Source of the DNA: Limosilactobacillus caviae
GTDB lineage: Bacteria; Bacillota; Bacilli; Lactobacillales; Lactobacillaceae
Assembly (NCBI RefSeq): GCF_014635905.1
Contig: NZ_BMDS01000005.1
Location: forward strand, 124,001 to 188,000
DNA length: 64,000 nt
Direction: 5' to 3'
Both the position numbers and the translations under genes were made by a program. The notes beneath the pieces were generated by a model. The model was not told where the DNA came from. It ran no database searches and worked only from the letters and a program-made list of their open reading frames with translations. Each line of letters starts with the position of its first letter. Position 1 is the stretch's first letter. Shown here in pieces: positions 1 through 64,000 of this stretch.

Positions 1-569
1 GTGATGAGATTTATAGCGAGTTGAATTATGATGGCGAATATTCTAGCATGGCTAAGGTGATTCCAGAACAGACGATCCTCGCAAACGGCTTTTCTAAATC
101 ATATGCTATGACAGGCTGGCGGATCGGATACCTTTGTGCGCCAGCTAAAGTGACTGACTTATTATTTAAGGTTCATGCTTTTGCCGTAACGGATATTGCA
201 ACGTTTGTTCAGGATGCTGCAGAGGCGGCTCTAAAGGCTGGGGACGAGGCAACAAAGGAGATGGACGCTCAGTACATTAAGCGGCGTGACTACATGTATA
301 AGCGCCTTACAGAAATGGGCTTTGAATGTAGTCAGCCAATGGGTGCATTCTATATCTTTGCAAAGATTCCATCGTTTCTTGATCAAGATGATAATAAGCT
401 GATTTATCAACTAGCTAATGATGCTAAAGTTGCGGTAACAGCCGGATCAAACTTTGGCAAGGGCGGTGAAGGATATCTTCGTTTTAGCTATGCAACAGGT
501 ATGGATCAGATTAAAGAGGGGATGGACCGCCTCGCAGCCTTTTGTAAAAAAGAACAAGGCAATAAATAA
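1..569 (+). CDS. PLP-dependent class I/II aminotransferase, C-terminal part
   Basis: The open frame runs in from the left edge (first full codon at base 3, reading DEIYSEL) and stops at 567-569. DEIYSEL and the downstream NGFSKSYAMTGWR segment are typical of fold-type I aminotransferases of the aspartate/aromatic (AspC/AraT/PatA) group. The PLP-binding lysine is the K of FSKSY, codon 96-98. Such enzymes move amino groups between amino acids and 2-oxoacids in the cytoplasm. About 190 residues are present; a full protein is usually near 390, so the N-terminal half lies upstream. Which amino acid it prefers cannot be read from this part. A hairpin terminator follows directly. Confidence 0.93.
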   Translation, partial: DEIYSELNYDGEYSSMAKVIPEQTILANGFSKSYAMTGWRIGYLCAPAKVTDLLFKVHAFAVTDIATFVQDAAEAALKAGDEATKEMDAQYIKRRDYMYKRLTEMGFECSQPMGAFYIFAKIPSFLDQDDNKLIYQLANDAKVAVTAGSNFGKGGEGYLRFSYATGMDQIKEGMDRLAAFCKKEQGNK

Positions 570-574
570 AAAGA

Positions 575-611
575 AAAGAGACAGCGGTGTTAAAAACATC
601 TCTGTCTCTTT
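575..611. terminator. Bidirectional rho-independent terminator
   Basis: A 10-bp inverted repeat, AAAGAGACAG (575-584) and CTGTCTCTTT (602-611), lies between the aminotransferase gene and a convergent small gene. The minus-strand reading ends in a better T-rich tail than the plus reading, so it can serve both genes. Confidence 0.75.
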
Positions 612-640
612 AAGTATATAAGTGAATTGCTTCAAAAAAG

Positions 641-766
641 TTATTCGCTCAGTTTCTTGGCGTCAGCATCAATCTTTGCAAAACCAGAACCATCTGGTTT
701 CTTGCTGCCACGCTTTTCCATAGCTTTACGAGCCATTTCCTTACGTTCTTGCTTACTAAGTGCCAT
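641..766 (-). CDS. Small charged protein of unknown function (41 aa)
   Basis: An open frame on the minus strand encodes 41 residues starting MALSKQERKEMARKAMEKR, followed by a Gly/Lys-rich middle and ending KKLSE. The protein is strongly basic at the N-terminus, has no Cys and no membrane segment. Coding is supported by a purine-rich GAGGCGAAG ribosome site upstream of ATG 766, by a well-spaced minus-strand promoter (TTGCAT, 16 nt, TATAAT) with a hairpin at the presumed RNA 5' end, and by the shared terminator at 575-611. I do not recognise a function; I recall similar small proteins only loosely from lactobacilli. Confidence 0.7.
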   Translation of the reverse strand: MALSKQERKEMARKAMEKRGSKKPDGSGFAKIDADAKKLSE

Positions 767-801
767 AAATAACTTCGCCTCTTTTTCTGAAACGCTTCAA
801 C

Positions 802-867
802 AACAGTTATTTAAGAAAGATAAAATAACTGTTACTAATATTATAGTTCAGTCTATAAAAAATGCAA
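802..867 (-). promoter_or_regulatory. Promoter and 5' hairpin of the 41-aa gene
   Basis: On the minus strand, a TTGCAT -35 box (862-867) and TATAAT -10 box (840-845) are 16 nt apart. Transcription would start near 833, exactly where an 11-bp inverted repeat begins (AACAGTTATTT at 802-812 and its complement at 823-833). The mRNA would therefore begin with a hairpin, which could stabilise it or be a protein-binding dyad. Confidence 0.6.
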
Positions 868-905
868 TAAACATCATTATCTACGGTAGAGTTCATAAAA
901 GAAGG

Positions 906-937
906 TTGACTTTTATGATGAATATCGTTAATATAAT
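906..937 (+). promoter_or_regulatory. Probable promoter of the T-box leader
   Basis: TTGACT at 906-911 is followed by TTAATA (928-933, spacing 16) overlapping a TATAAT (932-937, spacing 20). It is the best promoter candidate upstream of the T-box RNA. The choice of -10 box is uncertain. Confidence 0.45.
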
Positions 938-980
938 TAAAACTAAATTAAAATATTGTTAGAAAAGATGAGTAGTTATT

Positions 981-1225
981 TTACGACCTATACAGAGAGC
1001 CATGGTAGCTGAGAGATGGCAGGAACCGAAATAATGAAGATGGTCTTTAGTTAATTGAGAGAATGAGCTTGGTTAAAGGTAAGTTCTCTACGGGGTAGCA
1101 GCCGTTATCCATGCTTCTAATTTCAAGGTGAGATTAGAATTGAGGGTACTTTTTGTACTAAAGACAGGGTGGTAACGCGTTATTAACGTCCCTAAGAGCA
1201 CGGCATGGTTGTTCTTAGGGACGTT
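981..1225 (+). promoter_or_regulatory. T-box riboswitch leader, probably methionyl-tRNA responsive
   Basis: The conserved T-box AGGGTGGTAACGCG lies at 1166-1179 and overlaps the start of a strong terminator (AACGTCCCTAAGA 1185-1197 pairing with 1213-1225, then a T run). In the TGGT at 1170-1173 the variable base is T, which fits a tRNA ending ACCA. Upstream, GACC (985-988) can pair with GGTC (1042-1045) and GCCAT (999-1003) with ATGGC (1016-1020), giving a Stem I whose 3' internal loop carries ATG at 1034-1036 followed by A. That suits a Met specifier and the downstream metQ-msrA genes. The T-box call is firm; the specifier is inferred from pairing and context. Confidence 0.88.
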
Positions 1226-1258
1226 TTTCTTTTCTGGCATAAAGGAGGATTAAATAGA

Positions 1259-2110
1259 ATGAAACGAAAGAGAAGGACAGGGTTGATTATTTCAGTTATT
1301 TTGGCAATTGTTGTGGTGGTTGGTATTGCCGGGATAGTCCACCAACGTTTTGGTAAAACTTCAACTACAACCGTTCGCTTGGGATTAGTTGGGACAGATT
1401 CAGAGCCGGTATGGGATAATGTTCGGAAAAGATTGAAAAAGCAGGGGATTAATATTGAATATGTGATTTTTAATGATTATGTTCAACCAGACGTGGCACT
1501 GAAAGACGGAAAAATTGATATGCATTCTTGTCTTACTCGGTATTACTTTGAATCCTATAATAAGCAACAGAATGCGCACTTAACAGCAATTGGTAATACT
1601 GTGATCTCCCCGTTAGGACTATATTCACAAAAATATAAAAAATTACAGGATTTGCCTAATGGAGCAACGATTGCGATTCCAAACGAACCGACAACACTAG
1701 GGCGGGGGTTGAACGTATTACAATCAGCAGGACTAATTAAAGTAAAGAAAGATAGTGGAATTAAACCATCGTTGAAGGATATTACGAGTAATCCACGCAA
1801 TTTGCAATTTAAGGAAGTTGATCCGGCCACAGCTGCACGGGCCTTGAATTCTGTTGACGCGGCGATAATAAATGGAAATTACGCAGTAGCAGCTAACCTC
1901 AATCCAAAGAAAGATTCGATTTATTTGGAACCAATCAATAAAGCAGCAAAGCCATATGTCAATATAATTGCAGTTCAAGAGAAAAATAAGGATAATGAGG
2001 TTTATAAAAAGGTTGTAGCGGCCTATCAAACAGAGCAAACGAAACAAGCAATTGAAAAAACTTACAAGGGCGCTCAAGAAGCAGCATGGCCAATCTATGG
2101 TCGCAATTAA
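1259..2110 (+). CDS. metQ: MetQ-like methionine ABC transporter substrate-binding protein
   Basis: The 283-residue product belongs to the NlpA/MetQ family of periplasmic-type binding proteins that capture methionine for the MetNI ABC transporter at the outer face of the membrane. ATG 1259 is chosen because AAAGGAGG (1241-1248) is well spaced, whereas an upstream in-frame GTG at 1205 lies within the leader terminator. Residues about 8-27 form one hydrophobic segment, followed by [17 protein letters not shown], the usual start of the mature domain. Unusually there is no lipobox cysteine, so anchoring would be by an uncleaved helix or the protein is secreted. metN and metI are not nearby. The T-box upstream supports the methionine role. 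Confidence 0.85.
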
Positions 2111-2127
2111 GAAAGGATGTAATTATT

Positions 2128-2652
2128 ATGAGTTTAGATACAGCGATATTTGCAGGTGGGTGTTTCTGGTGCATGGTCAAACCTTTCGATACTTATCCTG
2201 GTATTGAAAAAGTAGAATCAGGATATACTGGTGGTCATGTTGCAAATCCTACTTATGAGCAAGTTTGTTCAGGAACAACGGGGCATACTGAAGCGGTAAA
2301 GATTACTTTTGATCCCACTAAGGTCTCATATAAGGATCTTGTTGAAATTTACTGGCATCAGACGGACCCGACAGACGCGAGTGGTCAGTTTCAAGATCGT
2401 GGCGATAATTATCGGCCGGTAATCTTTGTAAAGGATGAAGAACAACGGCGAATTGCAGAAGAATCTAAAAAGGACCTCCAAAAAAGCGGCCAATTTGGTA
2501 ACGATAAGATTGTGACAACGATTGAGGATGCACAACCATTTTATCTTGCAGAAGATTATCACCAAGATTTTTATAAAAAGAATCCGCAACGATTTGCCTT
2601 AGAAGAAGCAGGCGGGCGTCAACAGTTTGTTGAAAAACATTGGAAAAAGTAA
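2128..2652 (+). CDS. msrA: Peptide-methionine (S)-S-oxide reductase MsrA
   Basis: This 174-residue protein reduces methionine-S-sulfoxide in proteins, repairing oxidative damage in the cytoplasm. The MsrA signature GCFWC is at residues 11-15, with catalytic Cys12, followed by ESGYTGG and the GHTEAV segment; length fits the family. The start at ATG 2128 follows GAAAGGATG; a longer frame beginning at 2086 runs back into metQ and lacks a ribosome site. The gene is 17 nt after metQ and under the same T-box, tying methionine uptake to methionine repair. No MsrB domain is fused and none is seen in the window. Confidence 0.95.
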
Positions 2653-2654
2653 TT

Positions 2655-2969
2655 ATGAGAGATAAACAAGCAATTAAAGACGACATCGTCAAACAATTAT
2701 CAACAGTTATTGACCCCGAACTTCATATTGATATTGTTAATTTGGGCCTTGTTTATACAATTGATCTTGATAACGATGGGATATGTTTAATTGAAATGAC
2801 CTTAACGACAATGGGATGTCCGTTGACCAATGTTTTAGCTGACATGGTGGTTAAAGCAGTCAAGAAGGTGCCTGAAGTAAAAAATGTCGATGTAGAATTT
2901 GTATGGGAACCGGTCTGGACAATTGATCGAATGAGTCGTTTCGCTAAATTATCACTCGGTGTTCATTGA
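2655..2969 (+). CDS. MIP18/DUF59-family Fe-S cluster assembly protein
   Basis: The 104-residue product has the DUF59 pattern: DPE at residues 20-22, NLGLVY at 29-34 and TTMGCPL with Cys55. Relatives (SufT, PaaD and CIA2-like proteins) help mature iron-sulfur proteins, apparently by handling cluster or metal through this cysteine. Start ATG 2655 is two bases after the msrA stop, and the end of msrA (GGAAAAAG) would be its ribosome site; an upstream TTG at 2640 is less likely. It closes the T-box operon. A link between Fe-S assembly and methionine supply is inference only. Confidence 0.82.
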   Translation: MRDKQAIKDDIVKQLSTVIDPELHIDIVNLGLVYTIDLDNDGICLIEMTLTTMGCPLTNVLADMVVKAVKKVPEVKNVDVEFVWEPVWTIDRMSRFAKLSLGVH

Positions 2970-2991
2970 TATTTAAATATTGGATAAAGGG

Positions 2992-3026
2992 AGAAAAGCT
3001 TTTCAATTTTGAAAGGCTTTTTCTTT
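2992..3026 (+). terminator. Rho-independent terminator after the DUF59 gene
   Basis: AAAAGCTTTTCAA and TTGAAAGGCTTT form a short stem followed by TTTTTCTTTTT, ending the metQ operon. Confidence 0.7.
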
Positions 3027-3144
3027 TTAGAAAGGAAAAGTAATCGAAATATATAAAATTTTTGAAAAAAGTTTAAAAATAGTGGAAAAAGGGTAGTGAA
3101 GTTATTTATTATAATAGATAGTTATTTAGACAAGGAGCATGCTT

Positions 3145-4032
3145 ATGGCGAGTGTAGAAACTAATAGTGATGCGCTTGATGTTACTCAAGCCATCAACCA
3201 ACAAATTATTACAAAAGTAAAGTATTTACGACGCTTTAACGACGCAATTTCAAATCACCGTGATCGGGAAATCTACCAGTTGCTAGATAACCAACGCTAT
3301 GCTAAAGAAATTGAACATCGCGAGCAGCAGCCAAATGATAAGGGTGTAATGAACCTGGTGGACGACTTGGCTGACCAGTTAAGTAATCACCTCAGTGAAA
3401 ACTTAATTAAATACTTAGGCAAGACTTATCCATTTTTCTATTACGAAGAATATCAAACGGGCCATTACCGGATTTATTTTGGCAATTGGTGGGATCGTCG
3501 CCAGTTTGGTGAATTAGATGTGTTAAATGTCCGTTTTTCTTTTGATCAGACGGAATATGAGAAGCTGCGTACTGCTTTCGAACTTTCACGTGATAATAAG
3601 CGTTATAATAGCGAACGAATTAATAAAATTTCTAGTGAAAATGATCGGCTTCAAGACCTTATTGATCATCAACGAGAACGTGAAGAACGCAAAGAAGCAC
3701 TCCAAGAACAGTTAAAAGATATTAGTTCCCGTTCTGGTATTTGGGAATCTAGCCGAAACAAAGAGAGTCGTCAGGAACTTGTGGAGCAATTGCAAAAGCT
3801 GGAAGACCAAGAAGACGAATCTCGTAATGCGGTTCAAACGATCAAAGATAATGAACGCGTTGTATTATCCCTATCTAAGGAAAATACAATTTTAAGTTAT
3901 GAGCAAAAGAGCATTGTCGATACTTTTGGCAGTTTTGAAGATTTTGAACTGGCAAATCGCAACTTATACGCTAATTACTTAGAAAGCTTAAATGAAGCAA
4001 ACGGAAAGCAGGTGGATAGCGATGAGCAATAA
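3145..4032 (+). CDS. Conserved coiled-coil protein of unknown function
   Basis: The product has 295 residues. The first half contains an aromatic-rich stretch (YPFFYYEEYQTGHYRIYFGNWW near residues 95-115, given here only in outline); the second half (about 150-260) is highly charged and predicted by eye to be a long coiled coil, rich in E, R, K and Q. There is no signal peptide or membrane helix. ATG 3145 is preferred over ATG 3139 because AAGGAG (3132-3137) is then 7 nt away rather than 1. A TATAAT at 3110-3115 is a likely -10 box without a clear -35. It overlaps the next gene by 11 nt, so the two are probably co-translated. I do not recognise the family. Confidence 0.85.
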   Translation: MASVETNSDALDVTQAINQQIITKVKYLRRFNDAISNHRDREIYQLLDNQRYAKEIEHREQQPNDKGVMNLVDDLADQLSNHLSENLIKYLGKTYPFFYYEEYQTGHYRIYFGNWWDRRQFGELDVLNVRFSFDQTEYEKLRTAFELSRDNKRYNSERINKISSENDRLQDLIDHQREREERKEALQEQLKDISSRSGIWESSRNKESRQELVEQLQKLEDQEDESRNAVQTIKDNERVVLSLSKENTILSYEQKSIVDTFGSFEDFELANRNLYANYLESLNEANGKQVDSDEQ

Positions 4033-5053
4033 TCGAATCGTGACTTCTCCTAGTGAGCGAGTACAAGCGCTTTCTGATTCATTTAAGGATGTCTTAAGTT
4101 TAGGACAAAAGTATGTTGACTTACTAGATCGATTAGCGCAGACCAAGGATACTAAGGACCTCCTAGCAGCTACAATAAAGTTAACGAAAATGGATTTAGC
4201 AAATGCGTTTGTTAACTTCCCTCCGCATTATAAAGCGGCTGATTACTTTTTGATTTTTATGGACCGCCTTCTGAAAATGCATGGGGATACGGCTGTTAAT
4301 GTTACAGAGAATGAACTAAACCATGAATTTGAGGCAACAATGGCTTCAATCGGTAATGAAGCAATATTTAAATTTGAGATTGATAGTCGCGGTGAGGCAG
4401 CCTTTACTGAACAGAGTCAGCATGAACCTTTGTTTTACCTCAGTTTAGAAGACAAGTTAATGCAATTTAACAATCGTACTTTGGTAAATTACTTCATTAT
4501 ATATGCATTGAATCAGCACACGGATCTTGAGTTACGAGACGCGGTAAAACCATTGATTGATTTTGCTAAGTATCTGCAACAAGACCTTGATTTTACAATT
4601 GACCTCGGTATCCTTGCAACTGCTAACGATCGTCGCTTTATGCTGGATAAGCCGGATCTCCCATTGACTGTAATTGACCGTCTATTTGTTGCAACTGCAG
4701 ATGAAGATTATATGCTAATGAACCTACCACGTAATAATGGGGCTGAATTAATATTAGATCAGGGTACCAAGCTTGATATTGCCTTTGACCCAGATGATTA
4801 TAGTCAAGAGTGGGCCTTTTTAGTTGAAGATCCTGATGAACAGGTTTCATTCTTTGATGTCTTACTTCATTATGGATTAGTTCGTAAATGGTACTTGGCA
4901 GACCGCGATTCGTTAGCTGTTAGGACAGATCATATGGAAATAGCCGATGATGAAGAAGCGGTGCCTGATAGTGCTAGTTTGGCAGTAGATCAATCTGATG
5001 AAGAAGCAGAGGTAACAACGAAGAAAGACGATTCAGAAGAAAATGATGAATAA
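4022..5053 (+). CDS. Conserved protein of unknown function with acidic C-terminal tail
   Basis: A 343-residue cytoplasmic protein starts at ATG 4022, 5 nt after AGGTGG and inside the end of the preceding gene. The body (about residues 1-300) looks globular and mixed alpha/beta with no motif I can name. The last 40 or so residues are strongly acidic (DDEEAVPD, DQSDEEAEV, DDSEENDE), a feature of proteins that mimic nucleic acid or bind basic partners, though this is only a composition argument. Its overlap with the upstream coiled-coil gene suggests the two products act together. No catalytic motif is visible. Confidence 0.85.
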   Translation: MSNNRIVTSPSERVQALSDSFKDVLSLGQKYVDLLDRLAQTKDTKDLLAATIKLTKMDLANAFVNFPPHYKAADYFLIFMDRLLKMHGDTAVNVTENELNHEFEATMASIGNEAIFKFEIDSRGEAAFTEQSQHEPLFYLSLEDKLMQFNNRTLVNYFIIYALNQHTDLELRDAVKPLIDFAKYLQQDLDFTIDLGILATANDRRFMLDKPDLPLTVIDRLFVATADEDYMLMNLPRNNGAELILDQGTKLDIAFDPDDYSQEWAFLVEDPDEQVSFFDVLLHYGLVRKWYLADRDSLAVRTDHMEIADDEEAVPDSASLAVDQSDEEAEVTTKKDDSEENDE

Positions 5054-5085
5054 TTGTTACTGCTTTTTTGTTGTGGAGGCAAAAG

Positions 5086-5592
5086 ATGTTAGATATTACT
5101 AAAATGCTTCACCAAATCATTGACTTAGAATTAAAAATTGATGATGAAAAAGAATTGTTAATTGGCCCGGAAGTACGAAAGCAAACTATTTTTCTTGATC
5201 TTGATATTTCCTTATCTGATATGGCTGAGGCCGCTGGCTGGTATAAAGTTATTAATCCAAGTGAAGTAGATGAAAAGAAATTATTAAAAGCGTATGCCGA
5301 ATCAATGGGGCTATTTCTTCTATTTAGCGCTAAAATGCAATGGACACATTTGGTAGTATTAGATGAGAAAGCCTGGCGACGTGTTGCTGATGCGAAAAGG
5401 GCGACCAAATTAGCTGATTTAAATAAATCCTACTTGGCGATTAAACACTTTTTAAGTGATGCATACTTTAATCATCAACAAGAAAGTTATCGTCATGCTT
5501 GGCATCTCTTATTAAAAATGGGGATCGTTGACTGGAAATTAACGCCTAAACAAATAACAAAGGCTTACCAAGCAATGATTGATCAATACTAA
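5086..5592 (+). CDS. Small all-helical protein, possibly a degenerate dimeric dUTPase relative
   Basis: The 168-residue product starts at ATG 5086, 6 nt after GGAGG. Segments MAEAAGWYK, LLKAYAESMGLFLLF and the ending ITKAYQAMIDQY resemble in order the all-alpha dimeric dUTPase fold (ELxELANExxxFKYW, EEYVDGLHFLLS, AYxxKN). If so, most metal-binding Glu/Asp of the first two motifs are replaced, and the protein would not be an active dUTPase. This is a by-eye similarity and could be wrong. The gene lies 32 nt after the acidic-tail gene and is closed by a strong terminator, making a three-gene operon. Confidence 0.75.
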   Translation: MLDITKMLHQIIDLELKIDDEKELLIGPEVRKQTIFLDLDISLSDMAEAAGWYKVINPSEVDEKKLLKAYAESMGLFLLFSAKMQWTHLVVLDEKAWRRVADAKRATKLADLNKSYLAIKHFLSDAYFNHQQESYRHAWHLLLKMGIVDWKLTPKQITKAYQAMIDQY

Positions 5593-5611
5593 AATAACAT
5601 TATGATCACGA

Positions 5612-5648
5612 AAAAGGGTGCGAGATAATTGTTATCTCGCACCCTTTT
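5612..5648. terminator. Strong rho-independent terminator
   Basis: A perfect 17-bp stem (AAAAGGGTGCGAGATAA at 5612-5628 with its complement at 5632-5648) with a 3-nt loop and T/A-rich flanks lies between convergent genes and can act in both directions. Confidence 0.85.
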
Positions 5649-5666
5649 GTTGAACGGAATATAAGA

Positions 5667-5801
5667 TTAAGCTTTTCGATCTCGTAAGTGACTGGTAGTA
5701 GCGCCATGTTTGCCACTCTCTTGGTTGTTGAGGCTGCCGAACATGAACTCACCAATTACTGACGCAACCAAAATTAAAACAATAATAAAAAATGGTAGCA
5801 T
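5667..5801 (-). CDS. Small membrane protein (44 aa)
   Basis: A minus-strand frame encodes MLPFFIIVLILVASVIGEF followed by a polar, basic tail ending HLRDRKA. Residues 3-17 form one hydrophobic helix long enough to insert in the membrane, with the charged tail probably on the cytoplasmic side. The ribosome site GAGGTGA is 5 nt before ATG 5801, and the strong terminator at 5612-5648 lies just downstream, both supporting a real gene. No family is recognised. Confidence 0.72.
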   Translation of the reverse strand: MLPFFIIVLILVASVIGEFMFGSLNNQESGKHGATTSHLRDRKA

Positions 5802-5954
5802 AATAATCACCTCAAAAAGCAATCTCTATATACATTATTATTAAATAAGTCCATTTTTGCAATCAATTTGTAACATGAGATGAGCTATTTAATAAAATAT
5901 TAAAAAATAATAAGAGAACCGCAACTGCGATAGGCCATTATTAGTTTTAAAATA

Positions 5955-5982
5955 GAAAAGAGGCTGAGATATTTCCCAACCT
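5955..5982 (-). terminator. Terminator of the tRNA-Arg transcript
   Basis: On the minus strand AGGTTGGGA pairs with TCTCAGCCT (G-U pairs allowed) and is followed by a T-rich tail, just downstream of the tRNA. Between 5802 and 5954 I see nothing else of note. Confidence 0.6.
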
Positions 5983-6007
5983 TTTTTTGTAAGTACATTA
6001 TGAAAAA

Positions 6008-6081
6008 TGGAGCGAGCGAGACTTGAACTCGCAACCCTCGGTTTAGAAGACCGATGCTCTATCCAGTTGAGCTACCGCTCC
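6008..6081 (-). tRNA. tRNA-Arg (anticodon UCU)
   Basis: The minus strand folds into a full cloverleaf of 74 nt: acceptor GGAGCGG/TCGCTCC (one G-U pair), D arm GCTC/GAGC, anticodon stem TCGGT/ACCGA with loop CTTCTAA (anticodon TCT), variable loop GGGTT, T arm GCGAG/CTCGC with loop TTCAAGT, and discriminator A. CCA is not encoded. It reads AGA/AGG arginine codons. Confidence 0.95.
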
Positions 6082-6174
6082 AGACAGATTTAAGTATATA
6101 ATTTTAAACTAAACTTTGTCAATAACAAAAAAACTGATTATAAATAAATTATTAATATAAAGCTAGTTATTTCA

Positions 6175-6204
6175 TTGACAAAACGCTTTCATAACAACTA
6201 TACT
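6175..6204 (+). promoter_or_regulatory. Promoter of the TetR gene, with a weak cre-like site
   Basis: TTGACA (6175-6180) and TATACT (6199-6204) are 18 nt apart. The sequence at 6178-6191 matches the catabolite-responsive element consensus at 12 of 14 positions, failing at the first two bases. It overlaps the -35 box and spacer, so CcpA repression is possible but unproven. Confidence 0.7.
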
Positions 6205-6267
6205 TTAAATTAGTAGAAGTACGAAAGCGGAAAGGACTTAAGCTGTATATGGAAGGATGATGATTAA

Positions 6268-6900
6268 ATGGCTGCTAATAAGACAGATCCGCGTGTAATA
6301 AAAACACGTAATAGTCTGCGTAAAGCTCTTGTATATCTGATGAGACGTGAAAAGCTTGAAGATATTAGCGTCCAAAAGATTACTGAAACTGCCAACATCA
6401 CCCGCGGGACCTTCTATCTACACTACAAGGACAAACATGATTTTATTAAATCAGCAATTCAAGAGATTATTGATGATTTCTTCAGCCAAGTAATGATTGA
6501 TAGTAATTGGTCGAAAGAACAAACGGTGCAGGTATTTTCACTCCGCAAGGCGTTTCAGTATATCGAAAACGATGCCGATATTTTTGATGTTCTATTGAAT
6601 AATGAAAAGAATAACTTCTTTTATGAGCAACTTTATAATCGGCTGGCAAATGAAATGACGCATTTTAATGAGCAGGTTAATAAAAACCAGCAGTTAGAAG
6701 TTCCATTAAATTTGCAGATTTCCTTCGTTGATTCAGCGTTTTTAGGATTAGTAAGTCGCTGGTTAGAAGATGGTATGATTTACACCCCACGATACATGAC
6801 TCAAAGTGTGGCAAAAATGTTGGATCAATTTAGCGGTGACAGTATTTCCTTGGTTAATTTCTTTAACGGTGAAAAAGAAGCAACCTTAGAGGAAATATAA
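6268..6900 (+). CDS. TetR/AcrR-family transcriptional regulator
   Basis: The 210-residue product starts with a TetR-type helix-turn-helix (about residues 10-60): LVYLMRREKLEDISVQKIT, then TRGTFYLHYKDKHDFIKS, the family's recognition helix signature. The remaining 150 residues form the variable ligand-binding and dimerisation part. It would bind a palindromic operator as a dimer and release it on binding a ligand, but target and ligand cannot be told. The gene stands alone with its own promoter and terminator; neither neighbour (a tRNA and the L21 operon) is an obvious target. ATG 6268 follows GGAAGGATGATG. Confidence 0.92.
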   Translation: MAANKTDPRVIKTRNSLRKALVYLMRREKLEDISVQKITETANITRGTFYLHYKDKHDFIKSAIQEIIDDFFSQVMIDSNWSKEQTVQVFSLRKAFQYIENDADIFDVLLNNEKNNFFYEQLYNRLANEMTHFNEQVNKNQQLEVPLNLQISFVDSAFLGLVSRWLEDGMIYTPRYMTQSVAKMLDQFSGDSISLVNFFNGEKEATLEEI

Positions 6901-6915
6901 CGTTTACCGCAATTT

Positions 6916-6955
6916 AAGAGGATGGGAAAATAGTTTTTTCCATTCCCTTATTTTT
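6916..6955 (+). terminator. Rho-independent terminator after the TetR gene
   Basis: GAGGATGGGAAAA and TTTTTCCATTCCCTT can pair with small mismatches and are followed by ATTTTTATTTT. Confidence 0.65.
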
Positions 6956-6990
6956 ATTTTGCATTAATTAAATCTCTGGGCAAATTAGAG

Positions 6991-7019
6991 TTGACGAAAA
7001 GAGGAATATTTGATATTAT
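6991..7019 (+). promoter_or_regulatory. Promoter of the rplU operon
   Basis: TTGACG (6991-6996) and TATTAT (7014-7019) are 17 nt apart, about 110 nt before the rplU start. Confidence 0.75.
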
Positions 7020-7024
7020 ACAAA

Positions 7025-7120
7025 CGTTGTATTTGTGAACCAACAACTACAACCGCACGTTACTAAGTTAAAAGCCATTTTAGCTGCTTGGAACGGCGAG
7101 TCTTAGATACTAAGGAGGTG
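7025..7120 (+). promoter_or_regulatory. L21 leader RNA (ribosomal protein autoregulation)
   Basis: The roughly 100-nt untranslated leader between promoter and rplU sits where Firmicutes carry the L21 leader, a structured element thought to let the operon sense free ribosomal protein. The ACCAACAACTACAACCGCACG start and the GGCGAGTC segment near 7095 are in keeping with it. The identification is by position and general appearance, not by a covariance model. Confidence 0.6.
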
Positions 7121-7128
7121 CACAAAGT

Positions 7129-7437
7129 ATGTACGCAATTATTGTTACTGGTGGTAAGCAATACAAAGTAGAAGAAGGTGCTTCTATCTACGTTGAAAAG
7201 CTTGAAGCTAAAGAAGGCGACAAGGTAACTTTTGATCAAGTTATCTTTGTCGGTGGAGACGACACTAAGATCGGTACTCCTGTAGTTGACGGTGTTTCTG
7301 TTGAAGGTACTGTTGACAAGCAAGGTAAGGAAAAGAAGGTTGTTACCTTTAAGTACAAACCTAAGAAGCACACTCACACTAAGCAAGGTCACCGTCAACC
7401 TTACACTAAGGTTACTATTAACAAGATTAACGCTTAA
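7129..7437 (+). CDS. rplU: 50S ribosomal protein L21
   Basis: The 102-residue product is full length for bL21, beginning [17 protein letters not shown] and with the basic C-terminal segment [17 protein letters not shown] that contacts 23S rRNA. AAGGAGGTG at 7112-7120 gives a strong start at ATG 7129. It is the first gene of the rplU-prp-rpmA operon, an order conserved across Firmicutes. Confidence 0.98.
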
Positions 7438-7452
7438 TGTGGAGGTGAGGTC

Positions 7453-7776
7453 ATGATTCGGGTGCAATTTTCTCTAGATTCGAATCAGCGGATCACTTCT
7501 TTTAAAATGACTGGACATGCTGATTCTGGTCCGTATGGTCAGGACATTGTATGTGCAGCTGTTTCTGCATTATCTATTTCAACGATTAATGGTCTTGAGC
7601 AAGTAGTTCATGCAAAACCTAACCTTAATCAAGATAATGTCAATGGTGGCTTTCTCGAAGTTACCAAGCTGGATCTAGGTCATGATAGTCAGATTCTTCT
7701 TAGAACTTTGTTAAATGGATTGCTTGATATCCAAGAAAGCTACCCTAAAAACATTGAAGTAAAGATGTTTAATTAA
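7453..7776 (+). CDS. prp: Ribosomal-processing cysteine protease Prp
   Basis: The 107-residue product (YsxB family) carries the Prp catalytic pair: His22 in GHADSGPYGQ and Cys34 in DIVCAAVSAL. Prp removes the N-terminal extension of L27, a step needed in organisms whose L27 hides its tRNA-contacting N-terminus behind such an extension. It lies between rplU and rpmA, 15 nt after rplU with GGAGGTGAGG as ribosome site. The adjacent rpmA product does have the extension, so enzyme and substrate are encoded side by side. Confidence 0.95.
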   Translation: MIRVQFSLDSNQRITSFKMTGHADSGPYGQDIVCAAVSALSISTINGLEQVVHAKPNLNQDNVNGGFLEVTKLDLGHDSQILLRTLLNGLLDIQESYPKNIEVKMFN

Positions 7777-7801
7777 AGTTCATTGCTGGAGGTGAACAAC
7801 T

Positions 7802-8083
7802 ATGATTATGAATTTACAATTCTTCTCCCACCACAAGGGGGGTGGTTCCACTGCTAACGGTCGGAACTCAGCTGGTCGTCGTCTTGGTACAAAGGCTGCT
7901 GATGGTTCAATCGTAACTGCTGGATCAATCATCTACCGTCAACGTGGTACTCACATCAACCCAGGTGAAAACGTGGGTCGTGGTGGAGACGATACTTTAT
8001 ACGCTAAGGTAGCCGGTGTTGTTAAATTTGAACGCATGGGTCGTAGTAAGCGTAAGGTATCAGTATACCCAGTTGCTGAATAA
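7802..8083 (+). CDS. rpmA: 50S ribosomal protein L27 with Prp-cleavable N-terminal extension
   Basis: The 93-residue bL27 begins [20 protein letters not shown]. The NLQFF motif before S9 is the known Prp cleavage pattern of Firmicutes; cleavage between F8 and S9 would expose the basic N-terminus that reaches the peptidyl-transferase centre. ATG 7802 lies 7 nt after GGAGGTG, better than ATG 7808. The rest, [14 protein letters not shown] and the [16 protein letters not shown] loop, is standard L27. Confidence 0.98.
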
Positions 8084-8090
8084 GAATAAG

Positions 8091-8133
8091 AAGGCTTCAA
8101 TTTTCCTTTTAGGAGAATAGAAGCTTTTTTTAT
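8091..8133 (+). terminator. Rho-independent terminator after rpmA
   Basis: AAGGCTTCAATTTTCCT pairs with AGGAGAATAGAAGCTTT, with few mismatches and a TTTTTTTATTTTT tail, closing the rplU operon. Confidence 0.8.
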
Positions 8134-8183
8134 TTTTAAAAATAATTTAGAATTAATATGAAAAGCAAAGGAGTATATTTCAT

Positions 8184-8891
8184 ATGGATATTATCGAAAA
8201 AGGCGAAGCGGTAAAAAAGCGGATTGCTGCTGCTTGTCAACGAAGTGGTAGAAATCCACAAGAAGTGCAATTGCTTGCTGTTAGTAAAAATCACTCAGCA
8301 GACGATATTTTACAGTTGAATAAAATGGGCTGGACAGATTTCGGTGAGAATTATGTTCAAGAACTGGCTAAAAAGCATGAAGAATTACCTCAAAGCGTTA
8401 ACTGGTATATGATAGGTCACTTACAAAGAAATAAGGTTAAATATATTGCTGGTTATGTCAAAATGATTCAATCCGTCGACACGGTTAAACTATTACATAC
8501 TATTGAAAAAGAAGCCAAGAAACATAACCGTCAAATTCCTGTTTTGATTGAAGTGAATGTTGGTGAAGAAGAGAGTAAATTTGGTGTTAGACCTACTTTA
8601 GCAGATTGCATGGAAGTGGCTGATGCATATTTGGAATTACCGCATGTAAAATTACGGGGGTTAATGACCAGTGCGCCGTATTTTGAAGATCCTGAGAAAA
8701 CGCGCCCTATTTTTCGGAAGCTAAGAGAATTACGAGATGAGATGAATAGGCAAAATAGTCAGTTAAAGTTAGATGTTTTGAGTATGGGAATGACACATGA
8801 CTTTGAAATTGCTATTGAGGAAGGGGCTACTTGCGTTCGAGTGGGAACAGCGATATTTGGCCCGCGTGATTATGCTAATCGGCAATATTAA
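8184..8891 (+). CDS. yggS: YggS-family PLP homeostasis protein
   Basis: The 235-residue protein matches the YggS/YlmE (PLPBP) family, single-domain fold-type III PLP carriers with no known enzymatic activity that buffer pyridoxal phosphate and affect amino-acid pools. The PLP lysine is K35 in LLAVSKNHS; FGENYVQE, WYMIGHLQRNKVKYI and the C-terminal LSMGMTHDFEIAIEEGAT and VRVGTAIFG follow in family order. In Bacillus this gene (ylmE) sits in the division cluster; here it is instead upstream of an M24 peptidase. Ribosome site AAAGGAG. Confidence 0.93.
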   Translation: MDIIEKGEAVKKRIAAACQRSGRNPQEVQLLAVSKNHSADDILQLNKMGWTDFGENYVQELAKKHEELPQSVNWYMIGHLQRNKVKYIAGYVKMIQSVDTVKLLHTIEKEAKKHNRQIPVLIEVNVGEEESKFGVRPTLADCMEVADAYLELPHVKLRGLMTSAPYFEDPEKTRPIFRKLRELRDEMNRQNSQLKLDVLSMGMTHDFEIAIEEGATCVRVGTAIFGPRDYANRQY

Positions 8892-8903
8892 AAGGGAGAA
8901 ATA

Positions 8904-9980
8904 ATGTCTAGAATTAAGCGATTACAAAAGAAGTTTGATAAGCTGTATATTGATGCTTTTTTAGTTACTAATCCTCAAAATATCTATTATTTAACAGGTT
9001 TTCAGCTTACTGCTGGGGATGGTTGTTTATTGATAACGCAGGATAATGCAATCATTATTACAGACGATCGTTACCAACTTGCACTTGAAGAATTTGAGAG
9101 TGATGAGGCTGTGGGGATGATTACCCGCGATTACTACGGAACCCTAAATAAAATTTGTGAAGGCATCAAAGTAACTGTGCTTGGGTATGAAGATTCTATT
9201 TCATACTATTTATTTGACGTTTTAGATGAAACAATGAATGCAGATATTGTTCCTTTTCATTATCAAATCGAACAAATGCGCATGATAAAGGATAGTAACG
9301 AGGTGGAGCTTTTACGGCAGGCAGCCAATTTGCATTTAGCAGGGTATCAGTATGTTTTAGCGAATATCCATCGTGGGATGACTGAACGCCATGTTGCTAA
9401 TTTACTTGATTTTTGGATGAAAGAACATGGGGCAACTAGCGCATCATTTCCGACCATTGTTGCTAGTGGTAAAAATGCTGCCAAGCCACATGCTACAGCT
9501 TCAGAAAAAATAATTGAAGATGGTGATATTGTTACTCTTGATTTTGGCTACTATGTCAATGGTTATACGGCAGATATGACACGGACATTTGCTGTTGGTT
9601 CAATTGATCCAGAATTACGTGATGTGTATCAAATTGTTAATGAAGCGCGTCAAGCAGTTATTGCGGCGGCACATGTTGGTCAACGCGGAGATCAGCTTGA
9701 CTTAGCCGGGCGACAATTGATTGAAGAAGCAGGCTATGGAGATGAGTTTAATCACGGGATGGGCCATGGAATTGGGTTATCTGTCCATGAGTTGCCTGCA
9801 AGCTATGGGCCAAATGCTAAGAATGTCAAACTTCGTAATAATGAAGTGATTACCGTTGAACCTGGTATCTATATTCCAGAAATTGGGGGAGTTCGAATTG
9901 AAGACGATATCCTTATTACCCATGGTGGTGTTGAAATTTTAACCAATGCGTCCCCAGAGTTAATCATTGTTGGTGATTAA
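8904..9980 (+). CDS. M24-family Xaa-Pro peptidase (YqhT/PepP-like)
   Basis: A 358-residue cytoplasmic metallopeptidase with the pita-bread fold: creatinase-like N-terminal domain (1-125) and catalytic domain with the five metal ligands D213, D224, H288, E319 and E333 (in TLDFGYYVNGYTADMTRTF, GMGHGIGLSVHE, VEPGIY and GGVRIEDD). It removes N-terminal residues before proline from peptides, or splits Xaa-Pro dipeptides; which of these is not clear from sequence. The gene lies 12 nt after yggS and abuts the next gene. In many Firmicutes the ortholog is followed by efp, which is not present here. Confidence 0.92.
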   Translation: MSRIKRLQKKFDKLYIDAFLVTNPQNIYYLTGFQLTAGDGCLLITQDNAIIITDDRYQLALEEFESDEAVGMITRDYYGTLNKICEGIKVTVLGYEDSISYYLFDVLDETMNADIVPFHYQIEQMRMIKDSNEVELLRQAANLHLAGYQYVLANIHRGMTERHVANLLDFWMKEHGATSASFPTIVASGKNAAKPHATASEKIIEDGDIVTLDFGYYVNGYTADMTRTFAVGSIDPELRDVYQIVNEARQAVIAAAHVGQRGDQLDLAGRQLIEEAGYGDEFNHGMGHGIGLSVHELPASYGPNAKNVKLRNNEVITVEPGIYIPEIGGVRIEDDILITHGGVEILTNASPELIIVGD

Positions 9981-10655
9981 ATGGAACTAGATAAACTGTA
10001 TAATAATATCGACCAGCAGGGAACATCGGCGATAAAGAATCATCAAGAACAGCTAGACGAATATTTGTTAGCTCCAGAGACAGATTTTCGTCGTGGCTTG
10101 ACAATAATTAATTCGCTCCCAGCACACATTCGCCGTAATATTATGTTTTGTATCCAAAAATTAGCAACAGTTGAGCCAGTTCAATATTTCTATCCTGCTA
10201 ATGATTTGCATATTACCGTAATTGATCTTATTGCAGCGAATAGTAAATTTCATCTATCTGTAGATGATAGGGAAAAATATATAGAAGTACTATCGAAAAT
10301 TGTTTCCCAAGTTAACCCGATTCATTGGAAACTAAAGGGGGTTATTGCTAGTCCCGGTGCCCTCCTAGTTAAGGGTTACTACTCTCATGAATTGGTGGAT
10401 TTACGTGATTTAATTAGAAAAGAACTCCCAGCAAATAATCTTGTATTGCAGGAACGCTATCAGACTATTTCCGGACACGTAACGTTCGCTCGGTTTACCA
10501 AACCGCTTCAAGGGTCACGGCAATTTCTTGATGCTTTAGCGAAAATGAAAACAATGGATTTGGGAGAATTTACTACGAATACACTCGATTTAGTAGTGCA
10601 TGATTGGTATAATCGTAGTCCACAGCTGATTTCTAAATTGCCGTTACGTTATTAA
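9981..10655 (+). CDS. 2H phosphoesterase (2'-5' RNA ligase-like) protein
   Basis: The 224-residue product has two HxT motifs about 90 residues apart: LHITV (H77, T79) and GHVTF (H166, T168). This is the hallmark of the 2H phosphoesterase superfamily, which includes LigT, CPDases and YjcG-like proteins and acts on 2',3'-cyclic or 2'-5'-linked phosphates. The spacing and overall length fit. The substrate is unknown. ATG 9981 follows the stop codon of the M24 peptidase gene directly, so translation is probably coupled. It occupies the place between peptidase and yqhY where efp is commonly found in Firmicutes. Confidence 0.82.
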   Translation: MELDKLYNNIDQQGTSAIKNHQEQLDEYLLAPETDFRRGLTIINSLPAHIRRNIMFCIQKLATVEPVQYFYPANDLHITVIDLIAANSKFHLSVDDREKYIEVLSKIVSQVNPIHWKLKGVIASPGALLVKGYYSHELVDLRDLIRKELPANNLVLQERYQTISGHVTFARFTKPLQGSRQFLDALAKMKTMDLGEFTTNTLDLVVHDWYNRSPQLISKLPLRY

Positions 10656-10738
10656 CCAAGTTGTTGCAATTCATGCTGACATAGTGCAAAATAGAAATGA
10701 TTACTATATAAGAGAAGAAATAAATTGGAGGGCTGACG

Positions 10739-11176
10739 ATGGCTGAAGAATCAAAGATTGTTTTAAGCAGTGAAGATCAATCACTCGGGACAATTCAAAT
10801 TTCGCCACGAGTTTTAGAAATTATCGCGGGAATTGCCGCAAGTGAAATTGACGGTGTTTCAAAGATGTACGGCTCATTTGCAAATAGCGTAAGTGAACTT
10901 TTGGGACGCTCAGATCGCCGACGTGGAGTAAAGCTTTCCAGCAATGATAAAGATATATCGCTTGATATTGATGTCTATGTTGAATACGGGGTATCTGTAC
11001 CTAAAGTTGCCGCAATGATTCAAGATAAAGTAAAACAACAAATTAATTTGATGACCGACTTAAAAGTTAAGGAAGTTAATGTTCATATTAAAGGAATTGT
11101 AACTTCAAAAGAAGACCAAAAGGTGGATCCAGATGACCTATTTGGCGAACACTTAGATGACGAGGCTGGTGAATAA
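10739..11176 (+). CDS. yqhY: Asp23/Gls24 family protein YqhY
   Basis: The 145-residue protein has the Asp23 domain (about residues 18-120): LGTIQISPRVLEIIAGIAA, GVSKMYGS and the alternating EVNVHIKGI strand. The YqhY branch sits next to nusB and folD in Firmicutes and is linked to control of acetyl-CoA carboxylase activity in Bacillus subtilis. The acc genes that flank it in Bacillus are absent here. It has an acidic C-terminal tail. GGAGGG precedes ATG 10739, and nusB starts one base after its stop. Confidence 0.92.
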   Translation: MAEESKIVLSSEDQSLGTIQISPRVLEIIAGIAASEIDGVSKMYGSFANSVSELLGRSDRRRGVKLSSNDKDISLDIDVYVEYGVSVPKVAAMIQDKVKQQINLMTDLKVKEVNVHIKGIVTSKEDQKVDPDDLFGEHLDDEAGE

Positions 11177-11177
11177 A

Positions 11178-11594
11178 ATGAGTTTAAACCGACATATGAT
11201 TCGTGAAGAGGCGTTTCAGGTTCTCTTTGCATTACAATCAGATCCTGAAGCTGACATTCAAACGGTTTATGAAGCAATTCCTCATCATGATGAAAAGCAG
11301 ATTCCTGCTTACTTAATGACGCTTGTAAATGGAGTCCGCGAACATCAAGAGCAACTTGATGAACAAATTAACGGTTTGCTAGCAAGTGGCTGGACGCTTG
11401 GTCGTTTAGCAAAACCGGATTTGATAATTTTACGTCTTGCATTATTTGAGATGCAATATGCAGAAAACGTTCCGGCAGTTGTTGCGATTAATGAAGCGTT
11501 AGAATTGACCAAGACTTTTAGCAGTGATAAATCACGAAAATTCATTAACGGTGCACTTGGTAAGTTTGAAAAACAAGAAAGCCTAAATAATTAA
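11178..11594 (+). CDS. nusB: Transcription antitermination factor NusB
   Basis: The 138-residue all-helical protein fits NusB in length and sequence (HMIREEAFQVLFALQ near the start, AVVAINEALELTKTFSSDKSRKFINGALG near the end). NusB with S10 binds boxA RNA in rRNA transcripts and keeps RNA polymerase elongating. ATG 11178 is one base past the yqhY stop (11174-11176); an upstream in-frame start at 11157 would overlap yqhY. The yqhY-nusB pair is conserved in Firmicutes. Confidence 0.95.
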   Translation: MSLNRHMIREEAFQVLFALQSDPEADIQTVYEAIPHHDEKQIPAYLMTLVNGVREHQEQLDEQINGLLASGWTLGRLAKPDLIILRLALFEMQYAENVPAVVAINEALELTKTFSSDKSRKFINGALGKFEKQESLNN

Positions 11595-11602
11595 ATACAT
11601 GG

Positions 11603-11734
11603 AAGGCCTTGTTAAGTAACGTTATTTATGCCTTTTTACTATTTATTTCAATAACGCGATATGACTAGAGTGAGCAGTCATCCTCGCAGGAGTGGAGAGA
11701 AGTTATTATTGACTTTTGTTTCCACTCCCTTTTT
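11603..11734 (+). terminator. Hairpins and terminator between nusB and folD
   Basis: Two candidates occur: AAGGC near 11604 pairing with GCCTTTTT near 11630-11637, and the stronger GGAGTGGA (11689-11696) pairing with TCCACTCC (11721-11728) followed by CTTTTTA. The second looks like the operon terminator. A TGACT/AGTCA hairpin near 11662-11680 has no clear role. Confidence 0.6.
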
Positions 11735-11763
11735 ATATGTTAAATATCACTGGACGTTTATTA

Positions 11764-11772
11764 TGGTAGAAT
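11764..11772 (+). promoter_or_regulatory. Extended -10 promoter before folD
   Basis: TGGTAGAAT is an extended -10 element 30 nt before the folD start; no convincing -35 box is present. It would drive the folD-to-recN gene run. Confidence 0.5.
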
Positions 11773-11802
11773 AAAAATTGGAAAATTAACGAGGAGGAAA
11801 TC

Positions 11803-12663
11803 ATGGTGGCAACAATTATTGATGGTAAAGCTCTTGCTAAAAAGGTTAATGCTCAGACCCAAGAACGAGTAGCAAAATTAAAAAAACAAAATATAACTCC
11901 CGGAATTGCAGTTGTACTTGCCGGCGACGATCCAGCAAGTTTAATTTACACTCGGAATAAACATAAAAAGGCAATCAAATTAGGCATTAACTCAATCTTG
12001 AAAAAATTCCCTGCTGATGTTAGTCAGGAAGAACTTCTCACTGAGATTGATCGATTAAATAATGATGATTCGATTGATGCAATTTTAGTTCAACAGCCGC
12101 TGCCAGCCCAGATCGATCCAGAAGTGATAACAAGTGCGATTTTACCGGAGAAAGATGTCGATGGATTGAATCCCTTAAATTTAGGGAAATTGTATGCTAA
12201 TCAGCGTGGTAACTACCCGGTTGCTTGTACACCACGGGGAATTATGCGAATGCTGACTGAGTATGGGGTTAACTTAGAAGGACAAAATGCGGTAATTGTT
12301 GGTCGCAGCATTCTAGTAGGGAAACCATTATTAGCCCTGCTTAATAATGCCAATGCTACGGTTACGATGGCGGGGAGCAAGACGGTAAATCTGCCTTCTT
12401 TAACCTGCAGTGCCGATATTTTAATTGTTGCTACCGGCACTCCTTCTCTTGTTAAGAAAACGGATGTAAAGCTTGGCGCAGTTGTGATTGATGTTGGAAT
12501 TAACCGCTTGATTAACGGTAAATTAGTTGGCGATGTGGACTTTGAAAACGTTAAGGAAAGAGCAAAAGCAATTACGCCAGTGCCAGGGGGAGTTGGTCCA
12601 ATGACGATTGCTACTCTAATGGAGCAAACAGTTGACTTAGCGCAATGGAGGCATCATGGATAG
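11803..12663 (+). CDS. folD: Bifunctional methylene-THF dehydrogenase / methenyl-THF cyclohydrolase FolD
   Basis: This 286-residue enzyme interconverts 5,10-methylene-, methenyl- and 10-formyl-tetrahydrofolate with NADP+, supplying one-carbon units for purines and for Met-tRNA formylation (fmt is also in this window). The active-site Tyr49 and Lys53 sit in [32 protein letters not shown] for dinucleotide binding and the C-terminal [11 protein letters not shown] are all intact. GAGGAGG precedes ATG 11803. It overlaps xseA by 8 nt. Confidence 0.97.
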
Positions 12664-13993
12664 AAGTCAGTATTTAACGGTTAGCGAATTAACTAAATAC
12701 TTAAAAATGAAATTTGATCGTGACCCATATTTGCACACGGTTTATTTAACCGGTGAACTTTCAAATTTCCGCTTGCGGCAACGTCACCAATATTTTAGCT
12801 TAAAAGATGATAACGCTGTAATTGATGCAGTGATGTTTGAACATCAATTTCGGAAAATTAAATTTACCCCGGAACAAGGGATGAAAGTTTGCGTAGTAGG
12901 ACATGTTAGTCTTTACGAGAAGAGTGGACGCTATCAGATTTATATTGATCAGATGGAACCTGATGGCTTAGGGTCATTATATTTAGCATTTGAACAGCTA
13001 AAAAAGAAACTAAGTGCGGAGGGTCTTTTTAACCTGCCTAAAAAACGAATTCCGATGTTTCCTAAGCGGATTGCGGTAGTAACTAGTATTGATGGTGCAG
13101 TTATCCGTGATATTAATACTACAGTTCGGCGACGTTATCCAATTGCTCAAGTTGTTTTGTACCCAACAGTAGTTCAAGGTGATAAAGCTGCCGCAGATAT
13201 TGCAAGACAAATTAATCGAGCAAATGAGCGGGGAGATTTTGATACCCTTATCATTGGTCGTGGTGGAGGATCACTGGAAGATTTATGGCCGTTTAACGAA
13301 GAAATAGTCGCTCGTGCAATTGCGAATAGTAAGATTCCCGTTATTTCATCAGTAGGTCATGAAACAGATACAACAATTGCTGATTTGGTAGCTGATCAGC
13401 GTGCAGCTACTCCCACGGCAGCCGCAGAATTAGCCACGCCGGTAAAGCTTAGTGATGTTTTAATGACGATTAGGGATAACCAAAATCGGTTATTTAATAC
13501 GATGAAGACGCAAATTAGCTTCGATCGTCAACAGTTAAATAAACAATTGCAAAGCTATATTTTTCAACAACCAACACGGCTATATGAGAATTATGCCCAA
13601 AAAGTAGACCAACTAACCCAACAGCTTAATCAATCGGCACAGAATCGAATGAGAGATGCACGGGTAAATGTTGAACGATTAGGTGCGAAGTTAATGAACT
13701 ATTCACCCCTTCATCGTGTTCAGCAACAAAGTCAACTGGTCGCTCAGCTTCAAAAGCAACTTGTTAGTGCAACGGTTGCTAATCAAAATGAAAGAAAACA
13801 GCAAGTTACAAGTCTTATTAAGCAGCTGGATTCATTGAGTCCGCTAAAGATTATGAGTCGCGGCTATACATATGTTACAAGTGATGAAAAAGTAGTTAAT
13901 CATGCCCAACAGTTAACAGTCGGGCAAAATGTTCAATTACATTTTGACGATGGTGACGTCCAAGCAGAAATTAAAAAGATAAAGGAGCACTAA
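12656..13993 (+). CDS. xseA: Exodeoxyribonuclease VII large subunit
   Basis: The 445-residue protein has the N-terminal OB fold (about 5-100: [28 protein letters not shown]), the catalytic XseA core ([62 protein letters not shown] in outline) and a long coiled coil where small subunits bind. ExoVII degrades single-stranded DNA from both ends in repair and recombination. ATG 12656 lies within the end of folD; xseB begins one base after the stop. Confidence 0.97.
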
Positions 13994-13994
13994 A

Positions 13995-14273
13995 ATGGCA
14001 ACAGAAAAACCAACTTTTGAAGAACAACTAACACAACTACAAGAAATCGTTAATCATTTAGAGCAGGGAAACGTTCCTTTAGAAGAAGCACTTCAGCAAT
14101 TTCAAGAAGGAATTAAGCTATCAAAAGAACTACAAACAAAGTTAACAACAGCTGAAAAAACATTAGGCCACTTAATTGACGACAATGGCGATGAAAAAGT
14201 ATATGAAAAACAAAGCGATGATCCAAGCAATAATGGTGGCGGTAACCGCGGATTCGGCAGTGAAGACGAGTAA
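13995..14273 (+). CDS. xseB: Exodeoxyribonuclease VII small subunit
   Basis: The 92-residue product has the XseB helical hairpin (TFEEQLTQLQEIVNHLEQGN, VPLEEALQQFQEGIKL). Several copies decorate the coiled coil of XseA and are needed for activity. After residue 70 a polar, Gly/Asn-rich tail extends beyond the usual length of 70-80 residues. It sits between xseA and ispA as in most Firmicutes. Confidence 0.96.
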   Translation: MATEKPTFEEQLTQLQEIVNHLEQGNVPLEEALQQFQEGIKLSKELQTKLTTAEKTLGHLIDDNGDEKVYEKQSDDPSNNGGGNRGFGSEDE

Positions 14274-14293
14274 TAGCGAGAGTAGTAAAGATA

Positions 14294-15166
14294 ATGATTA
14301 CTTCAATTTCAGACTTAAAAAAACAAATTGATAATTATTTGGCAAAATTTCTCCCTGAAGATATTGATCAAGATACTTTACGTGATTCAATGGAATACTC
14401 AGTGATGGCTGGCGGAAAACGGCTTCGACCGGCCTTAACTTTAGCAACAGTCGAATTGCTTGGCGGCACAATAAATGAAGATATTTTGCGGGTGGCAACA
14501 GCATTAGAATTGCTTCATACTTATTCTTTGATTCACGATGACTTACCGGCAATGGATAACGATGCCTTACGTCGTGGGAAGCCAACCAATCATTGCAAAT
14601 TTGGTGCTGGCATGGCGACCTTAGCTGGCGATGGCCTGTTAACGCTAGCTTTTCAATGGGTCACAGATAATAATCTTTCAGCTGATATTCGTAGTCGCCT
14701 GGCATTTGAACTTGCCAAAGCTGCTGGTCCGGCAGGGATGGTTGCTGGTCAAGCACGTGATATAGAAGGGGAACATCAGCGATTAAGCTTGGAGCAGTTA
14801 AGATACTTACATCGGCAAAAAACAGGCGCGCTTATTCAGTATGCTGTTCTTGCTGGTGGAATTATAATGGATCAGCCTGCAAAGGTACAACAGCAACTAG
14901 CTGCGTTTGGGGCAAACTATGGATTAGCATTTCAAATTTATGATGATTTAATGGATGTCCTTGGTACAACTGAGCAAATGGGGAAAGCAGTTCATAAGGA
15001 TGCTGCTGAACAGAAAAACACCTATCCTGGTTTACTTGGAGTAGACGGTGCTAAGAAACAGTTGCACAGTGCCCTTATTGCTGCTACTCAAAGTCAACGA
15101 CAACTTGAAAAGCTAACTAGTAAATCGTTTGCTGGTTACGATGAATTTTTAGCATACTTCAAATAG
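14294..15166 (+). CDS. ispA: Farnesyl/geranyl diphosphate synthase
   Basis: A 290-residue trans-prenyltransferase that condenses isopentenyl and dimethylallyl diphosphate into farnesyl diphosphate for undecaprenyl and quinone-type lipids. First aspartate-rich motif: HDDLPAMDND (D82, D83, D88); second: YDDLMD (D217, D218, D221). GGKRLRP binds diphosphate. The gene follows xseB by 20 nt. dxs, which follows ispA in Bacillus, is missing, which fits the mevalonate route of lactobacilli. Confidence 0.96.
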   Translation: MITSISDLKKQIDNYLAKFLPEDIDQDTLRDSMEYSVMAGGKRLRPALTLATVELLGGTINEDILRVATALELLHTYSLIHDDLPAMDNDALRRGKPTNHCKFGAGMATLAGDGLLTLAFQWVTDNNLSADIRSRLAFELAKAAGPAGMVAGQARDIEGEHQRLSLEQLRYLHRQKTGALIQYAVLAGGIIMDQPAKVQQQLAAFGANYGLAFQIYDDLMDVLGTTEQMGKAVHKDAAEQKNTYPGLLGVDGAKKQLHSALIAATQSQRQLEKLTSKSFAGYDEFLAYFK

Positions 15167-15180
15167 TAAGGACAAGAAAA

Positions 15181-16002
15181 ATGAAAAAAGAACGTGTAGA
15201 TGTATTATTAGTTCAACAGGGGCTTTTTGACTCACGTGAGCAAGCAAAACGTGCGGTAATGGCTGGTGAAATCCTTGGTAAAAACAATGAGCGGTTAGAT
15301 AAACCAGGGCAAAAGATTCCGATAACAACTACTCTTCATATGAAAGGCCATAAAATGCCATATGTCAGTCGAGGCGGGCTAAAATTAGCAAAGGCATTAA
15401 AGGTTTTTGACATTTCAGTTAAAGATAAAGTTGTTTTAGACATTGGTTCCTCAACGGGCGGATTTACAGATGTAATGTTACAAAATGGTGCGAAACTAAG
15501 CTATGCCCTTGATGTAGGTACTAATCAGTTAGTGTGGCAATTGCGAGAAGATCCACGGGTAGTCGTAATGGAGCAAACAAACTTCCGTTATAGTAAACTA
15601 GCTGATTTTACAAGTGGTCAGCCGGAATTTGCCTCAATTGATGTTTCATTTATTTCCCTTCGCCTTATTTTGCCACCGTTAGCACAAATTCTTAGAATGG
15701 GTGGTGAAGTAGTTGCTTTAATTAAGCCGCAATTTGAAGCGGGAAAGGAACATGTCGGAAAAAACGGTATCATTCATGATCATAAGGTTCACCGAGCAGT
15801 ATTAGAAAATGTTTTGAATTTTGCTCGTGAAGATCACTTTGATGTTTTAGGATTAGACTACTCGCCAATTAAAGGAGGACAAGGGAATATGGAATTTCTC
15901 GTTCACCTTCGTTTGAGTGAAAATCCGGGCATCCTTGCTCAAAATGTTAACATTGATGAAGTTATTGAAGCCGCTGATGATGATTTAAATCATAAAGAAT
16001 AA
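15181..16002 (+). CDS. tlyA: TlyA-type rRNA (cytidine-2'-O)-methyltransferase
   Basis: The 273-residue protein has an N-terminal S4 RNA-binding domain (about 1-60, RVDVLLVQQGLFDSREQAKR) and an FtsJ-like SAM methyltransferase domain with LDIGSSTGGFTDVML as SAM-binding loop and VALIKPQFE as the conserved lysine region. TlyA enzymes 2'-O-methylate cytidines in rRNA and were once called hemolysins. It lies between ispA and argR as in Bacillus. Confidence 0.94.
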   Translation: MKKERVDVLLVQQGLFDSREQAKRAVMAGEILGKNNERLDKPGQKIPITTTLHMKGHKMPYVSRGGLKLAKALKVFDISVKDKVVLDIGSSTGGFTDVMLQNGAKLSYALDVGTNQLVWQLREDPRVVVMEQTNFRYSKLADFTSGQPEFASIDVSFISLRLILPPLAQILRMGGEVVALIKPQFEAGKEHVGKNGIIHDHKVHRAVLENVLNFAREDHFDVLGLDYSPIKGGQGNMEFLVHLRLSENPGILAQNVNIDEVIEAADDDLNHKE

Positions 16003-16020
16003 ACAAGGGTGACTTTATAA

Positions 16021-16473
16021 ATGAAGAAATCAGAACGACAACAAAAGATTCGTGAAATTATTACCAGTGAGAGCATTGAACGACAAGATGACCTTGTTGA
16101 AAGTTTACGTAAAATAGGTCTGACAGTTACACAGGCTACTATTTCACGAGATATCAAAGAAATGCAATTAATTAAGGTTCCTGCAGATAATGGTGGATAC
16201 CGATACGGATTGCCAGCGTATCACCGTCAAGGGCATGAAAATCAACTGGCATCAACATTACGCGATAGTTTAGAACAACTAAAACGTAATGATTGTTTTT
16301 TAGCACTAACAGTTCATCCGGGAAATGGTCCGGTAGTAGCAAGCCTAATTCGTAAAATGGACTTTCCTTCTGTTTTTACAACAATTGGTGATGATGGCAA
16401 TGTGCTGGTAGTATGTATGTCTGCAGAAGCCGCAGTAACATTAGAAGATAAGCTTAATGCAATGCTTGACTAA
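16021..16473 (+). CDS. argR: Arginine repressor ArgR/AhrC
   Basis: The 150-residue product has the N-terminal winged helix (about 1-70: RQQKIREIITSESIERQDDL, TVTQATISRDIKEMQLIKV) and the C-terminal arginine-binding, hexamer-forming domain ending in TTIGDDGNVLVVCMSAEAA. The conserved GDD is present. It controls arginine synthesis and catabolism genes. This copy sits in the tlyA-argR-recN run, the conserved location of the single argR in many Firmicutes. No ARG operator was sought elsewhere. Confidence 0.95.
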   Translation: MKKSERQQKIREIITSESIERQDDLVESLRKIGLTVTQATISRDIKEMQLIKVPADNGGYRYGLPAYHRQGHENQLASTLRDSLEQLKRNDCFLALTVHPGNGPVVASLIRKMDFPSVFTTIGDDGNVLVVCMSAEAAVTLEDKLNAMLD

Positions 16474-16488
16474 GTGAGGTGGCTATTT

Positions 16489-18168
16489 TTGTTACAAGAA
16501 TTGACAATTGACAATTTAGCGATTATTAAACATCTTACACTAACTTTTGCTAACCAAATGACAGTTTTAACTGGAGAAACAGGTGCTGGTAAATCAATAA
16601 TTATTGATGCGGTTGGATTATTAGCCGGTGGACGTGGCTCGCAGGAGTTCATTCGACGAGGTGAAGAAAAATTAAGTTTGCAGGGTCAGTTTGCAATCCC
16701 AGACGATCCAGAATTTGATCACCTGCTTGATTCTTTAGGAATTGATCACGAAGATGGAATCTTAATCGTATCACGGGAGATCCATCGAAATGGGCGTAAT
16801 ACAATTCGCGTTAACGGTCAATTGATTAACACAACTACTCTTCGCCAAATAGGTGCAGGTCTAGTCGATATTCAAGGGCAGAATGAGCACCAACAATTAA
16901 TGCAGCCTGAAACGCACTTGGGGATGTTAGATCAATTTGCCGCTAAAGAGGTTCACCCCCTTTTAGAACAATATCAGGAAGAATATAAAGCATATTCAAA
17001 ATTAAAGGCCGCAGTAAATAAAAAGCAAGCTAATGAACAACAGTGGGCCCAGCGATTAGATATGCTTCGTTACCAGGTAAATGAGATTTCAGAAGCTAAT
17101 TTAAAAGAAAACGAAGAAGATGAATTGATTAGCGAACGTGATCGATTGGAGCATTTTCAACAAATTAATAATGCCCTTCAATTAGCGGTAACGACCTTTA
17201 ATGAAAGTGATCAAGCGCCGGTTCTTGACCAAGTGGCAACGGTCATGGATGCAATTAGTGCAATCGCGGAGTTTGATGATGCTTATGATAATCTTAGCAA
17301 GTCGTTAAATGATGCATATTACGCTTTACAGGATGTTGCTAATGAAGCTAGTCAACAGCTAGATATGCTTGAATTTGATGATGAACGGCTAGCACAAATT
17401 GAGCAGCGTCTTACGACAATTGGTGATTTAGAACATAAATACGGGGATACATTGGCGGATGTCTTAAAGTACTATGCCAAAATAAAAAAAGAACTTGATT
17501 CAATGGAGGCTGCTGCTGATTCAAGCAATGACTTAGAACAACGATTAACTGAAGTAGAGAATAAGCTTCGTGAAACCGGTCGTAAGCTAAGTCAAGTACG
17601 ACAAAAAGCAGCTCATGAACTAGGTAAAAAAGTTCACCAGCAGCTCAAAGAACTTTATATGGAAAAAGCAGAATTTGAAGTCCATTTTGACAATCCTAGT
17701 CATGAGCAATTTACGCCTACTGGAATTGACCAGGTTGAATTCTATATTCGAACTAATCCTGGTGAATCGATGGGGCCACTGGCTAAAATAGCATCTGGTG
17801 GAGAATTATCGCGGGTAATGCTGGCACTAAAAACAATCTTTGCACAAAAAGAAGGTGTCACTAGCATTATTTTTGATGAAGTTGATACTGGGGTTAGTGG
17901 ACGAGTAGCGCAAGCAATTGCCGATAAAATTAGGTTGATTGCGCAACATTCTCAAGTTTTATGTATTACCCATTTACCACAAGTAGCAGCGGTTGCTCAA
18001 CATCATTTTCTTATTAAAAAGTCAGTTCATGATGAACGAACTACAACTCGGGTAACACCATTAAAAGAAGATGAAAGAGTGGAAGAACTTGCACGGATGT
18101 TGTCAGGAGAAAAGATTACCCAGTTAACTAAAGAACATGCTCAGGAACTGCTTAATATGGCAAAATAA
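16489..18168 (+). CDS. recN: DNA repair protein RecN
   Basis: A 559-residue SMC-like ATPase that acts early in double-strand break repair. Walker A GETGAGKS is at residues 29-36; the middle (about 160-370) is coiled coil; the C-terminal half has the ABC signature ASGGELSRVMLA and Walker B IIFDEVDTGVSG. The start is most likely TTG 16489 (reading MLQELTIDNLAIIKHL, the usual RecN start) with GTGAGGTGG as ribosome site; the GTG at 16474 is part of that site. Confidence 0.95.
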   Translation: MLQELTIDNLAIIKHLTLTFANQMTVLTGETGAGKSIIIDAVGLLAGGRGSQEFIRRGEEKLSLQGQFAIPDDPEFDHLLDSLGIDHEDGILIVSREIHRNGRNTIRVNGQLINTTTLRQIGAGLVDIQGQNEHQQLMQPETHLGMLDQFAAKEVHPLLEQYQEEYKAYSKLKAAVNKKQANEQQWAQRLDMLRYQVNEISEANLKENEEDELISERDRLEHFQQINNALQLAVTTFNESDQAPVLDQVATVMDAISAIAEFDDAYDNLSKSLNDAYYALQDVANEASQQLDMLEFDDERLAQIEQRLTTIGDLEHKYGDTLADVLKYYAKIKKELDSMEAAADSSNDLEQRLTEVENKLRETGRKLSQVRQKAAHELGKKVHQQLKELYMEKAEFEVHFDNPSHEQFTPTGIDQVEFYIRTNPGESMGPLAKIASGGELSRVMLALKTIFAQKEGVTSIIFDEVDTGVSGRVAQAIADKIRLIAQHSQVLCITHLPQVAAVAQHHFLIKKSVHDERTTTRVTPLKEDERVEELARMLSGEKITQLTKEHAQELLNMAK

Positions 18169-18214
18169 AAAATCAATGTATTCTACTATAGACGGTGGAA
18201 TACATTGATTTTTT
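18167..18214. terminator. Bidirectional terminator between recN and the YolD-like gene
   Basis: A perfect 17-bp stem (AAAAAATCAATGTATTC at 18167-18183, complement at 18198-18214) has A runs on one side and T runs on the other, so it can stop transcription from both convergent genes. Confidence 0.85.
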
Positions 18215-18233
18215 AAATAACTATGTATAAGTC

Positions 18234-18563
18234 CTATAAGTTCGCAATATAACGAATTTGGTCAAAATTAACAATGTAGCTTACATTTCGATTAGTGATA
18301 AGATAGCGATCTGTATCAGCTAATTGAGCAATGTTACCAGTAACGTTAACCGGGTAACCATCATTATTAATGGGCATTAGTTGAAACGTTGCCTTAATTT
18401 TGTCTTTAATTGCTCGCTTTAAGAATAATTGTCGCTGCTGAGCAGGTTGCGGAGTTAATAATCCCGCTTGATCATCATTGGGTGATTCTTCAAATAAGTG
18501 ACGAAGTTTATTACTAATAATTTGTGGCGTAAATTTAAAAAGAGATTTTTGTTCAATTTGCAT
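18234..18563 (-). CDS. YolD-like protein, probable SOS gene
   Basis: The 109-residue product starts at ATG 18563 (MQIEQKSLFKF), 5 nt after GGAGGCG; a longer upstream frame would run through the promoter. The C-terminal half (about 65-109) ends in alternating strands, VTGNIAQLADTDRYLIT and VNFDQIRYI, resembling the YolD family, small proteins usually found with Y-family DNA polymerases. The likeness is weak. Two LexA-like boxes in the promoter fit such a role. It is the only core gene on the minus strand between tRNA-Arg and the prophage, and has no polymerase gene beside it. Confidence 0.72.
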   Translation of the reverse strand: MQIEQKSLFKFTPQIISNKLRHLFEESPNDDQAGLLTPQPAQQRQLFLKRAIKDKIKATFQLMPINNDGYPVNVTGNIAQLADTDRYLITNRNVSYIVNFDQIRYIANL

Positions 18564-18574
18564 AATCGCGCCTC

Positions 18575-18588
18575 CGAACATTCGTTTG
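18575..18588. promoter_or_regulatory. LexA (DinR)-like box 1
   Basis: CGAACATTCGTTTG matches the Gram-positive LexA consensus CGAACRNRYGTTYG at 13 of 14 positions. It lies between the -10 region and ribosome site of the YolD-like gene, where bound LexA would block transcription. Confidence 0.65.
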
Positions 18589-18599
18589 ATTATGGTATA

Positions 18600-18613
18600 C
18601 GAACATACATTCA
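18600..18613. promoter_or_regulatory. LexA (DinR)-like box 2
   Basis: CGAACATACATTCA matches the consensus at 12 of 14 positions. It begins exactly 25 bp from box 1 and covers the spacer and -35 side of the same minus-strand promoter (likely -10 CATAAT at 18589-18594). Confidence 0.55.
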
Positions 18614-18721
18614 GAATTGCAAGTAAAAAGCTCAATAATTTTTTGCTGTACATTTGCTTGATTTCAGTTCTAATCTAGTGCATTATAGTATTAATACGAT
18701 TAAACAAATAGGAGCGTTATA

Positions 18722-19342
18722 ATGGCAAATCGTGGAATGTTAATTGTGCTTTCTGGCCCTTCAGGGGTTGGTAAAGGGACTGTTCGGAAAGCTATTTTTG
18801 ATTCAAATGATAATGATTTTCAATATTCTATTTCAATGACAACTAGAAAGCCGCGACCAGGTGAGGTTAATGGAGTAGACTATTTCTTTGTTAGCAAAGA
18901 AGAATTTGAACATCATATTCAAACCGGCGGAATGCTTGAATATGCTAAGTATGTTGACAACTATTACGGTACACCATTAAAATATGTTAATGAAACCTTA
19001 GATTCTGGGAAAGATGTATTCCTCGAGATTGAAGTCAACGGAGCAATGCAAGTTCGATCCAAATGTCCAGATGGCGTATTTATTTTCTTAACACCACCTG
19101 ATTTAGATGAATTAAAGCAACGGTTGATTCATCGTGGAACTGACAGTATGGAAGTTATTAATAAGCGTATTCATAAAGCTTTTAGCGAGATTCAAATGAT
19201 GCAAAACTATGATTATGCGGTTGTTAATGATGAAGTTCCAAAGGCGGTTGAGAAGATTAAAGACATTATCCGCACCGAACGGCTTCGTGTAACACGTGTT
19301 ATGCCACGATATCTTGAAATGTTAGGAGATTCCGAAAAATGA
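18722..19342 (+). CDS. gmk: Guanylate kinase
   Basis: The 206-residue enzyme phosphorylates GMP to GDP with ATP. The P-loop GPSGVGKGT is at residues 12-20; the GMP-binding region [19 protein letters not shown] and the [13 protein letters not shown] lid follow. Length matches the family. ATG 18722 is preceded by GGAGCG. The last 4 bases overlap rpoZ (ATGA), a Firmicute arrangement that couples the two. Confidence 0.97.
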
Positions 19343-19557
19343 TTCTATTTCCATCAGTTGATGAATTATTAAAACATATTGATTCACGTTATTCGTTAGT
19401 AATGCTTGCTAGTAAGCGTGCTAACGAACTAGATGCAGGTGCTGCACCGTTACTTGAACATTATGATTCAAGTAAGTCAGTAGGAAAAGCTCTTGAAGAA
19501 ATTCTTGCTGGAAAAGTAACGATTGATCCTGATCACACTGAAGACTTACAAGATTAA
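19339..19557 (+). CDS. rpoZ: RNA polymerase omega subunit
   Basis: The 72-residue product is a short omega subunit: [30 protein letters not shown] is the conserved core that binds the beta' C-terminus and helps polymerase assembly, followed by [15 protein letters not shown]. It overlaps gmk by 4 nt and ends before a terminator. Confidence 0.96.
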
Positions 19558-19573
19558 TCAAACCACACAAAGA

Positions 19574-19616
19574 TGACAAAAGGGACTAGAGCAAAACTGC
19601 GCTGGTTCCTTTTTTG
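19574..19616 (+). terminator. Rho-independent terminator after rpoZ
   Basis: AAAGGGACTAGAGC and GCGCTGGTTCCTTTTTT form an imperfect stem with a T tail. Confidence 0.65.
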
Positions 19617-19646
19617 CTCATAAAAGTCCAGATAATAACGATAAAA

Positions 19647-19655
19647 TGCTATAAT
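19647..19655 (+). promoter_or_regulatory. Extended -10 promoter of the coaBC operon
   Basis: TGCTATAAT is a perfect extended -10 element 35 nt before coaBC. It would drive the long run from coaBC to rpe. Confidence 0.65.
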
Positions 19656-19689
19656 CAACTAAGGAAAATAATGAAGCTGAGGTGGAGAA

Positions 19690-20895
19690 ATGACACGGAT
19701 TGCAGTATATCTTACAGGCAGTATTGCTGCATATAAAGGGGTAGAAGTAGTACGCGGACTTCAAAAGATGGGACATGAAGTTCGTGTGGGGATGACAGAT
19801 GCTGCTACTAAACTTGTTACACCTGCCACGCTTTTTGCCTTAACTAAGGAAAAGGTTCTTACTGATCTTTGGGATGAGCATTCGACCCCAATTCCGCATA
19901 TCGAACTGGCGGATTGGTCTGAACTGGCAGTCGTTGTTCCAGCATCAGCCGATATTATCGCTAAAATGGCACTCGGCCTTGCTGATGATGCGGTTTCAAC
20001 AACTTTGCTTGCAACGGCAGGACCCAAGATAATTGTTCCTGCGATGAATAACCATATGTGGCAAGCCCCGGCGACACAGCGTAATATTTCGCAGTTACAA
20101 CAGGATGGGGTAAATGTCATGCCACCAGCTAGTGGACGGTTAGCTGAAGGATATACAGGTCGGGGAAGATTACCAGAACCAGTAGCAATTTGCCAATATA
20201 TAAAAGATTTTTTAGCAACTAAAAAGGTCTTGCAAGGTAAAAAGCTGATTGTGACTGCTGGCGGTACTCGGGAGAATATTGATCCGGTTCGTTTTATCGG
20301 TAATCGTTCTTCTGGTAAGATGGGAATTGCAATTGCTGAGGCTGCCGCTCAAGCAGGTGCAGCGGTCAAATTAATTATTGGTCAAGTTTCAGTTGATCTT
20401 CCCCAGTCACCAGCTATTGAAGTTGTCAAAATTACTACGACAGAAGATCTTTTTAAGGCTTTGCAAGGGTACTTTCCAGAAAATGATATATTGATTATGG
20501 CGGCGGCAGTGGCTGATTATCGTCCAGTCGATTTTACTGACCATAAAATTAAAAAGAAAGTAGATAATCCTAACATTACGTTAGAATTGACTGAAACGGT
20601 AGACGTGCTAAAGGAAATAGCAAAAACAAAAAAGAAAAATCAGCTTGTAATAGGATTTGCGGCTGAAACTAACGATTTGTTAACAAATGCTAATCGTAAA
20701 CTTGCTAGTAAAAATGCAGATATGATTATTGCTAATAGTGTTGCTGGTAGTGATGGGGCGTTTGGCAATGATGAAAACCAGGTAACGGTTCTGCAGAAAA
20801 GCCAGCCGCCAATTAAGATGGCACGTCAATCCAAGAGCAAAGTTGCAACTAAAATTATTGAATTAATTAGTTCAAAGTTAAAGCAAGGTGATTAA
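19690..20895 (+). CDS. coaBC: Bifunctional CoaBC (phosphopantothenoylcysteine decarboxylase/synthetase)
   Basis: The 401-residue protein carries the FMN-dependent CoaC decarboxylase domain (1-185: YLTGSIAAYKGVEV, the PAMNNHMW active-site loop) fused to the CoaB synthetase domain (about 190-400: VTAGGTRENIDPVRFIGN, VAAVADYRP-like region, KIKK). It converts phosphopantothenate and cysteine to phosphopantetheine in coenzyme A synthesis. GAGGTGG precedes ATG 19690, and priA starts one base after its stop. Confidence 0.96.
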   Translation: MTRIAVYLTGSIAAYKGVEVVRGLQKMGHEVRVGMTDAATKLVTPATLFALTKEKVLTDLWDEHSTPIPHIELADWSELAVVVPASADIIAKMALGLADDAVSTTLLATAGPKIIVPAMNNHMWQAPATQRNISQLQQDGVNVMPPASGRLAEGYTGRGRLPEPVAICQYIKDFLATKKVLQGKKLIVTAGGTRENIDPVRFIGNRSSGKMGIAIAEAAAQAGAAVKLIIGQVSVDLPQSPAIEVVKITTTEDLFKALQGYFPENDILIMAAAVADYRPVDFTDHKIKKKVDNPNITLELTETVDVLKEIAKTKKKNQLVIGFAAETNDLLTNANRKLASKNADMIIANSVAGSDGAFGNDENQVTVLQKSQPPIKMARQSKSKVATKIIELISSKLKQGD

Positions 20896-23325
20896 ATGCC
20901 AGAATTGGCCCAAGTAGTTGTTGATGTCCCAACTATGCAAACGAATCAGCCATATACATATCAAATTCCGCCAACACTCGAAAAGCAAATTCAAGTTGGT
21001 GTAAGGGTGATTGTCCCGTTTGGCAATGGAAGACGAACAGTTCAAGGCTTCGTTGTGGGAATTAATCAGGAAACAAAATATGAGGGAAAACTTAAACCGA
21101 TTCAAGCAATAATGGATTTACAACCAGTAATTAGTTCTGAATTAATGGAACTTAGCAAGTGGTTAGCGGACAGCACATATTCTTTTTGGATTTCTTGTCT
21201 ATACACTATGTTGCCTAACTTATTAAAAGCTAAGACGACAAGAATTATTCGGATCATTGATGAAGTGGATGAGCATGTAGCATTTGATATTTTCCATGGT
21301 AAAGATGAGTTAGAGATGACTGATGTTCAAGATAACCCGACAATTTTAAGCGAATTATTAAAACTCCAAAAAGCAGGGAAAATAGCAATTGAATATCAAG
21401 TAGAAGACCGTGCTCACGCTAAAACGGTTACTGGAATCCACCCCCAACTTAATTTTGAGCAATTAGAAGATGAGCGGATTTCACTCCATTCAAACGCCCA
21501 TGCTCAAAATCGCCTTATCTCATATTTACAATCATTAAATGGACAGACTGTTAAGTTCAAAGAAGCACAACGGATAACAGGGTTAAAGCCAGCCACCTTT
21601 AATCAGGGACAGAAAAAGGGATGGTTAGAAAAAGTACCGATTGAAGTCTACCGGCAACCTTTGGACATGCAGGGAACACCGGATGACCAACATTTAGCAG
21701 CCCCGCTTACCCTTAACGCAGATCAAGAAGCAGCGGTTAATAAAATTAATCATGCAATTGACGATCATGCTTCACAAGTTTTTTTACTTCAAGGAGTAAC
21801 AGGAAGCGGTAAGACAGAAGTATATTTACAATCTATTGCTAATGCTTTGAGACAAGGGAAGACCGCCTTAATGTTAGTTCCTGAGATTTCTTTGACGCCA
21901 CAAATCGTTAACCGTGTTCGTCGTCGATTTGGCTCTAAGGTAGCAGTATTACATAGCAGTCTATCCAATGGTGAACGATACGATGAATGGCGACGGATTG
22001 AACGTGGTGAAGCACAAGTCGTTGTAGGAGCACGTTCCGCAATTTTTGCCCCGTTAAAGAATATTGGGTTAATTGTTTTAGATGAGGAACATGAATCTAG
22101 TTATAAGCAAGATGAGTCTCCCCGTTATCATGCGCGTGAAGTTGCAAAATGGCGGGGAAAATATAACCATGCGCCAGTCGTCTTAGGGTCTGCTACCCCC
22201 AGCCTTGAAAGCCGTGCACGGGCAGTGAAAAATGTCTACCATCTGCTAAGATTACCACATCGCGTAAATCAGCAAATCCTTCCGCCAATTAATATTGTTG
22301 ATATGCGTGATGAGGTAAAGAAGCATGGTGAAAGCAACTTTTCACAAGTATTATTAGGAGAACTGGCGGACCGGCTTCAAAAAGGTGAGCAAAGCATTTT
22401 GATGTTAAATCGGCGTGGCTTTTCATCATTTATGATGTGCCGTGATTGCGGAGCCGTATTAAAATGTCCTAATTGTGATATTTCGCTGACTTTACATATG
22501 GATACGCGAACGATGAAGTGTCATTATTGTGGTCATGAAGAGCCGATTCCTCATGAATGTCCGAACTGTCATAGCCGTCAGATCCGTTATTATGGAACCG
22601 GAACTGAGAAAGTTGAACAAGAATTGCATCAATTATTACCAGGTGCCCGTATTATTAGGATGGATGTTGATACAACACGGCGCAAAGGAATGCATGCAAA
22701 ATTATTGCGTCAGTTTGGTCATCATCAAGCAGACATTTTATTGGGAACCCAAATGATTGCAAAAGGGCTCGATTTTCCTAATGTTACACTAGTAGGAGTT
22801 TTAAATGCCGATACCGGATTAGGATTGCCGGATTTTCGAGCAAGCGAACGGACCTTTGACTTATTGAGTCAGGTTAGTGGGCGTACTGGTCGCGCGAATA
22901 AGCAGGGAAAGGTCATTATTCAGACCTACAATCCGGATCATTATGCTATTCAAGACGCTAAAGAGCATAATTATGAAAAGTTCTTTAAGCAAGAAATGAT
23001 GTTACGACGGCAAGCAGGGTATCCGCCTTATTATTACACGGTACGGTTAATGGCAAGCCATCCAGAAGAAGCAAAGGCTGCAGGTGCGATGGCCAAAATT
23101 TACGAACAGTTAAAAAATGGGCTTTCTTCGTCTACTATTATTCTGGGGCCAACCCCCCGAGCAATTGCACGAATGAAACGGCGATATTATTATCAGATAG
23201 TAATTAAATATAAAAAAGACCCGTACTTACACCAATTATTATTTGATATTCTTCAAAATACTCAGAGTCGCGGGTTTAAAGATGTACAGGTAAGTATAGA
23301 TCAAGATCCACAATATTTTATGTAA
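20896..23325 (+). CDS. priA: Primosomal protein N' (PriA helicase)
   Basis: An 809-residue 3'-5' helicase that restarts stalled or collapsed replication forks. Order of domains: DNA-binding N-terminal domain (1-110), winged helix, helicase core with Walker A GVTGSGKT (300-307) and DEEH box, a two-zinc module with eight cysteines (C515, 518, 524, 527, 542, 545, 555, 558), then GTQMIAKGLDFPNVTLVGV and the C-terminal domain. All catalytic motifs are intact. Confidence 0.97.
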   Translation: MPELAQVVVDVPTMQTNQPYTYQIPPTLEKQIQVGVRVIVPFGNGRRTVQGFVVGINQETKYEGKLKPIQAIMDLQPVISSELMELSKWLADSTYSFWISCLYTMLPNLLKAKTTRIIRIIDEVDEHVAFDIFHGKDELEMTDVQDNPTILSELLKLQKAGKIAIEYQVEDRAHAKTVTGIHPQLNFEQLEDERISLHSNAHAQNRLISYLQSLNGQTVKFKEAQRITGLKPATFNQGQKKGWLEKVPIEVYRQPLDMQGTPDDQHLAAPLTLNADQEAAVNKINHAIDDHASQVFLLQGVTGSGKTEVYLQSIANALRQGKTALMLVPEISLTPQIVNRVRRRFGSKVAVLHSSLSNGERYDEWRRIERGEAQVVVGARSAIFAPLKNIGLIVLDEEHESSYKQDESPRYHAREVAKWRGKYNHAPVVLGSATPSLESRARAVKNVYHLLRLPHRVNQQILPPINIVDMRDEVKKHGESNFSQVLLGELADRLQKGEQSILMLNRRGFSSFMMCRDCGAVLKCPNCDISLTLHMDTRTMKCHYCGHEEPIPHECPNCHSRQIRYYGTGTEKVEQELHQLLPGARIIRMDVDTTRRKGMHAKLLRQFGHHQADILLGTQMIAKGLDFPNVTLVGVLNADTGLGLPDFRASERTFDLLSQVSGRTGRANKQGKVIIQTYNPDHYAIQDAKEHNYEKFFKQEMMLRRQAGYPPYYYTVRLMASHPEEAKAAGAMAKIYEQLKNGLSSSTIILGPTPRAIARMKRRYYYQIVIKYKKDPYLHQLLFDILQNTQSRGFKDVQVSIDQDPQYFM

Positions 23326-23343
23326 AAGAAAGGATGTATTTTA

Positions 23344-24297
23344 ATGGCAACATCAATCGTTTTTATGGGTACACCAGAATTTGCTGTTCCCATTTTACAA
23401 AGTTTAATTGACAATTCAGAGTATGATGTTAAGGCTGTATTAACACAACCGGATCATCATATTGGTCGAAAGAAAACACTCCATAAATCGCCGGTTAAAG
23501 AGTTGGCTGAGCAAAATAATATTGAAGTTTTACAACCTGCTAAATTGAGCAAGAGCCCAGAAATGGAAAAAATTATTGCCATGAAACCAGACTTGATGAT
23601 TACGGCTGCATATGGTCAGTTCTTACCAACAAAGCTATTAGCGGCGGCCCAAATTGCAGCTATTAATGTTCACGGTTCGCTCCTGCCTAAGTATCGTGGT
23701 GGTGCGCCAATTCAATATTCAATTATTAATGGCGATAAAGAAACCGGTGTCTCCATTATGTATATGGTGAAGAAGATGGATGCTGGAGATGTATTAGCTC
23801 AAAAGGCAATCCCGATTGAGGATAATGATGATAGTGGCACGATGTTTAAGAAGCTTAGTCTGCTAGGTCGTGATTTATTATTGGAAACATTGCCAAAACT
23901 AATTAGCGGTGATGTCCACCCGGTTGCGCAAGATCCGGATAAAGTTGTCTTTTCGCCAAATATTACAAGTGAACAAGAACAGATTGATTATCGGTTACCT
24001 GCCCGTTTAATTGATGCGAAGGTCCGCGGGTTACGGCCAGCACCACTTGGCAACATGGTTATTGATGGCTTACGGACAAAAATTTACGATGTTACGCCAT
24101 TAACTGAACAGACAGATCTTGAACCGGGAAAGGCAGTCCGTGTTACTAAACATCAATTGGTGATTGCAGCTGGTGATGGGACAACTTACCAGATTAATAA
24201 ATTGAAACCAGCGGGTAAGAAGGCAATGGATATTACATCATACCTTAATGGACATAAAGATATTACTGAGGGAGGACAAGTTGTAAGTGATGACTAA
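23344..24297 (+). CDS. fmt: Methionyl-tRNA formyltransferase
   Basis: The 317-residue enzyme transfers formyl from 10-formyl-THF to initiator Met-tRNA. The N-terminal hydrolase-type domain contains FMGTPEFAVPIL and the active-site HGSLLPKYRGGAPIQY; the C-terminal OB-like domain (about 205-310) binds tRNA. It follows priA after 18 nt and overlaps rsmB by 11 nt. A def gene is not between priA and fmt here, unlike in Bacillus. Confidence 0.97.
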   Translation: MATSIVFMGTPEFAVPILQSLIDNSEYDVKAVLTQPDHHIGRKKTLHKSPVKELAEQNNIEVLQPAKLSKSPEMEKIIAMKPDLMITAAYGQFLPTKLLAAAQIAAINVHGSLLPKYRGGAPIQYSIINGDKETGVSIMYMVKKMDAGDVLAQKAIPIEDNDDSGTMFKKLSLLGRDLLLETLPKLISGDVHPVAQDPDKVVFSPNITSEQEQIDYRLPARLIDAKVRGLRPAPLGNMVIDGLRTKIYDVTPLTEQTDLEPGKAVRVTKHQLVIAAGDGTTYQINKLKPAGKKAMDITSYLNGHKDITEGGQVVSDD

Positions 24298-25630
24298 ATT
24301 TCAGCCACAAAATGCGCGAGAATTAGCATTAGTAGCTTTGGAAGGAGTAGTCGAAAAGGGTGCTTATTCTAACCTGCAAGTAGATCAGTTACTTAAAAAA
24401 TATCCTTTAGCAGATAAGGACCGCCGATTAGCAACTAATATTATTTATGGAGTATTACAGCATAAACTAACCCTTGAATATTGGCTGCAATCCTTTGTTA
24501 AGGGAAAGCGTCTTGATCCATGGGTTAAAACATTACTTCTCTCTGCTATTTACCAATTTCATTATTTAGAACGAGTACCAGATTGGGCTGTCACTGATGA
24601 AAGCATAAAAATTGCAAAACGCCGAGGCAATCCCGGAATTCGTAAATTTGTTACAGGTGTTTTACATGCCGTTTTAAGAGAAGGATTACCTGATTTAAGG
24701 AAGATTAATAATCCTAATTTGCGGTTGAGTTTGCAAAGCAGTGTTCCGCAGTGGTTAGTAGCTGAGCTTATTACTGAATATGGACAGGAAAAGACGGAAA
24801 AGATTCTCCAATCCATTAATGAACCAGCTCATCAGGTTGTTCGTGTAAATACTGCTAAAACAGACATGGAAACAATAAAAGAAGCATTGGATAAAATGGG
24901 CGTTGAGTATCATGAAAGTCAAGTGGCACAAGATGCCCTAGTAATTACTAAGGGTGAAGTTATTACATCCAGCTTGTTTGAAAGCGGAAAAATCACAATT
25001 CAAGATGAAAGTGCAATGCTCGCTGTTGAAAGTATGCACATTAATCCTAACGATAAGGTGCTTGATGCATGTGCTGCCCCTGGTGGTAAAACTGTCCAAA
25101 TAGCGGAAAAGCTTATTGGAGGTCATGTCGATGCGCTTGATATCCATCAGCATAAGGTTCGGTTGATTGAAAAAAACGCCCAACGCTTGGGAGTAGGCGA
25201 CCGTGTTACTGCTAATGCGCTTGATGCCCGTAAGGTTAACGAATTATTTGCAGATGAGAGTTTTGATAAAATTCTTGTTGACGCTCCTTGTAGCGGAATG
25301 GGATTACTAAGACGTAAACCCGAAATTCGCTATACCAAGACATTAGATGACAGTAAGAAATTGCATCAAATTCAGTTATCAATTTTAGATGCAGTCGCTG
25401 CAAAAGTAAAAAAAGGCGGTATAATCACATATAGCACGTGCACGATTTTACAACAAGAAAACGATCAAACTGTTCAGGCATTTCTTACTAAGCATCCTGA
25501 ATTTGAGTTAGTAAAAACAACAACTGCACGTAAGATTAAAGATAATCGTCACTCATTAACTTTAACTATCTTACCGAGTGACTTTAATTCTGATGGCTTC
25601 TTTATTAGCAGCCTTAAGAAGGGAATATAG
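24287..25630 (+). CDS. rsmB: 16S rRNA (cytosine-967-C5)-methyltransferase RsmB
   Basis: The 447-residue protein has an N-terminal NusB-like RNA-binding domain (1-140) and a C-terminal SAM methyltransferase with DACAAPGGKTVQIAEK, DAPCSGMGLLRRKPE (Cys335) and STCT (Cys385), the two cysteines that drive C5 methylation. Start is GTG 24287 or ATG 24290, both after GGAGGA and inside fmt; choice is uncertain by one codon. Confidence 0.95.
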   Translation: MMTKFQPQNARELALVALEGVVEKGAYSNLQVDQLLKKYPLADKDRRLATNIIYGVLQHKLTLEYWLQSFVKGKRLDPWVKTLLLSAIYQFHYLERVPDWAVTDESIKIAKRRGNPGIRKFVTGVLHAVLREGLPDLRKINNPNLRLSLQSSVPQWLVAELITEYGQEKTEKILQSINEPAHQVVRVNTAKTDMETIKEALDKMGVEYHESQVAQDALVITKGEVITSSLFESGKITIQDESAMLAVESMHINPNDKVLDACAAPGGKTVQIAEKLIGGHVDALDIHQHKVRLIEKNAQRLGVGDRVTANALDARKVNELFADESFDKILVDAPCSGMGLLRRKPEIRYTKTLDDSKKLHQIQLSILDAVAAKVKKGGIITYSTCTILQQENDQTVQAFLTKHPEFELVKTTTARKIKDNRHSLTLTILPSDFNSDGFFISSLKKGI

Positions 25631-25637
25631 TAGATTG

Positions 25638-26378
25638 ATGAAAGTTGCTTATCAAACAGATATTGGTCATCAACGAAAGCAAAATCAAGATCGGGTTGCT
25701 GTTTTCACTAATAAATTTGGCAATCAATTGCTGGTTATTGCTGATGGTATTGGTGGAAACAGAAGTGGCGATATTGCTGCAGAACAGACCGTAACTATTC
25801 TTGGCGATCAATTTAAGAACAGGCCGCCACGGACACCAATGGACGGGATACGTTGGTTTGCTCGAGAAACGCAATCAATTAATGACCAAATCTTATCGCA
25901 ATCAAAACATAACCTTCAGATGCAGGGAATGGGGACGACGATGGTTGCAGCCATTACTTTTAACAATGCAGTTGTCGTTGCTAATATTGGTGACAGTCGT
26001 GGATACATTCTCCACCAGAATCTGTTAACGCAGATCACAGTCGATCATTCTCTTGTTAACGAGTTAGTTAAAACTGGTGATATTTCTGAAGACGAAGCAT
26101 TAAAACTACCGCAAAGCAATATCATTACGCGTGCCATTGGGATTTCTCCTGACGCACAAATAGAAGTGAACCGTTTTGAACTAAACCACGGCGATCAATT
26201 ATTAATGTGCTCTGACGGTCTGTTTAAAACTGTCGCTAAGGATCAAATCATTAAGGTTTTAGAGTTGCCGATACCACTTGAAGAGAAGTGTGCGCAACTA
26301 GTAAAAATGGCAAATGATGCAGGCGGTCCAGATAATATTACCGTTTTAATCGGGATTAATAGTGACCAGGAGGGATAA
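25638..26378 (+). CDS. prpC: PPM-type serine/threonine protein phosphatase PrpC/Stp
   Basis: The 246-residue enzyme opposes the kinase encoded next to it. PP2C motifs are intact: QNQDR, IADGIGGNRSGDIAAE (metal-binding Asp), ANIGDSRGY, CSDGLFK and GGPDNITVLIG. ATG 25638 gives the usual start MKVAYQTDIGHQRKQNQD; an in-frame extension to 25578 lies within rsmB. It is 3 nt from prkC, a universal pairing in Firmicutes controlling cell wall and division proteins. Confidence 0.96.
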   Translation: MKVAYQTDIGHQRKQNQDRVAVFTNKFGNQLLVIADGIGGNRSGDIAAEQTVTILGDQFKNRPPRTPMDGIRWFARETQSINDQILSQSKHNLQMQGMGTTMVAAITFNNAVVVANIGDSRGYILHQNLLTQITVDHSLVNELVKTGDISEDEALKLPQSNIITRAIGISPDAQIEVNRFELNHGDQLLMCSDGLFKTVAKDQIIKVLELPIPLEEKCAQLVKMANDAGGPDNITVLIGINSDQEG

Positions 26379-26381
26379 GCA

Positions 26382-28286
26382 ATGAATCCTGGATACGAAA
26401 TTGGTCACCGATATAGGATAATTAAATCGCTGGGCGAAGGTGGAATGGCAAATGTCTACTTAGCTCATGATTTAGTATTAGATCGTGATGTTTCAGTTAA
26501 GCTTCTCCGGCTTGACTTACGAGATGATCCTAATACTAAACGGCGATTTCATCGTGAGGCGATGGCAGCCACGCAGTTAAATGATCCGCACATTGTTGGT
26601 GTTTATGATGTTGGCGAAGATCATGGACTGCAATATATGGTGATGCAGTATGTGAAAGGGACCGACTTAAAGGCATACATAAAAAAACATCATCCAATAC
26701 CGTTACCACAAGTTATTGATATTATGGAGCAGGTGCTTTCTGCTGTTGCTACAGCACACGCCCATGGTATTATCCATCGTGACCTAAAACCGCAGAATAT
26801 ATTAATTGATGAAAATAAGAATATCAAAATTACTGATTTTGGAATTGCCGTTGCCGTGTCACAGGACTCTTTAACGCAAACTAATACATTAATGGGTTCT
26901 GTACATTACTTATCACCGGAACAGGCCCGCGGAAGCATTGCAACAAAACAGTCTGATATATATTCTTTGGGAATCATCCTTTTTGAATTATTGACAGGAA
27001 AGGTGCCGTTTGAAGGCGAGACCGCAGTATCAATTGCGTTAAAACATTTCCGTGAAGAGATTCCATCAGTGCGGGAACAGAATAAGCAAATTCCCCAAGC
27101 ATTAGAAAATGTAATAATTAAGGCAACCGCTAAGGAACCTGCTAATCGATATGCTTCGGTTGACGAGATGGCTGCTGACTTAAGGACTGTTTTAGATCCG
27201 CAACGAGCTAATGAGCCACGTCTAAAGTTGCAGGAAGACGATAATGGTGAGACAAAAGTATTAGATGTTAAACATTTAAACAATGAAAGAAAACATCAAA
27301 AAAATACTGATGATCAGCAGCAAAAACAACGTCCATCAACAAAATCATGGTGGAAAAAGTACGGGATTATTAGCGGAATCGTTATTATCGTTTGCCTAAT
27401 GCTTGTCGGTGGCTGGTGGTTCTTTGTTCGACAGGTTATCATCCCAGATGTTGAGGGGATGACCATTGTCAAAGCGGAACAACGATTGCATCAACAGGAT
27501 TTGCGAATTGGTAAGATTACCCGTGTAAATAGTCAGACTGTTGATAAGAATCGTATTGTGACAACAAGCCCGCACATAAGCCATAAAGCACGAGTAAGTA
27601 CTCCCATCAACTTAACCGTAAGTACAGGGGTAAAGCAGTGGACAATGGCAGATTATGTAGGAGAAGATTATTCATCGGTAGCTGCTAATTTACGCCGCAA
27701 AGGCTTTCAAGTTCACCAAGAAAGTGTTTATTCCGATGATATTGATAAGGGACAGATAATTAAGCAAAATCATAAAAAGGGTGCAATTGTTAAAACAGCA
27801 TCTGACACAATTGTCTTTCGTGTTAGTGCAGGTAAGGAACCAATAAAAATACCTGATTTTACGAATCAAGATATTAGTGCCGTTCAACAGTTTGCAAATA
27901 AAAATAATTTACAATTAACGACACAAGAGAAAAAGTCAAAGACAATTGCGACTAACCATGTTATTAGTCAGACTCCACGAGCAGGATCGACGCTAAATCA
28001 TGGGGATACCTTGACAGTCTCGATTGCTAATTCTGGTAATCAGACGAAGACAACAAATATTCAGATCAATATTCCGTTTGATGGTAATGGTGGACAACGA
28101 GAAAACCGAGTACAAGTGTATATTCGGGACGCAAACCATAACCTAACAATGGAATATCAAGATATTACGATTAATCAGGAAACGACAATTAACGTGCCGT
28201 TTACCCTTAAACAAGGCCAAATGGGAGCCTATCGGGTTGTTCGCAACGGGCGGACAATTATGAGCGCAACAAATATTACAGGATAA
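26382..28286 (+). CDS. prkC: PASTA-domain serine/threonine protein kinase PrkC/Stk
   Basis: The 634-residue membrane kinase has an N-terminal Hanks kinase domain (12-270) with GEGGMANVYLA, the ATP lysine in VSVKLL, HRDLKPQN (D134) and DFG; one transmembrane helix near 325-347; and three extracellular PASTA domains (about 350-555) that sense muropeptides or lipid II. After them comes an extra C-terminal domain of some 80 residues (FDGNGGQRENRVQVYIRD), seen in lactobacillus kinases. It works with PrpC upstream. Confidence 0.96.
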   Translation: MNPGYEIGHRYRIIKSLGEGGMANVYLAHDLVLDRDVSVKLLRLDLRDDPNTKRRFHREAMAATQLNDPHIVGVYDVGEDHGLQYMVMQYVKGTDLKAYIKKHHPIPLPQVIDIMEQVLSAVATAHAHGIIHRDLKPQNILIDENKNIKITDFGIAVAVSQDSLTQTNTLMGSVHYLSPEQARGSIATKQSDIYSLGIILFELLTGKVPFEGETAVSIALKHFREEIPSVREQNKQIPQALENVIIKATAKEPANRYASVDEMAADLRTVLDPQRANEPRLKLQEDDNGETKVLDVKHLNNERKHQKNTDDQQQKQRPSTKSWWKKYGIISGIVIIVCLMLVGGWWFFVRQVIIPDVEGMTIVKAEQRLHQQDLRIGKITRVNSQTVDKNRIVTTSPHISHKARVSTPINLTVSTGVKQWTMADYVGEDYSSVAANLRRKGFQVHQESVYSDDIDKGQIIKQNHKKGAIVKTASDTIVFRVSAGKEPIKIPDFTNQDISAVQQFANKNNLQLTTQEKKSKTIATNHVISQTPRAGSTLNHGDTLTVSIANSGNQTKTTNIQINIPFDGNGGQRENRVQVYIRDANHNLTMEYQDITINQETTINVPFTLKQGQMGAYRVVRNGRTIMSATNITG

Positions 28287-28298
28287 TGGAGGTGCCAT

Positions 28299-29189
28299 TT
28301 GAAGAAAGGAATAATTCAACAATCGTTAAGCGGCTTTTACGATGTTTTTGCTGATGATAAAATTTATCGAACAAGAGCACGAGGCAATTTTCGACAACGG
28401 AAAATAAAGCCTGTTGTCGGTGATTACGTCGAATTTAGCGCGGAAAACCAACAAGAAGGGTATTTACTCAAAATCTTACCGCGACGAAATCAATTAGTTC
28501 GGCCGCCTGTTGCGAATGTAGATATGGCGGTTGTCGTCACTTCTGCCAAAGAACCAGCATTTTCCGCTAACTTATTAGATCGGCAGTTAATCGCACTGGA
28601 AGCACAAAAAATTACCCCTTTAATTTATTTTTCAAAAACTGATTTACTCACCACAGAGGAGTATCAGCAATTATTACCAATAGTTGAAGGATACAAAAAA
28701 ATCGGCTATCAGGTTTATGAGGATTATGATCCTTTTAATCCGCAACAGTTAGCTGCTATGATGAAAAAATTAAAAGGCAGCGTAGTAACAATGATGGGTC
28801 AAACTGGAGCAGGTAAGTCAACACTACTCAATCATTTAGCACCACAATTAAAATTGGCAACAGGCGAAATTTCGCAAGCTCTTCAGCGTGGTCGTCACAC
28901 GACAAGAAAAGTGAGTCTGTTAGATGTTAATGGGGCATTAATTGCCGATACACCAGGATTTTCATCGTATGAAACCTTTGACATGACCGTTAATGACCTA
29001 CCATTACTATTTCCTGAAATGGTAGAATTATCTGCTAATTGTAAATTTCGTGGATGCCTTCATTTAAAAGAGCCACAATGTGCTGTGAAGGAAGCGGTAA
29101 ACAATGGTATAATCATGAAGAGTCGGTATGATGATTATGTTCAGTTCCATGAATTGATTGCTAATCAAAAACCAAATTATAAGAAATGA
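28299..29189 (+). CDS. rsgA: Ribosome small-subunit maturation GTPase RsgA
   Basis: A 296-residue circularly permuted GTPase that checks late 30S assembly. It has an N-terminal OB fold, then the permuted G motifs: SKTD (G4) before GQTGAGKS (G1, 167-174) and DTPGFSS (G3), and the zinc site C248-x4-C253-x-H255-x5-C261. The start is TTG 28299, 4 nt after GGAGGTG; no ATG lies nearby in frame. In the prpC-prkC-rsgA-rpe-thiN order of Firmicutes. Confidence 0.95.
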
Positions 29190-29199
29190 GGGAATTAGA

Positions 29200-29853
29200 A
29201 TGATTAAAGTTGCACCATCAATTTTAAGTGCAGATTATGTAAACTTACAAAAGGATATCGAAAAGGTAGAAAAGGCTGGTGCGCCATACCTTCACATCGA
29301 TGTTATGGACGGTACATTTGTTCCAAGTATCTCTTATGGACCAGGTTTTGTGAAAGCTATTCGTCCTATTACAAATATGGTGTTAGATGTACACTTGATG
29401 GTTGAAAGTCCAGAACACATCTTGCCAATGTTTATTGATGCTGGAGCTGACATTATTGGTGTTCAAGTCGAAGCAACCCAACATATTCATCGTGCTCTTC
29501 AGATTATTAAGAATGGCGGAGTTAAAGCTGAAGTTGTTATTAACCCTGGTACACCCGTAGCCATGATCGAACCAGTATTACACATGGTTGATCAAGTATT
29601 AGTAATGACAGTTAACCCTGGCTTTGGTGGTCAAAAGTTCTTGCCGGAAACTGTTGATAAGATTGCACAACTAAATGCAATTAAGGAAGAAAAGGGCTAT
29701 GACTTTGACATTGAAGTTGATGGCGGCGTTAACGATAAAACTGTTGCTGACTGCTACAAGGCCGGTGCTACAGTAGCAGTTGCTGGTTCTTATGTCTTTA
29801 ATGCTGAAGACCCAGCTGAACGAATTAAAGCACTTGAAGATGCGACAAAGTAA
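29200..29853 (+). CDS. rpe: Ribulose-phosphate 3-epimerase
   Basis: The 217-residue TIM-barrel enzyme interconverts ribulose-5-phosphate and xylulose-5-phosphate, here for the phosphoketolase pathway of heterofermentation. APSILSADYVNL, HIDVMDGTFVPSISYGP, DVHLMV, MTVNPGFGGQKF and EVDGGV carry the metal and phosphate ligands. ATG 29200 follows GAGGGA; the longer frame overlaps rsgA. Confidence 0.97.
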   Translation: MIKVAPSILSADYVNLQKDIEKVEKAGAPYLHIDVMDGTFVPSISYGPGFVKAIRPITNMVLDVHLMVESPEHILPMFIDAGADIIGVQVEATQHIHRALQIIKNGGVKAEVVINPGTPVAMIEPVLHMVDQVLVMTVNPGFGGQKFLPETVDKIAQLNAIKEEKGYDFDIEVDGGVNDKTVADCYKAGATVAVAGSYVFNAEDPAERIKALEDATK

Positions 29854-29869
29854 TTAGTTGCTGAGAAAT

Positions 29870-29925
29870 AAAGAAGGTCTTTGGTGTTCAGGAGATATCC
29901 GAATGCTAAAGTCTTCTTTTTTGTT
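29870..29925 (+). terminator. Terminator between rpe and thiN
   Basis: AAGAAGGTCTTTGG pairs imperfectly with CTAAAGTCTTCTT and is followed by TTTTGTTTT. The loop is long. It may attenuate rather than block, since thiN has no clear promoter of its own. Confidence 0.6.
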
Positions 29926-29958
29926 TTGACGAAGTTCTTAGTTTTAGAGGATAGAATA

Positions 29959-30612
29959 ATGCGGATAAATGTACTTGTCGGCGGTCCTGTTGAAATGGTT
30001 CCGACTGAACTCATCTTAGAGCGTAAGAATGAAAAGTGGATTGGCGTTGATCGCGGAGCAGTAAGATTATTGAAATGGGGGATTAAACCACTAATTGCAG
30101 TTGGTGATTTTGATTCAATTGATAAAGAAGAATTATTAGGGTTAGAAGATACCTTAGAAAAGATTAAGATCTATCCACCAGAGAAAGACTACACCGATAC
30201 TCAACTTGGTATGAAATTTGCTATAAATGAAAATCCTGATGAAATTAATGTCTTTGGTGCAACTGGCGGACGGTTGGATCATTTGTTGGCAAATTTATTT
30301 CTGCCCCTGCAAGAAGAATTTAAGCCTTATCTTACACGGACTAAATTTATTGATTGCCAGAATGTAGTAAGTTACTATTTACCGGGCGAATACACTATTT
30401 CAAAATTACCAGCGATGAAATATCTTGCTTTTGTTAACCTTACCCCCGTTCGCGGACTAACCCTAAAAGATGAAAAGTATCCTTTAGAAAATTGGAGCAG
30501 TCAAATTCCATTTTCCTGGACCAGCAACGAATTTACAGCTGTTAATAATCATTTTGCGTTTAGAAGTGGAGTAGTGGCTGTAATCCAATGTAACGATCCA
30601 TTAAAACAGTAA
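29959..30612 (+). CDS. thiN: Thiamine pyrophosphokinase
   Basis: The 217-residue enzyme makes thiamine diphosphate from thiamine and ATP. The family motifs GVDRGAVRLLKWGIKP, VGDFDSI, PPEKDYTDTQLG and FGATGGRLDHLLANL are intact. ATG 29959 follows AGAGGAT; an in-frame extension upstream crosses the rpe terminator and is rejected. It ends the kinase/rsgA cluster. Confidence 0.95.
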   Translation: MRINVLVGGPVEMVPTELILERKNEKWIGVDRGAVRLLKWGIKPLIAVGDFDSIDKEELLGLEDTLEKIKIYPPEKDYTDTQLGMKFAINENPDEINVFGATGGRLDHLLANLFLPLQEEFKPYLTRTKFIDCQNVVSYYLPGEYTISKLPAMKYLAFVNLTPVRGLTLKDEKYPLENWSSQIPFSWTSNEFTAVNNHFAFRSGVVAVIQCNDPLKQ

Positions 30613-30661
30613 TTTGCGGGCGTTAAAAGTGTGTCAAGGAAAATTACTTGAAAGAAAACTA

Positions 30662-30690
30662 TTGCATTGTGGTGGCGCCTATGGTAGATT
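30662..30690 (+). promoter_or_regulatory. Promoter of rpmB
   Basis: TTGCAT (30662-30667) and TAGATT (30685-30690, with TG one base before it) are 17 nt apart. A roughly 60-nt leader follows, holding a small inverted repeat around 30706-30722. Confidence 0.7.
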
Positions 30691-30759
30691 AATTAGGTGA
30701 GTTACATCGCAGTTTTGCGTAAACGAAAAAATTATGAAGCAAAGAGGAGGGTATCACCA

Positions 30760-30945
30760 ATGGCTAAAGATTTTATCAACGGTAAACGGACGCAATTTGG
30801 TAACAAGCGTTCTCACGCCCTTAACTCAAGTCGGCGTAGCTGGAAGCCTAACTTGCAAAAGGTAACCATTTTAGTTAATGGTAAGCCTAAGAAGGTTTAC
30901 GTTTCAGCACGTACACTGAAGTCAGGTAAAGTGACTCGGGTTTAA
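30760..30945 (+). CDS. rpmB: 50S ribosomal protein L28, zinc-free type
   Basis: The 61-residue bL28 begins [20 protein letters not shown] and ends [11 protein letters not shown]. The two CxxC zinc knuckles of C+ L28 are absent, so this is the zinc-independent form. GAGGAGG precedes ATG 30760. In Bacillus rpmB is divergent from yloU; here both are on the same strand. Confidence 0.97.
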
Positions 30946-30956
30946 TTAAAAATGAT

Positions 30957-30984
30957 GCCGTCCAGCTGGGCGGCTTATTTTTTA
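30957..30984 (+). terminator. Rho-independent terminator after rpmB
   Basis: GCCGTCCAG and CTGGGCGGC form a 9-bp stem with no spacer (the loop opens from the centre), followed by TTATTTTTT. Confidence 0.75.
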
Positions 30985-31055
30985 CGTAAATTAATTAACC
31001 CCATTAATCAAAATACAAAAATATGAATAGGTTACTTTTTTACTTAAATATGCTA

Positions 31056-31139
31056 TGGTATGATGGTATTGATTTAATTGTGGATATTAGTAGAAGTTAC
31101 TAAGTCCTGAGATTATCCGGCATCTGTATTAGGGCCGGC
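31056..31139 (+). promoter_or_regulatory. Extended -10 promoter and leader hairpin of yloU
   Basis: TGGTATGAT (31056-31064) is an extended -10 element. In the leader, CCGGC near 31116 pairs with GCCGG near 31133, with AAGT/ACTT flanks that could extend the stem, just before the ribosome site at 31147. This could modulate translation of yloU-fakA. Confidence 0.5.
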
Positions 31140-31161
31140 ACTTTATAAGGAGGCCATGACG

Positions 31162-31524
31162 ATGGCAGTAAAAATCAAAACTAAGTCAGGTACAATTGAC
31201 ATTGATAATGATGTGATTTCATCAGTTGTTGGTGGGGCTGCTACTGATAACTACGGTGTTGTTGGAATGGCAAGTCGAAACCCCTTGCGTGATGGGGTCA
31301 ATCAAATTCTTCGTCGTGAAAATTTTGCACGGGGAGTTGTTGTTCGGCAACAAGATAATGGAGTAGCTGTTGATGTTAATATTATCGTAGGCTATGGCAC
31401 TAAGATTTCAGAAGTATCAAAGAGTGTCCAAGCAAAGGTAAAGTATAATCTTGAAACAATGCTCGGGATCACGGCTAACTCAGTTAATGTATGTGTCCAA
31501 GGTGTTCGGACACTAGAAGATTAA
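31162..31524 (+). CDS. yloU: Asp23/Gls24 family protein YloU
   Basis: The 120-residue protein is an Asp23-domain protein (GTIDIDNDVISSVVGGAAT, GYGTKISEVSKSVQAKVK). YloU always neighbours the fatty-acid kinase gene in Firmicutes and is thought to act in envelope homeostasis. ATG 31162 is 8 nt after AAGGAGG; ATG 31156 is too close. A second Asp23 protein, YqhY, is encoded at 10739. Confidence 0.93.
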   Translation: MAVKIKTKSGTIDIDNDVISSVVGGAATDNYGVVGMASRNPLRDGVNQILRRENFARGVVVRQQDNGVAVDVNIIVGYGTKISEVSKSVQAKVKYNLETMLGITANSVNVCVQGVRTLED

Positions 31525-31549
31525 GCGAGCATTGGGGAGGAATTTCGAA

Positions 31550-33259
31550 TTGGCTGTAACAAAAATTACAAACCTTGAATTTGGCAAGATGGTCCAAGCG
31601 GCTGCAGATAAACTTGGCAAAAATGCTGAATTTATTAATTCATTAAATGTTTTTCCGGTTCCGGATGGTGATACGGGAACTAACATGACTTCTTCAATGG
31701 CTAGCGGTGCTAAGTATGAACGTAATGAAACAAGTAAAAAAGTTGGCGATCTAAGCGCAGCATTAGCAAAGGGACTACTGATGGGTGCCCGTGGGAATTC
31801 GGGGGTTATCTTATCGCAAATTTTCCGTGGCTTTGCAAAGGCAACGGAAGGCATGGACGTTTTATCAGCCGCTGATTTCGTAAATGCTTATGCTAATGGT
31901 GCTAAGACAGCATATAAAGCTGTTATGAAACCAACCGAAGGAACTATTTTAACTGTAGTTCGTGAATCTGCTCAAGAAGGTCTTAATAAGATAAAAGAAA
32001 CCGATGATCTTATTGAGATTATGCATGCAATCTATGAAGCAAGTGAAAAGGCACTAAAAAAGACTCCAGATTTATTACCTGTCTTAAAAGAAGTTGGGGT
32101 AGTTGATTCAGGTGGTCAAGGGTTAGTTTTTGTTCTACAGGCATTTGATGAAGCTTTAAGCGGCCGTGTTGATAAGAGCGAAGATTACAAGCCTGATAAT
32201 GCAGAAATTGACGAAATGGTTCATGCAATGGATCATCAAAGTGTTCAAGGCAAGCTTAATCCAGAAGATATTAAGTATACATATTGTACACAGATGTTAG
32301 TTCGGATCGGCAAAGGAAAACAGGTAACCCAAAAATTTGACTACGATACTTTTTATAACTACTTAGCTGAATTAGGAGATAGTCTACTTGTCTTGAACGA
32401 TGATCAAGTTGTACGGGTTCACGTTCATACAGAGCATCCTGGGAAAGTTTTATCTTGGGGTCAGCAATTTGGTGATTTACAGACAATTGAAATTCATAAT
32501 ATGGTATGGCAGCAAGAAGAAATTATGGAAAACGATGAAGAAAATTCAGCTGAAGAATCCCCAATTGAAAAAGCTAAGGCTGCTAATGAAGCTAAAGAGG
32601 ACCTTAAGACTGCTGTAATTGCGGTTGCCTCTGGAAAGGGTATTGCTAAATTATTAAAGAGTTTGGGAGTCACTCATATTATTACTGGTGGTCAAACAAT
32701 GAACCCAAGTACTCAGGACATTTTAGACGCAATTAATAATAGTGGCGCTAAGCAGGCAATTGTTCTTCCTAATAACGGGAATATCTTTATGACTGCTGAC
32801 CAGGCGGCAGATGTAGCCGATATCCCAACAAAGGTGGTTCATAGTAAGACGATTGCTCAGGCGATGAGTGCATTGCTTGAGTACAATCCAGAAGCATCCT
32901 TAACTGAAAATCAGACTAGTATGGAGAGTAATCTTGACGCAGTTGCTAGTGGTGCAGTTACTAACGCTGTCCGCGATACAACAATTGATGGTCGAGAAAT
33001 AAAGAAAGACGACTATATGGGAATTGTTGACGGTAAGATCGTCACTACTGACCTTAACCTTAAAGAGGCAGCAATCAAGATGGTAAAAGCCATGTTAGAT
33101 GAAGATAGTGAAATTGTGACAATTCTATATGGAGCGGATGGCGACCAGTCAACTGCCGAAGAAATCAAAGCGGCAGTTGAGGAAGTAGATGATGAATTAG
33201 ATATTCAGATTTACGATGGTGGACAACCTGTTTATCCATACCTGATTTCTGTCGAATAG
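31550..33259 (+). CDS. fakA: Fatty acid kinase subunit FakA (DhaL domain)
   Basis: The 569-residue protein (YloV) binds ATP through its N-terminal DhaL domain, where NVFPVPDGDTGTNM provides Mg-binding aspartates; middle and C-terminal domains bind FakB, which carries the fatty acid. FakAB phosphorylates exogenous fatty acids for PlsX/PlsY, and plsX lies downstream. The start is TTG 31550 (MAVTKITNLEFG), 9 nt after GGGGAGG; an earlier TTG at 31532 lies before that site. Confidence 0.93.
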   Translation: MAVTKITNLEFGKMVQAAADKLGKNAEFINSLNVFPVPDGDTGTNMTSSMASGAKYERNETSKKVGDLSAALAKGLLMGARGNSGVILSQIFRGFAKATEGMDVLSAADFVNAYANGAKTAYKAVMKPTEGTILTVVRESAQEGLNKIKETDDLIEIMHAIYEASEKALKKTPDLLPVLKEVGVVDSGGQGLVFVLQAFDEALSGRVDKSEDYKPDNAEIDEMVHAMDHQSVQGKLNPEDIKYTYCTQMLVRIGKGKQVTQKFDYDTFYNYLAELGDSLLVLNDDQVVRVHVHTEHPGKVLSWGQQFGDLQTIEIHNMVWQQEEIMENDEENSAEESPIEKAKAANEAKEDLKTAVIAVASGKGIAKLLKSLGVTHIITGGQTMNPSTQDILDAINNSGAKQAIVLPNNGNIFMTADQAADVADIPTKVVHSKTIAQAMSALLEYNPEASLTENQTSMESNLDAVASGAVTNAVRDTTIDGREIKKDDYMGIVDGKIVTTDLNLKEAAIKMVKAMLDEDSEIVTILYGADGDQSTAEEIKAAVEEVDDELDIQIYDGGQPVYPYLISVE

Positions 33260-33273
33260 AATTATATTATTTT

Positions 33274-33324
33274 ATAGGGGTGGGATAATAAAGAGCGATT
33301 GGCTTTTGATCCCACTCCTATTTT
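33274..33324 (+). terminator. Rho-independent terminator after fakA
   Basis: ATAGGGGTGGGAT (from 33274) pairs with ATCCCACTCCTAT (to about 33321) and is followed by TTT. The loop of about 20 nt is long. Confidence 0.7.
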
Positions 33325-33357
33325 GAATGCTGGCTATGTTTAAGCGAGGTGAGATAG

Positions 33358-35394
33358 GTGAGAAGCTTAGCAGATTCAGTTGCTAATTTAAAAGGTGTCG
33401 GTCCTAAACGGGTAGCTGATTTAGCAACTTTAGGCATTGATACGATTGAAGATTTATTAACTTACTATCCGACTCGGTATAACGACTTTACGCCGACAGA
33501 TATTGACAGTGCTAAGGATAAACAAAAGATAACCTTGCAGGGAGTTATTGTCTCAGAACCAATTTTAACTAGGTACGGATATCGTCGTAATCGGCTCGCT
33601 CTTCGCATGCAGGTTGGAAAAGAAGTAATTCTTGTAACATTTTTTAACCAACCTTACCTAAAAAAGCAGCTGGCATTAAACCAGCAGGTAACAGTAATGG
33701 GGAAATGGGATGCGCACCGTCGTCAGATAACAGCAAACAAACTGATTAAGGAGCAGGCGGATAATCGCAATGAATTTGGGGCAGTTTACTCGGTCAACAA
33801 ACACATCCGTCAAAATACTTTGCAGAGTTTTATCCGTCAAGCTTATGAAGAATATGCTAATATAATTCCTACTTATCTACCTGAAACACTTCGGCAACGG
33901 TATCGATTATTAGATCGCCGACAAATGATCAAAGAGATCCATTTCCCACAGACCCAAGCGACAGCAAAAGCAGCTCGCCGAACAGCCGCTTATGAAGAAT
34001 TCTTTTTGTTTCAACTGCGCCTACAAGCTATTCGCCGGGCTCATCGACAAGAAAATGGTGATCGGATTTTATACCACAATGACGAGTTAAAAGAATTTAT
34101 TGCTGGTCTCCCTTTTGAATTGACAACTGCACAAAAAAGGGTTGTTAATGAGATATGTCGAGACATGCGTCAGCCTTATCAAATGAACCGGCTTCTTCAA
34201 GGGGATGTTGGCTCTGGAAAAACAATTGTAGCGGCAATTGCCATTTATGCAGCCATTACTGCAGGCTACCAAGCGGCATTAATGGCCCCAACTGAAATTC
34301 TGGCAGGACAACATGCTGAAAAATTGGCGAAGGTTTTTGAAGGGACTCATGTTCATGTTGCATTGTTAACTGGTTCTTTAACCGCTAAGCAACACCGTGA
34401 ATTAATGACGGCAATGAAACGCGGGGACGTTAACCTAATTGTCGGAACCCATGCTTTAATTCAAGATGATGTTGAATATGCTAATCTCGGGTTAGTAATT
34501 ACTGATGAGCAGCACCGGTTTGGAGTTAACCAGCGACAGCAGCTACGAGAAAAAGGTGAGCACCCTGATGTCCTTGCAATGACAGCAACCCCGATTCCGC
34601 GAACATTAGCAATCACCAGTTATGGAGAAATGGATGTTTCAGTAATTGATGAGCTTCCAGCTGGGCGTAAACCAATTCGGACTAATTGGCTACAATCGAA
34701 CCAACATGCAGAAGCAATCCGCTTTTTACGCGAACAATTAAAAGATGGCGCGCAGGCTTATGTTGTTAGCCCGCTAATCGAAGAATCGGCAGCTTTAGAT
34801 GTCCAAAACGCCACTGACCTGTATAATCAGTTATCGGTGGATCTGGGGCCTTCTTATAAAGTTGGCTTGTTGCATGGTCGTATGGGAACCGATGAAAAAG
34901 ATGAAACAATGCGGCAATTTAAGGAAGGTAAGCTACAGGTATTGGTAGCAACAACGGTGATTGAAGTAGGAGTAGATAATCCCAATGCTACGGTAATGGT
35001 TATCTATGACGCTGATCGATTTGGCCTTGCCCAGCTTCACCAGTTACGGGGCCGGGTTGGCCGAGGGAACCGCCAAAGTTATTGTCTATTAATTGCTGAT
35101 CCTAAAACAGACGAGGGAAAAGCACGAATGAAGACGATGGTCGCTACTAATGATGGCTTTAAGGTAGCTGAGCAAGACTTGGAGCTGCGGGGATCTGGAG
35201 ACGTGCTAGGCAAAAAACAATCAGGGATGCCGGAATTTAAGGTTGGTGACCCGGTTGCTGATTTAAAAATGCTTCAAATTGCCCGTGCTGATGCCGGTAA
35301 TCTTTTAGCTACTCCTAACTGGGATGATGTTGACGAGAATCAGCCACTTGTTTTGTACCTAAAACGTCATGAATTAAAAACGCATTTTGACTGA
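33358..35394 (+). CDS. recG: ATP-dependent DNA helicase RecG
   Basis: The 678-residue branch-migration helicase rescues stalled forks. It has an N-terminal wedge/OB domain (1-230, LKGVGPKRVADLATLGI, YYPTRYNDF), Walker A GDVGSGKT (282-289), DEQHRFG, TATPIPRT and the C-terminal QLRGRVGRGNRQSYC. The start is GTG 33358 after GAGGTGAGATAG. It sits between fakA and plsX as in Bacillus. Confidence 0.96.
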   Translation: MRSLADSVANLKGVGPKRVADLATLGIDTIEDLLTYYPTRYNDFTPTDIDSAKDKQKITLQGVIVSEPILTRYGYRRNRLALRMQVGKEVILVTFFNQPYLKKQLALNQQVTVMGKWDAHRRQITANKLIKEQADNRNEFGAVYSVNKHIRQNTLQSFIRQAYEEYANIIPTYLPETLRQRYRLLDRRQMIKEIHFPQTQATAKAARRTAAYEEFFLFQLRLQAIRRAHRQENGDRILYHNDELKEFIAGLPFELTTAQKRVVNEICRDMRQPYQMNRLLQGDVGSGKTIVAAIAIYAAITAGYQAALMAPTEILAGQHAEKLAKVFEGTHVHVALLTGSLTAKQHRELMTAMKRGDVNLIVGTHALIQDDVEYANLGLVITDEQHRFGVNQRQQLREKGEHPDVLAMTATPIPRTLAITSYGEMDVSVIDELPAGRKPIRTNWLQSNQHAEAIRFLREQLKDGAQAYVVSPLIEESAALDVQNATDLYNQLSVDLGPSYKVGLLHGRMGTDEKDETMRQFKEGKLQVLVATTVIEVGVDNPNATVMVIYDADRFGLAQLHQLRGRVGRGNRQSYCLLIADPKTDEGKARMKTMVATNDGFKVAEQDLELRGSGDVLGKKQSGMPEFKVGDPVADLKMLQIARADAGNLLATPNWDDVDENQPLVLYLKRHELKTHFD

Positions 35395-35412
35395 TGTGAG
35401 GAGGATTTTTTT

Positions 35413-36444
35413 ATGAAAATTGCAGTTGATGCAATGGGTGGCGATAATGCTCCCCAAGTAATTATTGAGGGTGTTGAACAGGCACGAGATCTTTATCCTG
35501 ACCTAGAATTTGACCTTTATGGTAATCCGGATAAAGTAAAGCCATTAATAAAAAATAACGATCGCTTAAATATGATCGCTACAACTGAAGAAATTTCAAT
35601 GGGTGAAGAACCGGTTCGAGCAATTAGAAGAAAAAAGGACTCATCAATTGTTCGGGCAGCTACGGCGGTTAAAGATGGAAAAGCAGATGCGTTCTTCTCT
35701 GCAGGAAATACAGGGGCAATCTTAGCGGCTGGCTTATTTATTGTTGGGCGGATTAAGGGAATTGACCGTCCAGGGTTGACAAGTATTTTACCAATTGCCC
35801 AGCCCGGTGCTAATCGACATAACTTTGTGTACTTAGATACTGGAGCAAATGCCGAAAGTAAAGAAAAAAATCTTGAGCAATATGCTTATCTTGGCAAGTT
35901 TTATGCAGAAAATGTGCTGGGGGTTGCTAATCCACGGATCGCCTTGCTAAATAACGGAGCTGAAGAGGATAAGGGAGATAAACTACATAAAGAAGTATGG
36001 CAAATCCTTAATAGTAAAGATGATTTGAACTTTGTTGGTAATGTTGAAGCAGGCGACCTTTTATTCGGTAAGGCTGATGTTATTGTAAGTGATGGCTGGA
36101 CAGCTAATGCGGCATTAAAGGCAACAGAAGGAACCGCTAAAATGATGATGACGCTGATTAAACACGGGATTCTTCATGGTGGACTGCGGGCCAAGTTGGG
36201 TTACTTGATGTTAAAGCCAACGTTCCACCAAATTGGTCAAAAGATGAGTGCTTCAACATATGGAGGAGCCGTTCTTCTAGGCTTAAAAGCACCAGTTGTA
36301 AAGACGCATGGTTCATCGGATGCATTGGCGGTAAAGAATACTATTAGTCAAATTAGAACGATGCTGAAAACCGGTGTAATTGAAAAAACAGTTGAATTTT
36401 TTGATAATACTGAAAATCTAGACAACTCTAACAAAAACGAATAG
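35413..36444 (+). CDS. plsX: Phosphate acyltransferase PlsX
   Basis: The 343-residue enzyme makes acyl-phosphate from acyl-ACP for phospholipid synthesis. IAVDAMGGDNAPQVIIEGV at the start, FFSAGNTGAILA, and SDGWTANAALKATEGTA are the family motifs. AGGAGG precedes ATG 35413. With acpP downstream and fakA upstream it forms a fatty-acid use cluster. Confidence 0.97.
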   Translation: MKIAVDAMGGDNAPQVIIEGVEQARDLYPDLEFDLYGNPDKVKPLIKNNDRLNMIATTEEISMGEEPVRAIRRKKDSSIVRAATAVKDGKADAFFSAGNTGAILAAGLFIVGRIKGIDRPGLTSILPIAQPGANRHNFVYLDTGANAESKEKNLEQYAYLGKFYAENVLGVANPRIALLNNGAEEDKGDKLHKEVWQILNSKDDLNFVGNVEAGDLLFGKADVIVSDGWTANAALKATEGTAKMMMTLIKHGILHGGLRAKLGYLMLKPTFHQIGQKMSASTYGGAVLLGLKAPVVKTHGSSDALAVKNTISQIRTMLKTGVIEKTVEFFDNTENLDNSNKNE

Positions 36445-36480
36445 AATAAGTAGCGAACTAGTAAAGAGAGGTTAATAATA

Positions 36481-36735
36481 ATGGCTGATGATAAGAAAAC
36501 AGAAATCTTTAATAAGGTTTCAGAGATTGTTGCGGACCATTTTGACGTTGATCGGGCCAAAATTACTGATGATCTAAATTTAAAAACAGACTTAGATGCA
36601 GACTCAATTGATTTCGTTGAATTTGTTCTCGAATTAGAGGATACTTTTGGTGAAGAAATTGATGATGAAGATGCTGAAAAACTCAGTACAATTGGCGAGG
36701 TAGTTGACTATATTGCTGCCCATACTGCTGATTAA
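36481..36735 (+). CDS. acpP: Acyl carrier protein
   Basis: The 84-residue acidic helical protein carries the phosphopantetheine serine S42 in DADSIDFVEFVLELED; Ile replaces the more usual Leu after the serine. It tethers growing acyl chains and feeds PlsX upstream. Lactobacilli often have a second acpP in the fab cluster, so this may be the housekeeping or the lipid-specific copy. Confidence 0.96.
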   Translation: MADDKKTEIFNKVSEIVADHFDVDRAKITDDLNLKTDLDADSIDFVEFVLELEDTFGEEIDDEDAEKLSTIGEVVDYIAAHTAD

Positions 36736-36774
36736 TGATGTTTTGCTTATTAGAAAAGTTATGATAAAGCTGAA

Positions 36775-36820
36775 GAGGCTGGGAAAAGACAAAATAGTTT
36801 TTTCCGCAGCCTCTACTTTT
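36775..36820 (+). terminator. Rho-independent terminator after acpP
   Basis: GAGGCTGGGAAAA (36775-36787) pairs with TTTTCC-GCAGCCTC (to 36813), followed by TACTTTTTG. Confidence 0.75.
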
Positions 36821-36884
36821 TGCTTAATTTTCAATATTTACCTAATTATACATAAAATTACCTGCGGAAACGAAGGTTGTCTAG

Positions 36885-36890
36885 TATAAT
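36885..36890 (+). promoter_or_regulatory. -10 box of the rnc-smc-ftsY operon
   Basis: A perfect TATAAT lies 52 nt before rnc; the matching -35 region (CTGCGG) is weak. Confidence 0.5.
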
Positions 36891-36941
36891 AAGCGGTAGA
36901 CATTTTTATAAACATTTAGTCAATAATGAAAGGAATTTTTT

Positions 36942-37643
36942 ATGATCGAAGAATTACAAGACTACCTGGCCAAGGAATTTAATATTCATTTTGATAATCC
37001 TGCTTTATTAGCAGAAGCTTTTACTCAGGCTTCTTACGTAAATGAACATCCTAATCAAGGACTGAAATTTTATGAACGGATTGAATTTCTTGGCGATGCT
37101 GTGTTGGAACTGATCGTCTCGGAGTATATTTATAAACGTTTCCCCGAATTACCACAGGGAAAACTTACCCGGCTAAGAGCAGTAATGGTTTGTGAAGATA
37201 GTTTTTCAAAGTTTGCTAAGGAATGTCATTTTGACCAATACATTCGTCTAGGTCATGGTGAAGAGATGGCTGGAGCACGTCAACGGCCGGGGCTACTATG
37301 TGATATTTTTGAATCCTTTATTGGAGCACTATATTTAGATCAAGGACGTCCGGCAGTTGAAAAGTTTGTCCAACGGGTAATTTTTCCTAAGCTTGATATG
37401 GGGTGGTTTGACCATGCGGTTGATGCCAAGACAAGCTTGCAAGAATTTCTTCAACGCGATGGAGATATCGATATCGAATATCATTTAATCGATGAGAGCG
37501 GTACTGAAAACGATCCTAACTTTAAGGTGAATGTCACGGCTAATGGTGAAGTTATTGGTGAAGGGGAAGGATCCTCTAAGAAACACGCTGAGATGCAGGC
37601 TGCCCAACAAGCACTTGATAAGATGAGAAATAAAAATAAATAG
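36942..37643 (+). CDS. rnc: Ribonuclease III
   Basis: The 233-residue enzyme cuts double-stranded RNA in rRNA and mRNA processing. The catalytic domain (1-150) has ERIEFLGDAVLEL with the metal-binding acids, and the dsRNA-binding domain (about 158-228) ends GEGSSKKHAEMQAAQQAL. It is followed by smc after 16 nt, the Firmicute order rnc-smc-ftsY. Confidence 0.97.
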   Translation: MIEELQDYLAKEFNIHFDNPALLAEAFTQASYVNEHPNQGLKFYERIEFLGDAVLELIVSEYIYKRFPELPQGKLTRLRAVMVCEDSFSKFAKECHFDQYIRLGHGEEMAGARQRPGLLCDIFESFIGALYLDQGRPAVEKFVQRVIFPKLDMGWFDHAVDAKTSLQEFLQRDGDIDIEYHLIDESGTENDPNFKVNVTANGEVIGEGEGSSKKHAEMQAAQQALDKMRNKNK

Positions 37644-37659
37644 TAAGTAGGAATAACTG

Positions 37660-40600
37660 ATGCAATTATTGTCTTTAACTTTGGATGGGTTTAAATCTTT
37701 TGCCCAAAAAACAACAATTAAATTTGAACCAGGGATGACCGGAATTGTTGGCCCTAATGGTAGTGGTAAAAGTAATATTATTGAAGCTATCCAATGGGTG
37801 ATGGGTGAACAATCTGCCCATCATCTACGGGGAGACCGAATGGCTGATGTCATTTTTAATGGCTCTGCTGATCGGAAACCATTAAATCGCGCACTGGTTT
37901 CAATTACATTGGATAATAGTGACCACTACCTTGCAAGTGAATTTACAGAACTAACGATTACAAGAAAAATTTATCGTAATGGTGATAGTGAATACTTAAT
38001 TAACGATCAAAATGTTCGCTTAAAGGATATTACCGACCTGTTTATTGATTCTGGCTTGGGTCGTGAGTCCTTTTCTATTATTTCACAAGGGCGGATTGAA
38101 GAGATTTTCAATGGGAAACCGCTAGATCGGCGAAGTATTATTGAAACTGTGGCGGGGGTTGCTAAATATAAAAAGAATAAAGAAACTGCTGAAAAAAGAT
38201 TAGCTACAACCATGGAAAACCTCAATCGGGTAAACGATATTATTAGCGAGCTTGAAAAGCAGATTGAACCATTAGAAGAGCAAAGTGCAATTGCCCAGGA
38301 TTATTTAGAACAAAAAAAGCAATTTGATGTTTTAGACCGGACGCAAACGGTTCGTCGCCATGATACCTATCATCAAATGAAAGATGACTTAGAAGATAAA
38401 TTAATACAAGCTCAGAGAATGGTAAGTGATTATCAAAAACAAGCAGACCATGACCAGCAACGGCTCAATCAGTTAAAACAACAACGACGGGAATTAATCG
38501 CAAAAAAGGATCATTTACAGGCAATTATTCTTAGTCAAACTGAAGCAATTGCTAAATTGGAAAATCAACAATCTGTTTCGAGTGTCCGTCGTGAACAACG
38601 GGAAAATGAACAACAACGCTTACAGTCTCAACGAGCTGAACTTCAAGGACGATTAGAATCGTTAAAAACTCAACAACGAGAAAATGAGCAACAGATTAAC
38701 CTGCAGCAAACAACAATTAAAAAGCAGCAGGGAGATTTTGAGGCTGCCAAAAAGATGAGCAGCAGCGAACGGATTGCCAAGTTAAACCAGCAAGTTGATG
38801 AGCTAAGAGACCAGCAAGTTAGTTTAATGCAAGAGTCTACGACCATCCACAACCAGAAGTCATTTTTATCGCGTAATTATGAACAAACCGTAAGTTCACA
38901 GCGTCGCAATAGTGATGAATTAAAGAAATTAAAAACTGAATTAGCTGAAATAACTAGAAAATATGATAGTAGTAAACATGCAGCTGAAATTGCGCAAGAA
39001 AATGTTAGTGGTGTTGAAAAAAACTTAACTCAGGCCCGGCAGCACCATGCTGAACTTAATCAACAATATCAGACGCAGCAACGAAACTGGTATCAAGTCC
39101 TGGGGGATATTCGTTCCCTGAAGTCACGGATCAATGCCTACCAATCAATGGCAGATGAATACAGTGGTTATTATCGGGGAGTCCAAAGCGTTCTTCGGCA
39201 ACGGCACCAATTCCCCGGATTAGCTGGTGCAGTTAATGAACTGTTTGATGTTCCTGCTGAATATACGACTGCCGTTGAAACAGTTCTAGGAAGCCAAGTA
39301 CAGCAGTTAGTCGTTGACCGGCAAGTAACTGCAAAGCAAATTATTAATTTCTTAATCAAGACGCGTGCTGGTCGAGTTACAATTCTGCCATTGGATACGC
39401 TTAACCGTCGTCGACCATTAGCTATTTGGCCGCAACTAACTGCTTTACCAGGATACTTAGGCCGGGCGACTGAATTGATCAATTATGATAGTAAATTTCA
39501 AGTTATTGCTGATTATTTATTAGGAACAACAGTGATTGCTGATAACCTTGATAATGCTACCGCAATTGCTAAGGCCGGTCGTCACATGATTCGGGTTGTC
39601 ACTTTAGATGGTCAGTTGATTAACGCCAGCGGGGCAATGACCGGGGGCGCTACTCGTAATCAGCGGGCAGGATTGCTAAGCCAAAAACAAATGGCAAAGC
39701 AGCTTGAAGCAGAGTTAAATAAACAAGAAAGAGCAGCAAACGCCTTAGAACAAGAAATTGGCAAATTAAAACAGGCCCAGACAGCTAATGAGGAAGTGGT
39801 AGCTAATTATCAAGAACAGCAACGAAACTTGCAAAATGAATTTCATGAACAACAGAGTAATTGCCAGCTTGTTGCCAATCAGCAGGCTACATTAACGAAT
39901 CGGGTAAAAATCTTAGAATTAGAAAATAAACAACAAGATACACAACACCAAGACTATGAAACAAAAGTAAAGCAAAACGAAGAGCAGGCAGCGAAGGTTA
40001 ATCATGATTTAGCAACGGTAAAAGATAAGATTGCTACTACGCTTAGGCTAATTGATGAACTGCAAAATAATGAATCAACGCAGGCAGAGCAATTAGCCCA
40101 GATGCAGCAACAGATCGCAGTAGCTAAGGAACGTCTTCAACAATATATTCGACAAGCTCGCGAATACGACCGGCAAATGCAGTCCATTGATAAAACTTTA
40201 GCGGAAGTGACGAAAGAATTAACTAAGCTAACGGACCAATCGGCTAGTCAATCAACTAGTGACGAATCCACTAAGACGGCTCTTGATGAGGCAAAAGGAA
40301 AACAAAGGAAAGCTAATGATCAGCTTACAGAGAATGCCGTTGCCTTAGAAGGGCTTGAACAACAATTATCAAAAGCAGAGGCCCATTATAATCGATTGCA
40401 GGAATTACAACGGGTTGCCCTTGATGATCGTAATAATTTGAATGAAAAGCATGTCAAATATGAAGCAATAATTGACCAGTGCCTTAATCGCTTAAATGAG
40501 CAGTATTCAATGACCATTGATGAGGCCCGCCAGCATATGAGTGATCTTGATGAGGAAACACTTGCTACACGATTGAAACTATTGAAACGCGGCTTAGATG

Positions 40601-41220
40601 ACCTTGGGCAGGTTAACGTGGGGGCGATTGAAGAATATAAGCGTGTCCGTGAACGCTATGATTTTCTAAAGGGTCAGCAAGAAGATTTGCTGGATTCTCG
40701 TGCGCAGCTTAACCAGACGATGAGCGAAATGGACGCGCAAGTGAAAGACCGCTTTATTACCACGTTCAATCAAGTTTCTCAAAAATTTGATGAGACCTTC
40801 CAACAAATATTCTCCGGTGGACATGCCAAGCTGGTGTTAACTGATCCTCATGATTTGTTAACGACTGGGGTAGATATTATGGCGCAACCGCCTGGTAAGA
40901 AAAATCAGCATTTATCATTATTATCAGGTGGGGAACGAGCATTAACCGCGATTACATTATTATTTGCAATCCTTAAAGTGCGGCCGGTTCCATTTGCGAT
41001 TCTTGATGAACCTGAAGCGGCTTTGGATGAAGTTAATGTTCAACGCTTTGCCCATTACCTTAGTCAATTTGGCAGTGATGGTCCGCAATTTATTGTTATT
41101 ACTCACCGTAAAGGCACGATGATGGATGCGGATGTTTTATACGGGGTAACAATGCAAGAATCTGGTGTTTCTAAAATGGTATCAGTCGATGTTGTAGATA
41201 CCTTACAAGACGATAATTAA
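37660..41220 (+). CDS. smc: Chromosome partition protein SMC
   Basis: The 1186-residue condensin ATPase has Walker A GPNGSGKS (31-38) in the N-terminal head, coiled coils about 165-500 and 680-1010, the hinge near 510-670 (YRGVQSVL, NASGAMTGGATRN), and the C-terminal head with LSGGERALTAITLLFA and LDEPEAALDE. It organises and segregates the chromosome with ScpAB, whose genes are not here. Confidence 0.98.
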   Translation: MQLLSLTLDGFKSFAQKTTIKFEPGMTGIVGPNGSGKSNIIEAIQWVMGEQSAHHLRGDRMADVIFNGSADRKPLNRALVSITLDNSDHYLASEFTELTITRKIYRNGDSEYLINDQNVRLKDITDLFIDSGLGRESFSIISQGRIEEIFNGKPLDRRSIIETVAGVAKYKKNKETAEKRLATTMENLNRVNDIISELEKQIEPLEEQSAIAQDYLEQKKQFDVLDRTQTVRRHDTYHQMKDDLEDKLIQAQRMVSDYQKQADHDQQRLNQLKQQRRELIAKKDHLQAIILSQTEAIAKLENQQSVSSVRREQRENEQQRLQSQRAELQGRLESLKTQQRENEQQINLQQTTIKKQQGDFEAAKKMSSSERIAKLNQQVDELRDQQVSLMQESTTIHNQKSFLSRNYEQTVSSQRRNSDELKKLKTELAEITRKYDSSKHAAEIAQENVSGVEKNLTQARQHHAELNQQYQTQQRNWYQVLGDIRSLKSRINAYQSMADEYSGYYRGVQSVLRQRHQFPGLAGAVNELFDVPAEYTTAVETVLGSQVQQLVVDRQVTAKQIINFLIKTRAGRVTILPLDTLNRRRPLAIWPQLTALPGYLGRATELINYDSKFQVIADYLLGTTVIADNLDNATAIAKAGRHMIRVVTLDGQLINASGAMTGGATRNQRAGLLSQKQMAKQLEAELNKQERAANALEQEIGKLKQAQTANEEVVANYQEQQRNLQNEFHEQQSNCQLVANQQATLTNRVKILELENKQQDTQHQDYETKVKQNEEQAAKVNHDLATVKDKIATTLRLIDELQNNESTQAEQLAQMQQQIAVAKERLQQYIRQAREYDRQMQSIDKTLAEVTKELTKLTDQSASQSTSDESTKTALDEAKGKQRKANDQLTENAVALEGLEQQLSKAEAHYNRLQELQRVALDDRNNLNEKHVKYEAIIDQCLNRLNEQYSMTIDEARQHMSDLDEETLATRLKLLKRGLDDLGQVNVGAIEEYKRVRERYDFLKGQQEDLLDSRAQLNQTMSEMDAQVKDRFITTFNQVSQKFDETFQQIFSGGHAKLVLTDPHDLLTTGVDIMAQPPGKKNQHLSLLSGGERALTAITLLFAILKVRPVPFAILDEPEAALDEVNVQRFAHYLSQFGSDGPQFIVITHRKGTMMDADVLYGVTMQESGVSKMVSVDVVDTLQDDN

Positions 41221-41236
41221 ATTAGGAGGTTTTAAT

Positions 41237-42679
41237 ATGGGATTATTTGATATTTTCCGTCGCCATAAAAAGAAGGAAGAAGAAAAATCAGCTGAAAGCT
41301 CAAGCGCGGCAGTTCAATCAGCAACTGCAGATGAAAAATCGGCAAATGCTCCGAGTACCGCGCCAGCATCTTCTGCAATCAAGCAACCAGAGCCGGTAAA
41401 TATTCCACCTGCTGATAGTTATGAAGAAAAAATTAATCCAGATGGTTCACATGAAGTAATTCACAATGGAAAGGAAGAGAAAACAGAAGAAGCTTCCCAA
41501 TCTTCAGCAGCAGAAGAAGTATCTGCAGAACCGGAATCATCTACGGTTGTGACCGAAGAAGCTACTAATGATGAGTCTGAGGCAGCACCAGCGCAGGATG
41601 AATCAGTTAGTGAAGAAGAGACTGTCGAAGAAGAAACGGAAACTTCAAAAGATGAAACACTAAGCGATATAGATGAGGCTGCTAAAAGCGATAATGATGT
41701 GACGAACACTGAAGAAACGCCAGAACCAGAAGAAGAAACGGAAACAGTAAAAAAGTATGACCGTGGGCTCGAAAAGTCACGGACCGGCTTTGGTGCGCGG
41801 TTAAATAAGTTTTTGGCAAATTTCCGTCACGTTGATGAGGATTTCTTTGACGACCTCGAAGACATGCTGATTGAATCTGATGTAGGTTATGATATGGCCA
41901 TGAAACTCAGTGATGAATTACGTGAAGAAGTTAAACTACAAAATGCTAAAAGCAAACAAGATGTTTCAAACGTGATCATTGAAAAAATGGTTGAATTATA
42001 TGATGAAGCCGGCCAAGACGAAAATCCAGACTTGACGATGGCTAAGGAAGGGCCAACCGTTATCATGTTTGTTGGTGTTAATGGCGCTGGTAAGACAACG
42101 ACAATTGGCAAGATGGCTGCTTTATTTAAGAAACAGGGTAAGAAGGTATTACTGGCAGCTGCTGATACCTTTAGAGCCGGAGCAACGGAACAGTTAGATG
42201 TGTGGGCAAAACGTGATGGCGTTGACATCGTTACTGGACCCGAAAATGGTGATCCGGCAGCAGTTGTCTTTGATGCAGTAAAACGGGCAAAAGATGAAGA
42301 ATACGATGTTTTGTTTGTAGATACTGCTGGTCGGTTACAAAATAAAGTTAACTTAATGAATGAGCTGGCAAAAATGAAACGTATTCTTACTCGAGAAATT
42401 CCTGATGCACCGCATGAAGTTTTGCTGGTTCTAGATGCCACCACCGGTCAAAATGCCCTTAACCAGGCTAAGTTATTTAAGGAAAGTACGGATGTTACCG
42501 GAATTGTTCTTACTAAACTTGACGGAACGGCGCGGGGTGGAATTGTTCTCGCAATTCGTAATGAACTTCATCTTCCAGTTAAATATGTTGGGCTCGGTGA
42601 AAAGGTTGATGACTTACAGAAGTTTGATGCTGGAGACTTTGTATATGGTCTCTTTAAAGGACTAGTAGAAGTCGACTAA
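41237..42679 (+). CDS. ftsY: Signal recognition particle receptor FtsY
   Basis: The 480-residue SRP receptor has a long acidic N-terminal A domain (about 1-170, dominated by E, S and A; probably membrane-contacting), then the N domain and GTPase G domain with GVNGAGKT (280-287), DTFRAGA, DTAGRL and TKLDGTARGG. Its low-complexity front is much longer than in E. coli. AGGAGG precedes ATG 41237. Ffh is encoded two genes downstream. Confidence 0.97.
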   Translation: MGLFDIFRRHKKKEEEKSAESSSAAVQSATADEKSANAPSTAPASSAIKQPEPVNIPPADSYEEKINPDGSHEVIHNGKEEKTEEASQSSAAEEVSAEPESSTVVTEEATNDESEAAPAQDESVSEEETVEEETETSKDETLSDIDEAAKSDNDVTNTEETPEPEEETETVKKYDRGLEKSRTGFGARLNKFLANFRHVDEDFFDDLEDMLIESDVGYDMAMKLSDELREEVKLQNAKSKQDVSNVIIEKMVELYDEAGQDENPDLTMAKEGPTVIMFVGVNGAGKTTTIGKMAALFKKQGKKVLLAAADTFRAGATEQLDVWAKRDGVDIVTGPENGDPAAVVFDAVKRAKDEEYDVLFVDTAGRLQNKVNLMNELAKMKRILTREIPDAPHEVLLVLDATTGQNALNQAKLFKESTDVTGIVLTKLDGTARGGIVLAIRNELHLPVKYVGLGEKVDDLQKFDAGDFVYGLFKGLVEVD

Positions 42680-42697
42680 GTTATAGGTGGTGACTAA

Positions 42698-43039
42698 ATG
42701 GAAATTGAGAAGAATTATCGGATAAATTCATTATTTGAGTTTTACCAACCGTTATTAACTAAAAAACAAAATGATTATTTAGAGCTTTATTACGGGGATG
42801 ACTACTCATTGGGCGAAATTGCCGAGAATTTCCATGTTAGTCGTCAGGCTGTGTATGATAATATAAAGCGAACAGAGAGTATATTAGAAGATTACGAAGC
42901 AAAGCTACATTTATATGCTGAATTTCAAAATCGTAATCAACAGGCGGATCGCATTCAACGATACGTGCGTAAAAACTATCCAGATGATGCAACCCTAAAC
43001 CATCTGGTAAATCATTTGGAAAGCTTGGAGGAAGAATAA
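42698..43039 (+). CDS. ylxM: YlxM-family SRP-associated DNA-binding protein
   Basis: The 113-residue protein has a sigma-70 region 4-like helix-turn-helix ([33 protein letters not shown]). YlxM is found beside ffh in Gram-positives and in streptococci modulates SRP. It lies between ftsY and ffh with ffh starting one base after its stop. Confidence 0.93.
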
Positions 43040-43040
43040 A

Positions 43041-44486
43041 ATGGCATTTGAAGGTTTAACAGATCGTCTCCAAAAGGCGATGGAAAAATTACGGCGAAAG
43101 CCTAAAGTTACCGAAGCAGATCTTCGGGAAACGATGCGCGAAATTCGTCTTGCACTTTTAGAAGCCGATGTTAACTTTAAGGTTGTAAAAGACTTTGTCA
43201 AAACAGTACGTGAGAAAGCCGCTGGAGCCGAAGTATTAAAAGGATTAAATCCAGCACAGCAAATTGTTAAGATTGTTAACGACGAATTAACTAAACTAAT
43301 GGGGGAAGAAGCTGTTCCCCTTAACAAAGCTCCGCATATTCCAACAGTAATTATGATGGTTGGTCTTCAAGGGGCAGGTAAAACAACGACTGCTGGTAAG
43401 TTGGCTTTACGGTTAAAAAACGAGAGCAATGCACGTCCGATGTTTATTGCAGCCGATGTTTATCGTCCAGCTGCAATTACGCAGTTACAACAGGTAGCTG
43501 ACCAGATTGATGTTCCAGTATTTGAAAAAGGAACAGACGTTGATCCCGTTGAGATTGTTCGTGAAGGAATGGAAGTTGCTAAACAAAATCATAATGATTA
43601 CGTCATTATCGATACTGCTGGTCGGCTTCAAATTGATGAACAATTAATGGATGAGCTGGCTAACATTAAAGAGTTGGTAAAGCCAAATGAAATTCTACTT
43701 GTTATTGATTCAATGACAGGTCAAAATGCTGTCAACACGGCGCAAGGCTTTGATGATAAGCTTGATATTACTGGGGTTGTCCTCACTAAATTAGATGGGG
43801 ATACCCGTGGCGGGGCAGCGATGTCTATTCGTGCGGTTACTGGTAAGCCAATTAAATTTGTTGGTGAAGGGGAAAAGATGGAAGACCTTGATGTTTTCCA
43901 CCCAGACCGAATGGCTTCACGAATTTTGGGTATGGGGGACATGATGACCCTAATTGAGAAAGCCCAAAAGAACTTCGATGAAGAACAAGCTCAAGAAACA
44001 ATGGATAAGATGCGTGAAAACACGTTTGATTATAATGATTTCTTGGCACAAATGGATCAAGTTACTAAGATGGGTCCATTAGAAAATATTATTAAGATGA
44101 TGCCGGGGATGGCTAATAATCCCGCATTAAAGAACTTAAATCTTGATCCTAAGCAGTTTGCTCACATTAGAGCGATTGTGCTTTCAATGACACCAGAAGA
44201 ACGAGAAAATCCAGATATAATGAACCCTAGCCGCCGTCGACGATTAGCAGCTGGATCCGGTCGGCCAATCGTTGAGGTTAACCGAATGATTAAGCAATTT
44301 AATCAAATGCGAAAGATGATGAAGCAGGTTACAAATGGAAACCTCAATGGAATGCAGAATATGTTTGGCGGGCAAATGCCAGGTGGTAAAATGGGTCAGA
44401 TGGCGATGAACCGAATGGCACGTAAGATGAAAAAAGATAAGCAAAAACGGATAAAGCAGCTTCGTAAATTACGAAAGAAGAAATAA
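43041..44486 (+). CDS. ffh: Signal recognition particle protein Ffh
   Basis: A 481-residue GTPase that with 4.5S/6S RNA targets membrane proteins to FtsY. NG domain: GLQGAGKT (108-115), DVYRPAA, DTAGRLQIDE, TKLDGDTRGGAA; the C-terminal M domain (about 300-450) is methionine-rich (KMMPGM, QMRKMMKQ, MFGGQMPGGKMGQM) and ends in a lysine-rich tail. No clear terminator follows. Confidence 0.98.
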   Translation: MAFEGLTDRLQKAMEKLRRKPKVTEADLRETMREIRLALLEADVNFKVVKDFVKTVREKAAGAEVLKGLNPAQQIVKIVNDELTKLMGEEAVPLNKAPHIPTVIMMVGLQGAGKTTTAGKLALRLKNESNARPMFIAADVYRPAAITQLQQVADQIDVPVFEKGTDVDPVEIVREGMEVAKQNHNDYVIIDTAGRLQIDEQLMDELANIKELVKPNEILLVIDSMTGQNAVNTAQGFDDKLDITGVVLTKLDGDTRGGAAMSIRAVTGKPIKFVGEGEKMEDLDVFHPDRMASRILGMGDMMTLIEKAQKNFDEEQAQETMDKMRENTFDYNDFLAQMDQVTKMGPLENIIKMMPGMANNPALKNLNLDPKQFAHIRAIVLSMTPEERENPDIMNPSRRRRLAAGSGRPIVEVNRMIKQFNQMRKMMKQVTNGNLNGMQNMFGGQMPGGKMGQMAMNRMARKMKKDKQKRIKQLRKLRKKK

Positions 44487-44520
44487 TTTCAAAAAAATTA
44501 AGCCTGTCAAGAAAAAATAC

Positions 44521-44549
44521 TTTACATTCTATTTGAACACTGGTATATT
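44521..44549 (+). promoter_or_regulatory. Promoter of rpsP
   Basis: TTTACA (44521-44526) and TATATT (44544-44549) are 17 nt apart, with TGG before the -10 box. Confidence 0.7.
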
Positions 44550-44584
44550 ATTATCTGTTAAAAGAAATCAGGGAGGTGCAAAGA

Positions 44585-44860
44585 ATGTCTGTTAAAATTC
44601 GTTTAAAGCGCATGGGTTCAAAGAAGCGTCCATTTTACCGGATCGTTGTAGCTGACTCACGTGCCCCACGTGATGGTCGTTTTATTACTTCATTAGGTAC
44701 TTACAACCCATTGACTACTCCTAAGGAAGTCAAGTTTGATGAAGGCGCTGTTATGGAATGGTTACAAAAGGGTGCTCAACCTTCAGATACTGTTCGTAAC
44801 ATGCTTCAAGCAGCTGGTGTTATGAAGAAGTACCACGAAGCAAAGTACGCAAAGAAGTAG
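44585..44860 (+). CDS. rpsP: 30S ribosomal protein S16
   Basis: The 91-residue bS16 starts [20 protein letters not shown] at ATG 44585, well spaced after GGGAGGTG (44571-44578). It binds 16S rRNA early in assembly. It opens the rpsP-khpA-rimM-trmD run typical of Firmicutes. Confidence 0.98.
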
Positions 44861-44872
44861 TGATAATTAATC

Positions 44873-45133
44873 ATGGCTGAGACAAATGTAGAGTCGTTAA
44901 TTCGTAGTTTAGTTATCCCGCTATTAAAGCAGCCACAGGCATTATCAATTACTCAGAGCGATGAGGGAAGATATCATCGATACATAATTGATGTTGATCC
45001 TAATGATGTCGGTCGGTTAATTGGTCGACAAGGTCATGTTGCTGCGGCATTGCGAACAGTAGTCGAGGGTGCTCAATCTCAACGGGCTAACTCTAAGAGA
45101 GTCCGGTTATTGATTAATGACCATCGTCACTAA
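44873..45133 (+). CDS. khpA: KH-domain RNA-binding protein KhpA
   Basis: The 86-residue protein is one KH domain with VGRLIGRQGHVAAALRTVV as the GxxG RNA-binding loop. KhpA pairs with KhpB/EloR and influences cell elongation in streptococci and lactobacilli. It lies between rpsP and rimM, its conserved place. Confidence 0.95.
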   Translation: MAETNVESLIRSLVIPLLKQPQALSITQSDEGRYHRYIIDVDPNDVGRLIGRQGHVAAALRTVVEGAQSQRANSKRVRLLINDHRH

Positions 45134-45138
45134 ATTTA

Positions 45139-45169
45139 AAACTCCCACACTAATCTGTGGGAGTTTTTG
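45139..45169 (+). terminator. Rho-independent terminator after khpA
   Basis: AAACTCCCACA (45139-45149) pairs with TGTGGGAGTTT (45157-45167), then TT. rimM starts only 19 nt beyond it, so read-through or a promoter inside is needed for rimM-trmD. Confidence 0.8.
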
Positions 45170-45187
45170 CCTTTTTTGGAGGAAAAT

Positions 45188-45694
45188 ATGGAATATTATA
45201 ATGTTGGTAAAATTGTAAATACTCATGGGGTACGTGGAGAAGTCCGCGTATTAGCAACTACTGATTTTATTGATGAACGATTTACTGCTGGAAACACTCT
45301 TTATTTGCAGCAGGCTGAAGAACCATTGCCGTTAAAAATTGAAAAGGCTCGACAACATAAAGGCTTTGTTTTAGTAAAGTTTGCGGGATATGACAATATT
45401 AATGATGTTGAAAAATTCCGTGACCATGAATTAATGGTAAGTGCCGATGATCAGCAGCCTCTTGATGATGGTCAATATTACTACCATCAAATTATCGGAC
45501 TTGACGTTGAAACAACGGATGGACAAAAACTGGGGAAGATAAAAGAGATTCTATCGCCAGGTGCTAATGACGTCTGGGTGGTAGAACGACCTGAAAAAAG
45601 GGATTTACTATTGCCTGTAATTGATGATGTCATTAAAAAAGTTGATCTTGATCATCAGCTTGTGATTGTTGAGTTAATGGAGGGACTTGAATAG
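45188..45694 (+). CDS. rimM: Ribosome maturation factor RimM
   Basis: The 168-residue protein has the RimM beta-barrel ([15 protein letters not shown] at the start) and a C-terminal PRC-barrel (about 95-165: [26 protein letters not shown]). It helps 16S 3' domain assembly around S19. ATG 45188 follows GGAGG; trmD starts 2 nt after the stop. Confidence 0.96.
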
Positions 45695-45696
45695 TA

Positions 45697-46455
45697 ATGA
45701 GAATTGATATTTTAAGCTTATTTCCAAATATGTTTCAAGCAACGATGGGAGAATCAATTATTGGAAAGGCCCAGGATAATGGATTCGTTGACATTAATGT
45801 GACTGACTTCCGACAGTATACTACTGATAAACACAACCATGTAGATGACGCGCCATTTGGTGGCGGTGCAGGGATGCTCCTTCAAGCTCAGCCTATTTTT
45901 GACGCAATGGATGCAATTCAGCAGCAAACTGAAGGACAATATTCAAAGGGACGGGTCATTTTAATGGATCCAGCTGGAAGAAAGTTTGATCAGGCATATG
46001 CAAAGGAACTAGCTCAAGAGGATCATCTAACCTTTATCTGTGGTCATTATGAAGGCTATGATGAACGAATTCGTCAACTGGTTACCGATGAAGCCTCGCT
46101 AGGAGATTATGTTTTAACTGGCGGGGAGCTTGCCGCAATGGTAATGATCGATGCAACTGTTCGGTTTGTACCTGGTGTGCTGGGGAATATGTCGTCACCA
46201 ATGGGAGATTCATTTAGTAATGGTTTACTAGAATACCCACAATATACCCGGCCAGCTGATTTTCGTGGAATGAAAGTACCTGAAGTTTTAACAAGCGGTA
46301 ACCACCAAAAGATTAAAGAATGGCGGATGCGTGAATCATTGCGGCGTACCCTCCACCGTCGGCCAGACCTGCTTAAAACCGCTAAGCTCAGTCGGGAACA
46401 GCAATTAATGTTAGAAGATATTAAGTTAGATGAAGATCCAACTGTTCCGGACTAA
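45697..46455 (+). CDS. trmD: tRNA (guanine-37-N1)-methyltransferase TrmD
   Basis: The 252-residue SPOUT-knot enzyme methylates G37 next to the anticodon, preventing frameshifts. [25 protein letters not shown] and the knot segment [14 protein letters not shown] are intact. In most Firmicutes rplS follows trmD directly; here a permease gene comes between. Confidence 0.97.
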
Positions 46456-46465
46456 GGTGATATGA

Positions 46466-47896
46466 ATGAAAAAAATAATTAAACGCTTATTTCTTAAACA
46501 GAATCCGCAAGTTTACGAAGAAAAAGATGCTCAATTAACACCCAGTCTTCGAACGAGGGATTTAATCGGTTTAGGAACAGGAATGGTTGTTGGAACAGCA
46601 ATCTTTACATTACCGGGAATTGTTGCTGCTGAACATACTGGTCCAGCGGTGCCGCTTGCATTTATTGTCGCTGCAATTGGAGCAGGATTATCCGCCTTAG
46701 CCTATGCTGAAACCTCATCAGTATTACCGTTTGCTGGTTCAGCTTTCTCGTGGATTAATGTCCTGTTTGGCGAATTTTTCGGTTGGGTTGCAGGCTGGGC
46801 ACTCTTAGCTGAATATTTTATTTCAGTCGCGTTTGTGGCTTCTGGATGGTCCGCATATATGCAAGGCTTTTTAGGAAGCTTTGGAATTAAATTACCACAT
46901 GCATTAACGGGTGGTTTTAATCCCCATACTGGTTCATACATTGATATTTTGGCTGCGTTTGCAATTCTAATTGTGGGAGTATTAATCTCACGAGGAGTAC
47001 ATCAAGTAAGTAGGATTGAGAATATTATTGTCAGTGTTAAATTATTGGTAATTCTAATGTTCATTGTGGTTGGTGCAACTGCTATCCATCCGCAAAATTA
47101 TGTTCCATTCCTTCCAGCTCATCAGTCAGGAACAACATTTGGTGGATGGCAAGGGATATTAGCAGGGACAGCGCAAATCTTTATTGCTTATGTCGGTTTT
47201 GATGCAATCGCCGCTAATACTGCTGAAACTATTGATCCTGAAAAAACAATGCCACGGGGACTGATTGGTACCCTGTTGCTTGGGACGGGTTTCTTTATTG
47301 CGGTTTCACTTGTATTAGTCGGAATGTTTAAATATAATCGTTATGCAAATAATGCGGAACCGGCTGCCTGGGCCTTACGTCAATCGGGACACTATATTAC
47401 AGCTAATTTATTATCAATTGTTGCGATTGTTGGGATTTTTTCCGCTTTAATTGCGATTCTGTTAGCGTCATCTCGGTTAATCTATGCGTTTGGTCGTGAT
47501 GGGTTATTACCCAAAACACTTGGTCAGATTGATGAAAAACATGTCCCTAATCACGCATTATGGATGATTACCGTATTGGCAATGATTTTAGGCTCCGTAT
47601 TCCCATTTACGTTTTTAGCAACCCTCGTCTCTGCAGGAACATTAGTCGCATTCATCTTTGTTTCATTAGGAATCTATGCATTGCGGCCGCGTGAAGGGGT
47701 AGATTTGCCGGAAGCACAATTTAAAATGCCGCTTTATCCTGTCTTGCCCGCAATTTCGGCAATTTTCTCTGCAGTGATTTTTTGGGGCTTAAATACAGAT
47801 GCGAAAATTTTAATGATTGGTTGGTTTGTAATTGGATTATTGATTTATTTTATATATGGAATTAGACACTCAATCATTAATAAAGAAACTCATTAA
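46466..47896 (+). CDS. APC-family amino acid permease
   Basis: The 476-residue protein has about 12 hydrophobic segments and the APC superfamily start LIGLGTGMVVGTAIFTLPGIVA, in the cationic amino acid transporter/YfnA-like branch. It probably exchanges or imports amino acids across the membrane with protons; the substrate cannot be read off. AAGGTGA precedes ATG 46466. It starts 10 nt after trmD and lies within the trmD-rplS interval, an unusual place for a permease. Confidence 0.9.
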   Translation: MKKIIKRLFLKQNPQVYEEKDAQLTPSLRTRDLIGLGTGMVVGTAIFTLPGIVAAEHTGPAVPLAFIVAAIGAGLSALAYAETSSVLPFAGSAFSWINVLFGEFFGWVAGWALLAEYFISVAFVASGWSAYMQGFLGSFGIKLPHALTGGFNPHTGSYIDILAAFAILIVGVLISRGVHQVSRIENIIVSVKLLVILMFIVVGATAIHPQNYVPFLPAHQSGTTFGGWQGILAGTAQIFIAYVGFDAIAANTAETIDPEKTMPRGLIGTLLLGTGFFIAVSLVLVGMFKYNRYANNAEPAAWALRQSGHYITANLLSIVAIVGIFSALIAILLASSRLIYAFGRDGLLPKTLGQIDEKHVPNHALWMITVLAMILGSVFPFTFLATLVSAGTLVAFIFVSLGIYALRPREGVDLPEAQFKMPLYPVLPAISAIFSAVIFWGLNTDAKILMIGWFVIGLLIYFIYGIRHSIINKETH

Positions 47897-47904
47897 ATTT
47901 ACCC

Positions 47905-47933
47905 TTGAAAGACAAATGAAAACAATGTATAGT
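47905..47933 (+). promoter_or_regulatory. Promoter of rplS
   Basis: TTGAAA (47905-47910) and TATAGT (47928-47933) are 17 nt apart. The rplS gene thus has its own promoter although the permease is on the same strand. Confidence 0.75.
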
Positions 47934-47937
47934 AGTT

Positions 47938-48013
47938 AGTGGCTGTTTAGCTGTGAATAACGGTGTTCCGCTGCCCGTGTTAAAGGACATGAATGTCGGC
48001 GAAAGGAAAGAAT
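47938..48013 (+). promoter_or_regulatory. L19 leader RNA
   Basis: The leader between promoter and rplS holds CGGTGTTCCGCTGCCCGTG and the ACATGAATGTC hairpin, in the place of the L19 leader element of lactic acid bacteria, presumed to sense L19. Identified by position and appearance. Confidence 0.55.
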
Positions 48014-48019
48014 TATATT

Positions 48020-48379
48020 ATGCGTCAAAACAAGTTAATCGAAAAGATTACTGCTAGTCAATTACGGGATGATATTCCAGAATTCCGTGCAGGTGATACT
48101 GTTCGTGTTCACGCTCGGATCGTTGAAGGTTCACGTGAACGTATTCAGATGTTTGAAGGTGTTGTTATCAAGCGCCATGGTGCTGGTATCAGTGCTACAT
48201 ACACTGTTCGTAAGATTAGTAACGGTGTTGGTGTTGAACGTACTTTCCCAGTTCACTCACCACGTGTTGACAAGATTGATGTTCTTCGTCATGGTCGTGT
48301 ACGTCGTGCTAAGCTTTACTACTTACGTGAACGTACTGGTAAGGCTACTCGTATCGCTGAACGTCGTCGCGACAACTAG
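48020..48379 (+). CDS. rplS: 50S ribosomal protein L19
   Basis: The 119-residue bL19 begins [20 protein letters not shown] and contains [19 protein letters not shown] and [15 protein letters not shown]. It sits at the subunit interface. ATG 48020 follows GAAAGGAAAG. It is the last chromosomal gene before the prophage; its reading frame and terminator are intact, so insertion has not damaged it. Confidence 0.98.
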
Positions 48380-48385
48380 TAGTGC

Positions 48386-48416
48386 AGAACCCTTGTGTCT
48401 CAAGGGTTCTTTTTTT
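48386..48416 (+). terminator. rplS terminator
   Basis: AGAACCCTTG (48386-48395) and CAAGGGTTCT (48401-48410) with a T7 tail. The prophage begins beyond it. Confidence 0.9.
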
Positions 48417-48421
48417 GTTTT

Positions 48422-48462
48422 AAAATTATTTTTAAGGAAAAAGAAAGAGCAAAAATAATTTT
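48422..48462. repeat. 12-bp inverted repeat at the prophage left edge
   Basis: AAAATTATTTTT (48422-48433) and AAAAATAATTTT (48451-48462) flank a 17-nt spacer between the rplS terminator and the integrase gene. It could belong to the attachment region or end leftward integrase transcription. Confidence 0.55.
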
Positions 48463-48473
48463 TTAAAGTAAAT

Positions 48474-48495
48474 GGTAGGTTTTTGGTAGGTTTTT
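48474..48495. repeat. Tandem 11-bp repeat beside the integrase stop
   Basis: GGTAGGTTTTT occurs twice in direct succession (48474-48484 and 48485-48495), the second copy touching the integrase stop codon. Short direct repeats next to int are typical of integrase arm-type binding sites. Confidence 0.65.
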
Positions 48496-49624
48496 ATAGT
48501 TCATCAAGTTTTGACGCTTCCTTTTCAATTGCTTTTTGTGTCACGTGAAGATATATCTGGGAGGTAATCTTACTACTGGAGTGACCAACTCTTTGTTGGA
48601 TTACATATAGCGGAATTCCTAACTCGGCCATTTTCGAGATGTGGGTATGTCTGAATACATGAGTACTTAGTGGTTTATTAAGTTTAAGTTTCTTCTTTGC
48701 TGATCTTAAAACAGTATTTACTGAGGCAGTTTGAATTGGTGTGCCATTTTCAGTTGCGAAGATAAAACCTTTGCCATTAGATTTTTTCTTCAGATCAAGA
48801 TAAATTTGAACGGCTTTCTTTGGTAGTACAACGCTACGGACTGAGGATGAGGTTTTAGGTGCGTTGCTCTTTTTTTGTTCTTTGATTTTAATTCGTTTAT
48901 ACTCTAATGTACCGGTTATATCTACAAACCAATGGTTGTCCTTTTGGTAAACATCATCAAAACTTAAAGCGGCTGCTTCGCCAAAACGTAGCCCGGTGAG
49001 ATATAACCATTCGCAAAGTTCTCCGTAGATACGAGTATTATTATATAGATAGTTGAGTACGGCTTTCAGTTCGTCAGCTTCGAGGAACTTATCTTTAATT
49101 TGTTGACCATTAGCAGGGGCCTTATAATCAATTTTAACGTTATCAACCGGGTTATCTTTTGTATATGAGTGTTTTACTGCATAATCAAATAACTTATGCA
49201 GATAGTACTTATATCGTGATACATAGCCACTGGACAACTCTCTATCCCCATACATTAGACTTTCTAGTTTTTCAGTAATGATAAGCGGGGTAAATTTTTC
49301 AACTAAGGCATCGTTGCCAAAAATATCTAGTAAAGTATTAACCATTGTTTGATGGCTATAATACGTTGATCTCCTAATTCGTGGCTTTTCATATTCAGTA
49401 TATTCATCAAGTAACTGCTTGAGTGTAATCCCATGAATTATTTTTCCGATACCGACTTTTGATAAAGCTTTGGATATGCGATTATCTAGAATAATTTGAG
49501 CTTGCTTAGCAGTACTCTTTTTATGGTCTTTCATTGTAATACTGATGATTTTAGTCTTATTAGTTAGGGGATCTTTATATTGCTCAAAGAAGCGAAATTT
49601 TCCATTGCGTTCTTGCATCCACAT
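48494..49624 (-). CDS. int: Phage tyrosine-type integrase
   Basis: The 376-residue recombinase has an N-terminal AP2-like arm-binding part (1-60), a SAM-like core-binding domain (about 65-165) and the catalytic domain with R213 (TGLRFGEAAAL), K257, H322 and R325 (HVFRHTH), H348 (RVGHSS) and the nucleophile Y358 (SQIYLHV). It would integrate and excise the prophage. Gene reads toward rplS with its stop 78 nt past the rplS terminator. Confidence 0.96.
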   Translation of the reverse strand: MWMQERNGKFRFFEQYKDPLTNKTKIISITMKDHKKSTAKQAQIILDNRISKALSKVGIGKIIHGITLKQLLDEYTEYEKPRIRRSTYYSHQTMVNTLLDIFGNDALVEKFTPLIITEKLESLMYGDRELSSGYVSRYKYYLHKLFDYAVKHSYTKDNPVDNVKIDYKAPANGQQIKDKFLEADELKAVLNYLYNNTRIYGELCEWLYLTGLRFGEAAALSFDDVYQKDNHWFVDITGTLEYKRIKIKEQKKSNAPKTSSSVRSVVLPKKAVQIYLDLKKKSNGKGFIFATENGTPIQTASVNTVLRSAKKKLKLNKPLSTHVFRHTHISKMAELGIPLYVIQQRVGHSSSKITSQIYLHVTQKAIEKEASKLDEL

Positions 49625-49626
49625 AA

Positions 49627-49944
49627 TTAATCTTCTCCAATCTCCATCATACTTACTGATTCTTCTAAACTATCAAGGATTTCGTTAGTTTCGATAAACT
49701 CAATCCATTTATTTCTTGGTGTATTTCTATTGGCTTTCACCCCCTTATATAACTTGTCGTAAACATTACTGATAAAATCATCAGTATATTTATTTACGAC
49801 ACGTTCGATTTTAGCGTCATTCCAGCGTTTAGCTGGTTGGCGCTTTTTATTTTTAGCTTCCTGCTCTGTGCGAACTTTATTCTTAAAGATGGCAATAGTT
49901 GTTGAGTTACTATCGATATATTCCAGCAGCTCATTTTTATTCAT
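49627..49944 (-). CDS. Prophage protein of unknown function upstream of int
   Basis: The 105-residue, charged, mostly helical product starts at ATG 49944 (MNKNELLEYIDSNSTTIAIF) after GGAAGGA and ends 2 nt before int, so both are co-transcribed. A Lys/Arg-rich stretch near residues 20-45 (RTEQEAKNKKRQPAKRWND) could bind nucleic acid. Its place suggests an integrase accessory or directionality role, but nothing in the sequence proves it. An in-frame extension upstream comes from the palindrome at 49986-50017 and is rejected. Confidence 0.75.
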   Translation of the reverse strand: MNKNELLEYIDSNSTTIAIFKNKVRTEQEAKNKKRQPAKRWNDAKIERVVNKYTDDFISNVYDKLYKGVKANRNTPRNKWIEFIETNEILDSLEESVSMMEIGED

Positions 49945-49985
49945 AATAAACAGTCCTTCCCGTACATATGTTCTTTTATAGTGCT

Positions 49986-50017
49986 TTTTAAACCGGTCGA
50001 TTTCGACCGGTTTAAAA
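49986..50017. repeat. Perfect 15-bp palindrome between the lysogeny genes
   Basis: Arms at 49986-50000 and 50003-50017 (TTTTAAACCGGTCGA and its complement) are separated by only TT. There is no T run on the minus strand, so it is a poor intrinsic terminator; an operator or recombination site is as likely. Confidence 0.65.
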
Positions 50018-50030
50018 CTCAAATATTAAA

Positions 50031-50063
50031 TAGCTTTTAATGTCATCAATTTAGTTGGACAAG
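50031..50063 (-). repeat. Copy C of a 33-bp lysogeny-region element
   Basis: AGCTTTTAATGTCATCAAT, then TTGGAC, matches the copies at 51288 and 51820. It lies 5' (minus strand) of the small gene-int unit, just right of the palindrome. Confidence 0.6.
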
Positions 50064-50066
50064 ATT

Positions 50067-50660
50067 TTATTTCTTAAATTGTTTTCCACAGTTCATACAT
50101 ACAAAATCAGTTTTCTTTGAATTCTTACCGGCAAAACCGGCAAGTGGACCAACAACAGTACCGTGTGCTAAAACCGTTCCAGCAACAGCTTTACCAACTG
50201 AAAATCCTTTCTTGTGAACTCCGAGTGGTTGTACGTTTGTACTTTTACACTTAGGGCATTTAATTTTGCTGCGATTTTTAAGTTGATGTTTTTGAATCTT
50301 AAGTTGGTTCTTTTGAAGTTTCAGCTCATTCTTTTGCATTTTTGCTTCACGTTTTTGCTCTTTTGTTGCTTGACGTTCAGCTTCTCTTGCTTTAGCTTGT
50401 TCTCTTATTTCCTCAAACTTTTGATCCCGTTCTTCTTTATCCTTAGCAATTTCTTCTGGTGTGCGTGTGTCCTTAAATCGGGGTTGTGTCCCCATGACGA
50501 GCCAAATCGCTATGAAACAAATTCTTCCCAACCAAGGAATATTGAATGAACAAATATTAATTAGCCCAATGATGAATCCGGCGACTAGTCCAGTCGCAAA
50601 ACCACCAGAAGGATCACCTTTCCAAAATTGTGGTTCTTTCTTATTGCTTTCAGTATCCAA
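50067..50660 (-). CDS. Membrane zinc-ribbon coiled-coil protein
   Basis: The 197-residue product has two hydrophobic segments (about 21-38 and 42-57), a charged coiled coil (65-132) containing three tandem heptads of the form QKNxLKx, and a C-terminal zinc ribbon with C135, C138, C188 and C191. A Gly/Ala-rich stretch (GKAVAGTVLAHGTVVGPLAG) lies between the cysteine pairs. It is a membrane protein whose ribbon probably faces the cytoplasm. Between int and repressor, it belongs to lysogeny-expressed genes and may change the host surface or exclude other phages; this is inference. Confidence 0.8.
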   Translation of the reverse strand: MDTESNKKEPQFWKGDPSGGFATGLVAGFIIGLINICSFNIPWLGRICFIAIWLVMGTQPRFKDTRTPEEIAKDKEERDQKFEEIREQAKAREAERQATKEQKREAKMQKNELKLQKNQLKIQKHQLKNRSKIKCPKCKSTNVQPLGVHKKGFSVGKAVAGTVLAHGTVVGPLAGFAGKNSKKTDFVCMNCGKQFKK

Positions 50661-50678
50661 AGTTTAACCTCACAATCC

Positions 50679-51260
50679 CTAATTCTCTTTGATAGTTCCG
50701 TCTGGATAAATGCGTAGACTATATTGAGTACCAGTCATAGTACCATCGTCAGCAGTTCCTTTAACAAAATAATAGCCATCATTAATGGCTTTACCAGTTG
50801 TACCATCAATCATACAGTTCCAATGTATTTTTCCATTTTGATCACCATATTTTGCTTTTGCAGCTGCAATAGCTTGGTCAGGTGAGTTAATAACGTTAGT
50901 AGTTGAACTAATAGAAGATGATTGATTAGGCTGAACTCTTGGAACGGTTACTGAAGAACCACCAGATAGCTGAATAGAAGGTATTTTTACATCGGACATA
51001 CTAAATGAGCTTGCCTGACTTTTAGTAGTTGTATTCTCTGAATTATCGTTTCCGTCTACATCTACCGAATCTTCGTCCGCTTCGTTATCATCAAGTGAAT
51101 CATCATCTTCTGTTAAATCATTGGCCGATTCTTTAGCGAGGCTTGATGCTTCAGCTTTATCTCGACTTGTAGTGGTCTTATGTGATTGATTAGAACAACC
51201 AGTAAGTAGCAACAGGGCTAATGTAGCGGTAGTTCCAACCTGCCAATAAGTTTTTTTCAA
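50679..51260 (-). CDS. Prophage lipoprotein, candidate superinfection-exclusion factor
   Basis: The 193-residue product has a lipoprotein signal with lipobox LLTGC (Cys22), then a long Ser/Asp/Glu-rich linker (23-110) and a small C-terminal domain (about 125-193: DQAIAAAKAKYG, WNCMIDGTTGKAINDGYYFVKG). It would be anchored outside the cell membrane. In Streptococcus phage TP-J34 a lipoprotein gene (ltp) at the same place blocks DNA injection by related phages; similarity here is in position and architecture only. Its start codon is ATG or an upstream TTG near 51260, after GGGGGGGAG. Confidence 0.85.
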   Translation of the reverse strand: MKKTYWQVGTTATLALLLLTGCSNQSHKTTTSRDKAEASSLAKESANDLTEDDDSLDDNEADEDSVDVDGNDNSENTTTKSQASSFSMSDVKIPSIQLSGGSSVTVPRVQPNQSSSISSTTNVINSPDQAIAAAKAKYGDQNGKIHWNCMIDGTTGKAINDGYYFVKGTADDGTMTGTQYSLRIYPDGTIKEN

Positions 51261-51287
51261 ACTAAACTCCCCCCCAAATAAAAATTA

Positions 51288-51320
51288 CAGCTTTTAACGA
51301 CATCGGTTATTGGTCATAGG
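51288..51320 (-). repeat. Copy B of the 33-bp lysogeny-region element
   Basis: CAGCTTTTAACGACATCGG, then TATTGGTC. It lies about 30 nt before the lipoprotein gene on the minus strand. Confidence 0.6.
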
Positions 51321-51321
51321 T

Positions 51322-51792
51322 TTATAAGTTTAATAATTGCTTTTTCTTAGCTTCGTATTCTTCTTGTGTAATTGCATTATTATCAAGAAGCTTTTTAAAT
51401 TTTGCTAATTCATCTGCCGAACTCACAGTTATATTAGAGTTTGTTAGAGCTATTTTTTTATTGATTAATTCAACAAGTTTATTCATTTCTTCTTGATGTT
51501 TTTTACCAAAGATAATGGCATTCTTTTTACTCCATGCCGAACCAGCATAAAGAGGATCTAATCCCCCTAAACCACCACCATGTTCACTTCCACTAATAGG
51601 AACAATAATGATATGACCTCTAGTAATACCTGGTTTCTTATAATCGATACTTGCTATTGCTGAATAAGGAATAGTACTAGAACCAGTACCACCATGATTG
51701 GCGAAACTTCTTAAGCCTCTATGTTCAATAGTTACTTTTTCACTATCAGCAGTAATAATTGCATGTTCTGGAATTTTAATTTCAATTTGCAT
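51322..51792 (-). CDS. SHOCT-domain protein with DUF4429-like N-terminal part
   Basis: The 156-residue product begins with a beta-rich PH-like domain (about 1-110, TVEHRG-like, STIPYSAIASIDYKKPG, GHIIIVPISG) similar to DUF4429, and ends with a short SHOCT helix pair (128-156: ELAKFKKLLDNNAITQEEY, KKKQLLNL). SHOCT domains oligomerise or bind other proteins. Such genes are frequent between int and the repressor in lactobacillus prophages. Function unknown. Confidence 0.85.
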   Translation of the reverse strand: MQIEIKIPEHAIITADSEKVTIEHRGLRSFANHGGTGSSTIPYSAIASIDYKKPGITRGHIIIVPISGSEHGGGLGGLDPLYAGSAWSKKNAIIFGKKHQEEMNKLVELINKKIALTNSNITVSSADELAKFKKLLDNNAITQEEYEAKKKQLLNL

Positions 51793-51819
51793 AAAATTCT
51801 CCCTAATATAAATAAAATC

Positions 51820-51852
51820 CAGCTTTTAACGTCGATCAGTTTTTGGACGTGG
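51820..51852 (-). repeat. Copy A of the 33-bp lysogeny-region element
   Basis: CAGCTTTTAACGTCGATCAG, then TTTGGAC. It lies 28 nt before the SHOCT gene start on the minus strand. Confidence 0.6.
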
Positions 51853-51854
51853 CA

Positions 51855-52283
51855 TTAAACTACATAGTAATCATGAATTTGTTTATTAACCACGTCTGTT
51901 AAATAATTGGGAACATCGAATACTTCCATAAAGTTTGCACTATTAGCGCATTCTCTATCTACTTCTTGACAGTAAAAAGGGACTAGTAATTCAACGGCAC
52001 CAACGTTTGCCTTATATTCAACTGACTCTTTACCAGTAAAAGACGCGTGATAATATACAACGTCCCCATGATCGCCATGAATAACATGAGCTAATTCATG
52101 TGCGAATTGAAAAATAATTTCTTTTGGCCGATGCCAATTAAGGTTCATTACTACACGTCGATATTCGTAACTACTCCCAGGTGGAGTATAAGGAGAAAAG
52201 TGTTTCCATTTAACATCAATATGATATTCTGCAGCTTTTTCTAAAAGATAATCGTATGCTTCTTCTGCTTGTTGATATATCAT
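51855..52283 (-). CDS. ImmA/IrrE-family metallopeptidase
   Basis: The 142-residue protein has the zinc-protease motif HELAH (H62, E63, H66) in FQFAHELAHVIHGDHG and a likely third ligand E89 (VEYKANVGAVELLVP). Such proteases cleave or inactivate the phage repressor encoded with them, as ImmA does for ImmR of ICEBs1, switching the prophage to lytic growth. It overlaps the repressor gene by 4 nt (ATGA), the standard pairing. Confidence 0.93.
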   Translation of the reverse strand: MIYQQAEEAYDYLLEKAAEYHIDVKWKHFSPYTPPGSSYEYRRVVMNLNWHRPKEIIFQFAHELAHVIHGDHGDVVYYHASFTGKESVEYKANVGAVELLVPFYCQEVDRECANSANFMEVFDVPNYLTDVVNKQIHDYYVV

Positions 52284-52588
52284 TTATCATCACCACGCAA
52301 TAAACGTTTCATATATTCTAAATCCTCAGGCGGAATTTCCCTCCCTTCGAACGTAAAGACAGTATCTTTCGATGCAAGGTCAGCTGTATTTTTGCTATCT
52401 GAGTTACCAGTTAAATAGTCTAAAGATACATTGAGATATCTAGCTACTTTCTCAAGATTCTCAGTTTTGGGAGATCTAACGTTCCATTTAGAAATTTGAC
52501 CGTTCGATATTCCAGCTTTGCGCTCTAATTCAGCGATAGTAATTCCGCGTTTACTTGCTAATTGTTTTATTCTCTGAGCTAAATCCAT
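52280..52588 (-). CDS. CI-like phage repressor (XRE family)
   Basis: The 102-residue protein is an XRE helix-turn-helix repressor (about 1-65: LAQRIKQLASKRGITIAELE, ISNGQISKWNV, VARYLNVSLDYLTGNS) with a short C-terminal tail and no peptidase domain, so it relies on the partner protease for induction. It should bind the TAGTC-N4-GACTA sites that lie just upstream. Start ATG 52588 with GAAAGG as ribosome site. Confidence 0.92.
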   Translation of the reverse strand: MDLAQRIKQLASKRGITIAELERKAGISNGQISKWNVRSPKTENLEKVARYLNVSLDYLTGNSDSKNTADLASKDTVFTFEGREIPPEDLEYMKRLLRGDDK

Positions 52589-52625
52589 TACTACAACAGC
52601 CTTTCATATAATTTTTTAAATTAAA

Positions 52626-52639
52626 TAGTCAAAAGACTA
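52626..52639. promoter_or_regulatory. Phage operator O1
   Basis: TAGTCAAAAGACTA, a perfect 5-4-5 palindrome (6-bp arms counting flanks), 38 bp before the repressor start. Confidence 0.85.
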
Positions 52640-52648
52640 TTTTTATTG

Positions 52649-52677
52649 TTGACAATTAGTCAAAAGACTATTATAGT
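52649..52677 (+). promoter_or_regulatory. Rightward early promoter
   Basis: TTGACA (52649-52654) and TATAGT (52672-52677) are 17 nt apart; operator O2 fills the spacer exactly. It would drive cro and the early operon with a leader of about 165 nt. The leftward promoter is less clear: TTGCTA with TACTAT or TATAAT on the minus strand around 52670-52697. Confidence 0.8.
52657..52670. promoter_or_regulatory. Phage operator O2
   Basis: Second perfect copy of TAGTCAAAAGACTA, 31 bp (three helical turns) from O1 and inside the promoter spacer. Confidence 0.85.
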
Positions 52678-52720
52678 ATTACTTGTAAGTTGATTAGCAA
52701 GTACTTACACAAGTTGACGA

Positions 52721-52734
52721 TAGTCAAAAGACTA
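52721..52734. promoter_or_regulatory. Phage operator O3
   Basis: Third perfect copy, 64 bp from O2, preceded by TTGACG. An imperfect inverted repeat of a different sequence (ACTTGTAAGT near 52681 and ACTTACACAAGT near 52703) lies between O2 and O3. Confidence 0.82.
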
Positions 52735-52788
52735 AAAGTTCTTAAAACAAACAAGTTTAATTGTAAGCTTATTTTTTTATTTTAAGAA

Positions 52789-52802
52789 TAGTCTAAAAAC
52801 TA
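52789..52802. promoter_or_regulatory. Degenerate phage operator O4
   Basis: TAGTCTAAAAACTA has one arm mismatch. It is 68 bp from O3 and 45 bp before cro. Confidence 0.6.
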
Positions 52803-52846
52803 ATAAATGTCAATAAAAATTGAAAATTAACTAAGGAGGTGAGAGA

Positions 52847-53056
52847 ATGTCAAATCTTACATATGGAGAAAGGATGACAATTCAATTATTGCGAAATAAA
52901 AAAGCAGGTCTTCAACCTTCAACACAACAAGCTATAGCTCAAAAATTTGGACTTTCCAAGATGTATGTCAGCTCTATTATTGCCGAAAAACAACATGGCG
53001 AAAAATCTGATGCGTGGCGAAAAAAATTTGCCGCATATGCCGGAATGGAAAATTAA
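52847..53056 (+). CDS. Cro-like helix-turn-helix regulator
   Basis: The 69-residue product has a helix-turn-helix (TQQAIAQKFGLSKMYVSSII, about 27-46) and a basic C-terminus. As the first rightward gene facing the repressor it holds the Cro position. AAGGAGGTGAGAGA precedes ATG 52847. It is not of the usual XRE sequence type, so the Cro role is by place. Confidence 0.85.
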   Translation: MSNLTYGERMTIQLLRNKKAGLQPSTQQAIAQKFGLSKMYVSSIIAEKQHGEKSDAWRKKFAAYAGMEN

Positions 53057-53082
53057 CAACTCGATTAAGGAGATAGTCTTCT

Positions 53083-53823
53083 ATGGATGAACCACAACTA
53101 TTAACTTTTCAAGGCGAACCGACGTTAGATAGTCGTGAAGTTGCCAAGATGATTGGTAAACGCCATGCACACTTAATGCGTGACATTCGCTGTTACATCA
53201 ACGATATGGAGGAGAATCCAAAATTGGATTCTCGTCAATTCTTCATTGAAAGTAACTATGAATCCAGCCAAGGGAAACTTTTGCCTTGCTACTTACTAAC
53301 CAAGATGGGTTGCGAATTCGTAGCTAACAAAATGACTGGTAAGAAGGGCACATTATTTACAGCTCAGTACGTGTCACTTTTCAATGAATATCAAGAAGAA
53401 CATAAAGCGATTGAAGCTCATATGACTTCTGATGAAATTGCAGTGCGCAACCGTGAATTAAATTTCAAGGAACAATGGCTTAAAGAAATGGAAGCTCAAA
53501 ACGCAAATAAACGGGCCGAATTACTTTTGAAGATTGCAGGTCATACGCATGGTGACCTTTATCAGCAACTAATGAATGAAGCCACTGACCAGCTTATGTT
53601 CCCTGTGTACCAAGATAAGGTGTTCACTGCTGGTGATATTGCAAACCAACTTGGAGTTAGTCCTTACACAATTGGAATATGGGGACAGCGCTTAGGTCTA
53701 AAAGCACCTAAGGGAATGACTAACCGTTACGGGTATTGGAAAGGTAATCGTTATTACTATAACCAATTAGCAGTTCAGAACTTCTATGAACATCAAGCAG
53801 CAATTATTGATGACGAGCTTTAG
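53083..53823 (+). CDS. Rha-family phage regulatory protein / antirepressor (first copy)
   Basis: The 246-residue product has an N-terminal Rha domain (about 8-105: LDSREVAKMIGKRHAHLMRDI, YLLTKMGCEFVANKMTGKKG) and a C-terminal helical KilA-C/antirepressor-like domain (about 150-246) with ITGDIANQLGVSPY-type helix-turn-helix (FTAGDIANQLGVSPYTIGIW). It probably overrides the repressor or regulates early genes. AAGGAGA precedes ATG 53083. Confidence 0.9.
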   Translation: MDEPQLLTFQGEPTLDSREVAKMIGKRHAHLMRDIRCYINDMEENPKLDSRQFFIESNYESSQGKLLPCYLLTKMGCEFVANKMTGKKGTLFTAQYVSLFNEYQEEHKAIEAHMTSDEIAVRNRELNFKEQWLKEMEAQNANKRAELLLKIAGHTHGDLYQQLMNEATDQLMFPVYQDKVFTAGDIANQLGVSPYTIGIWGQRLGLKAPKGMTNRYGYWKGNRYYYNQLAVQNFYEHQAAIIDDEL

Positions 53824-53834
53824 GAGGTGACGCT

Positions 53835-54143
53835 TTGAAAGTTGAAAACAAAAAACACAGGGATCCGTTTAAGGGAGTGACTTTTTCTGGGAAACCTGTA
53901 TCAAAAAATGAATACATTGAAGCATACGAAAGTTATGTTAGTCGATGTTCGAGTAAACAGATTCTTAACTCAGATTGTGATATTCGGGAAACGGCAGAAG
54001 GGGTCTTTATTAATGGAGTAAAACAAACAGGAGTGAAAGATCTCCAAGTAAAAAAGAACTCCCATCAATTGATAGAAGTTCAAGTAGATTATCTCGCAAC
54101 ATCATTTTCAAAAGAAAAGTTTTGCTATAGTTCTAGAAATTGA
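53835..54143 (+). CDS. Prophage protein of unknown function, TTG start
   Basis: The 102-residue product starts at TTG 53835 after AGGAGGTG (53822-53829) and has no domain I recognise: a polar N-terminus, VSRCSSKQILNSDCDIRE and a beta-rich end. Its last 36 nt overlap the 3' end of a minus-strand gene, so the two transcripts would be complementary over that stretch. Confidence 0.75.
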   Translation: MKVENKKHRDPFKGVTFSGKPVSKNEYIEAYESYVSRCSSKQILNSDCDIRETAEGVFINGVKQTGVKDLQVKKNSHQLIEVQVDYLATSFSKEKFCYSSRN

Positions 54144-54464
54144 AGGAATGGTAGTAGGAATACCTTCTTCTTTTAATACTTGTTTGACTTTAGCCCATGG
54201 TTCTTCCGCTGAAATAGAATCAATAAACTTGTGTCCGTCGGGAGTTATGTCTTGAACAACGAAGTAAAGCATGCCAGACAAATCAGCTTCAGCTTTCCCA
54301 TCGATTAGTTTGCTGTCAATTGCTTGCTTTAAGGCATAGCTTGCATCTGATTGAGTAAATCCCTTTTCAGTTACATCATTAACAATTTCGATGGGGTTAG
54401 GATTTAGTGATTTATCTTGAACAGTAAGCATAACCTGCCTTAATGCTTCGTAATTTAGTTTCAT
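54108..54464 (-). CDS. DUF2513-like prophage protein on the opposite strand
   Basis: The 118-residue product (MKLNYEALRQVMLTVQDKSL, LKQAIDSKLIDG, TPDGHKFIDSI, WAKVKQVLKEEG) matches the DUF2513 pattern of phage proteins with unknown role. Start ATG 54464 is preferred; a GTG at 54479 touches the GGAGG. The ribosome site lies in a dyad, GGAGGTGAAT pairing with ATTCATCTCC upstream. It is one of two minus-strand genes inside the rightward early region. Confidence 0.82.
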   Translation of the reverse strand: MKLNYEALRQVMLTVQDKSLNPNPIEIVNDVTEKGFTQSDASYALKQAIDSKLIDGKAEADLSGMLYFVVQDITPDGHKFIDSISAEEPWAKVKQVLKEEGIPTTIPSISRTIAKLFF

Positions 54465-54500
54465 AGTATTCCTATTCACCTCCTTTCATCGGAGATGAAT
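54455..54500 (-). promoter_or_regulatory. Dyad over the ribosome site of the DUF2513 gene
   Basis: In the minus-strand RNA ATTCATCTCC could pair with GGAGGTGAAT (10 bp, one G-U) around a 7-nt loop, hiding the ribosome site. The same dyad gives GGAGATGA on the plus strand. A weak extended -10 (TGCCATACT) lies just upstream on the minus strand. Confidence 0.5.
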
Positions 54501-54530
54501 TAAGTATGGCAAAAGAGAGGAGCTGATTAG

Positions 54531-54809
54531 ATGAGCCCATATTTATACCAGATGAACAGGCTAGAGTTTTGTAATGTTTGGAAGTCAATAAAAAAGGTTG
54601 GAAATAAGGAAATTGAAGTTCCTATGTCATTATCAACCTTTAACAGACGCAGGTCATGGGCGCAAGAAAACTATCCAGATTGGCGAAAGGTATTTCTTGC
54701 CAGTGGTCGCGTTGATCTGAAGGAATATCAAAAGTTTGAAACATTTCGATCAGAAAGATACTACGAAGATCATGAAAGTCCATATGTAAAAGCGTTGAGA
54801 GGTGATTAG
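54531..54809 (+). CDS. Small prophage protein, possibly DNA-binding
   Basis: The 92-residue product (SLSTFNRRRSWAQENYPDW, FETFRSERYYEDHESPYV) is rich in Arg, Tyr and Trp and resembles small phage proteins of the DUF771/excisionase type only loosely. GAGAGGAGCTGATTAG precedes ATG 54531. The next gene starts directly after its stop. Confidence 0.75.
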   Translation: MSPYLYQMNRLEFCNVWKSIKKVGNKEIEVPMSLSTFNRRRSWAQENYPDWRKVFLASGRVDLKEYQKFETFRSERYYEDHESPYVKALRGD

Positions 54810-54932
54810 ATGGCATATCTATCGTGGTGCGTGTTAGCAATTATGGCTTGCTTCTTAATTGGAGCAATCGTCAACGTTATCGAAGGTGAAAAGCTGAATG
54901 TGCTGAAAGAAAAGTACAGAAAGAAACATTAG
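54810..54932 (+). CDS. Small membrane protein (40 aa)
   Basis: MAYLSWCVLAIMACFLIGAI forms one transmembrane helix, followed by a basic tail ending KEKYRKKH. ATG 54810 is immediately after the stop of the preceding gene, whose AGAGGTGATTAG end supplies the ribosome site. Such single-helix proteins are common in phage early operons; function unknown. Confidence 0.7.
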   Translation: MAYLSWCVLAIMACFLIGAIVNVIEGEKLNVLKEKYRKKH

Positions 54933-54942
54933 GAGGTAAAAA

Positions 54943-55230
54943 ATGGAACCATCAAAAGAATTTTTAGAAGTATTAGAAGATGAAAAAAAGCGTCTAGAAA
55001 ACGAAGTCTCAAAAATAGATCTTCAAAGTCCAGACGCATATAAACAGGCATGTAAATTAGCAGATACTTATTCAAATTATTTTTATAAACGCCACGAACC
55101 AATGATCGCAATTGAATTTAAAAACTTTATTATGGGCGTTTATTCAAAGCATAAAATTGGAAATCTTAGCGATAAAGAAATTCATGACAAACTCTGTAAA
55201 ACTCTTCAAGATATTTTAAATCATCCTTAG
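54943..55230 (+). CDS. Helical prophage protein of unknown function
   Basis: The 95-residue product is charged and mostly helical (MEPSKEFLEVLEDEKKRLEN, then KIGNLSDKEIHDKLCKTLQD). AGGAGGTAAAAA precedes ATG 54943. Its final 65 nt are overlapped by a convergent minus-strand gene. Confidence 0.78.
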   Translation: MEPSKEFLEVLEDEKKRLENEVSKIDLQSPDAYKQACKLADTYSNYFYKRHEPMIAIEFKNFIMGVYSKHKIGNLSDKEIHDKLCKTLQDILNHP

Positions 55231-55504
55231 TAGTTCTATCTCTTCGTTGAGTATTTTGTATTACTAAAACAAATTGTGCTAAGGCAAATCTAAAATTTTT
55301 GTACTGACCTGGGTCAATAATTGTACTTGTTTCATTAAATAAACTTTCAAAAGAATCAACGTTCTTTTTGAAAAGATTAAATCTGAAATTAAATTGTTTT
55401 TTATGAGCTTTATCCGTATCAATTCCATCAATTAAATCTCTCATATCAGACACAATTAATTCCATATATTCAAATGACAAGTCTCTATATAATCCATCAG
55501 CCAT
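55166..55504 (-). CDS. Helical prophage protein on the opposite strand
   Basis: The 112-residue all-helical product (MADGLYRDLSFEYMELIVSD, FRFALAQFVLVIQNTQRRDR) starts at ATG 55504 with a very strong ribosome site, GGAGGTGATTAT. It overlaps the preceding + gene tail to tail by 65 nt. An extended -10 promoter (TGATATAAT, about 55526-55534, minus strand) suggests it is transcribed on its own, possibly during lysogeny. No family recognised. Confidence 0.78.
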   Translation of the reverse strand: MADGLYRDLSFEYMELIVSDMRDLIDGIDTDKAHKKQFNFRFNLFKKNVDSFESLFNETSTIIDPGQYKNFRFALAQFVLVIQNTQRRDRTTKDDLKYLEEFYRVCHEFLYR

Positions 55505-55534
55505 ATAATCACCTCCATTGAGATGATTATATCA
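55503..55534 (-). promoter_or_regulatory. Promoter and 13-bp dyad before the antisense gene
   Basis: ATATAATCACCTC (55503-55515) and GAGATGATTATAT (55520-55532) form a near-perfect 13-bp dyad with 4-nt loop covering ribosome site, start codon and the minus-strand -10 box TATAAT (extended by TG). If transcription starts near 55519 the dyad acts as DNA (operator); if further upstream, it folds in RNA and hides the ribosome site. Confidence 0.55.
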
Positions 55535-55555
55535 AACCAAAGGAAGGTGAAAGAA

Positions 55556-55741
55556 ATGATTAATAAAATAATCAATTCCAAAATGTTAGCCATGCTAATA
55601 GGTGCTTGGATCACCTATTGTGCAGGTGTTGGTGATTATGGCGGAGCAGTGTTCCTGCTGTTCTTCTACTCACTATTGTTGTGGGACTTGAACACAAAAA
55701 AGCCACCGGCGCTGGTAACACCGATGGCAATAAGTAACTAA
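55556..55741 (+). CDS. Small membrane protein (61 aa)
   Basis: The product starts at ATG 55556 (MINKIINSKMLAMLIGAWIT), after GGAAGGTGAAAGAA; ATG 55523 in frame lies in the dyad and has no ribosome site. One or two hydrophobic segments (about 10-25 and 28-48: VFLLFFYSLLLWDL) precede a polar tail. Unknown function. Confidence 0.72.
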   Translation: MINKIINSKMLAMLIGAWITYCAGVGDYGGAVFLLFFYSLLLWDLNTKKPPALVTPMAISN

Positions 55742-55772
55742 GAAAAATATAACACTAAGGGGATTATAACAC

Positions 55773-56060
55773 ATGAATGATCAAAAAAACGAAGAATTGC
55801 GTAAAGCGGTTGAAAAAGTAATCGGTGAGAAAGTCGACCACTTTTTCATTGTTGCAAGTAATGATCAAGGAATGGAGCTAGCTTCCATGTTCGGAAGAAC
55901 ACCTATGATTGCTTATCCGTTAGCAGAAATCTTTAAAGCTAAGCCAGAACTTGAGAATCAAGTAGAAAAAGCTAAAAAGTTTCAAGAACAATCAGTTAAG
56001 GAGAATTTTAATCAACTACTTAAAGTTCTAGCGGATCAGCTTGGAGGTAAAAAGCAATGA
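55773..56060 (+). CDS. Conserved small phage protein, unknown function
   Basis: The 95-residue acidic product has a mixed N-terminal part (KVIGEKVDHFFIVASNDQG) and a helical C-terminus. AAGGGGATTATAACAC precedes ATG 55773. The gene overlaps the next by 4 nt (ATGA). Genes like this stand before recT in lactobacillus phages. Confidence 0.8.
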   Translation: MNDQKNEELRKAVEKVIGEKVDHFFIVASNDQGMELASMFGRTPMIAYPLAEIFKAKPELENQVEKAKKFQEQSVKENFNQLLKVLADQLGGKKQ

Positions 56061-56326
56061 ACTTATCCGAAATTTTTGCCCGTAATTTACGAGTTCGTAT
56101 GGCAACGCTTGATTATAAAACAAGCGATTTATTCAGACTTACAGGAATTGCTAAAACAACCTTAATGGCTTTGCAGAGTGGACACAATAAAGGTGTTCAA
56201 TTTACGACAGTTGAAAAATTAGCAGTTGCGTTAAAGTGCAATCCTTGGCAGTTGTTTGATGAGGACATGAATTGGACTGCCTATAAGTGGGCTAACAAGT
56301 ATCAGGGGGTAAATAAAAATGAATAA
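56057..56326 (+). CDS. XRE-family helix-turn-helix protein
   Basis: The 89-residue protein has a Cro/CI-type fold (about 5-75: NLRVRMATLDYKTSDLFRLT, IAKTTLMALQSGHN, TTVEKLAVALKCNPWQLF). It overlaps both neighbours by 4 and 8 nt, so it is made with recT and may tune this part of the operon. It is distinct from the cI and cro products. Confidence 0.88.
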   Translation: MNLSEIFARNLRVRMATLDYKTSDLFRLTGIAKTTLMALQSGHNKGVQFTTVEKLAVALKCNPWQLFDEDMNWTAYKWANKYQGVNKNE

Positions 56327-57242
56327 TCAGGTAGTAAATACACAACAAATTACGGTAAAGCAGTTCGTTAATATGAACTCAACTAAGAAGCGTTTTGAAG
56401 ATGTACTTGGTAAGCGAGCATCACAATTTATGTCAAGCATCGTCAGCGTCGTTAATTCTAATCAGAATCTACAGCATGTTGATGCAGGAAGCGTAATTAA
56501 TTCTGCATTAGTTGCAGCTGCTTTGGACTTACCAATTAATCCAAGCTTAGGGTACATGTATATCGTGCCCTATAAAGGACAAGCACAGCCTCAAATGGGC
56601 TATAAAGGCTATATTCAGCTAGCACAGCGTTCTGGTCAATATAAGCATCTCAATGCGATTGCTGTATATGCTGATGAGTTTCAAGGGTGGAATCCATTAA
56701 CCGAAGAGATAGATTATCAACCTAACTTTCACGATAGAAACGGCGAACAGCCAGTCGGCTATCTTGGCTACCTTGAATTGCTGAACGGCTTTCAGAAGAC
56801 AGTTTATTGGACGAGAGAGCAGATTGACGATCACCGTAAGCGATTCTCAAAGATGAGCGGCGGTAATACTCCTAAAGGCGTTTGGGAAGATAATTTCGAT
56901 GCGATGGCACTTAAGACGGTGCTACGAAATCTTCTTACCAAATGGGGGCCAATGACTGTTGACATGCAAACAGCCTATAACGCTGATGAAGAGGAACATA
57001 ATGAAGCGCCTAAAGATGTAACGTCTGAGCAAAATAATGAAGAGGGCTATCAAACACAAGACATTCTGAATAGCTTTGATCAAGCTGAAAAAGAAAAGGC
57101 TTCTAAAGAAGAGGCTAAGCCAGCCAAGAAAGCTACTAAAACAGCAAAGAAGACAGTTAAAAAGGGGGATCAAGTAAATGGTACTAGCGAAAGTCAAGAA
57201 GAACTCTTCCCAGACGGAACCATTACCCCTCACACAAAGTAA
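56319..57242 (+). CDS. recT: RecT-family single-strand annealing protein
   Basis: The 307-residue protein has the RecT core (about 20-215: PSLGYMYIVPYKGQAQPQMG, YKGYIQLAQRSGQYKHLNA) and a Lys/Ala-rich low-complexity tail (KPAKKATKTAKKTVKKG). It anneals complementary single strands in phage recombination. It overlaps the nuclease gene by 65 nt in another frame; the tail may serve to carry that overlap. Confidence 0.95.
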   Translation: MNNQVVNTQQITVKQFVNMNSTKKRFEDVLGKRASQFMSSIVSVVNSNQNLQHVDAGSVINSALVAAALDLPINPSLGYMYIVPYKGQAQPQMGYKGYIQLAQRSGQYKHLNAIAVYADEFQGWNPLTEEIDYQPNFHDRNGEQPVGYLGYLELLNGFQKTVYWTREQIDDHRKRFSKMSGGNTPKGVWEDNFDAMALKTVLRNLLTKWGPMTVDMQTAYNADEEEHNEAPKDVTSEQNNEEGYQTQDILNSFDQAEKEKASKEEAKPAKKATKTAKKTVKKGDQVNGTSESQEELFPDGTITPHTK

Positions 57243-58113
57243 TTATTATGACCACGACACTGATTTTCAGTACATGAGTAAATCTGTGTTTCAGGGATTT
57301 GAAGAATGCGAGGCCGAAGAACTCGCTGAATTAAAAGGTGAATGGGATCCTGATGATCATAAGAAGAAATCAGGCCAACCTGATCCTCTAATTTTTGGAA
57401 ACTTTATCCATAGTTATTTTCAAGGCGAAGAAGCACATGAAGAGTTTTTGAAAGAGAAAAAGACGATTAAGGAGATATATAAGCATAACAACAAAGGTGA
57501 GCCTACAACTAACCTAAAGGCGGCTTATGACAAAAAAGGTGAAGCTTATTCCTTAATTAATAAGATGAAGTTAAATAAGTACTTCAATCGTGCATATAAA
57601 CCACGTGATCCAAAGAACAAGGAAGTTATCGTAACTGGTGAAATTGGTGGATATCTATGGAAAGGCAAGATTGACAGCTTAAATCTTGAAGAACAGTATT
57701 TCTGTGATCTTAAAACTACTAAAGATATTCATGCTGCTAATTGGATTAAAAAAGGTGACAGAAACATTAAAACTAACTTTGTAGAAGCGTATGGCTACTA
57801 CATGCAAATGGCAATCTATCAGGAACTTATTCGGCAGACGTTTGATATTACCTGCTTGCCGTTGATGTTTGTTGTCAGCAAGCAACAGCCAATTCCTGAA
57901 GTATGTAATTTGAAGTTTGATCAATACGATCCTCAACACCCGGACGTTAAGTATTTGATGGACGATGCGTTAGAGACCGCTAAGAAATTACAACCACATT
58001 TTTGGAAAGTGATGATGGGCGAAGAAAAGCCTAGACGATGTGGTAAGTGTGCTTACTGTCGTTACACAAATAACAGTCCTGAATTTATTTTGCCAACGCA
58101 AATCGAGGTATAA
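57178..58113 (+). CDS. PD-(D/E)XK exonuclease, RecE/Cas4-like
   Basis: The 311-residue protein has a RecB-type nuclease core: GNFIHSY (H78), E155, GKIDSL (D166), CDLKTTK (D177, K179) and a following Q/Y helix (YYMQMAIYQE). The C-terminus has CGKCAYC and an upstream Cys (EEC near residue 44), recalling the Fe-S clusters of Cas4/AddB. It would resect ends for RecT. Start ATG 57178 is inside recT. Confidence 0.9.
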   Translation: MVLAKVKKNSSQTEPLPLTQSNYYDHDTDFQYMSKSVFQGFEECEAEELAELKGEWDPDDHKKKSGQPDPLIFGNFIHSYFQGEEAHEEFLKEKKTIKEIYKHNNKGEPTTNLKAAYDKKGEAYSLINKMKLNKYFNRAYKPRDPKNKEVIVTGEIGGYLWKGKIDSLNLEEQYFCDLKTTKDIHAANWIKKGDRNIKTNFVEAYGYYMQMAIYQELIRQTFDITCLPLMFVVSKQQPIPEVCNLKFDQYDPQHPDVKYLMDDALETAKKLQPHFWKVMMGEEKPRRCGKCAYCRYTNNSPEFILPTQIEV

Positions 58114-58116
58114 ACA

Positions 58117-58332
58117 ATGGAACAACATCCTAGTTATTACACAAATATTCCTGCTTTTGTTAGATATGATGAAGAACTTCTTAGAAAACCAAAGTCAATT
58201 CTGCTTTATGGAGAAATTGTTGCCTTATCTAATCAAAAAGGATACTGCTGGGCTAGTAATTCTTATTTTGCAGAAAGATTAAGAGTTTCTGGAAGAATGA
58301 TACAAGACTACCTATGCTTCACGACCTGGTGA
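58117..58332 (+). CDS. N-terminal fragment of the replication initiator
   Basis: The 71-residue frame carries the start and first helices of the winged-helix domain and ends at TGA 58330-58332 because of the 2-bp loss. The DNA-binding domain is incomplete, so it is probably inactive, though it could act as a decoy dimerisation fragment. Confidence 0.55.
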   Translation: MEQHPSYYTNIPAFVRYDEELLRKPKSILLYGEIVALSNQKGYCWASNSYFAERLRVSGRMIQDYLCFTTW

Positions 58333-58342
58333 AGTAGATTTC

Positions 58343-58777
58343 ATGAGGGGTGACGAAATGGACTTCACGAGACCTGGTGAAGCAGACTTCGCAGAGAATA
58401 TTACAAGTATTAATAATACAAGTACTAATAAGCTGTTAGCTGATGCACAGCATTCCTTCCAGGAAATCACTACCCTTTGGCAAAATAATTGGGGATTTCC
58501 TAATGGGATTGCTCAACAAGATTTAACTGAGTGGAGTAAGGAATTTGGTAATAACCTTGTTTATTACTGTGTTGAGTTTGCTTTGAGACACAATGTAACA
58601 GCGAGAGGTGCAGACCCCTACCTTAACAGGAAGCTCAGCGACTATCGAAAACAAGGAATTAAGACCGTACAAGCTGCTATTGAGTCTGATCAACGTCACG
58701 AGCAACAAATGAGCCGTGAATATCAGCAAAAGAACAATTCGGCTCCTAGAAAGCCAAAGAAACGAATATACGATTAG
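58343..58777 (+). CDS. C-terminal DnaD-like fragment of the replication initiator
   Basis: The 144-residue frame may be translated alone: ATG 58358 lies 5 nt after AGGGGTGA, itself within the repeat. The DnaD-type domain loads helicase through the DnaC-like protein encoded next. Whether this fragment suffices for replication is unknown. It ends 11 nt before the DnaC-like start. Confidence 0.6.
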   Translation: MRGDEMDFTRPGEADFAENITSINNTSTNKLLADAQHSFQEITTLWQNNWGFPNGIAQQDLTEWSKEFGNNLVYYCVEFALRHNVTARGADPYLNRKLSDYRKQGIKTVQAAIESDQRHEQQMSREYQQKNNSAPRKPKKRIYD

Positions 58778-58788
58778 AGGTGGTTAAG

Positions 58789-59628
58789 ATGGCCCTTACT
58801 AAAGCGCAATGGGACATCGATCCTAAGTTGTTTGAACAAGCTGGTGTAAATATCCATGATCCGAAACTCAAAGAAAAGATGGAACAACGTGCTAAGCAAA
58901 TGCACAACAAATTTAATCGTGACTTACAAAGAAATAAGACTAAGGCCGTGTGGAATAAGTCTCTGTGGTCTTCTGGAGAAATTGTATTCAATTTCAAAGA
59001 CTGGAAGCCAGACGAACGGGAAAATCCACAGCAAGCCCGATTTTTAGGCAGAAAGGCACTCAATCTATCCAAAGAAATGATTAACGGCCACTTAAACGTT
59101 GTTATGAGTGGAGATGCTGGAGTAGGTAAGACCTCATTAGCGTTAGCCATGCTTAATCTGCTACGTCATAACGGTAAGCAAGTTCTATTTGTCTCAACTG
59201 TTGCTTTGAGTGAGTTAGTTAGTCAACAGTACGAGTACAAGGATAGAAAAGAACGACTGCAAGGCCTTAAACGGGCAATGGACACATGCGATGTTTTGCT
59301 GCTTGATGATCTTGGAGCAGATGGAGGAAGTATCGAAAAAGTTTCGGGTGATGGCTATATTGGCGCTCGTAAGGACGTACAGGCGCTTTTATTCAGTGTT
59401 GCCAATAATCGATACGAAGGTACGGAAAAAGAGCGTAAACGGGCTAATGAGAAGAATATCAAGCTAATTAAGCCTGTTCACCAGACAATCATTACAACAA
59501 ACAATACAACCGATGAATTAATCCGAATTTATGGAGAGCGAACGATTAGCCGTCTAGTTACTCGTGACCCTAATCATCGCTTGCCATTTAACGAAATGGA
59601 CGATATGCGAATAAAAGAAGGTATTTAA
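58789..59628 (+). CDS. DnaC/DnaI-like helicase-loading ATPase
   Basis: The 279-residue AAA+ protein has Walker A GDAGVGKT (108-115), Walker B LLLDDLGA (170-177), and a sensor-1 ITTNNTTDELIRIYGERT segment with arginine finger ISRLV. The N-terminal 75 residues bind helicase. It would load host DnaB helicase onto phage origin DNA with the initiator. ATG 58789 follows AGAGGTGG. Confidence 0.93.
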   Translation: MALTKAQWDIDPKLFEQAGVNIHDPKLKEKMEQRAKQMHNKFNRDLQRNKTKAVWNKSLWSSGEIVFNFKDWKPDERENPQQARFLGRKALNLSKEMINGHLNVVMSGDAGVGKTSLALAMLNLLRHNGKQVLFVSTVALSELVSQQYEYKDRKERLQGLKRAMDTCDVLLLDDLGADGGSIEKVSGDGYIGARKDVQALLFSVANNRYEGTEKERKRANEKNIKLIKPVHQTIITTNNTTDELIRIYGERTISRLVTRDPNHRLPFNEMDDMRIKEGI

Positions 59629-59629
59629 C

Positions 59630-59779
59630 ATGAAAACAATACGCCCTGCTTGTAATGGAAGCGGCACGTATTTAGACCATAAATGCTGTGTATGTGGTGG
59701 AAAGGGAATCTATCACATTAGCAACGAATTAATTATGATGATGTATCGCAACGGAGATTTGAAGGGGAAGACAGCATGA
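59630..59779 (+). CDS. Tiny zinc-finger protein (49 aa)
   Basis: MKTIRPACNGSGTYLDHKCC then VCGGKGIYHIS contains CNGSG and CVCGGKG, a half of the DnaJ-type CxxCxGxG zinc module. ATG 59630 overlaps nothing but is one base after the ATPase stop region; the stop overlaps the next start (ATGA). Short zinc-finger proteins like this are frequent in lactobacillus phages. Confidence 0.72.
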   Translation: MKTIRPACNGSGTYLDHKCCVCGGKGIYHISNELIMMMYRNGDLKGKTA

Positions 59780-60297
59780 ATGCAGAAGAGTATTTAACAA
59801 CCGATGAGCTGGTTTACACGATTAATCATAGCCAAGAGATTGATCGTGGCGATGAAATGGGACCATTTGCCGTTAAACGGGGCAAGTATGTTTATGTTTA
59901 CCGCACATGGCAGGACGCACGAGACGAAGAAGAACGTAAGCCGATGTGGCAGATGATGATTCCTGTTAACATCGAAAGCTTGTCAGAATTATACGAACGA
60001 GAAGATTTAGACGCTGATGATCTAGAAAGTAAAGGCTTCTGGCCTCTGATTGAACTCATTAGCAAGTATGCACATACACCGTTAGTTTTTCGAGGCACAG
60101 TGCTAAGCGATAATGACAAAGAAGAACTGAGGCACCGTTTGCTAGGCTACTTCAAAGATCATAGTTTTAGTGAGGATTACCGTAATGGACGCTTAGACGC
60201 AATGTACGGTGTCATGTGCCAGCTTGGCATGGAAGATGATTACGACGCAGCTAAAGGCTCATATAAAGCTATGAAGATTAAGGCGGTGAATGAATGA
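59776..60297 (+). CDS. Prophage protein of unknown function
   Basis: The 173-residue acidic product has no motif I can name: MNAEEYLTTDELVYTINHSQ, an aromatic/charged middle (YVYVYRTWQDARDEEER) and SKYAHTPLVFRG, which resembles the TPxxER segment of the two genes at 61009 and 61466. Linked by 4-nt overlaps to both neighbours. Confidence 0.8.
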   Translation: MNAEEYLTTDELVYTINHSQEIDRGDEMGPFAVKRGKYVYVYRTWQDARDEEERKPMWQMMIPVNIESLSELYEREDLDADDLESKGFWPLIELISKYAHTPLVFRGTVLSDNDKEELRHRLLGYFKDHSFSEDYRNGRLDAMYGVMCQLGMEDDYDAAKGSYKAMKIKAVNE

Positions 60298-60995
60298 TGA
60301 CAGAAGAATTAGTAATTATGCGTGATCGGCAAGCAGTGACAACCAGTTTGCAAGTAGCAAAGGTATTTGGTAAGGAACACAGAAATGTAATGCAATCAAT
60401 TAATAACAAACTTCAATCTGCTGAAAATTCAGCAGATTACCAAAGTATGTTTGTATCAGGCACTTACAAGGATTCCAAAGGAAGAACCTACCCAATGTAC
60501 TACATGAATCGTGATGGATTTACATTCATTGCGTTTGGCTTTACTGGAGCTAAGGCGGATCAATTCAAGTTGAAGTACATTGATGCTTTCAATCAGATGG
60601 AGAAGCAACTTCAACAGCAAAAGCCCCTTAGCTTACCTGAACAAATTAGTTTGATTGCTAAGGGCTATGAGAGCCTTTCAGCAGACGTTAAGGACATCAA
60701 AGACCGTATGGGATTACCTGGCAATATGGCTCATTCGTTTTCTAAGAAGCGTAACGCAAAGATTATCAATGTTCTAGGCGGTAAGAAATCCAACGCATAC
60801 TGTGACAAGAACGTTCGAGCTAAGACCTATCGTGCATTGTTCAGCTCATACCGTGAGACGTTCGATCAAGACCGATACAACGACTTACCGATGAAAGACT
60901 TTGACAAGGCAATTGATTTTGTTAATAACTGGTATCCGCCGTTTGAGTTGCAACAACAGATTCAGATGGCTAATGCACAGCTAGCGATTGTTTAG
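60294..60995 (+). CDS. Rha-family regulatory protein with ORF6C-like tail (second copy)
   Basis: The 233-residue product has an N-terminal Rha domain (about 5-100: VTTSLQVAKVFGKEHRNVMQ, MNRDGFTFIAFGFTGAKADQF) and a C-terminal ORF6C-like domain (about 110-225). It differs in its C-terminal half from the first Rha at 53083. Both may regulate phage genes, at different stages. Confidence 0.9.
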   Translation: MMTEELVIMRDRQAVTTSLQVAKVFGKEHRNVMQSINNKLQSAENSADYQSMFVSGTYKDSKGRTYPMYYMNRDGFTFIAFGFTGAKADQFKLKYIDAFNQMEKQLQQQKPLSLPEQISLIAKGYESLSADVKDIKDRMGLPGNMAHSFSKKRNAKIINVLGGKKSNAYCDKNVRAKTYRALFSSYRETFDQDRYNDLPMKDFDKAIDFVNNWYPPFELQQQIQMANAQLAIV

Positions 60996-61008
60996 GAGTG
61001 TGGCTGTA

Positions 61009-61476
61009 ATGATATTCGATGTGTTTATCAAGAAGCTTGATGAAGTAACGCTGAACGGGATGCGTTTTTCAGCTAAGCAAAACGGTAATTGGCTAGAAAT
61101 TTATCTTAATCATGGTGAAACGCCATCGTTCAAAATCAGCTTAACTGAGACGTTCCACTTGGTAACTGTGGGTAAAATTCGTGGACGGTTTGATGAATGG
61201 AAAAAGATTGCTGATCTATGCTGGGAGTTTGCTAGTACGCCAATCCATGAACGATTCGTGCCGTATGTGCTAACAACTGGTACTGGTGACGAAAAGCTAT
61301 ACTTCAAACTACTTGAAGTGATGAACAGCGGAAAAACCGCAATGGTGGTTACTTCTAAGCCCGTAGTTTACCGTGATTTTATCTTGAAATTCTATGAGGA
61401 TACCAATTCAGAACTAAAAAAGCTTATTAATTTAACAAAGGAAGTTACTAGGGAGGGACTATTTGATGAAGATTGA
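61009..61476 (+). CDS. Prophage protein of unknown function, TPxxER family
   Basis: The 155-residue product (MIFDVFIKKLDEVTLNGMRF, WEFASTPIHERF, FILKFYEDTNSELKKL) shares layout with the next gene: short N-terminal amphipathic segment, a TPxxERF motif in the middle and a helical C-terminus. ATG 61009 is the most natural start; an in-frame GTG lies just before. It overlaps the next gene by 11 nt. Confidence 0.75.
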   Translation: MIFDVFIKKLDEVTLNGMRFSAKQNGNWLEIYLNHGETPSFKISLTETFHLVTVGKIRGRFDEWKKIADLCWEFASTPIHERFVPYVLTTGTGDEKLYFKLLEVMNSGKTAMVVTSKPVVYRDFILKFYEDTNSELKKLINLTKEVTREGLFDED

Positions 61477-61953
61477 TGAATTTATTAAAAGAGTAAATGA
61501 AATATTTTATGCAGAATATTCCTTTGAAAATAACGAAATTTATATATATAGAACAGAGCAAGATATGATTGATGAGAATAAAGATGGTGATGATACGTAT
61601 TACTTCATGAATGTTAAATTATGCAAAGAAAAATTTTCTTTGTTCATTGATCCTGATTGGATGCCAGATGATGTAAAGGGATTGTCTTTGCTTTTTAACT
61701 TGCTTCGAGAGTTAGAAGAAACACCTGTTAAAGAGCGTTTTCCAGAAAAGAGGTATCGTTTACGTTGGCTTGACGATAAGGATGGCACCCCAGAATATAT
61801 ATATTTGACTCTAATGCAGGCTGGAATATGTGGAGTGATAAAAATATTACAGATACTTTTAATGAATCACAACTAGATCAATTAAAGAGAGATCATCCGC
61901 TTTTCGCATCCGTAATTGACATAATGAAGGAACCAGTAGAGGAGGAAGAATAA
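61466..61953 (+). pseudogene. TPxxER-family phage gene frameshifted in an (AT)5 tract
   Basis: The frame from ATG 61466 (MKIDEFIKRVNEIFYAEYSF, LRELEETPVKERF) leaves the family pattern after PEYIY and stops at 61876. In the -1 frame, downstream codons read SNAGWNMWSDKNITDTFNES to KEPVEEEE and stop at 61951-61953, one base into the next gene's ATG. The shift falls in ATATATATAT (61795-61804); removing one AT restores PEYIFDSNAGWNMW. The gene is off as it stands, or switches by slippage. Confidence 0.78.
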
Positions 61954-62216
61954 TGACTAACGAAGAATTTATAACGATGGCAAAACTAAAGGTTAAGAAA
62001 TATACCTATAAAAATGTTGCTAAAGACGGTACATCACTTTTTCATGTTTATGTAGTTTGGCAAGCCAAGGTTTTGCAGAACTACAAAGCCTTGTTAGCTA
62101 CTGATATTGAAGGCGATCAGCATTATTATGAAGCAACTTACAACGGCGATAAGAAAGAACTTTACTTAGACGTTTATAACAAGCAAGAAAATAAATGCTT
62201 TGAGGTGGACGATTAA
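61953..62216 (+). CDS. DUF6275-like phage protein
   Basis: The 87-residue product (VYVVWQAKVLQNYKALLATD, YYEATYNGDKKELYLDVY) resembles small phage proteins annotated as DUF6275, of unknown function. GAGGAGGAAGA precedes ATG 61953, whose first base is the last base of the upstream stop, showing the intended end of the frameshifted gene. Confidence 0.82.
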   Translation: MTNEEFITMAKLKVKKYTYKNVAKDGTSLFHVYVVWQAKVLQNYKALLATDIEGDQHYYEATYNGDKKELYLDVYNKQENKCFEVDD

Positions 62217-62479
62217 TGCTACATAAATACCGAAAGACAGCCTTAATTGAAGCTGAACAGTTCGATGGAACAAAAGAAATAAAAGACAAATACCAAATAG
62301 TTGATAAAGCAGAATTAACTTCTGCTTACTATCAGGGAGGAAGTAGGTATTTTCTTCCTACTAGAGAAGGACTCACAGCTATTAATAAATATGGTGATTA
62401 CATCGCTACTGGCGTTGATGGAGAGCATTGGGTTATCGACCAAGATATTTTTGAACGGACTTATGAGAGGTGTGACTAG
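62216..62479 (+). CDS. Small phage protein of the GDYIxTGxxGE type
   Basis: The 87-residue product ends YGDYIATGVDGEHWVIDQDIF then ERTYERC, a C-terminal pattern seen in many small phage proteins near the replication module whose role is not known. It begins KYRKTALIEAEQFDGTKE. It overlaps the previous gene by one base. Confidence 0.82.
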   Translation: MLHKYRKTALIEAEQFDGTKEIKDKYQIVDKAELTSAYYQGGSRYFLPTREGLTAINKYGDYIATGVDGEHWVIDQDIFERTYERCD

Positions 62480-62821
62480 ATGAAACATGAAGCAGAACAA
62501 GAATTACTTAAAACACTTAATGGACAATTGAGCGAGTTGCCGGCCGTTGCTAAGACAATGGTTCAACAATATCAAATGTCAGCAATTGTTCTATCTATTT
62601 TGTGCGGTGTACTTTTTATTGCTGCGTTAACTGGCACTATATGGCTATCAATTTTCTTCTTTAGGAAACATCGTGATCACCATGATAGCTATGATTTTGC
62701 TTCTGGGATGACGGCATTGTTCGGAGGAACAATGAGTGTCTGCTTATTAACGGCATTATGTTTGAATATTATTCACGCTTGTGCACCAATTGCTTCGATT
62801 ATTAAAGACTTATTGAACTAA
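62480..62821 (+). CDS. Membrane protein of unknown function
   Basis: The 113-residue product has an N-terminal helix and two transmembrane segments (about 33-57: SAIVLSILCGVLFIAALTGT; 75-100: ALFGGTMSVCLLTALCLNII) with a histidine-rich loop (KHRDHHDSYD). ATG 62480 directly follows the preceding stop, with AGAGGTGTGAC as ribosome site. Confidence 0.78.
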   Translation: MKHEAEQELLKTLNGQLSELPAVAKTMVQQYQMSAIVLSILCGVLFIAALTGTIWLSIFFFRKHRDHHDSYDFASGMTALFGGTMSVCLLTALCLNIIHACAPIASIIKDLLN

Positions 62822-62835
62822 AGAACGAGGTGAAA

Positions 62836-63261
62836 ATGAAAATAATATTCAACATTGAGCCCGTCGAACAGGCACGGCCTAGAGCAACTAAAACGTGGAA
62901 AGGAATACGCTTGTATGATCCGAAAAAGGTATCGACCTACAAGAAACAGTTGGGGATGATGTGCAAATTCCAGTACAAGGATAAGCCACTAACTGGCCCG
63001 TTAATTGTTAGTCTTAAATTTTATCGACAAGTTCAATCAAGCGTATCGAAAAAAGAGCGTGAATTACGCCTCTCAGGAATACACAGACCGATTGTAAAAC
63101 CGGACACGGATAATTACATCAAATCTACTTTGGATGGCTTAAATGGCCTGCTATGGGAAGATGACAACCAGATTGTAAAGATAGTTGCTGAAAAGTATTA
63201 CAGTGACCATCCTAGGGTAGAAATCGAGGTAGAGGAGGTAAATGAAGATGGCAATACCTAA
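62836..63261 (+). CDS. rusA: RusA-family Holliday junction resolvase
   Basis: The 141-residue product has the RusA pattern VKPDTDNYIKSTLDGLNGLL with D90, D92 and D100, and WEDDNQIV (D109, D110). It cuts four-way junctions, probably before packaging. ATG 62836 lies 3 nt after GAGGTGAA; GTG 62830 is in that site. Confidence 0.93.
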   Translation: MKIIFNIEPVEQARPRATKTWKGIRLYDPKKVSTYKKQLGMMCKFQYKDKPLTGPLIVSLKFYRQVQSSVSKKERELRLSGIHRPIVKPDTDNYIKSTLDGLNGLLWEDDNQIVKIVAEKYYSDHPRVEIEVEEVNEDGNT

Positions 63262-63691
63262 AAGACTATCTAAAGCAATGGATTCATTAACTGTTAATCA
63301 TGAATGGGGTGGAGTTAATGAAATGCCAGAAGAGATCCTTGCTCCTGATGATTGGCGACTTCAAGAAATTATGAAGTTTCGTAAGGGTTTGAAGTTGCGA
63401 GAACCTAGAAGAATTAAAGAAGCTGAATGGCGAATTAAGCAATATTTTTATAAGCACAATATTAATAACCCTTTTGCACAAGCTTATATCTTGCGAAAAA
63501 TTGGCACTAAACAGTCTACTATTCTAAAGATTACAGGGTTATCAAAACCTGAATACTATCGTCACGTAGGAGTGTTGTTTCGTAATACAGGCTATTACGG
63601 ACAATTGAGAATTACAGATGTAGAAGCAGTTTTAAGGCAAGCAAAAATATCTGACATTTTGAAAGATGTAAATAACAAGATTAAAGAATAG
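63242..63691 (+). CDS. Phage protein with helix-turn-helix, possible late regulator
   Basis: The 149-residue product has a basic middle (KGLKLREPRRIKEAEWRIKQ) and a helix-turn-helix-like segment (TKQSTILKITGLSKPEYYRH). Position at the end of the early genes, after rusA, is where ArpU-like late transcription regulators stand; sequence likeness to ArpU is not evident. Overlaps rusA by 20 nt. Confidence 0.78.
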   Translation: MKMAIPKRLSKAMDSLTVNHEWGGVNEMPEEILAPDDWRLQEIMKFRKGLKLREPRRIKEAEWRIKQYFYKHNINNPFAQAYILRKIGTKQSTILKITGLSKPEYYRHVGVLFRNTGYYGQLRITDVEAVLRQAKISDILKDVNNKIKE

Positions 63692-63712
63692 AAGTGAATT
63701 TGGAGGGAAAAG

Positions 63713-63859
63713 ATGGGAAGAGTAATACGTAATTTTGCGGGATATACAGTAATTGGATTTATCGGGCTTATAGTTGTTGGCATTGCATTGTTAGGTCTAG
63801 GCGGAGTGCTATACATGGTATTTAGTATTTGGTATGCTGTCTTTTCCTTCTTTGGATAG
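63713..63859 (+). CDS. Small membrane protein (48 aa)
   Basis: MGRVIRNFAGYTVIGFIGLI followed by a Gly/Val/Leu-rich stretch makes one or two close transmembrane helices (about 10-33 and 33-47). TGGAGGGAAAAG precedes ATG 63713, which supports expression. Unknown function. Confidence 0.72.
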   Translation: MGRVIRNFAGYTVIGFIGLIVVGIALLGLGGVLYMVFSIWYAVFSFFG

Positions 63860-63868
63860 CATTTAAAA

Positions 63869-63898
63869 GCGTTAAATTGCGTTAAAAAGCGTAAAAAA
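63869..63898 (+). repeat. Three 10-bp direct repeats of GCGTTAAA type
   Basis: GCGTTAAATT (63869-63878), GCGTTAAAAA (63879-63888) and GCGTAAAAAA (63889-63898) follow each other with a 10-bp period, about one helical turn, so a protein could bind all three on one face. Confidence 0.65.
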
Positions 63899-63930
63899 AG
63901 ACGCCCTCACTATGAGAACGTCTCCTCAGA
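63893..63930 (-). terminator. Leftward rho-independent terminator
   Basis: On the minus strand AGACG, CTCA pair with TGAG, CGTCT (2-nt internal loops) and are followed by seven T residues. In the + direction no T run follows. It would stop transcription coming from the right, although no minus-strand gene is visible there within the window. Confidence 0.6.
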
Positions 63931-63978
63931 TATCTATTTAAAACATATTCATTATATCACAAGGGGAGCGTGCAAATA

Positions 63979-64000
63979 GTGGAACTATTAAAAGGGGATA
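63979..64000 (+). CDS. Start of a gene running off the right edge
   Basis: GTG 63979 (MELLKGD..) or GTG 63970 follows AAGGGGAG at 63961-63968. Only seven to ten codons are visible, so neither coding status nor product can be judged. Confidence 0.3.

Follow-up and report, generated by a model that had tools for sequence, protein, structure and literature searches.

Why does one short repeat stand ahead of unrelated genes within a single leftward block of genes in Limosilactobacillus caviae? The window (the whole stretch of DNA analysed, 64,000 nucleotides) carries such a block at 52588-48494, encoding a CI-type repressor, an ImmA-type peptidase, a SHOCT protein, a lipoprotein, a CxxC protein, a small ORF and an integrase, and three intercistronic gaps of this block are the sites of the three repeats. 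Cargo genes of prophages are usually thought to be under their own promoters or under CI. A sequence-only reading of the window had proposed that the repeat is a shared promoter/operator of lysogeny-expressed genes, i.e., a small regulon separate from CI. The three copies do stand where that reading had placed them, every one of them 5' of one or more leftward genes, and their significance comes from homologues rather than from a loose scan for the core.

On the gene-sense strand the element reads P1 5' arm – CAA – 2-7 nt – TGA(W) – P1 3' arm – TAAAAGCT. The features of the block, with the putative pairings P1 and P2, are the following:

52280..52588, minus strand: CI-type HTH repressor (PF01381, Pfam), where the leftward block starts
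51855..52283, minus strand: ImmA/IrrE-type peptidase (PF06114, Pfam), upstream neighbour of copy 3
51820..51850, minus strand: element copy 3, before the SHOCT gene; P1 5' arm ACGTC 51846-51850 and 3' arm GACGT 51829-51833; CAA 51843-51845; TGATC 51834-51838; TAAAAGCT 51821-51828; P2 base C 51839, partner G 51820
51322..51792, minus strand: gene of copy 3, 156 aa, C-terminal SHOCT (PF09851, Pfam)
51288..51317, minus strand: element copy 2, before the lipoprotein gene; P1 5' arm ATGAC 51313-51317 and 3' arm GTCGT 51297-51301 (one U·G pair); CGAT 51302-51305; TAAAAGCT 51289-51296; P2 C 51306 with G 51288
50679..51260, minus strand: gene of copy 2, 193 aa putative lipoprotein, lipobox-like LLTGC read by sequence
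50067..50660, minus strand: 197 aa protein after the lipoprotein gene, CxxC motifs by sequence
50027..50062, minus strand: element copy 1, before the integrase unit; P1 5' arm TTGTC 50058-50062 and 3' arm GACAT 50040-50044, outer U-U unpaired; TGAT 50045-50048; TAAAAGCT 50032-50039; P2 TAAAT 50049-50053 with ATTTA 50027-50031
49986..50017, minus strand: perfect inverted repeat of 15 nt in the gap from copy 1 to the small ORF
49627..49944, minus strand: small ORF of copy 1, 105 aa from ATG 49944 (ORF reading)
48494..49624, minus strand: tyrosine integrase (PF00589, Pfam)

In all three copies P1 starts 4 nt past the upstream stop codon (51850 after 51855, 51317 after 51322 and 50062 after 50067). 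Counted from GCT, the start codon is 28 nt away in both the SHOCT gene and the lipoprotein gene and 87 nt away in the integrase unit, in agreement with the earlier remark that spacing is similar for two of the copies. The flanking genes had also been called unrelated, and the genes behind the three copies indeed have no Pfam match in common. Neither the putative lipoprotein nor the small ORF (query 49627-49941) matched Pfam, and the zinc-ribbon matches of the CxxC protein were all below threshold. The SHOCT gene product has, in addition, a weak match to DUF4429 that falls under the cut-off of that family. The small ORF appears to occupy the position of an excisionase. The stretch 49975-50030, which holds the inverted repeat, folds with -22 kcal/mol (z of -6.8), and the same 15-nt inverted repeat also adjoins relatives of copy 1.

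The cores AGCTTTTAATGTC (50032-50044), AGCTTTTAACGAC (51289-51301) and AGCTTTTAACGTC (51821-51833) are the sole exact matches to AGCTTTTAAYGWC in the 64 kb, although a loose scan of the window for the core (two mismatches or fewer) was not significant: it gave 14 sites where the mean was 9.06, and that number was reached in 10 of 100 shuffles. A covariance model that included the window copies scored them at 46.8, 42.5 and 35.9 bits versus 13.3 for the next site. Model R2 was built from 34 copies of the other P1 class (33 from IMG/VR and one from a named phage, with zero from the window), and it too placed the three sites at the top of the window, at 40.7, 21.3 and 17.5 bits (rough E-values of 8.4e-10, 2.6e-4 and 0.003); the next window site had 9.7 bits and an E-value of 0.51. 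At the scale of the genome, copy 2 is near noise with model R2 (17.5 bits, E-value of 0.106, the next site being at 17.2). With the model that included the window copies, the five best matches in the host genome were these three together with a single match apiece on contig C12 and contig C2, followed by one weaker site (C12:2349, 24.2 bits).

Relatives were found well beyond this genome. Similarity search with the block returned eleven records (phages A2, Lrm1, J-1 and JNU_P9, and R phages), which aligned over 37 to 47 nt to copy 3 only, and in A2, Lrm1 and J-1 the element separates the repressor from the leftward gene that comes next. The check that the sequence-only reading had suggested, motif enrichment in related genomes, gave 41 matches in the genus, spread over 26 of 50 genomes, versus 4 for the reversed pattern used as control. 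With a stricter pattern, a scan of 108 genomes of the order yielded 16 matches in 7 genomes and 0 controls, and a class scan of 131 genomes had matches in the window's own genome alone, the remaining 130 genomes, of which 121 do not belong to the order, being without any; a strict pattern could miss divergent relatives, copy 2 included. Looser scans gave 92 rows in 67 of 295 genomes of the order versus 16 control matches, and 22 rows in 18 of 398 genomes of the phylum, those outside the window's family being mostly chance-like or another sequence, as judged by the 3' arm. Pattern scans of IMG/VR provided at least 120 stretches in each of two runs and 53 stretches for the flipped form. De-duplication reduced a first set from 215 to 183 copies and a larger one from 337 to 285, the latter made up of 216 copies from IMG/VR phage contigs (among the matches listed), 55 from genomes, 11 from named phages and the 3 from the window. 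Copies in which fewer than three of the four P1 pairs form, or which lie too close to the end of a locus, are excluded from both sets, and the 285 include some chance matches.

The arms of P1 change together. The inner pair is C-G in 190, G-C in 85 and something else in 10 of the 285 copies, a set filtered for at least three of four P1 pairs. Among 85 copies in which the 5' inner base is not C and the 3' partner was left free in the scan, 79 have G-C; a scan with both inner bases free gave 16 matches, with C-G in 14, G-C in one and U·G in one. The streptococcal and lactococcal form has this inner pair swapped from C-G to G-C. At pair 4, C-G (93 of 183 copies), U-A (49) and U·G (30) prevail against a single C·A, with corresponding values of 154, 68, 37 and 5 in the larger set; frequent U·G with rare C·A fits an RNA of the gene-sense strand. 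An alignment of 103 copies, pre-filtered in the same manner and with 7 of 110 references left out by choice as chance-like, contained 83 P1 cells changed on both sides versus 28.0 in shuffles, and its P1 covariation score was 0.459 versus 0.161 shuffled and at most 0.156 when slid. Double-sided changes affect four of the five P1 pairs. This count of doubly changed pairs is within the shuffle range (4 versus 3.5, reached in 272 of 500 shuffles), as is that of further pair types (9 versus 7.4, 80 of 500), these being, according to the tool, the two of its five measures that relatedness inflates least; on 34 copies they were reached in 11 and 79 of 500 shuffles, respectively.

Support for P1 also came from outside the filtered sets. 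RNAalifold recovers P1 unaided, and in 64 matches from genome loci, taken with no pairing filter (20 of the loci were chosen by eye before the 5' arm was known), 281 of 320 P1 cells are paired, compared to a shuffle mean of 251 and a maximum of 268. Where one locus holds copies with different arms, each arm pairs with its own partner in 191 of 200 cells and with the swapped one in 140 (filtered set). The window is such a case, with 5' arms ACGTC, ATGAC and TTGTC. Minimum-energy folding by itself gives P1 no support: P1 alone amounts to -3.6, -1.2 and -1.6 kcal/mol for the copies in the window, values that do not surpass those of shuffled sequences (z of 0.11, 0.64 and -0.15), and when pseudoknots are disallowed, copy 3 folds best into a structure other than that of P1. 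With P1 this weak by calculation, the fold would need to be stabilised by a protein, a ligand or tertiary contacts.

A second pairing crosses the first. Covariation links the nucleotide preceding TGA to the one following GCT, as expected of an H-type pseudoknot, and when all column pairs were tested, one P1 pair and this first P2 pair headed the list. The first P2 pair, for which no filter had been applied, is paired in 143 of 183 copies versus 100 in shuffles and in 233 of the larger set of 285; in 34 G-class copies it is C-G in 22, U-A in 5, A-U in 3, G·U in one and other in 3. In 28 of 183 copies, and in 32 of the larger set of 285, G before TGA stands with A after GCT, which is not a standard base pair. 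Past the first pair P2 is poorly conserved, the helix being 57.8% paired in the 34 G-class copies, although at least 3 bp form in 41 of 183 copies versus 11.1 in shuffles (for example TGCCTAC with GTAGGCA) and single phages reach 7 bp. Of a putative H-type pseudoknot with an A-rich loop 3, the data support P1 and the first P2 pair, and a longer P2 in a minority of copies only. An alternative CCAA-TTGG pairing before the Shine-Dalgarno was enriched in C-class leaders (61 of 147 versus 30.9 in shuffles), possibly through relatedness alone, but not in G-class leaders (3 of 72).

The position of the element is consistent: it has coding-strand sense and typically occupies the stretch from the stop codon of one gene to the Shine-Dalgarno of the following one. 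Of 285 copies, 253 are followed within 160 nt by an ORF on the same strand that has 35 codons or more and a Shine-Dalgarno-like match. The Shine-Dalgarno starts no more than 13 nt past GCT in 193 of these 253 (3 or 4 nt, the mode, in 66), and the median distance from GCT to the start codon is 21 nt. On the other side, where there is an upstream same-strand ORF (250 copies), its stop codon is 3 to 4 nt before P1 in 66 cases and within 10 nt in 116. With a stop codon just before and a Shine-Dalgarno just after, the element often fills the gap between the ribosomes of two genes. In 41 of 253 cases, copy 1 among them, the leader is longer than 35 nt, so that the element cannot act at every site by directly masking the Shine-Dalgarno; a recognisable second copy is present in 6 of these 41, and tandem copies precede some scaffold genes.

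The genes that follow are very diverse. The downstream ORFs, integrase units included, fall into 80 single-linkage families (blastp, E-value of 1e-4), from which 71 proteins were given to family libraries, covering 64 of the 80 families plus seven proteins added by hand, three window proteins and proteins of named phages among them; the 16 families left out are mostly short ORFs and also include an integrase family of 5. Matches include DUF5067, SHOCT, head scaffolding proteins (two PHROGs, with 4 and 1 members) and Lipoprotein_Ltp, the last being the TP-778L protein added by hand. Defence-type matches include PD-Lambda-1 (L070, E-value of 1.4e-113, starting 27 nt past the element) as well as, for the protein set as a whole, Abi_alpha, PDC-S22 and PDC-S47; the remaining PADLOC matches are weak. 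A KilA-N protein (L282) starts 69 nt past the element. The AbiD/Abi_2 match L091 and the ParA-like ORF L167 are doubtful as element-headed genes because they start 150 and 142 nt away, and by eye a promoter-like TTGACA lies between the element and L091. In named phages, the element is found directly before ltp (superinfection exclusion) in TP-J34, before a "superinfection exclusion lipoprotein" in TP-778L, and before A2 ORF22 and bIL310 orf2, with a further example in the satellite phage Javan130, while Sfi21 has a 92% similar stretch of 49 nt just 5' of orf203, annotated as "immunity region" and counted, like ltp, among the superinfection exclusion genes. It also precedes scaffold genes of phiFL3A and of one pneumococcal phage. 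Scaffold-type copies, classed by sequence pattern plus six hand-listed loci, number 20, and in 12 of them a T5 run occurs no more than 22 nt upstream, in hairpins that by eye are separate from the element.

We consider it probable that the element is an intercistronic, cis-acting leader of about 30 to 36 nt that controls translation through a compact pseudoknot resembling that of preQ1-I. In such a leader, P1 would have 4 to 5 bp, loop 1 would open with CAA, the A-rich TAAAAGCT would be loop 3, and P2 would join the base or bases before TGA to those after TAAAAGCT, with one strongly constrained pair. Once transcribed and folded, the pseudoknot would either present the Shine-Dalgarno or contend with it, and would in this way govern the start of translation of the following gene separately from that of the adjacent genes on the same polycistronic phage mRNA, and the invariant loop letters might be recognised by a binding partner, a factor or ligand common to Lactobacillales hosts. 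The same structural evidence would also fit a role in RNA processing or stability, with the pseudoknot stopping 5'-3' decay (of the RNase J type) or marking a cleavage site so that monocistronic mRNAs of selected genes outlive the polycistronic rest. The location of the element right after a stop codon, or after a T-rich hairpin before some scaffold genes, would suit such a role, as would the tandem copies there and the fact that genes needing a level of their own (integrase, exclusion lipoproteins, scaffold) follow. TP-J34 is reported to produce a polycistronic crh-rir-ltp RNA along with short monocistronic ltp and int RNAs, and its element is directly before ltp, a gene said to have such an RNA of its own. 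However, weak promoters have reportedly been proposed as their source, so that the monocistronic RNAs may stem from these, and the Shine-Dalgarno is so near (the mode being 3 to 4 nt past GCT) that control of translation is at least as natural; we regard control by decay or cleavage as unlikely, though it is the main alternative.

Readings at the DNA level fare worse. That several lysogeny units share the element, and that a -10-like hexamer starting 9 nt before P1 is modestly enriched (20 of 284 copies, 16 of 183 in the smaller set), would be expected of the promoter/operator of a small lysogeny regulon, which we nevertheless hold to be improbable. Two-hexamer promoters (score of at least 9) were found upstream in 46 of 284 copies versus 52.4 in shuffles, promoter-like matches in the window region numbered 11 versus 16.9, and the nearest leftward match in the window is at chance level (9 of 12) and ends 40 nt before copy 2. 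The loop of 2 to 7 nt leaves no fixed -35/-10 spacing within the element; together with the lack of a promoter excess, this makes a sigma-70 promoter unlikely. Moreover, the arms covary with U·G tolerated and P2 joins two asymmetric positions. An operator for a single protein is disfavoured because the arms, its would-be half-sites, differ among copies of one prophage. What stands from the sequence-only reading is a shared control-type element before unrelated genes, whereas its promoter/operator part fails on the absent promoter excess and the compensating arms, and "lysogeny regulon" was too narrow a term because the element also heads scaffold genes in structural operons. A boundary at which cargo cassettes are swapped, kept for homologous recombination alone, would account for the cassette-like layout of the window (element, gene, stop, 4 nt, element) and the 80 downstream families, but a single sequence would then be expected, and instead the arms diverge with pairing kept while CAA, TGA and TAAAAGCT are fixed. 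Such a linker is very improbable, and cassette swapping may be a by-product of the element. Least of all do we favour an intrinsic terminator, which the phage A2 record annotates for the cI operon (23736-23765), a reading that has hardly any chance of being right even though the deposited "terminator" covers most of the element (locus 4005-4034 versus about 4011-4040): the stem is short and followed by TTAAAAGC with no U tract, TAAAAGCT follows the stem in every row of the 103-copy alignment, a terminator scan flagged none of the three window copies, and the T5 runs at scaffold-type copies belong, by eye, to the separate upstream hairpins. A terminator was rejected on these grounds, as there is no GC-rich stem with a U tract directly behind it.

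A conserved RNA element ahead of many different cargo genes, known exclusion genes and scaffold genes would give phages of Lactobacillus, Streptococcus, Lactococcus and Enterococcus a post-transcriptional control in common. The A2 "terminator" annotation is called into question. The element is also a sequence handle for new defence genes, as whatever comes next after it, and since the classic model phages TP-J34, Sfi21 and A2 carry it or a similar stretch, control could be tested there. A bolder version, which we think rather unlikely, would make of it one RNA switch or decay-blocking pseudoknot answering to a single Lactobacillales factor or metabolite, a plug-in controller of cargo outside CI used by temperate phages and satellites, with exclusion, defence, integrase and capsid scaffold genes under the same RNA-level control. 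In its strongest form, this would be a bacterial counterpart of viral exonuclease-resistant RNAs, giving a protected monocistronic mRNA for each cargo gene.

As a putative small structured leader RNA, the element is of a known kind; Rfam 15 scans of window positions 47900-53600, of 9 and 18 related loci and of two element stretches gave no relevant family, and the sub-threshold matches at the elements were to microRNA, snoRNA, lncRNA and unrelated sRNA families. The closest likeness in form is to the preQ1-I riboswitch (RF00522), a very small H-type pseudoknot with a P1 of about 5 bp, an A-rich loop 3 and the 3' strand of P2 beside the Shine-Dalgarno. The element would likewise be a compact H-type pseudoknot with a short P1 and an A-rich loop 3, but it has other conserved letters and heads varied phage genes rather than queuosine genes, and preQ1-I was not matched at E-values up to 10 in window positions 47900-53600 and two related element stretches, nor at the gathering score in the related loci. 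Tandem small pseudoknots are also the form of the repeats of type III antitoxins (ToxI-like); copies of the element are mostly single, and no type III toxin family was among the 13 PADLOC families in the 71 downstream proteins (64 of 80 blastp families). STAXI, in outline, again consists of tandem small pseudoknots, as seen before some scaffold genes here, but it was absent from the Rfam scan matches and most element copies are single. RNA motifs called GP20-a/b are tied to scaffold genes; literature searches on them showed nothing relevant among the papers listed, and a passage of PMC11109978 had no bearing on this lead. Passages of the Ltp paper (PMC3952083) likewise gave no description of the element. 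Searches for motif names and five literal element strings led to nothing beyond one survey, a table of which lists "Lacto-int" for Lactobacillales and phages as an ambiguous case, with RNA and cis-regulatory status "?", riboswitch "n" and no Rfam accession (Weinberg et al., 2010; PMC2864571). Lacto-int resembles our element in its occurrence in Lactobacillales and phages and in a name that hints at integrase, and the element may be this candidate of 2010.

Beside copy 1 of the element, the putative pseudoknot RNA that heads the integrase unit, the window holds the following feature.

49986-50017: perfect 15-nt inverted repeat TTTTAAACCGGTCGA with a 2-nt spacer, in the gap that separates the integrase-unit ORF from element copy 1

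Its hairpin has a folding energy of about -22 kcal/mol, and the repeat again adjoins the element in four relatives of copy 1 (loci L002, L009, L185 and L279); it is also present in phage LR1 (L010). It may act as an operator, a processing site or a terminator. Palindromes of the TAGTCAAAAGACTA type, likely CI/Cro operators, occur four times in the divergent cI/cro region (52623-52804).

Since ~115 nt separate the end of the integrase gene from that of rplS, which has a strong hairpin resembling a terminator at 48386-48410 (region 47993-48494), the prophage was probably inserted at the 3' side of rplS. Upstream of rplS, positions 47960-47999 resemble an L19 ribosomal-protein leader (26.2 bits, under the gathering score of 36).

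The host genome carries a sixth, weaker element copy (contig C12, 2349-2386; locus L416; 24.2 bits), ~620 nt away from a strong one. Before some phage head-scaffold genes, a second, more degenerate copy of the pseudoknot in tandem (for example, GTGCAAGCATTTATCCACTTTAAAAGATATGG) lies between the first copy and the Shine-Dalgarno sequence (L016 1292-1345, L022, L043, L049, L089 and L111). In phage A2, most of the RNA element is covered by the deposited "cI terminator" (record 23736-23765; L007 4005-4034), an annotation that is probably wrong.
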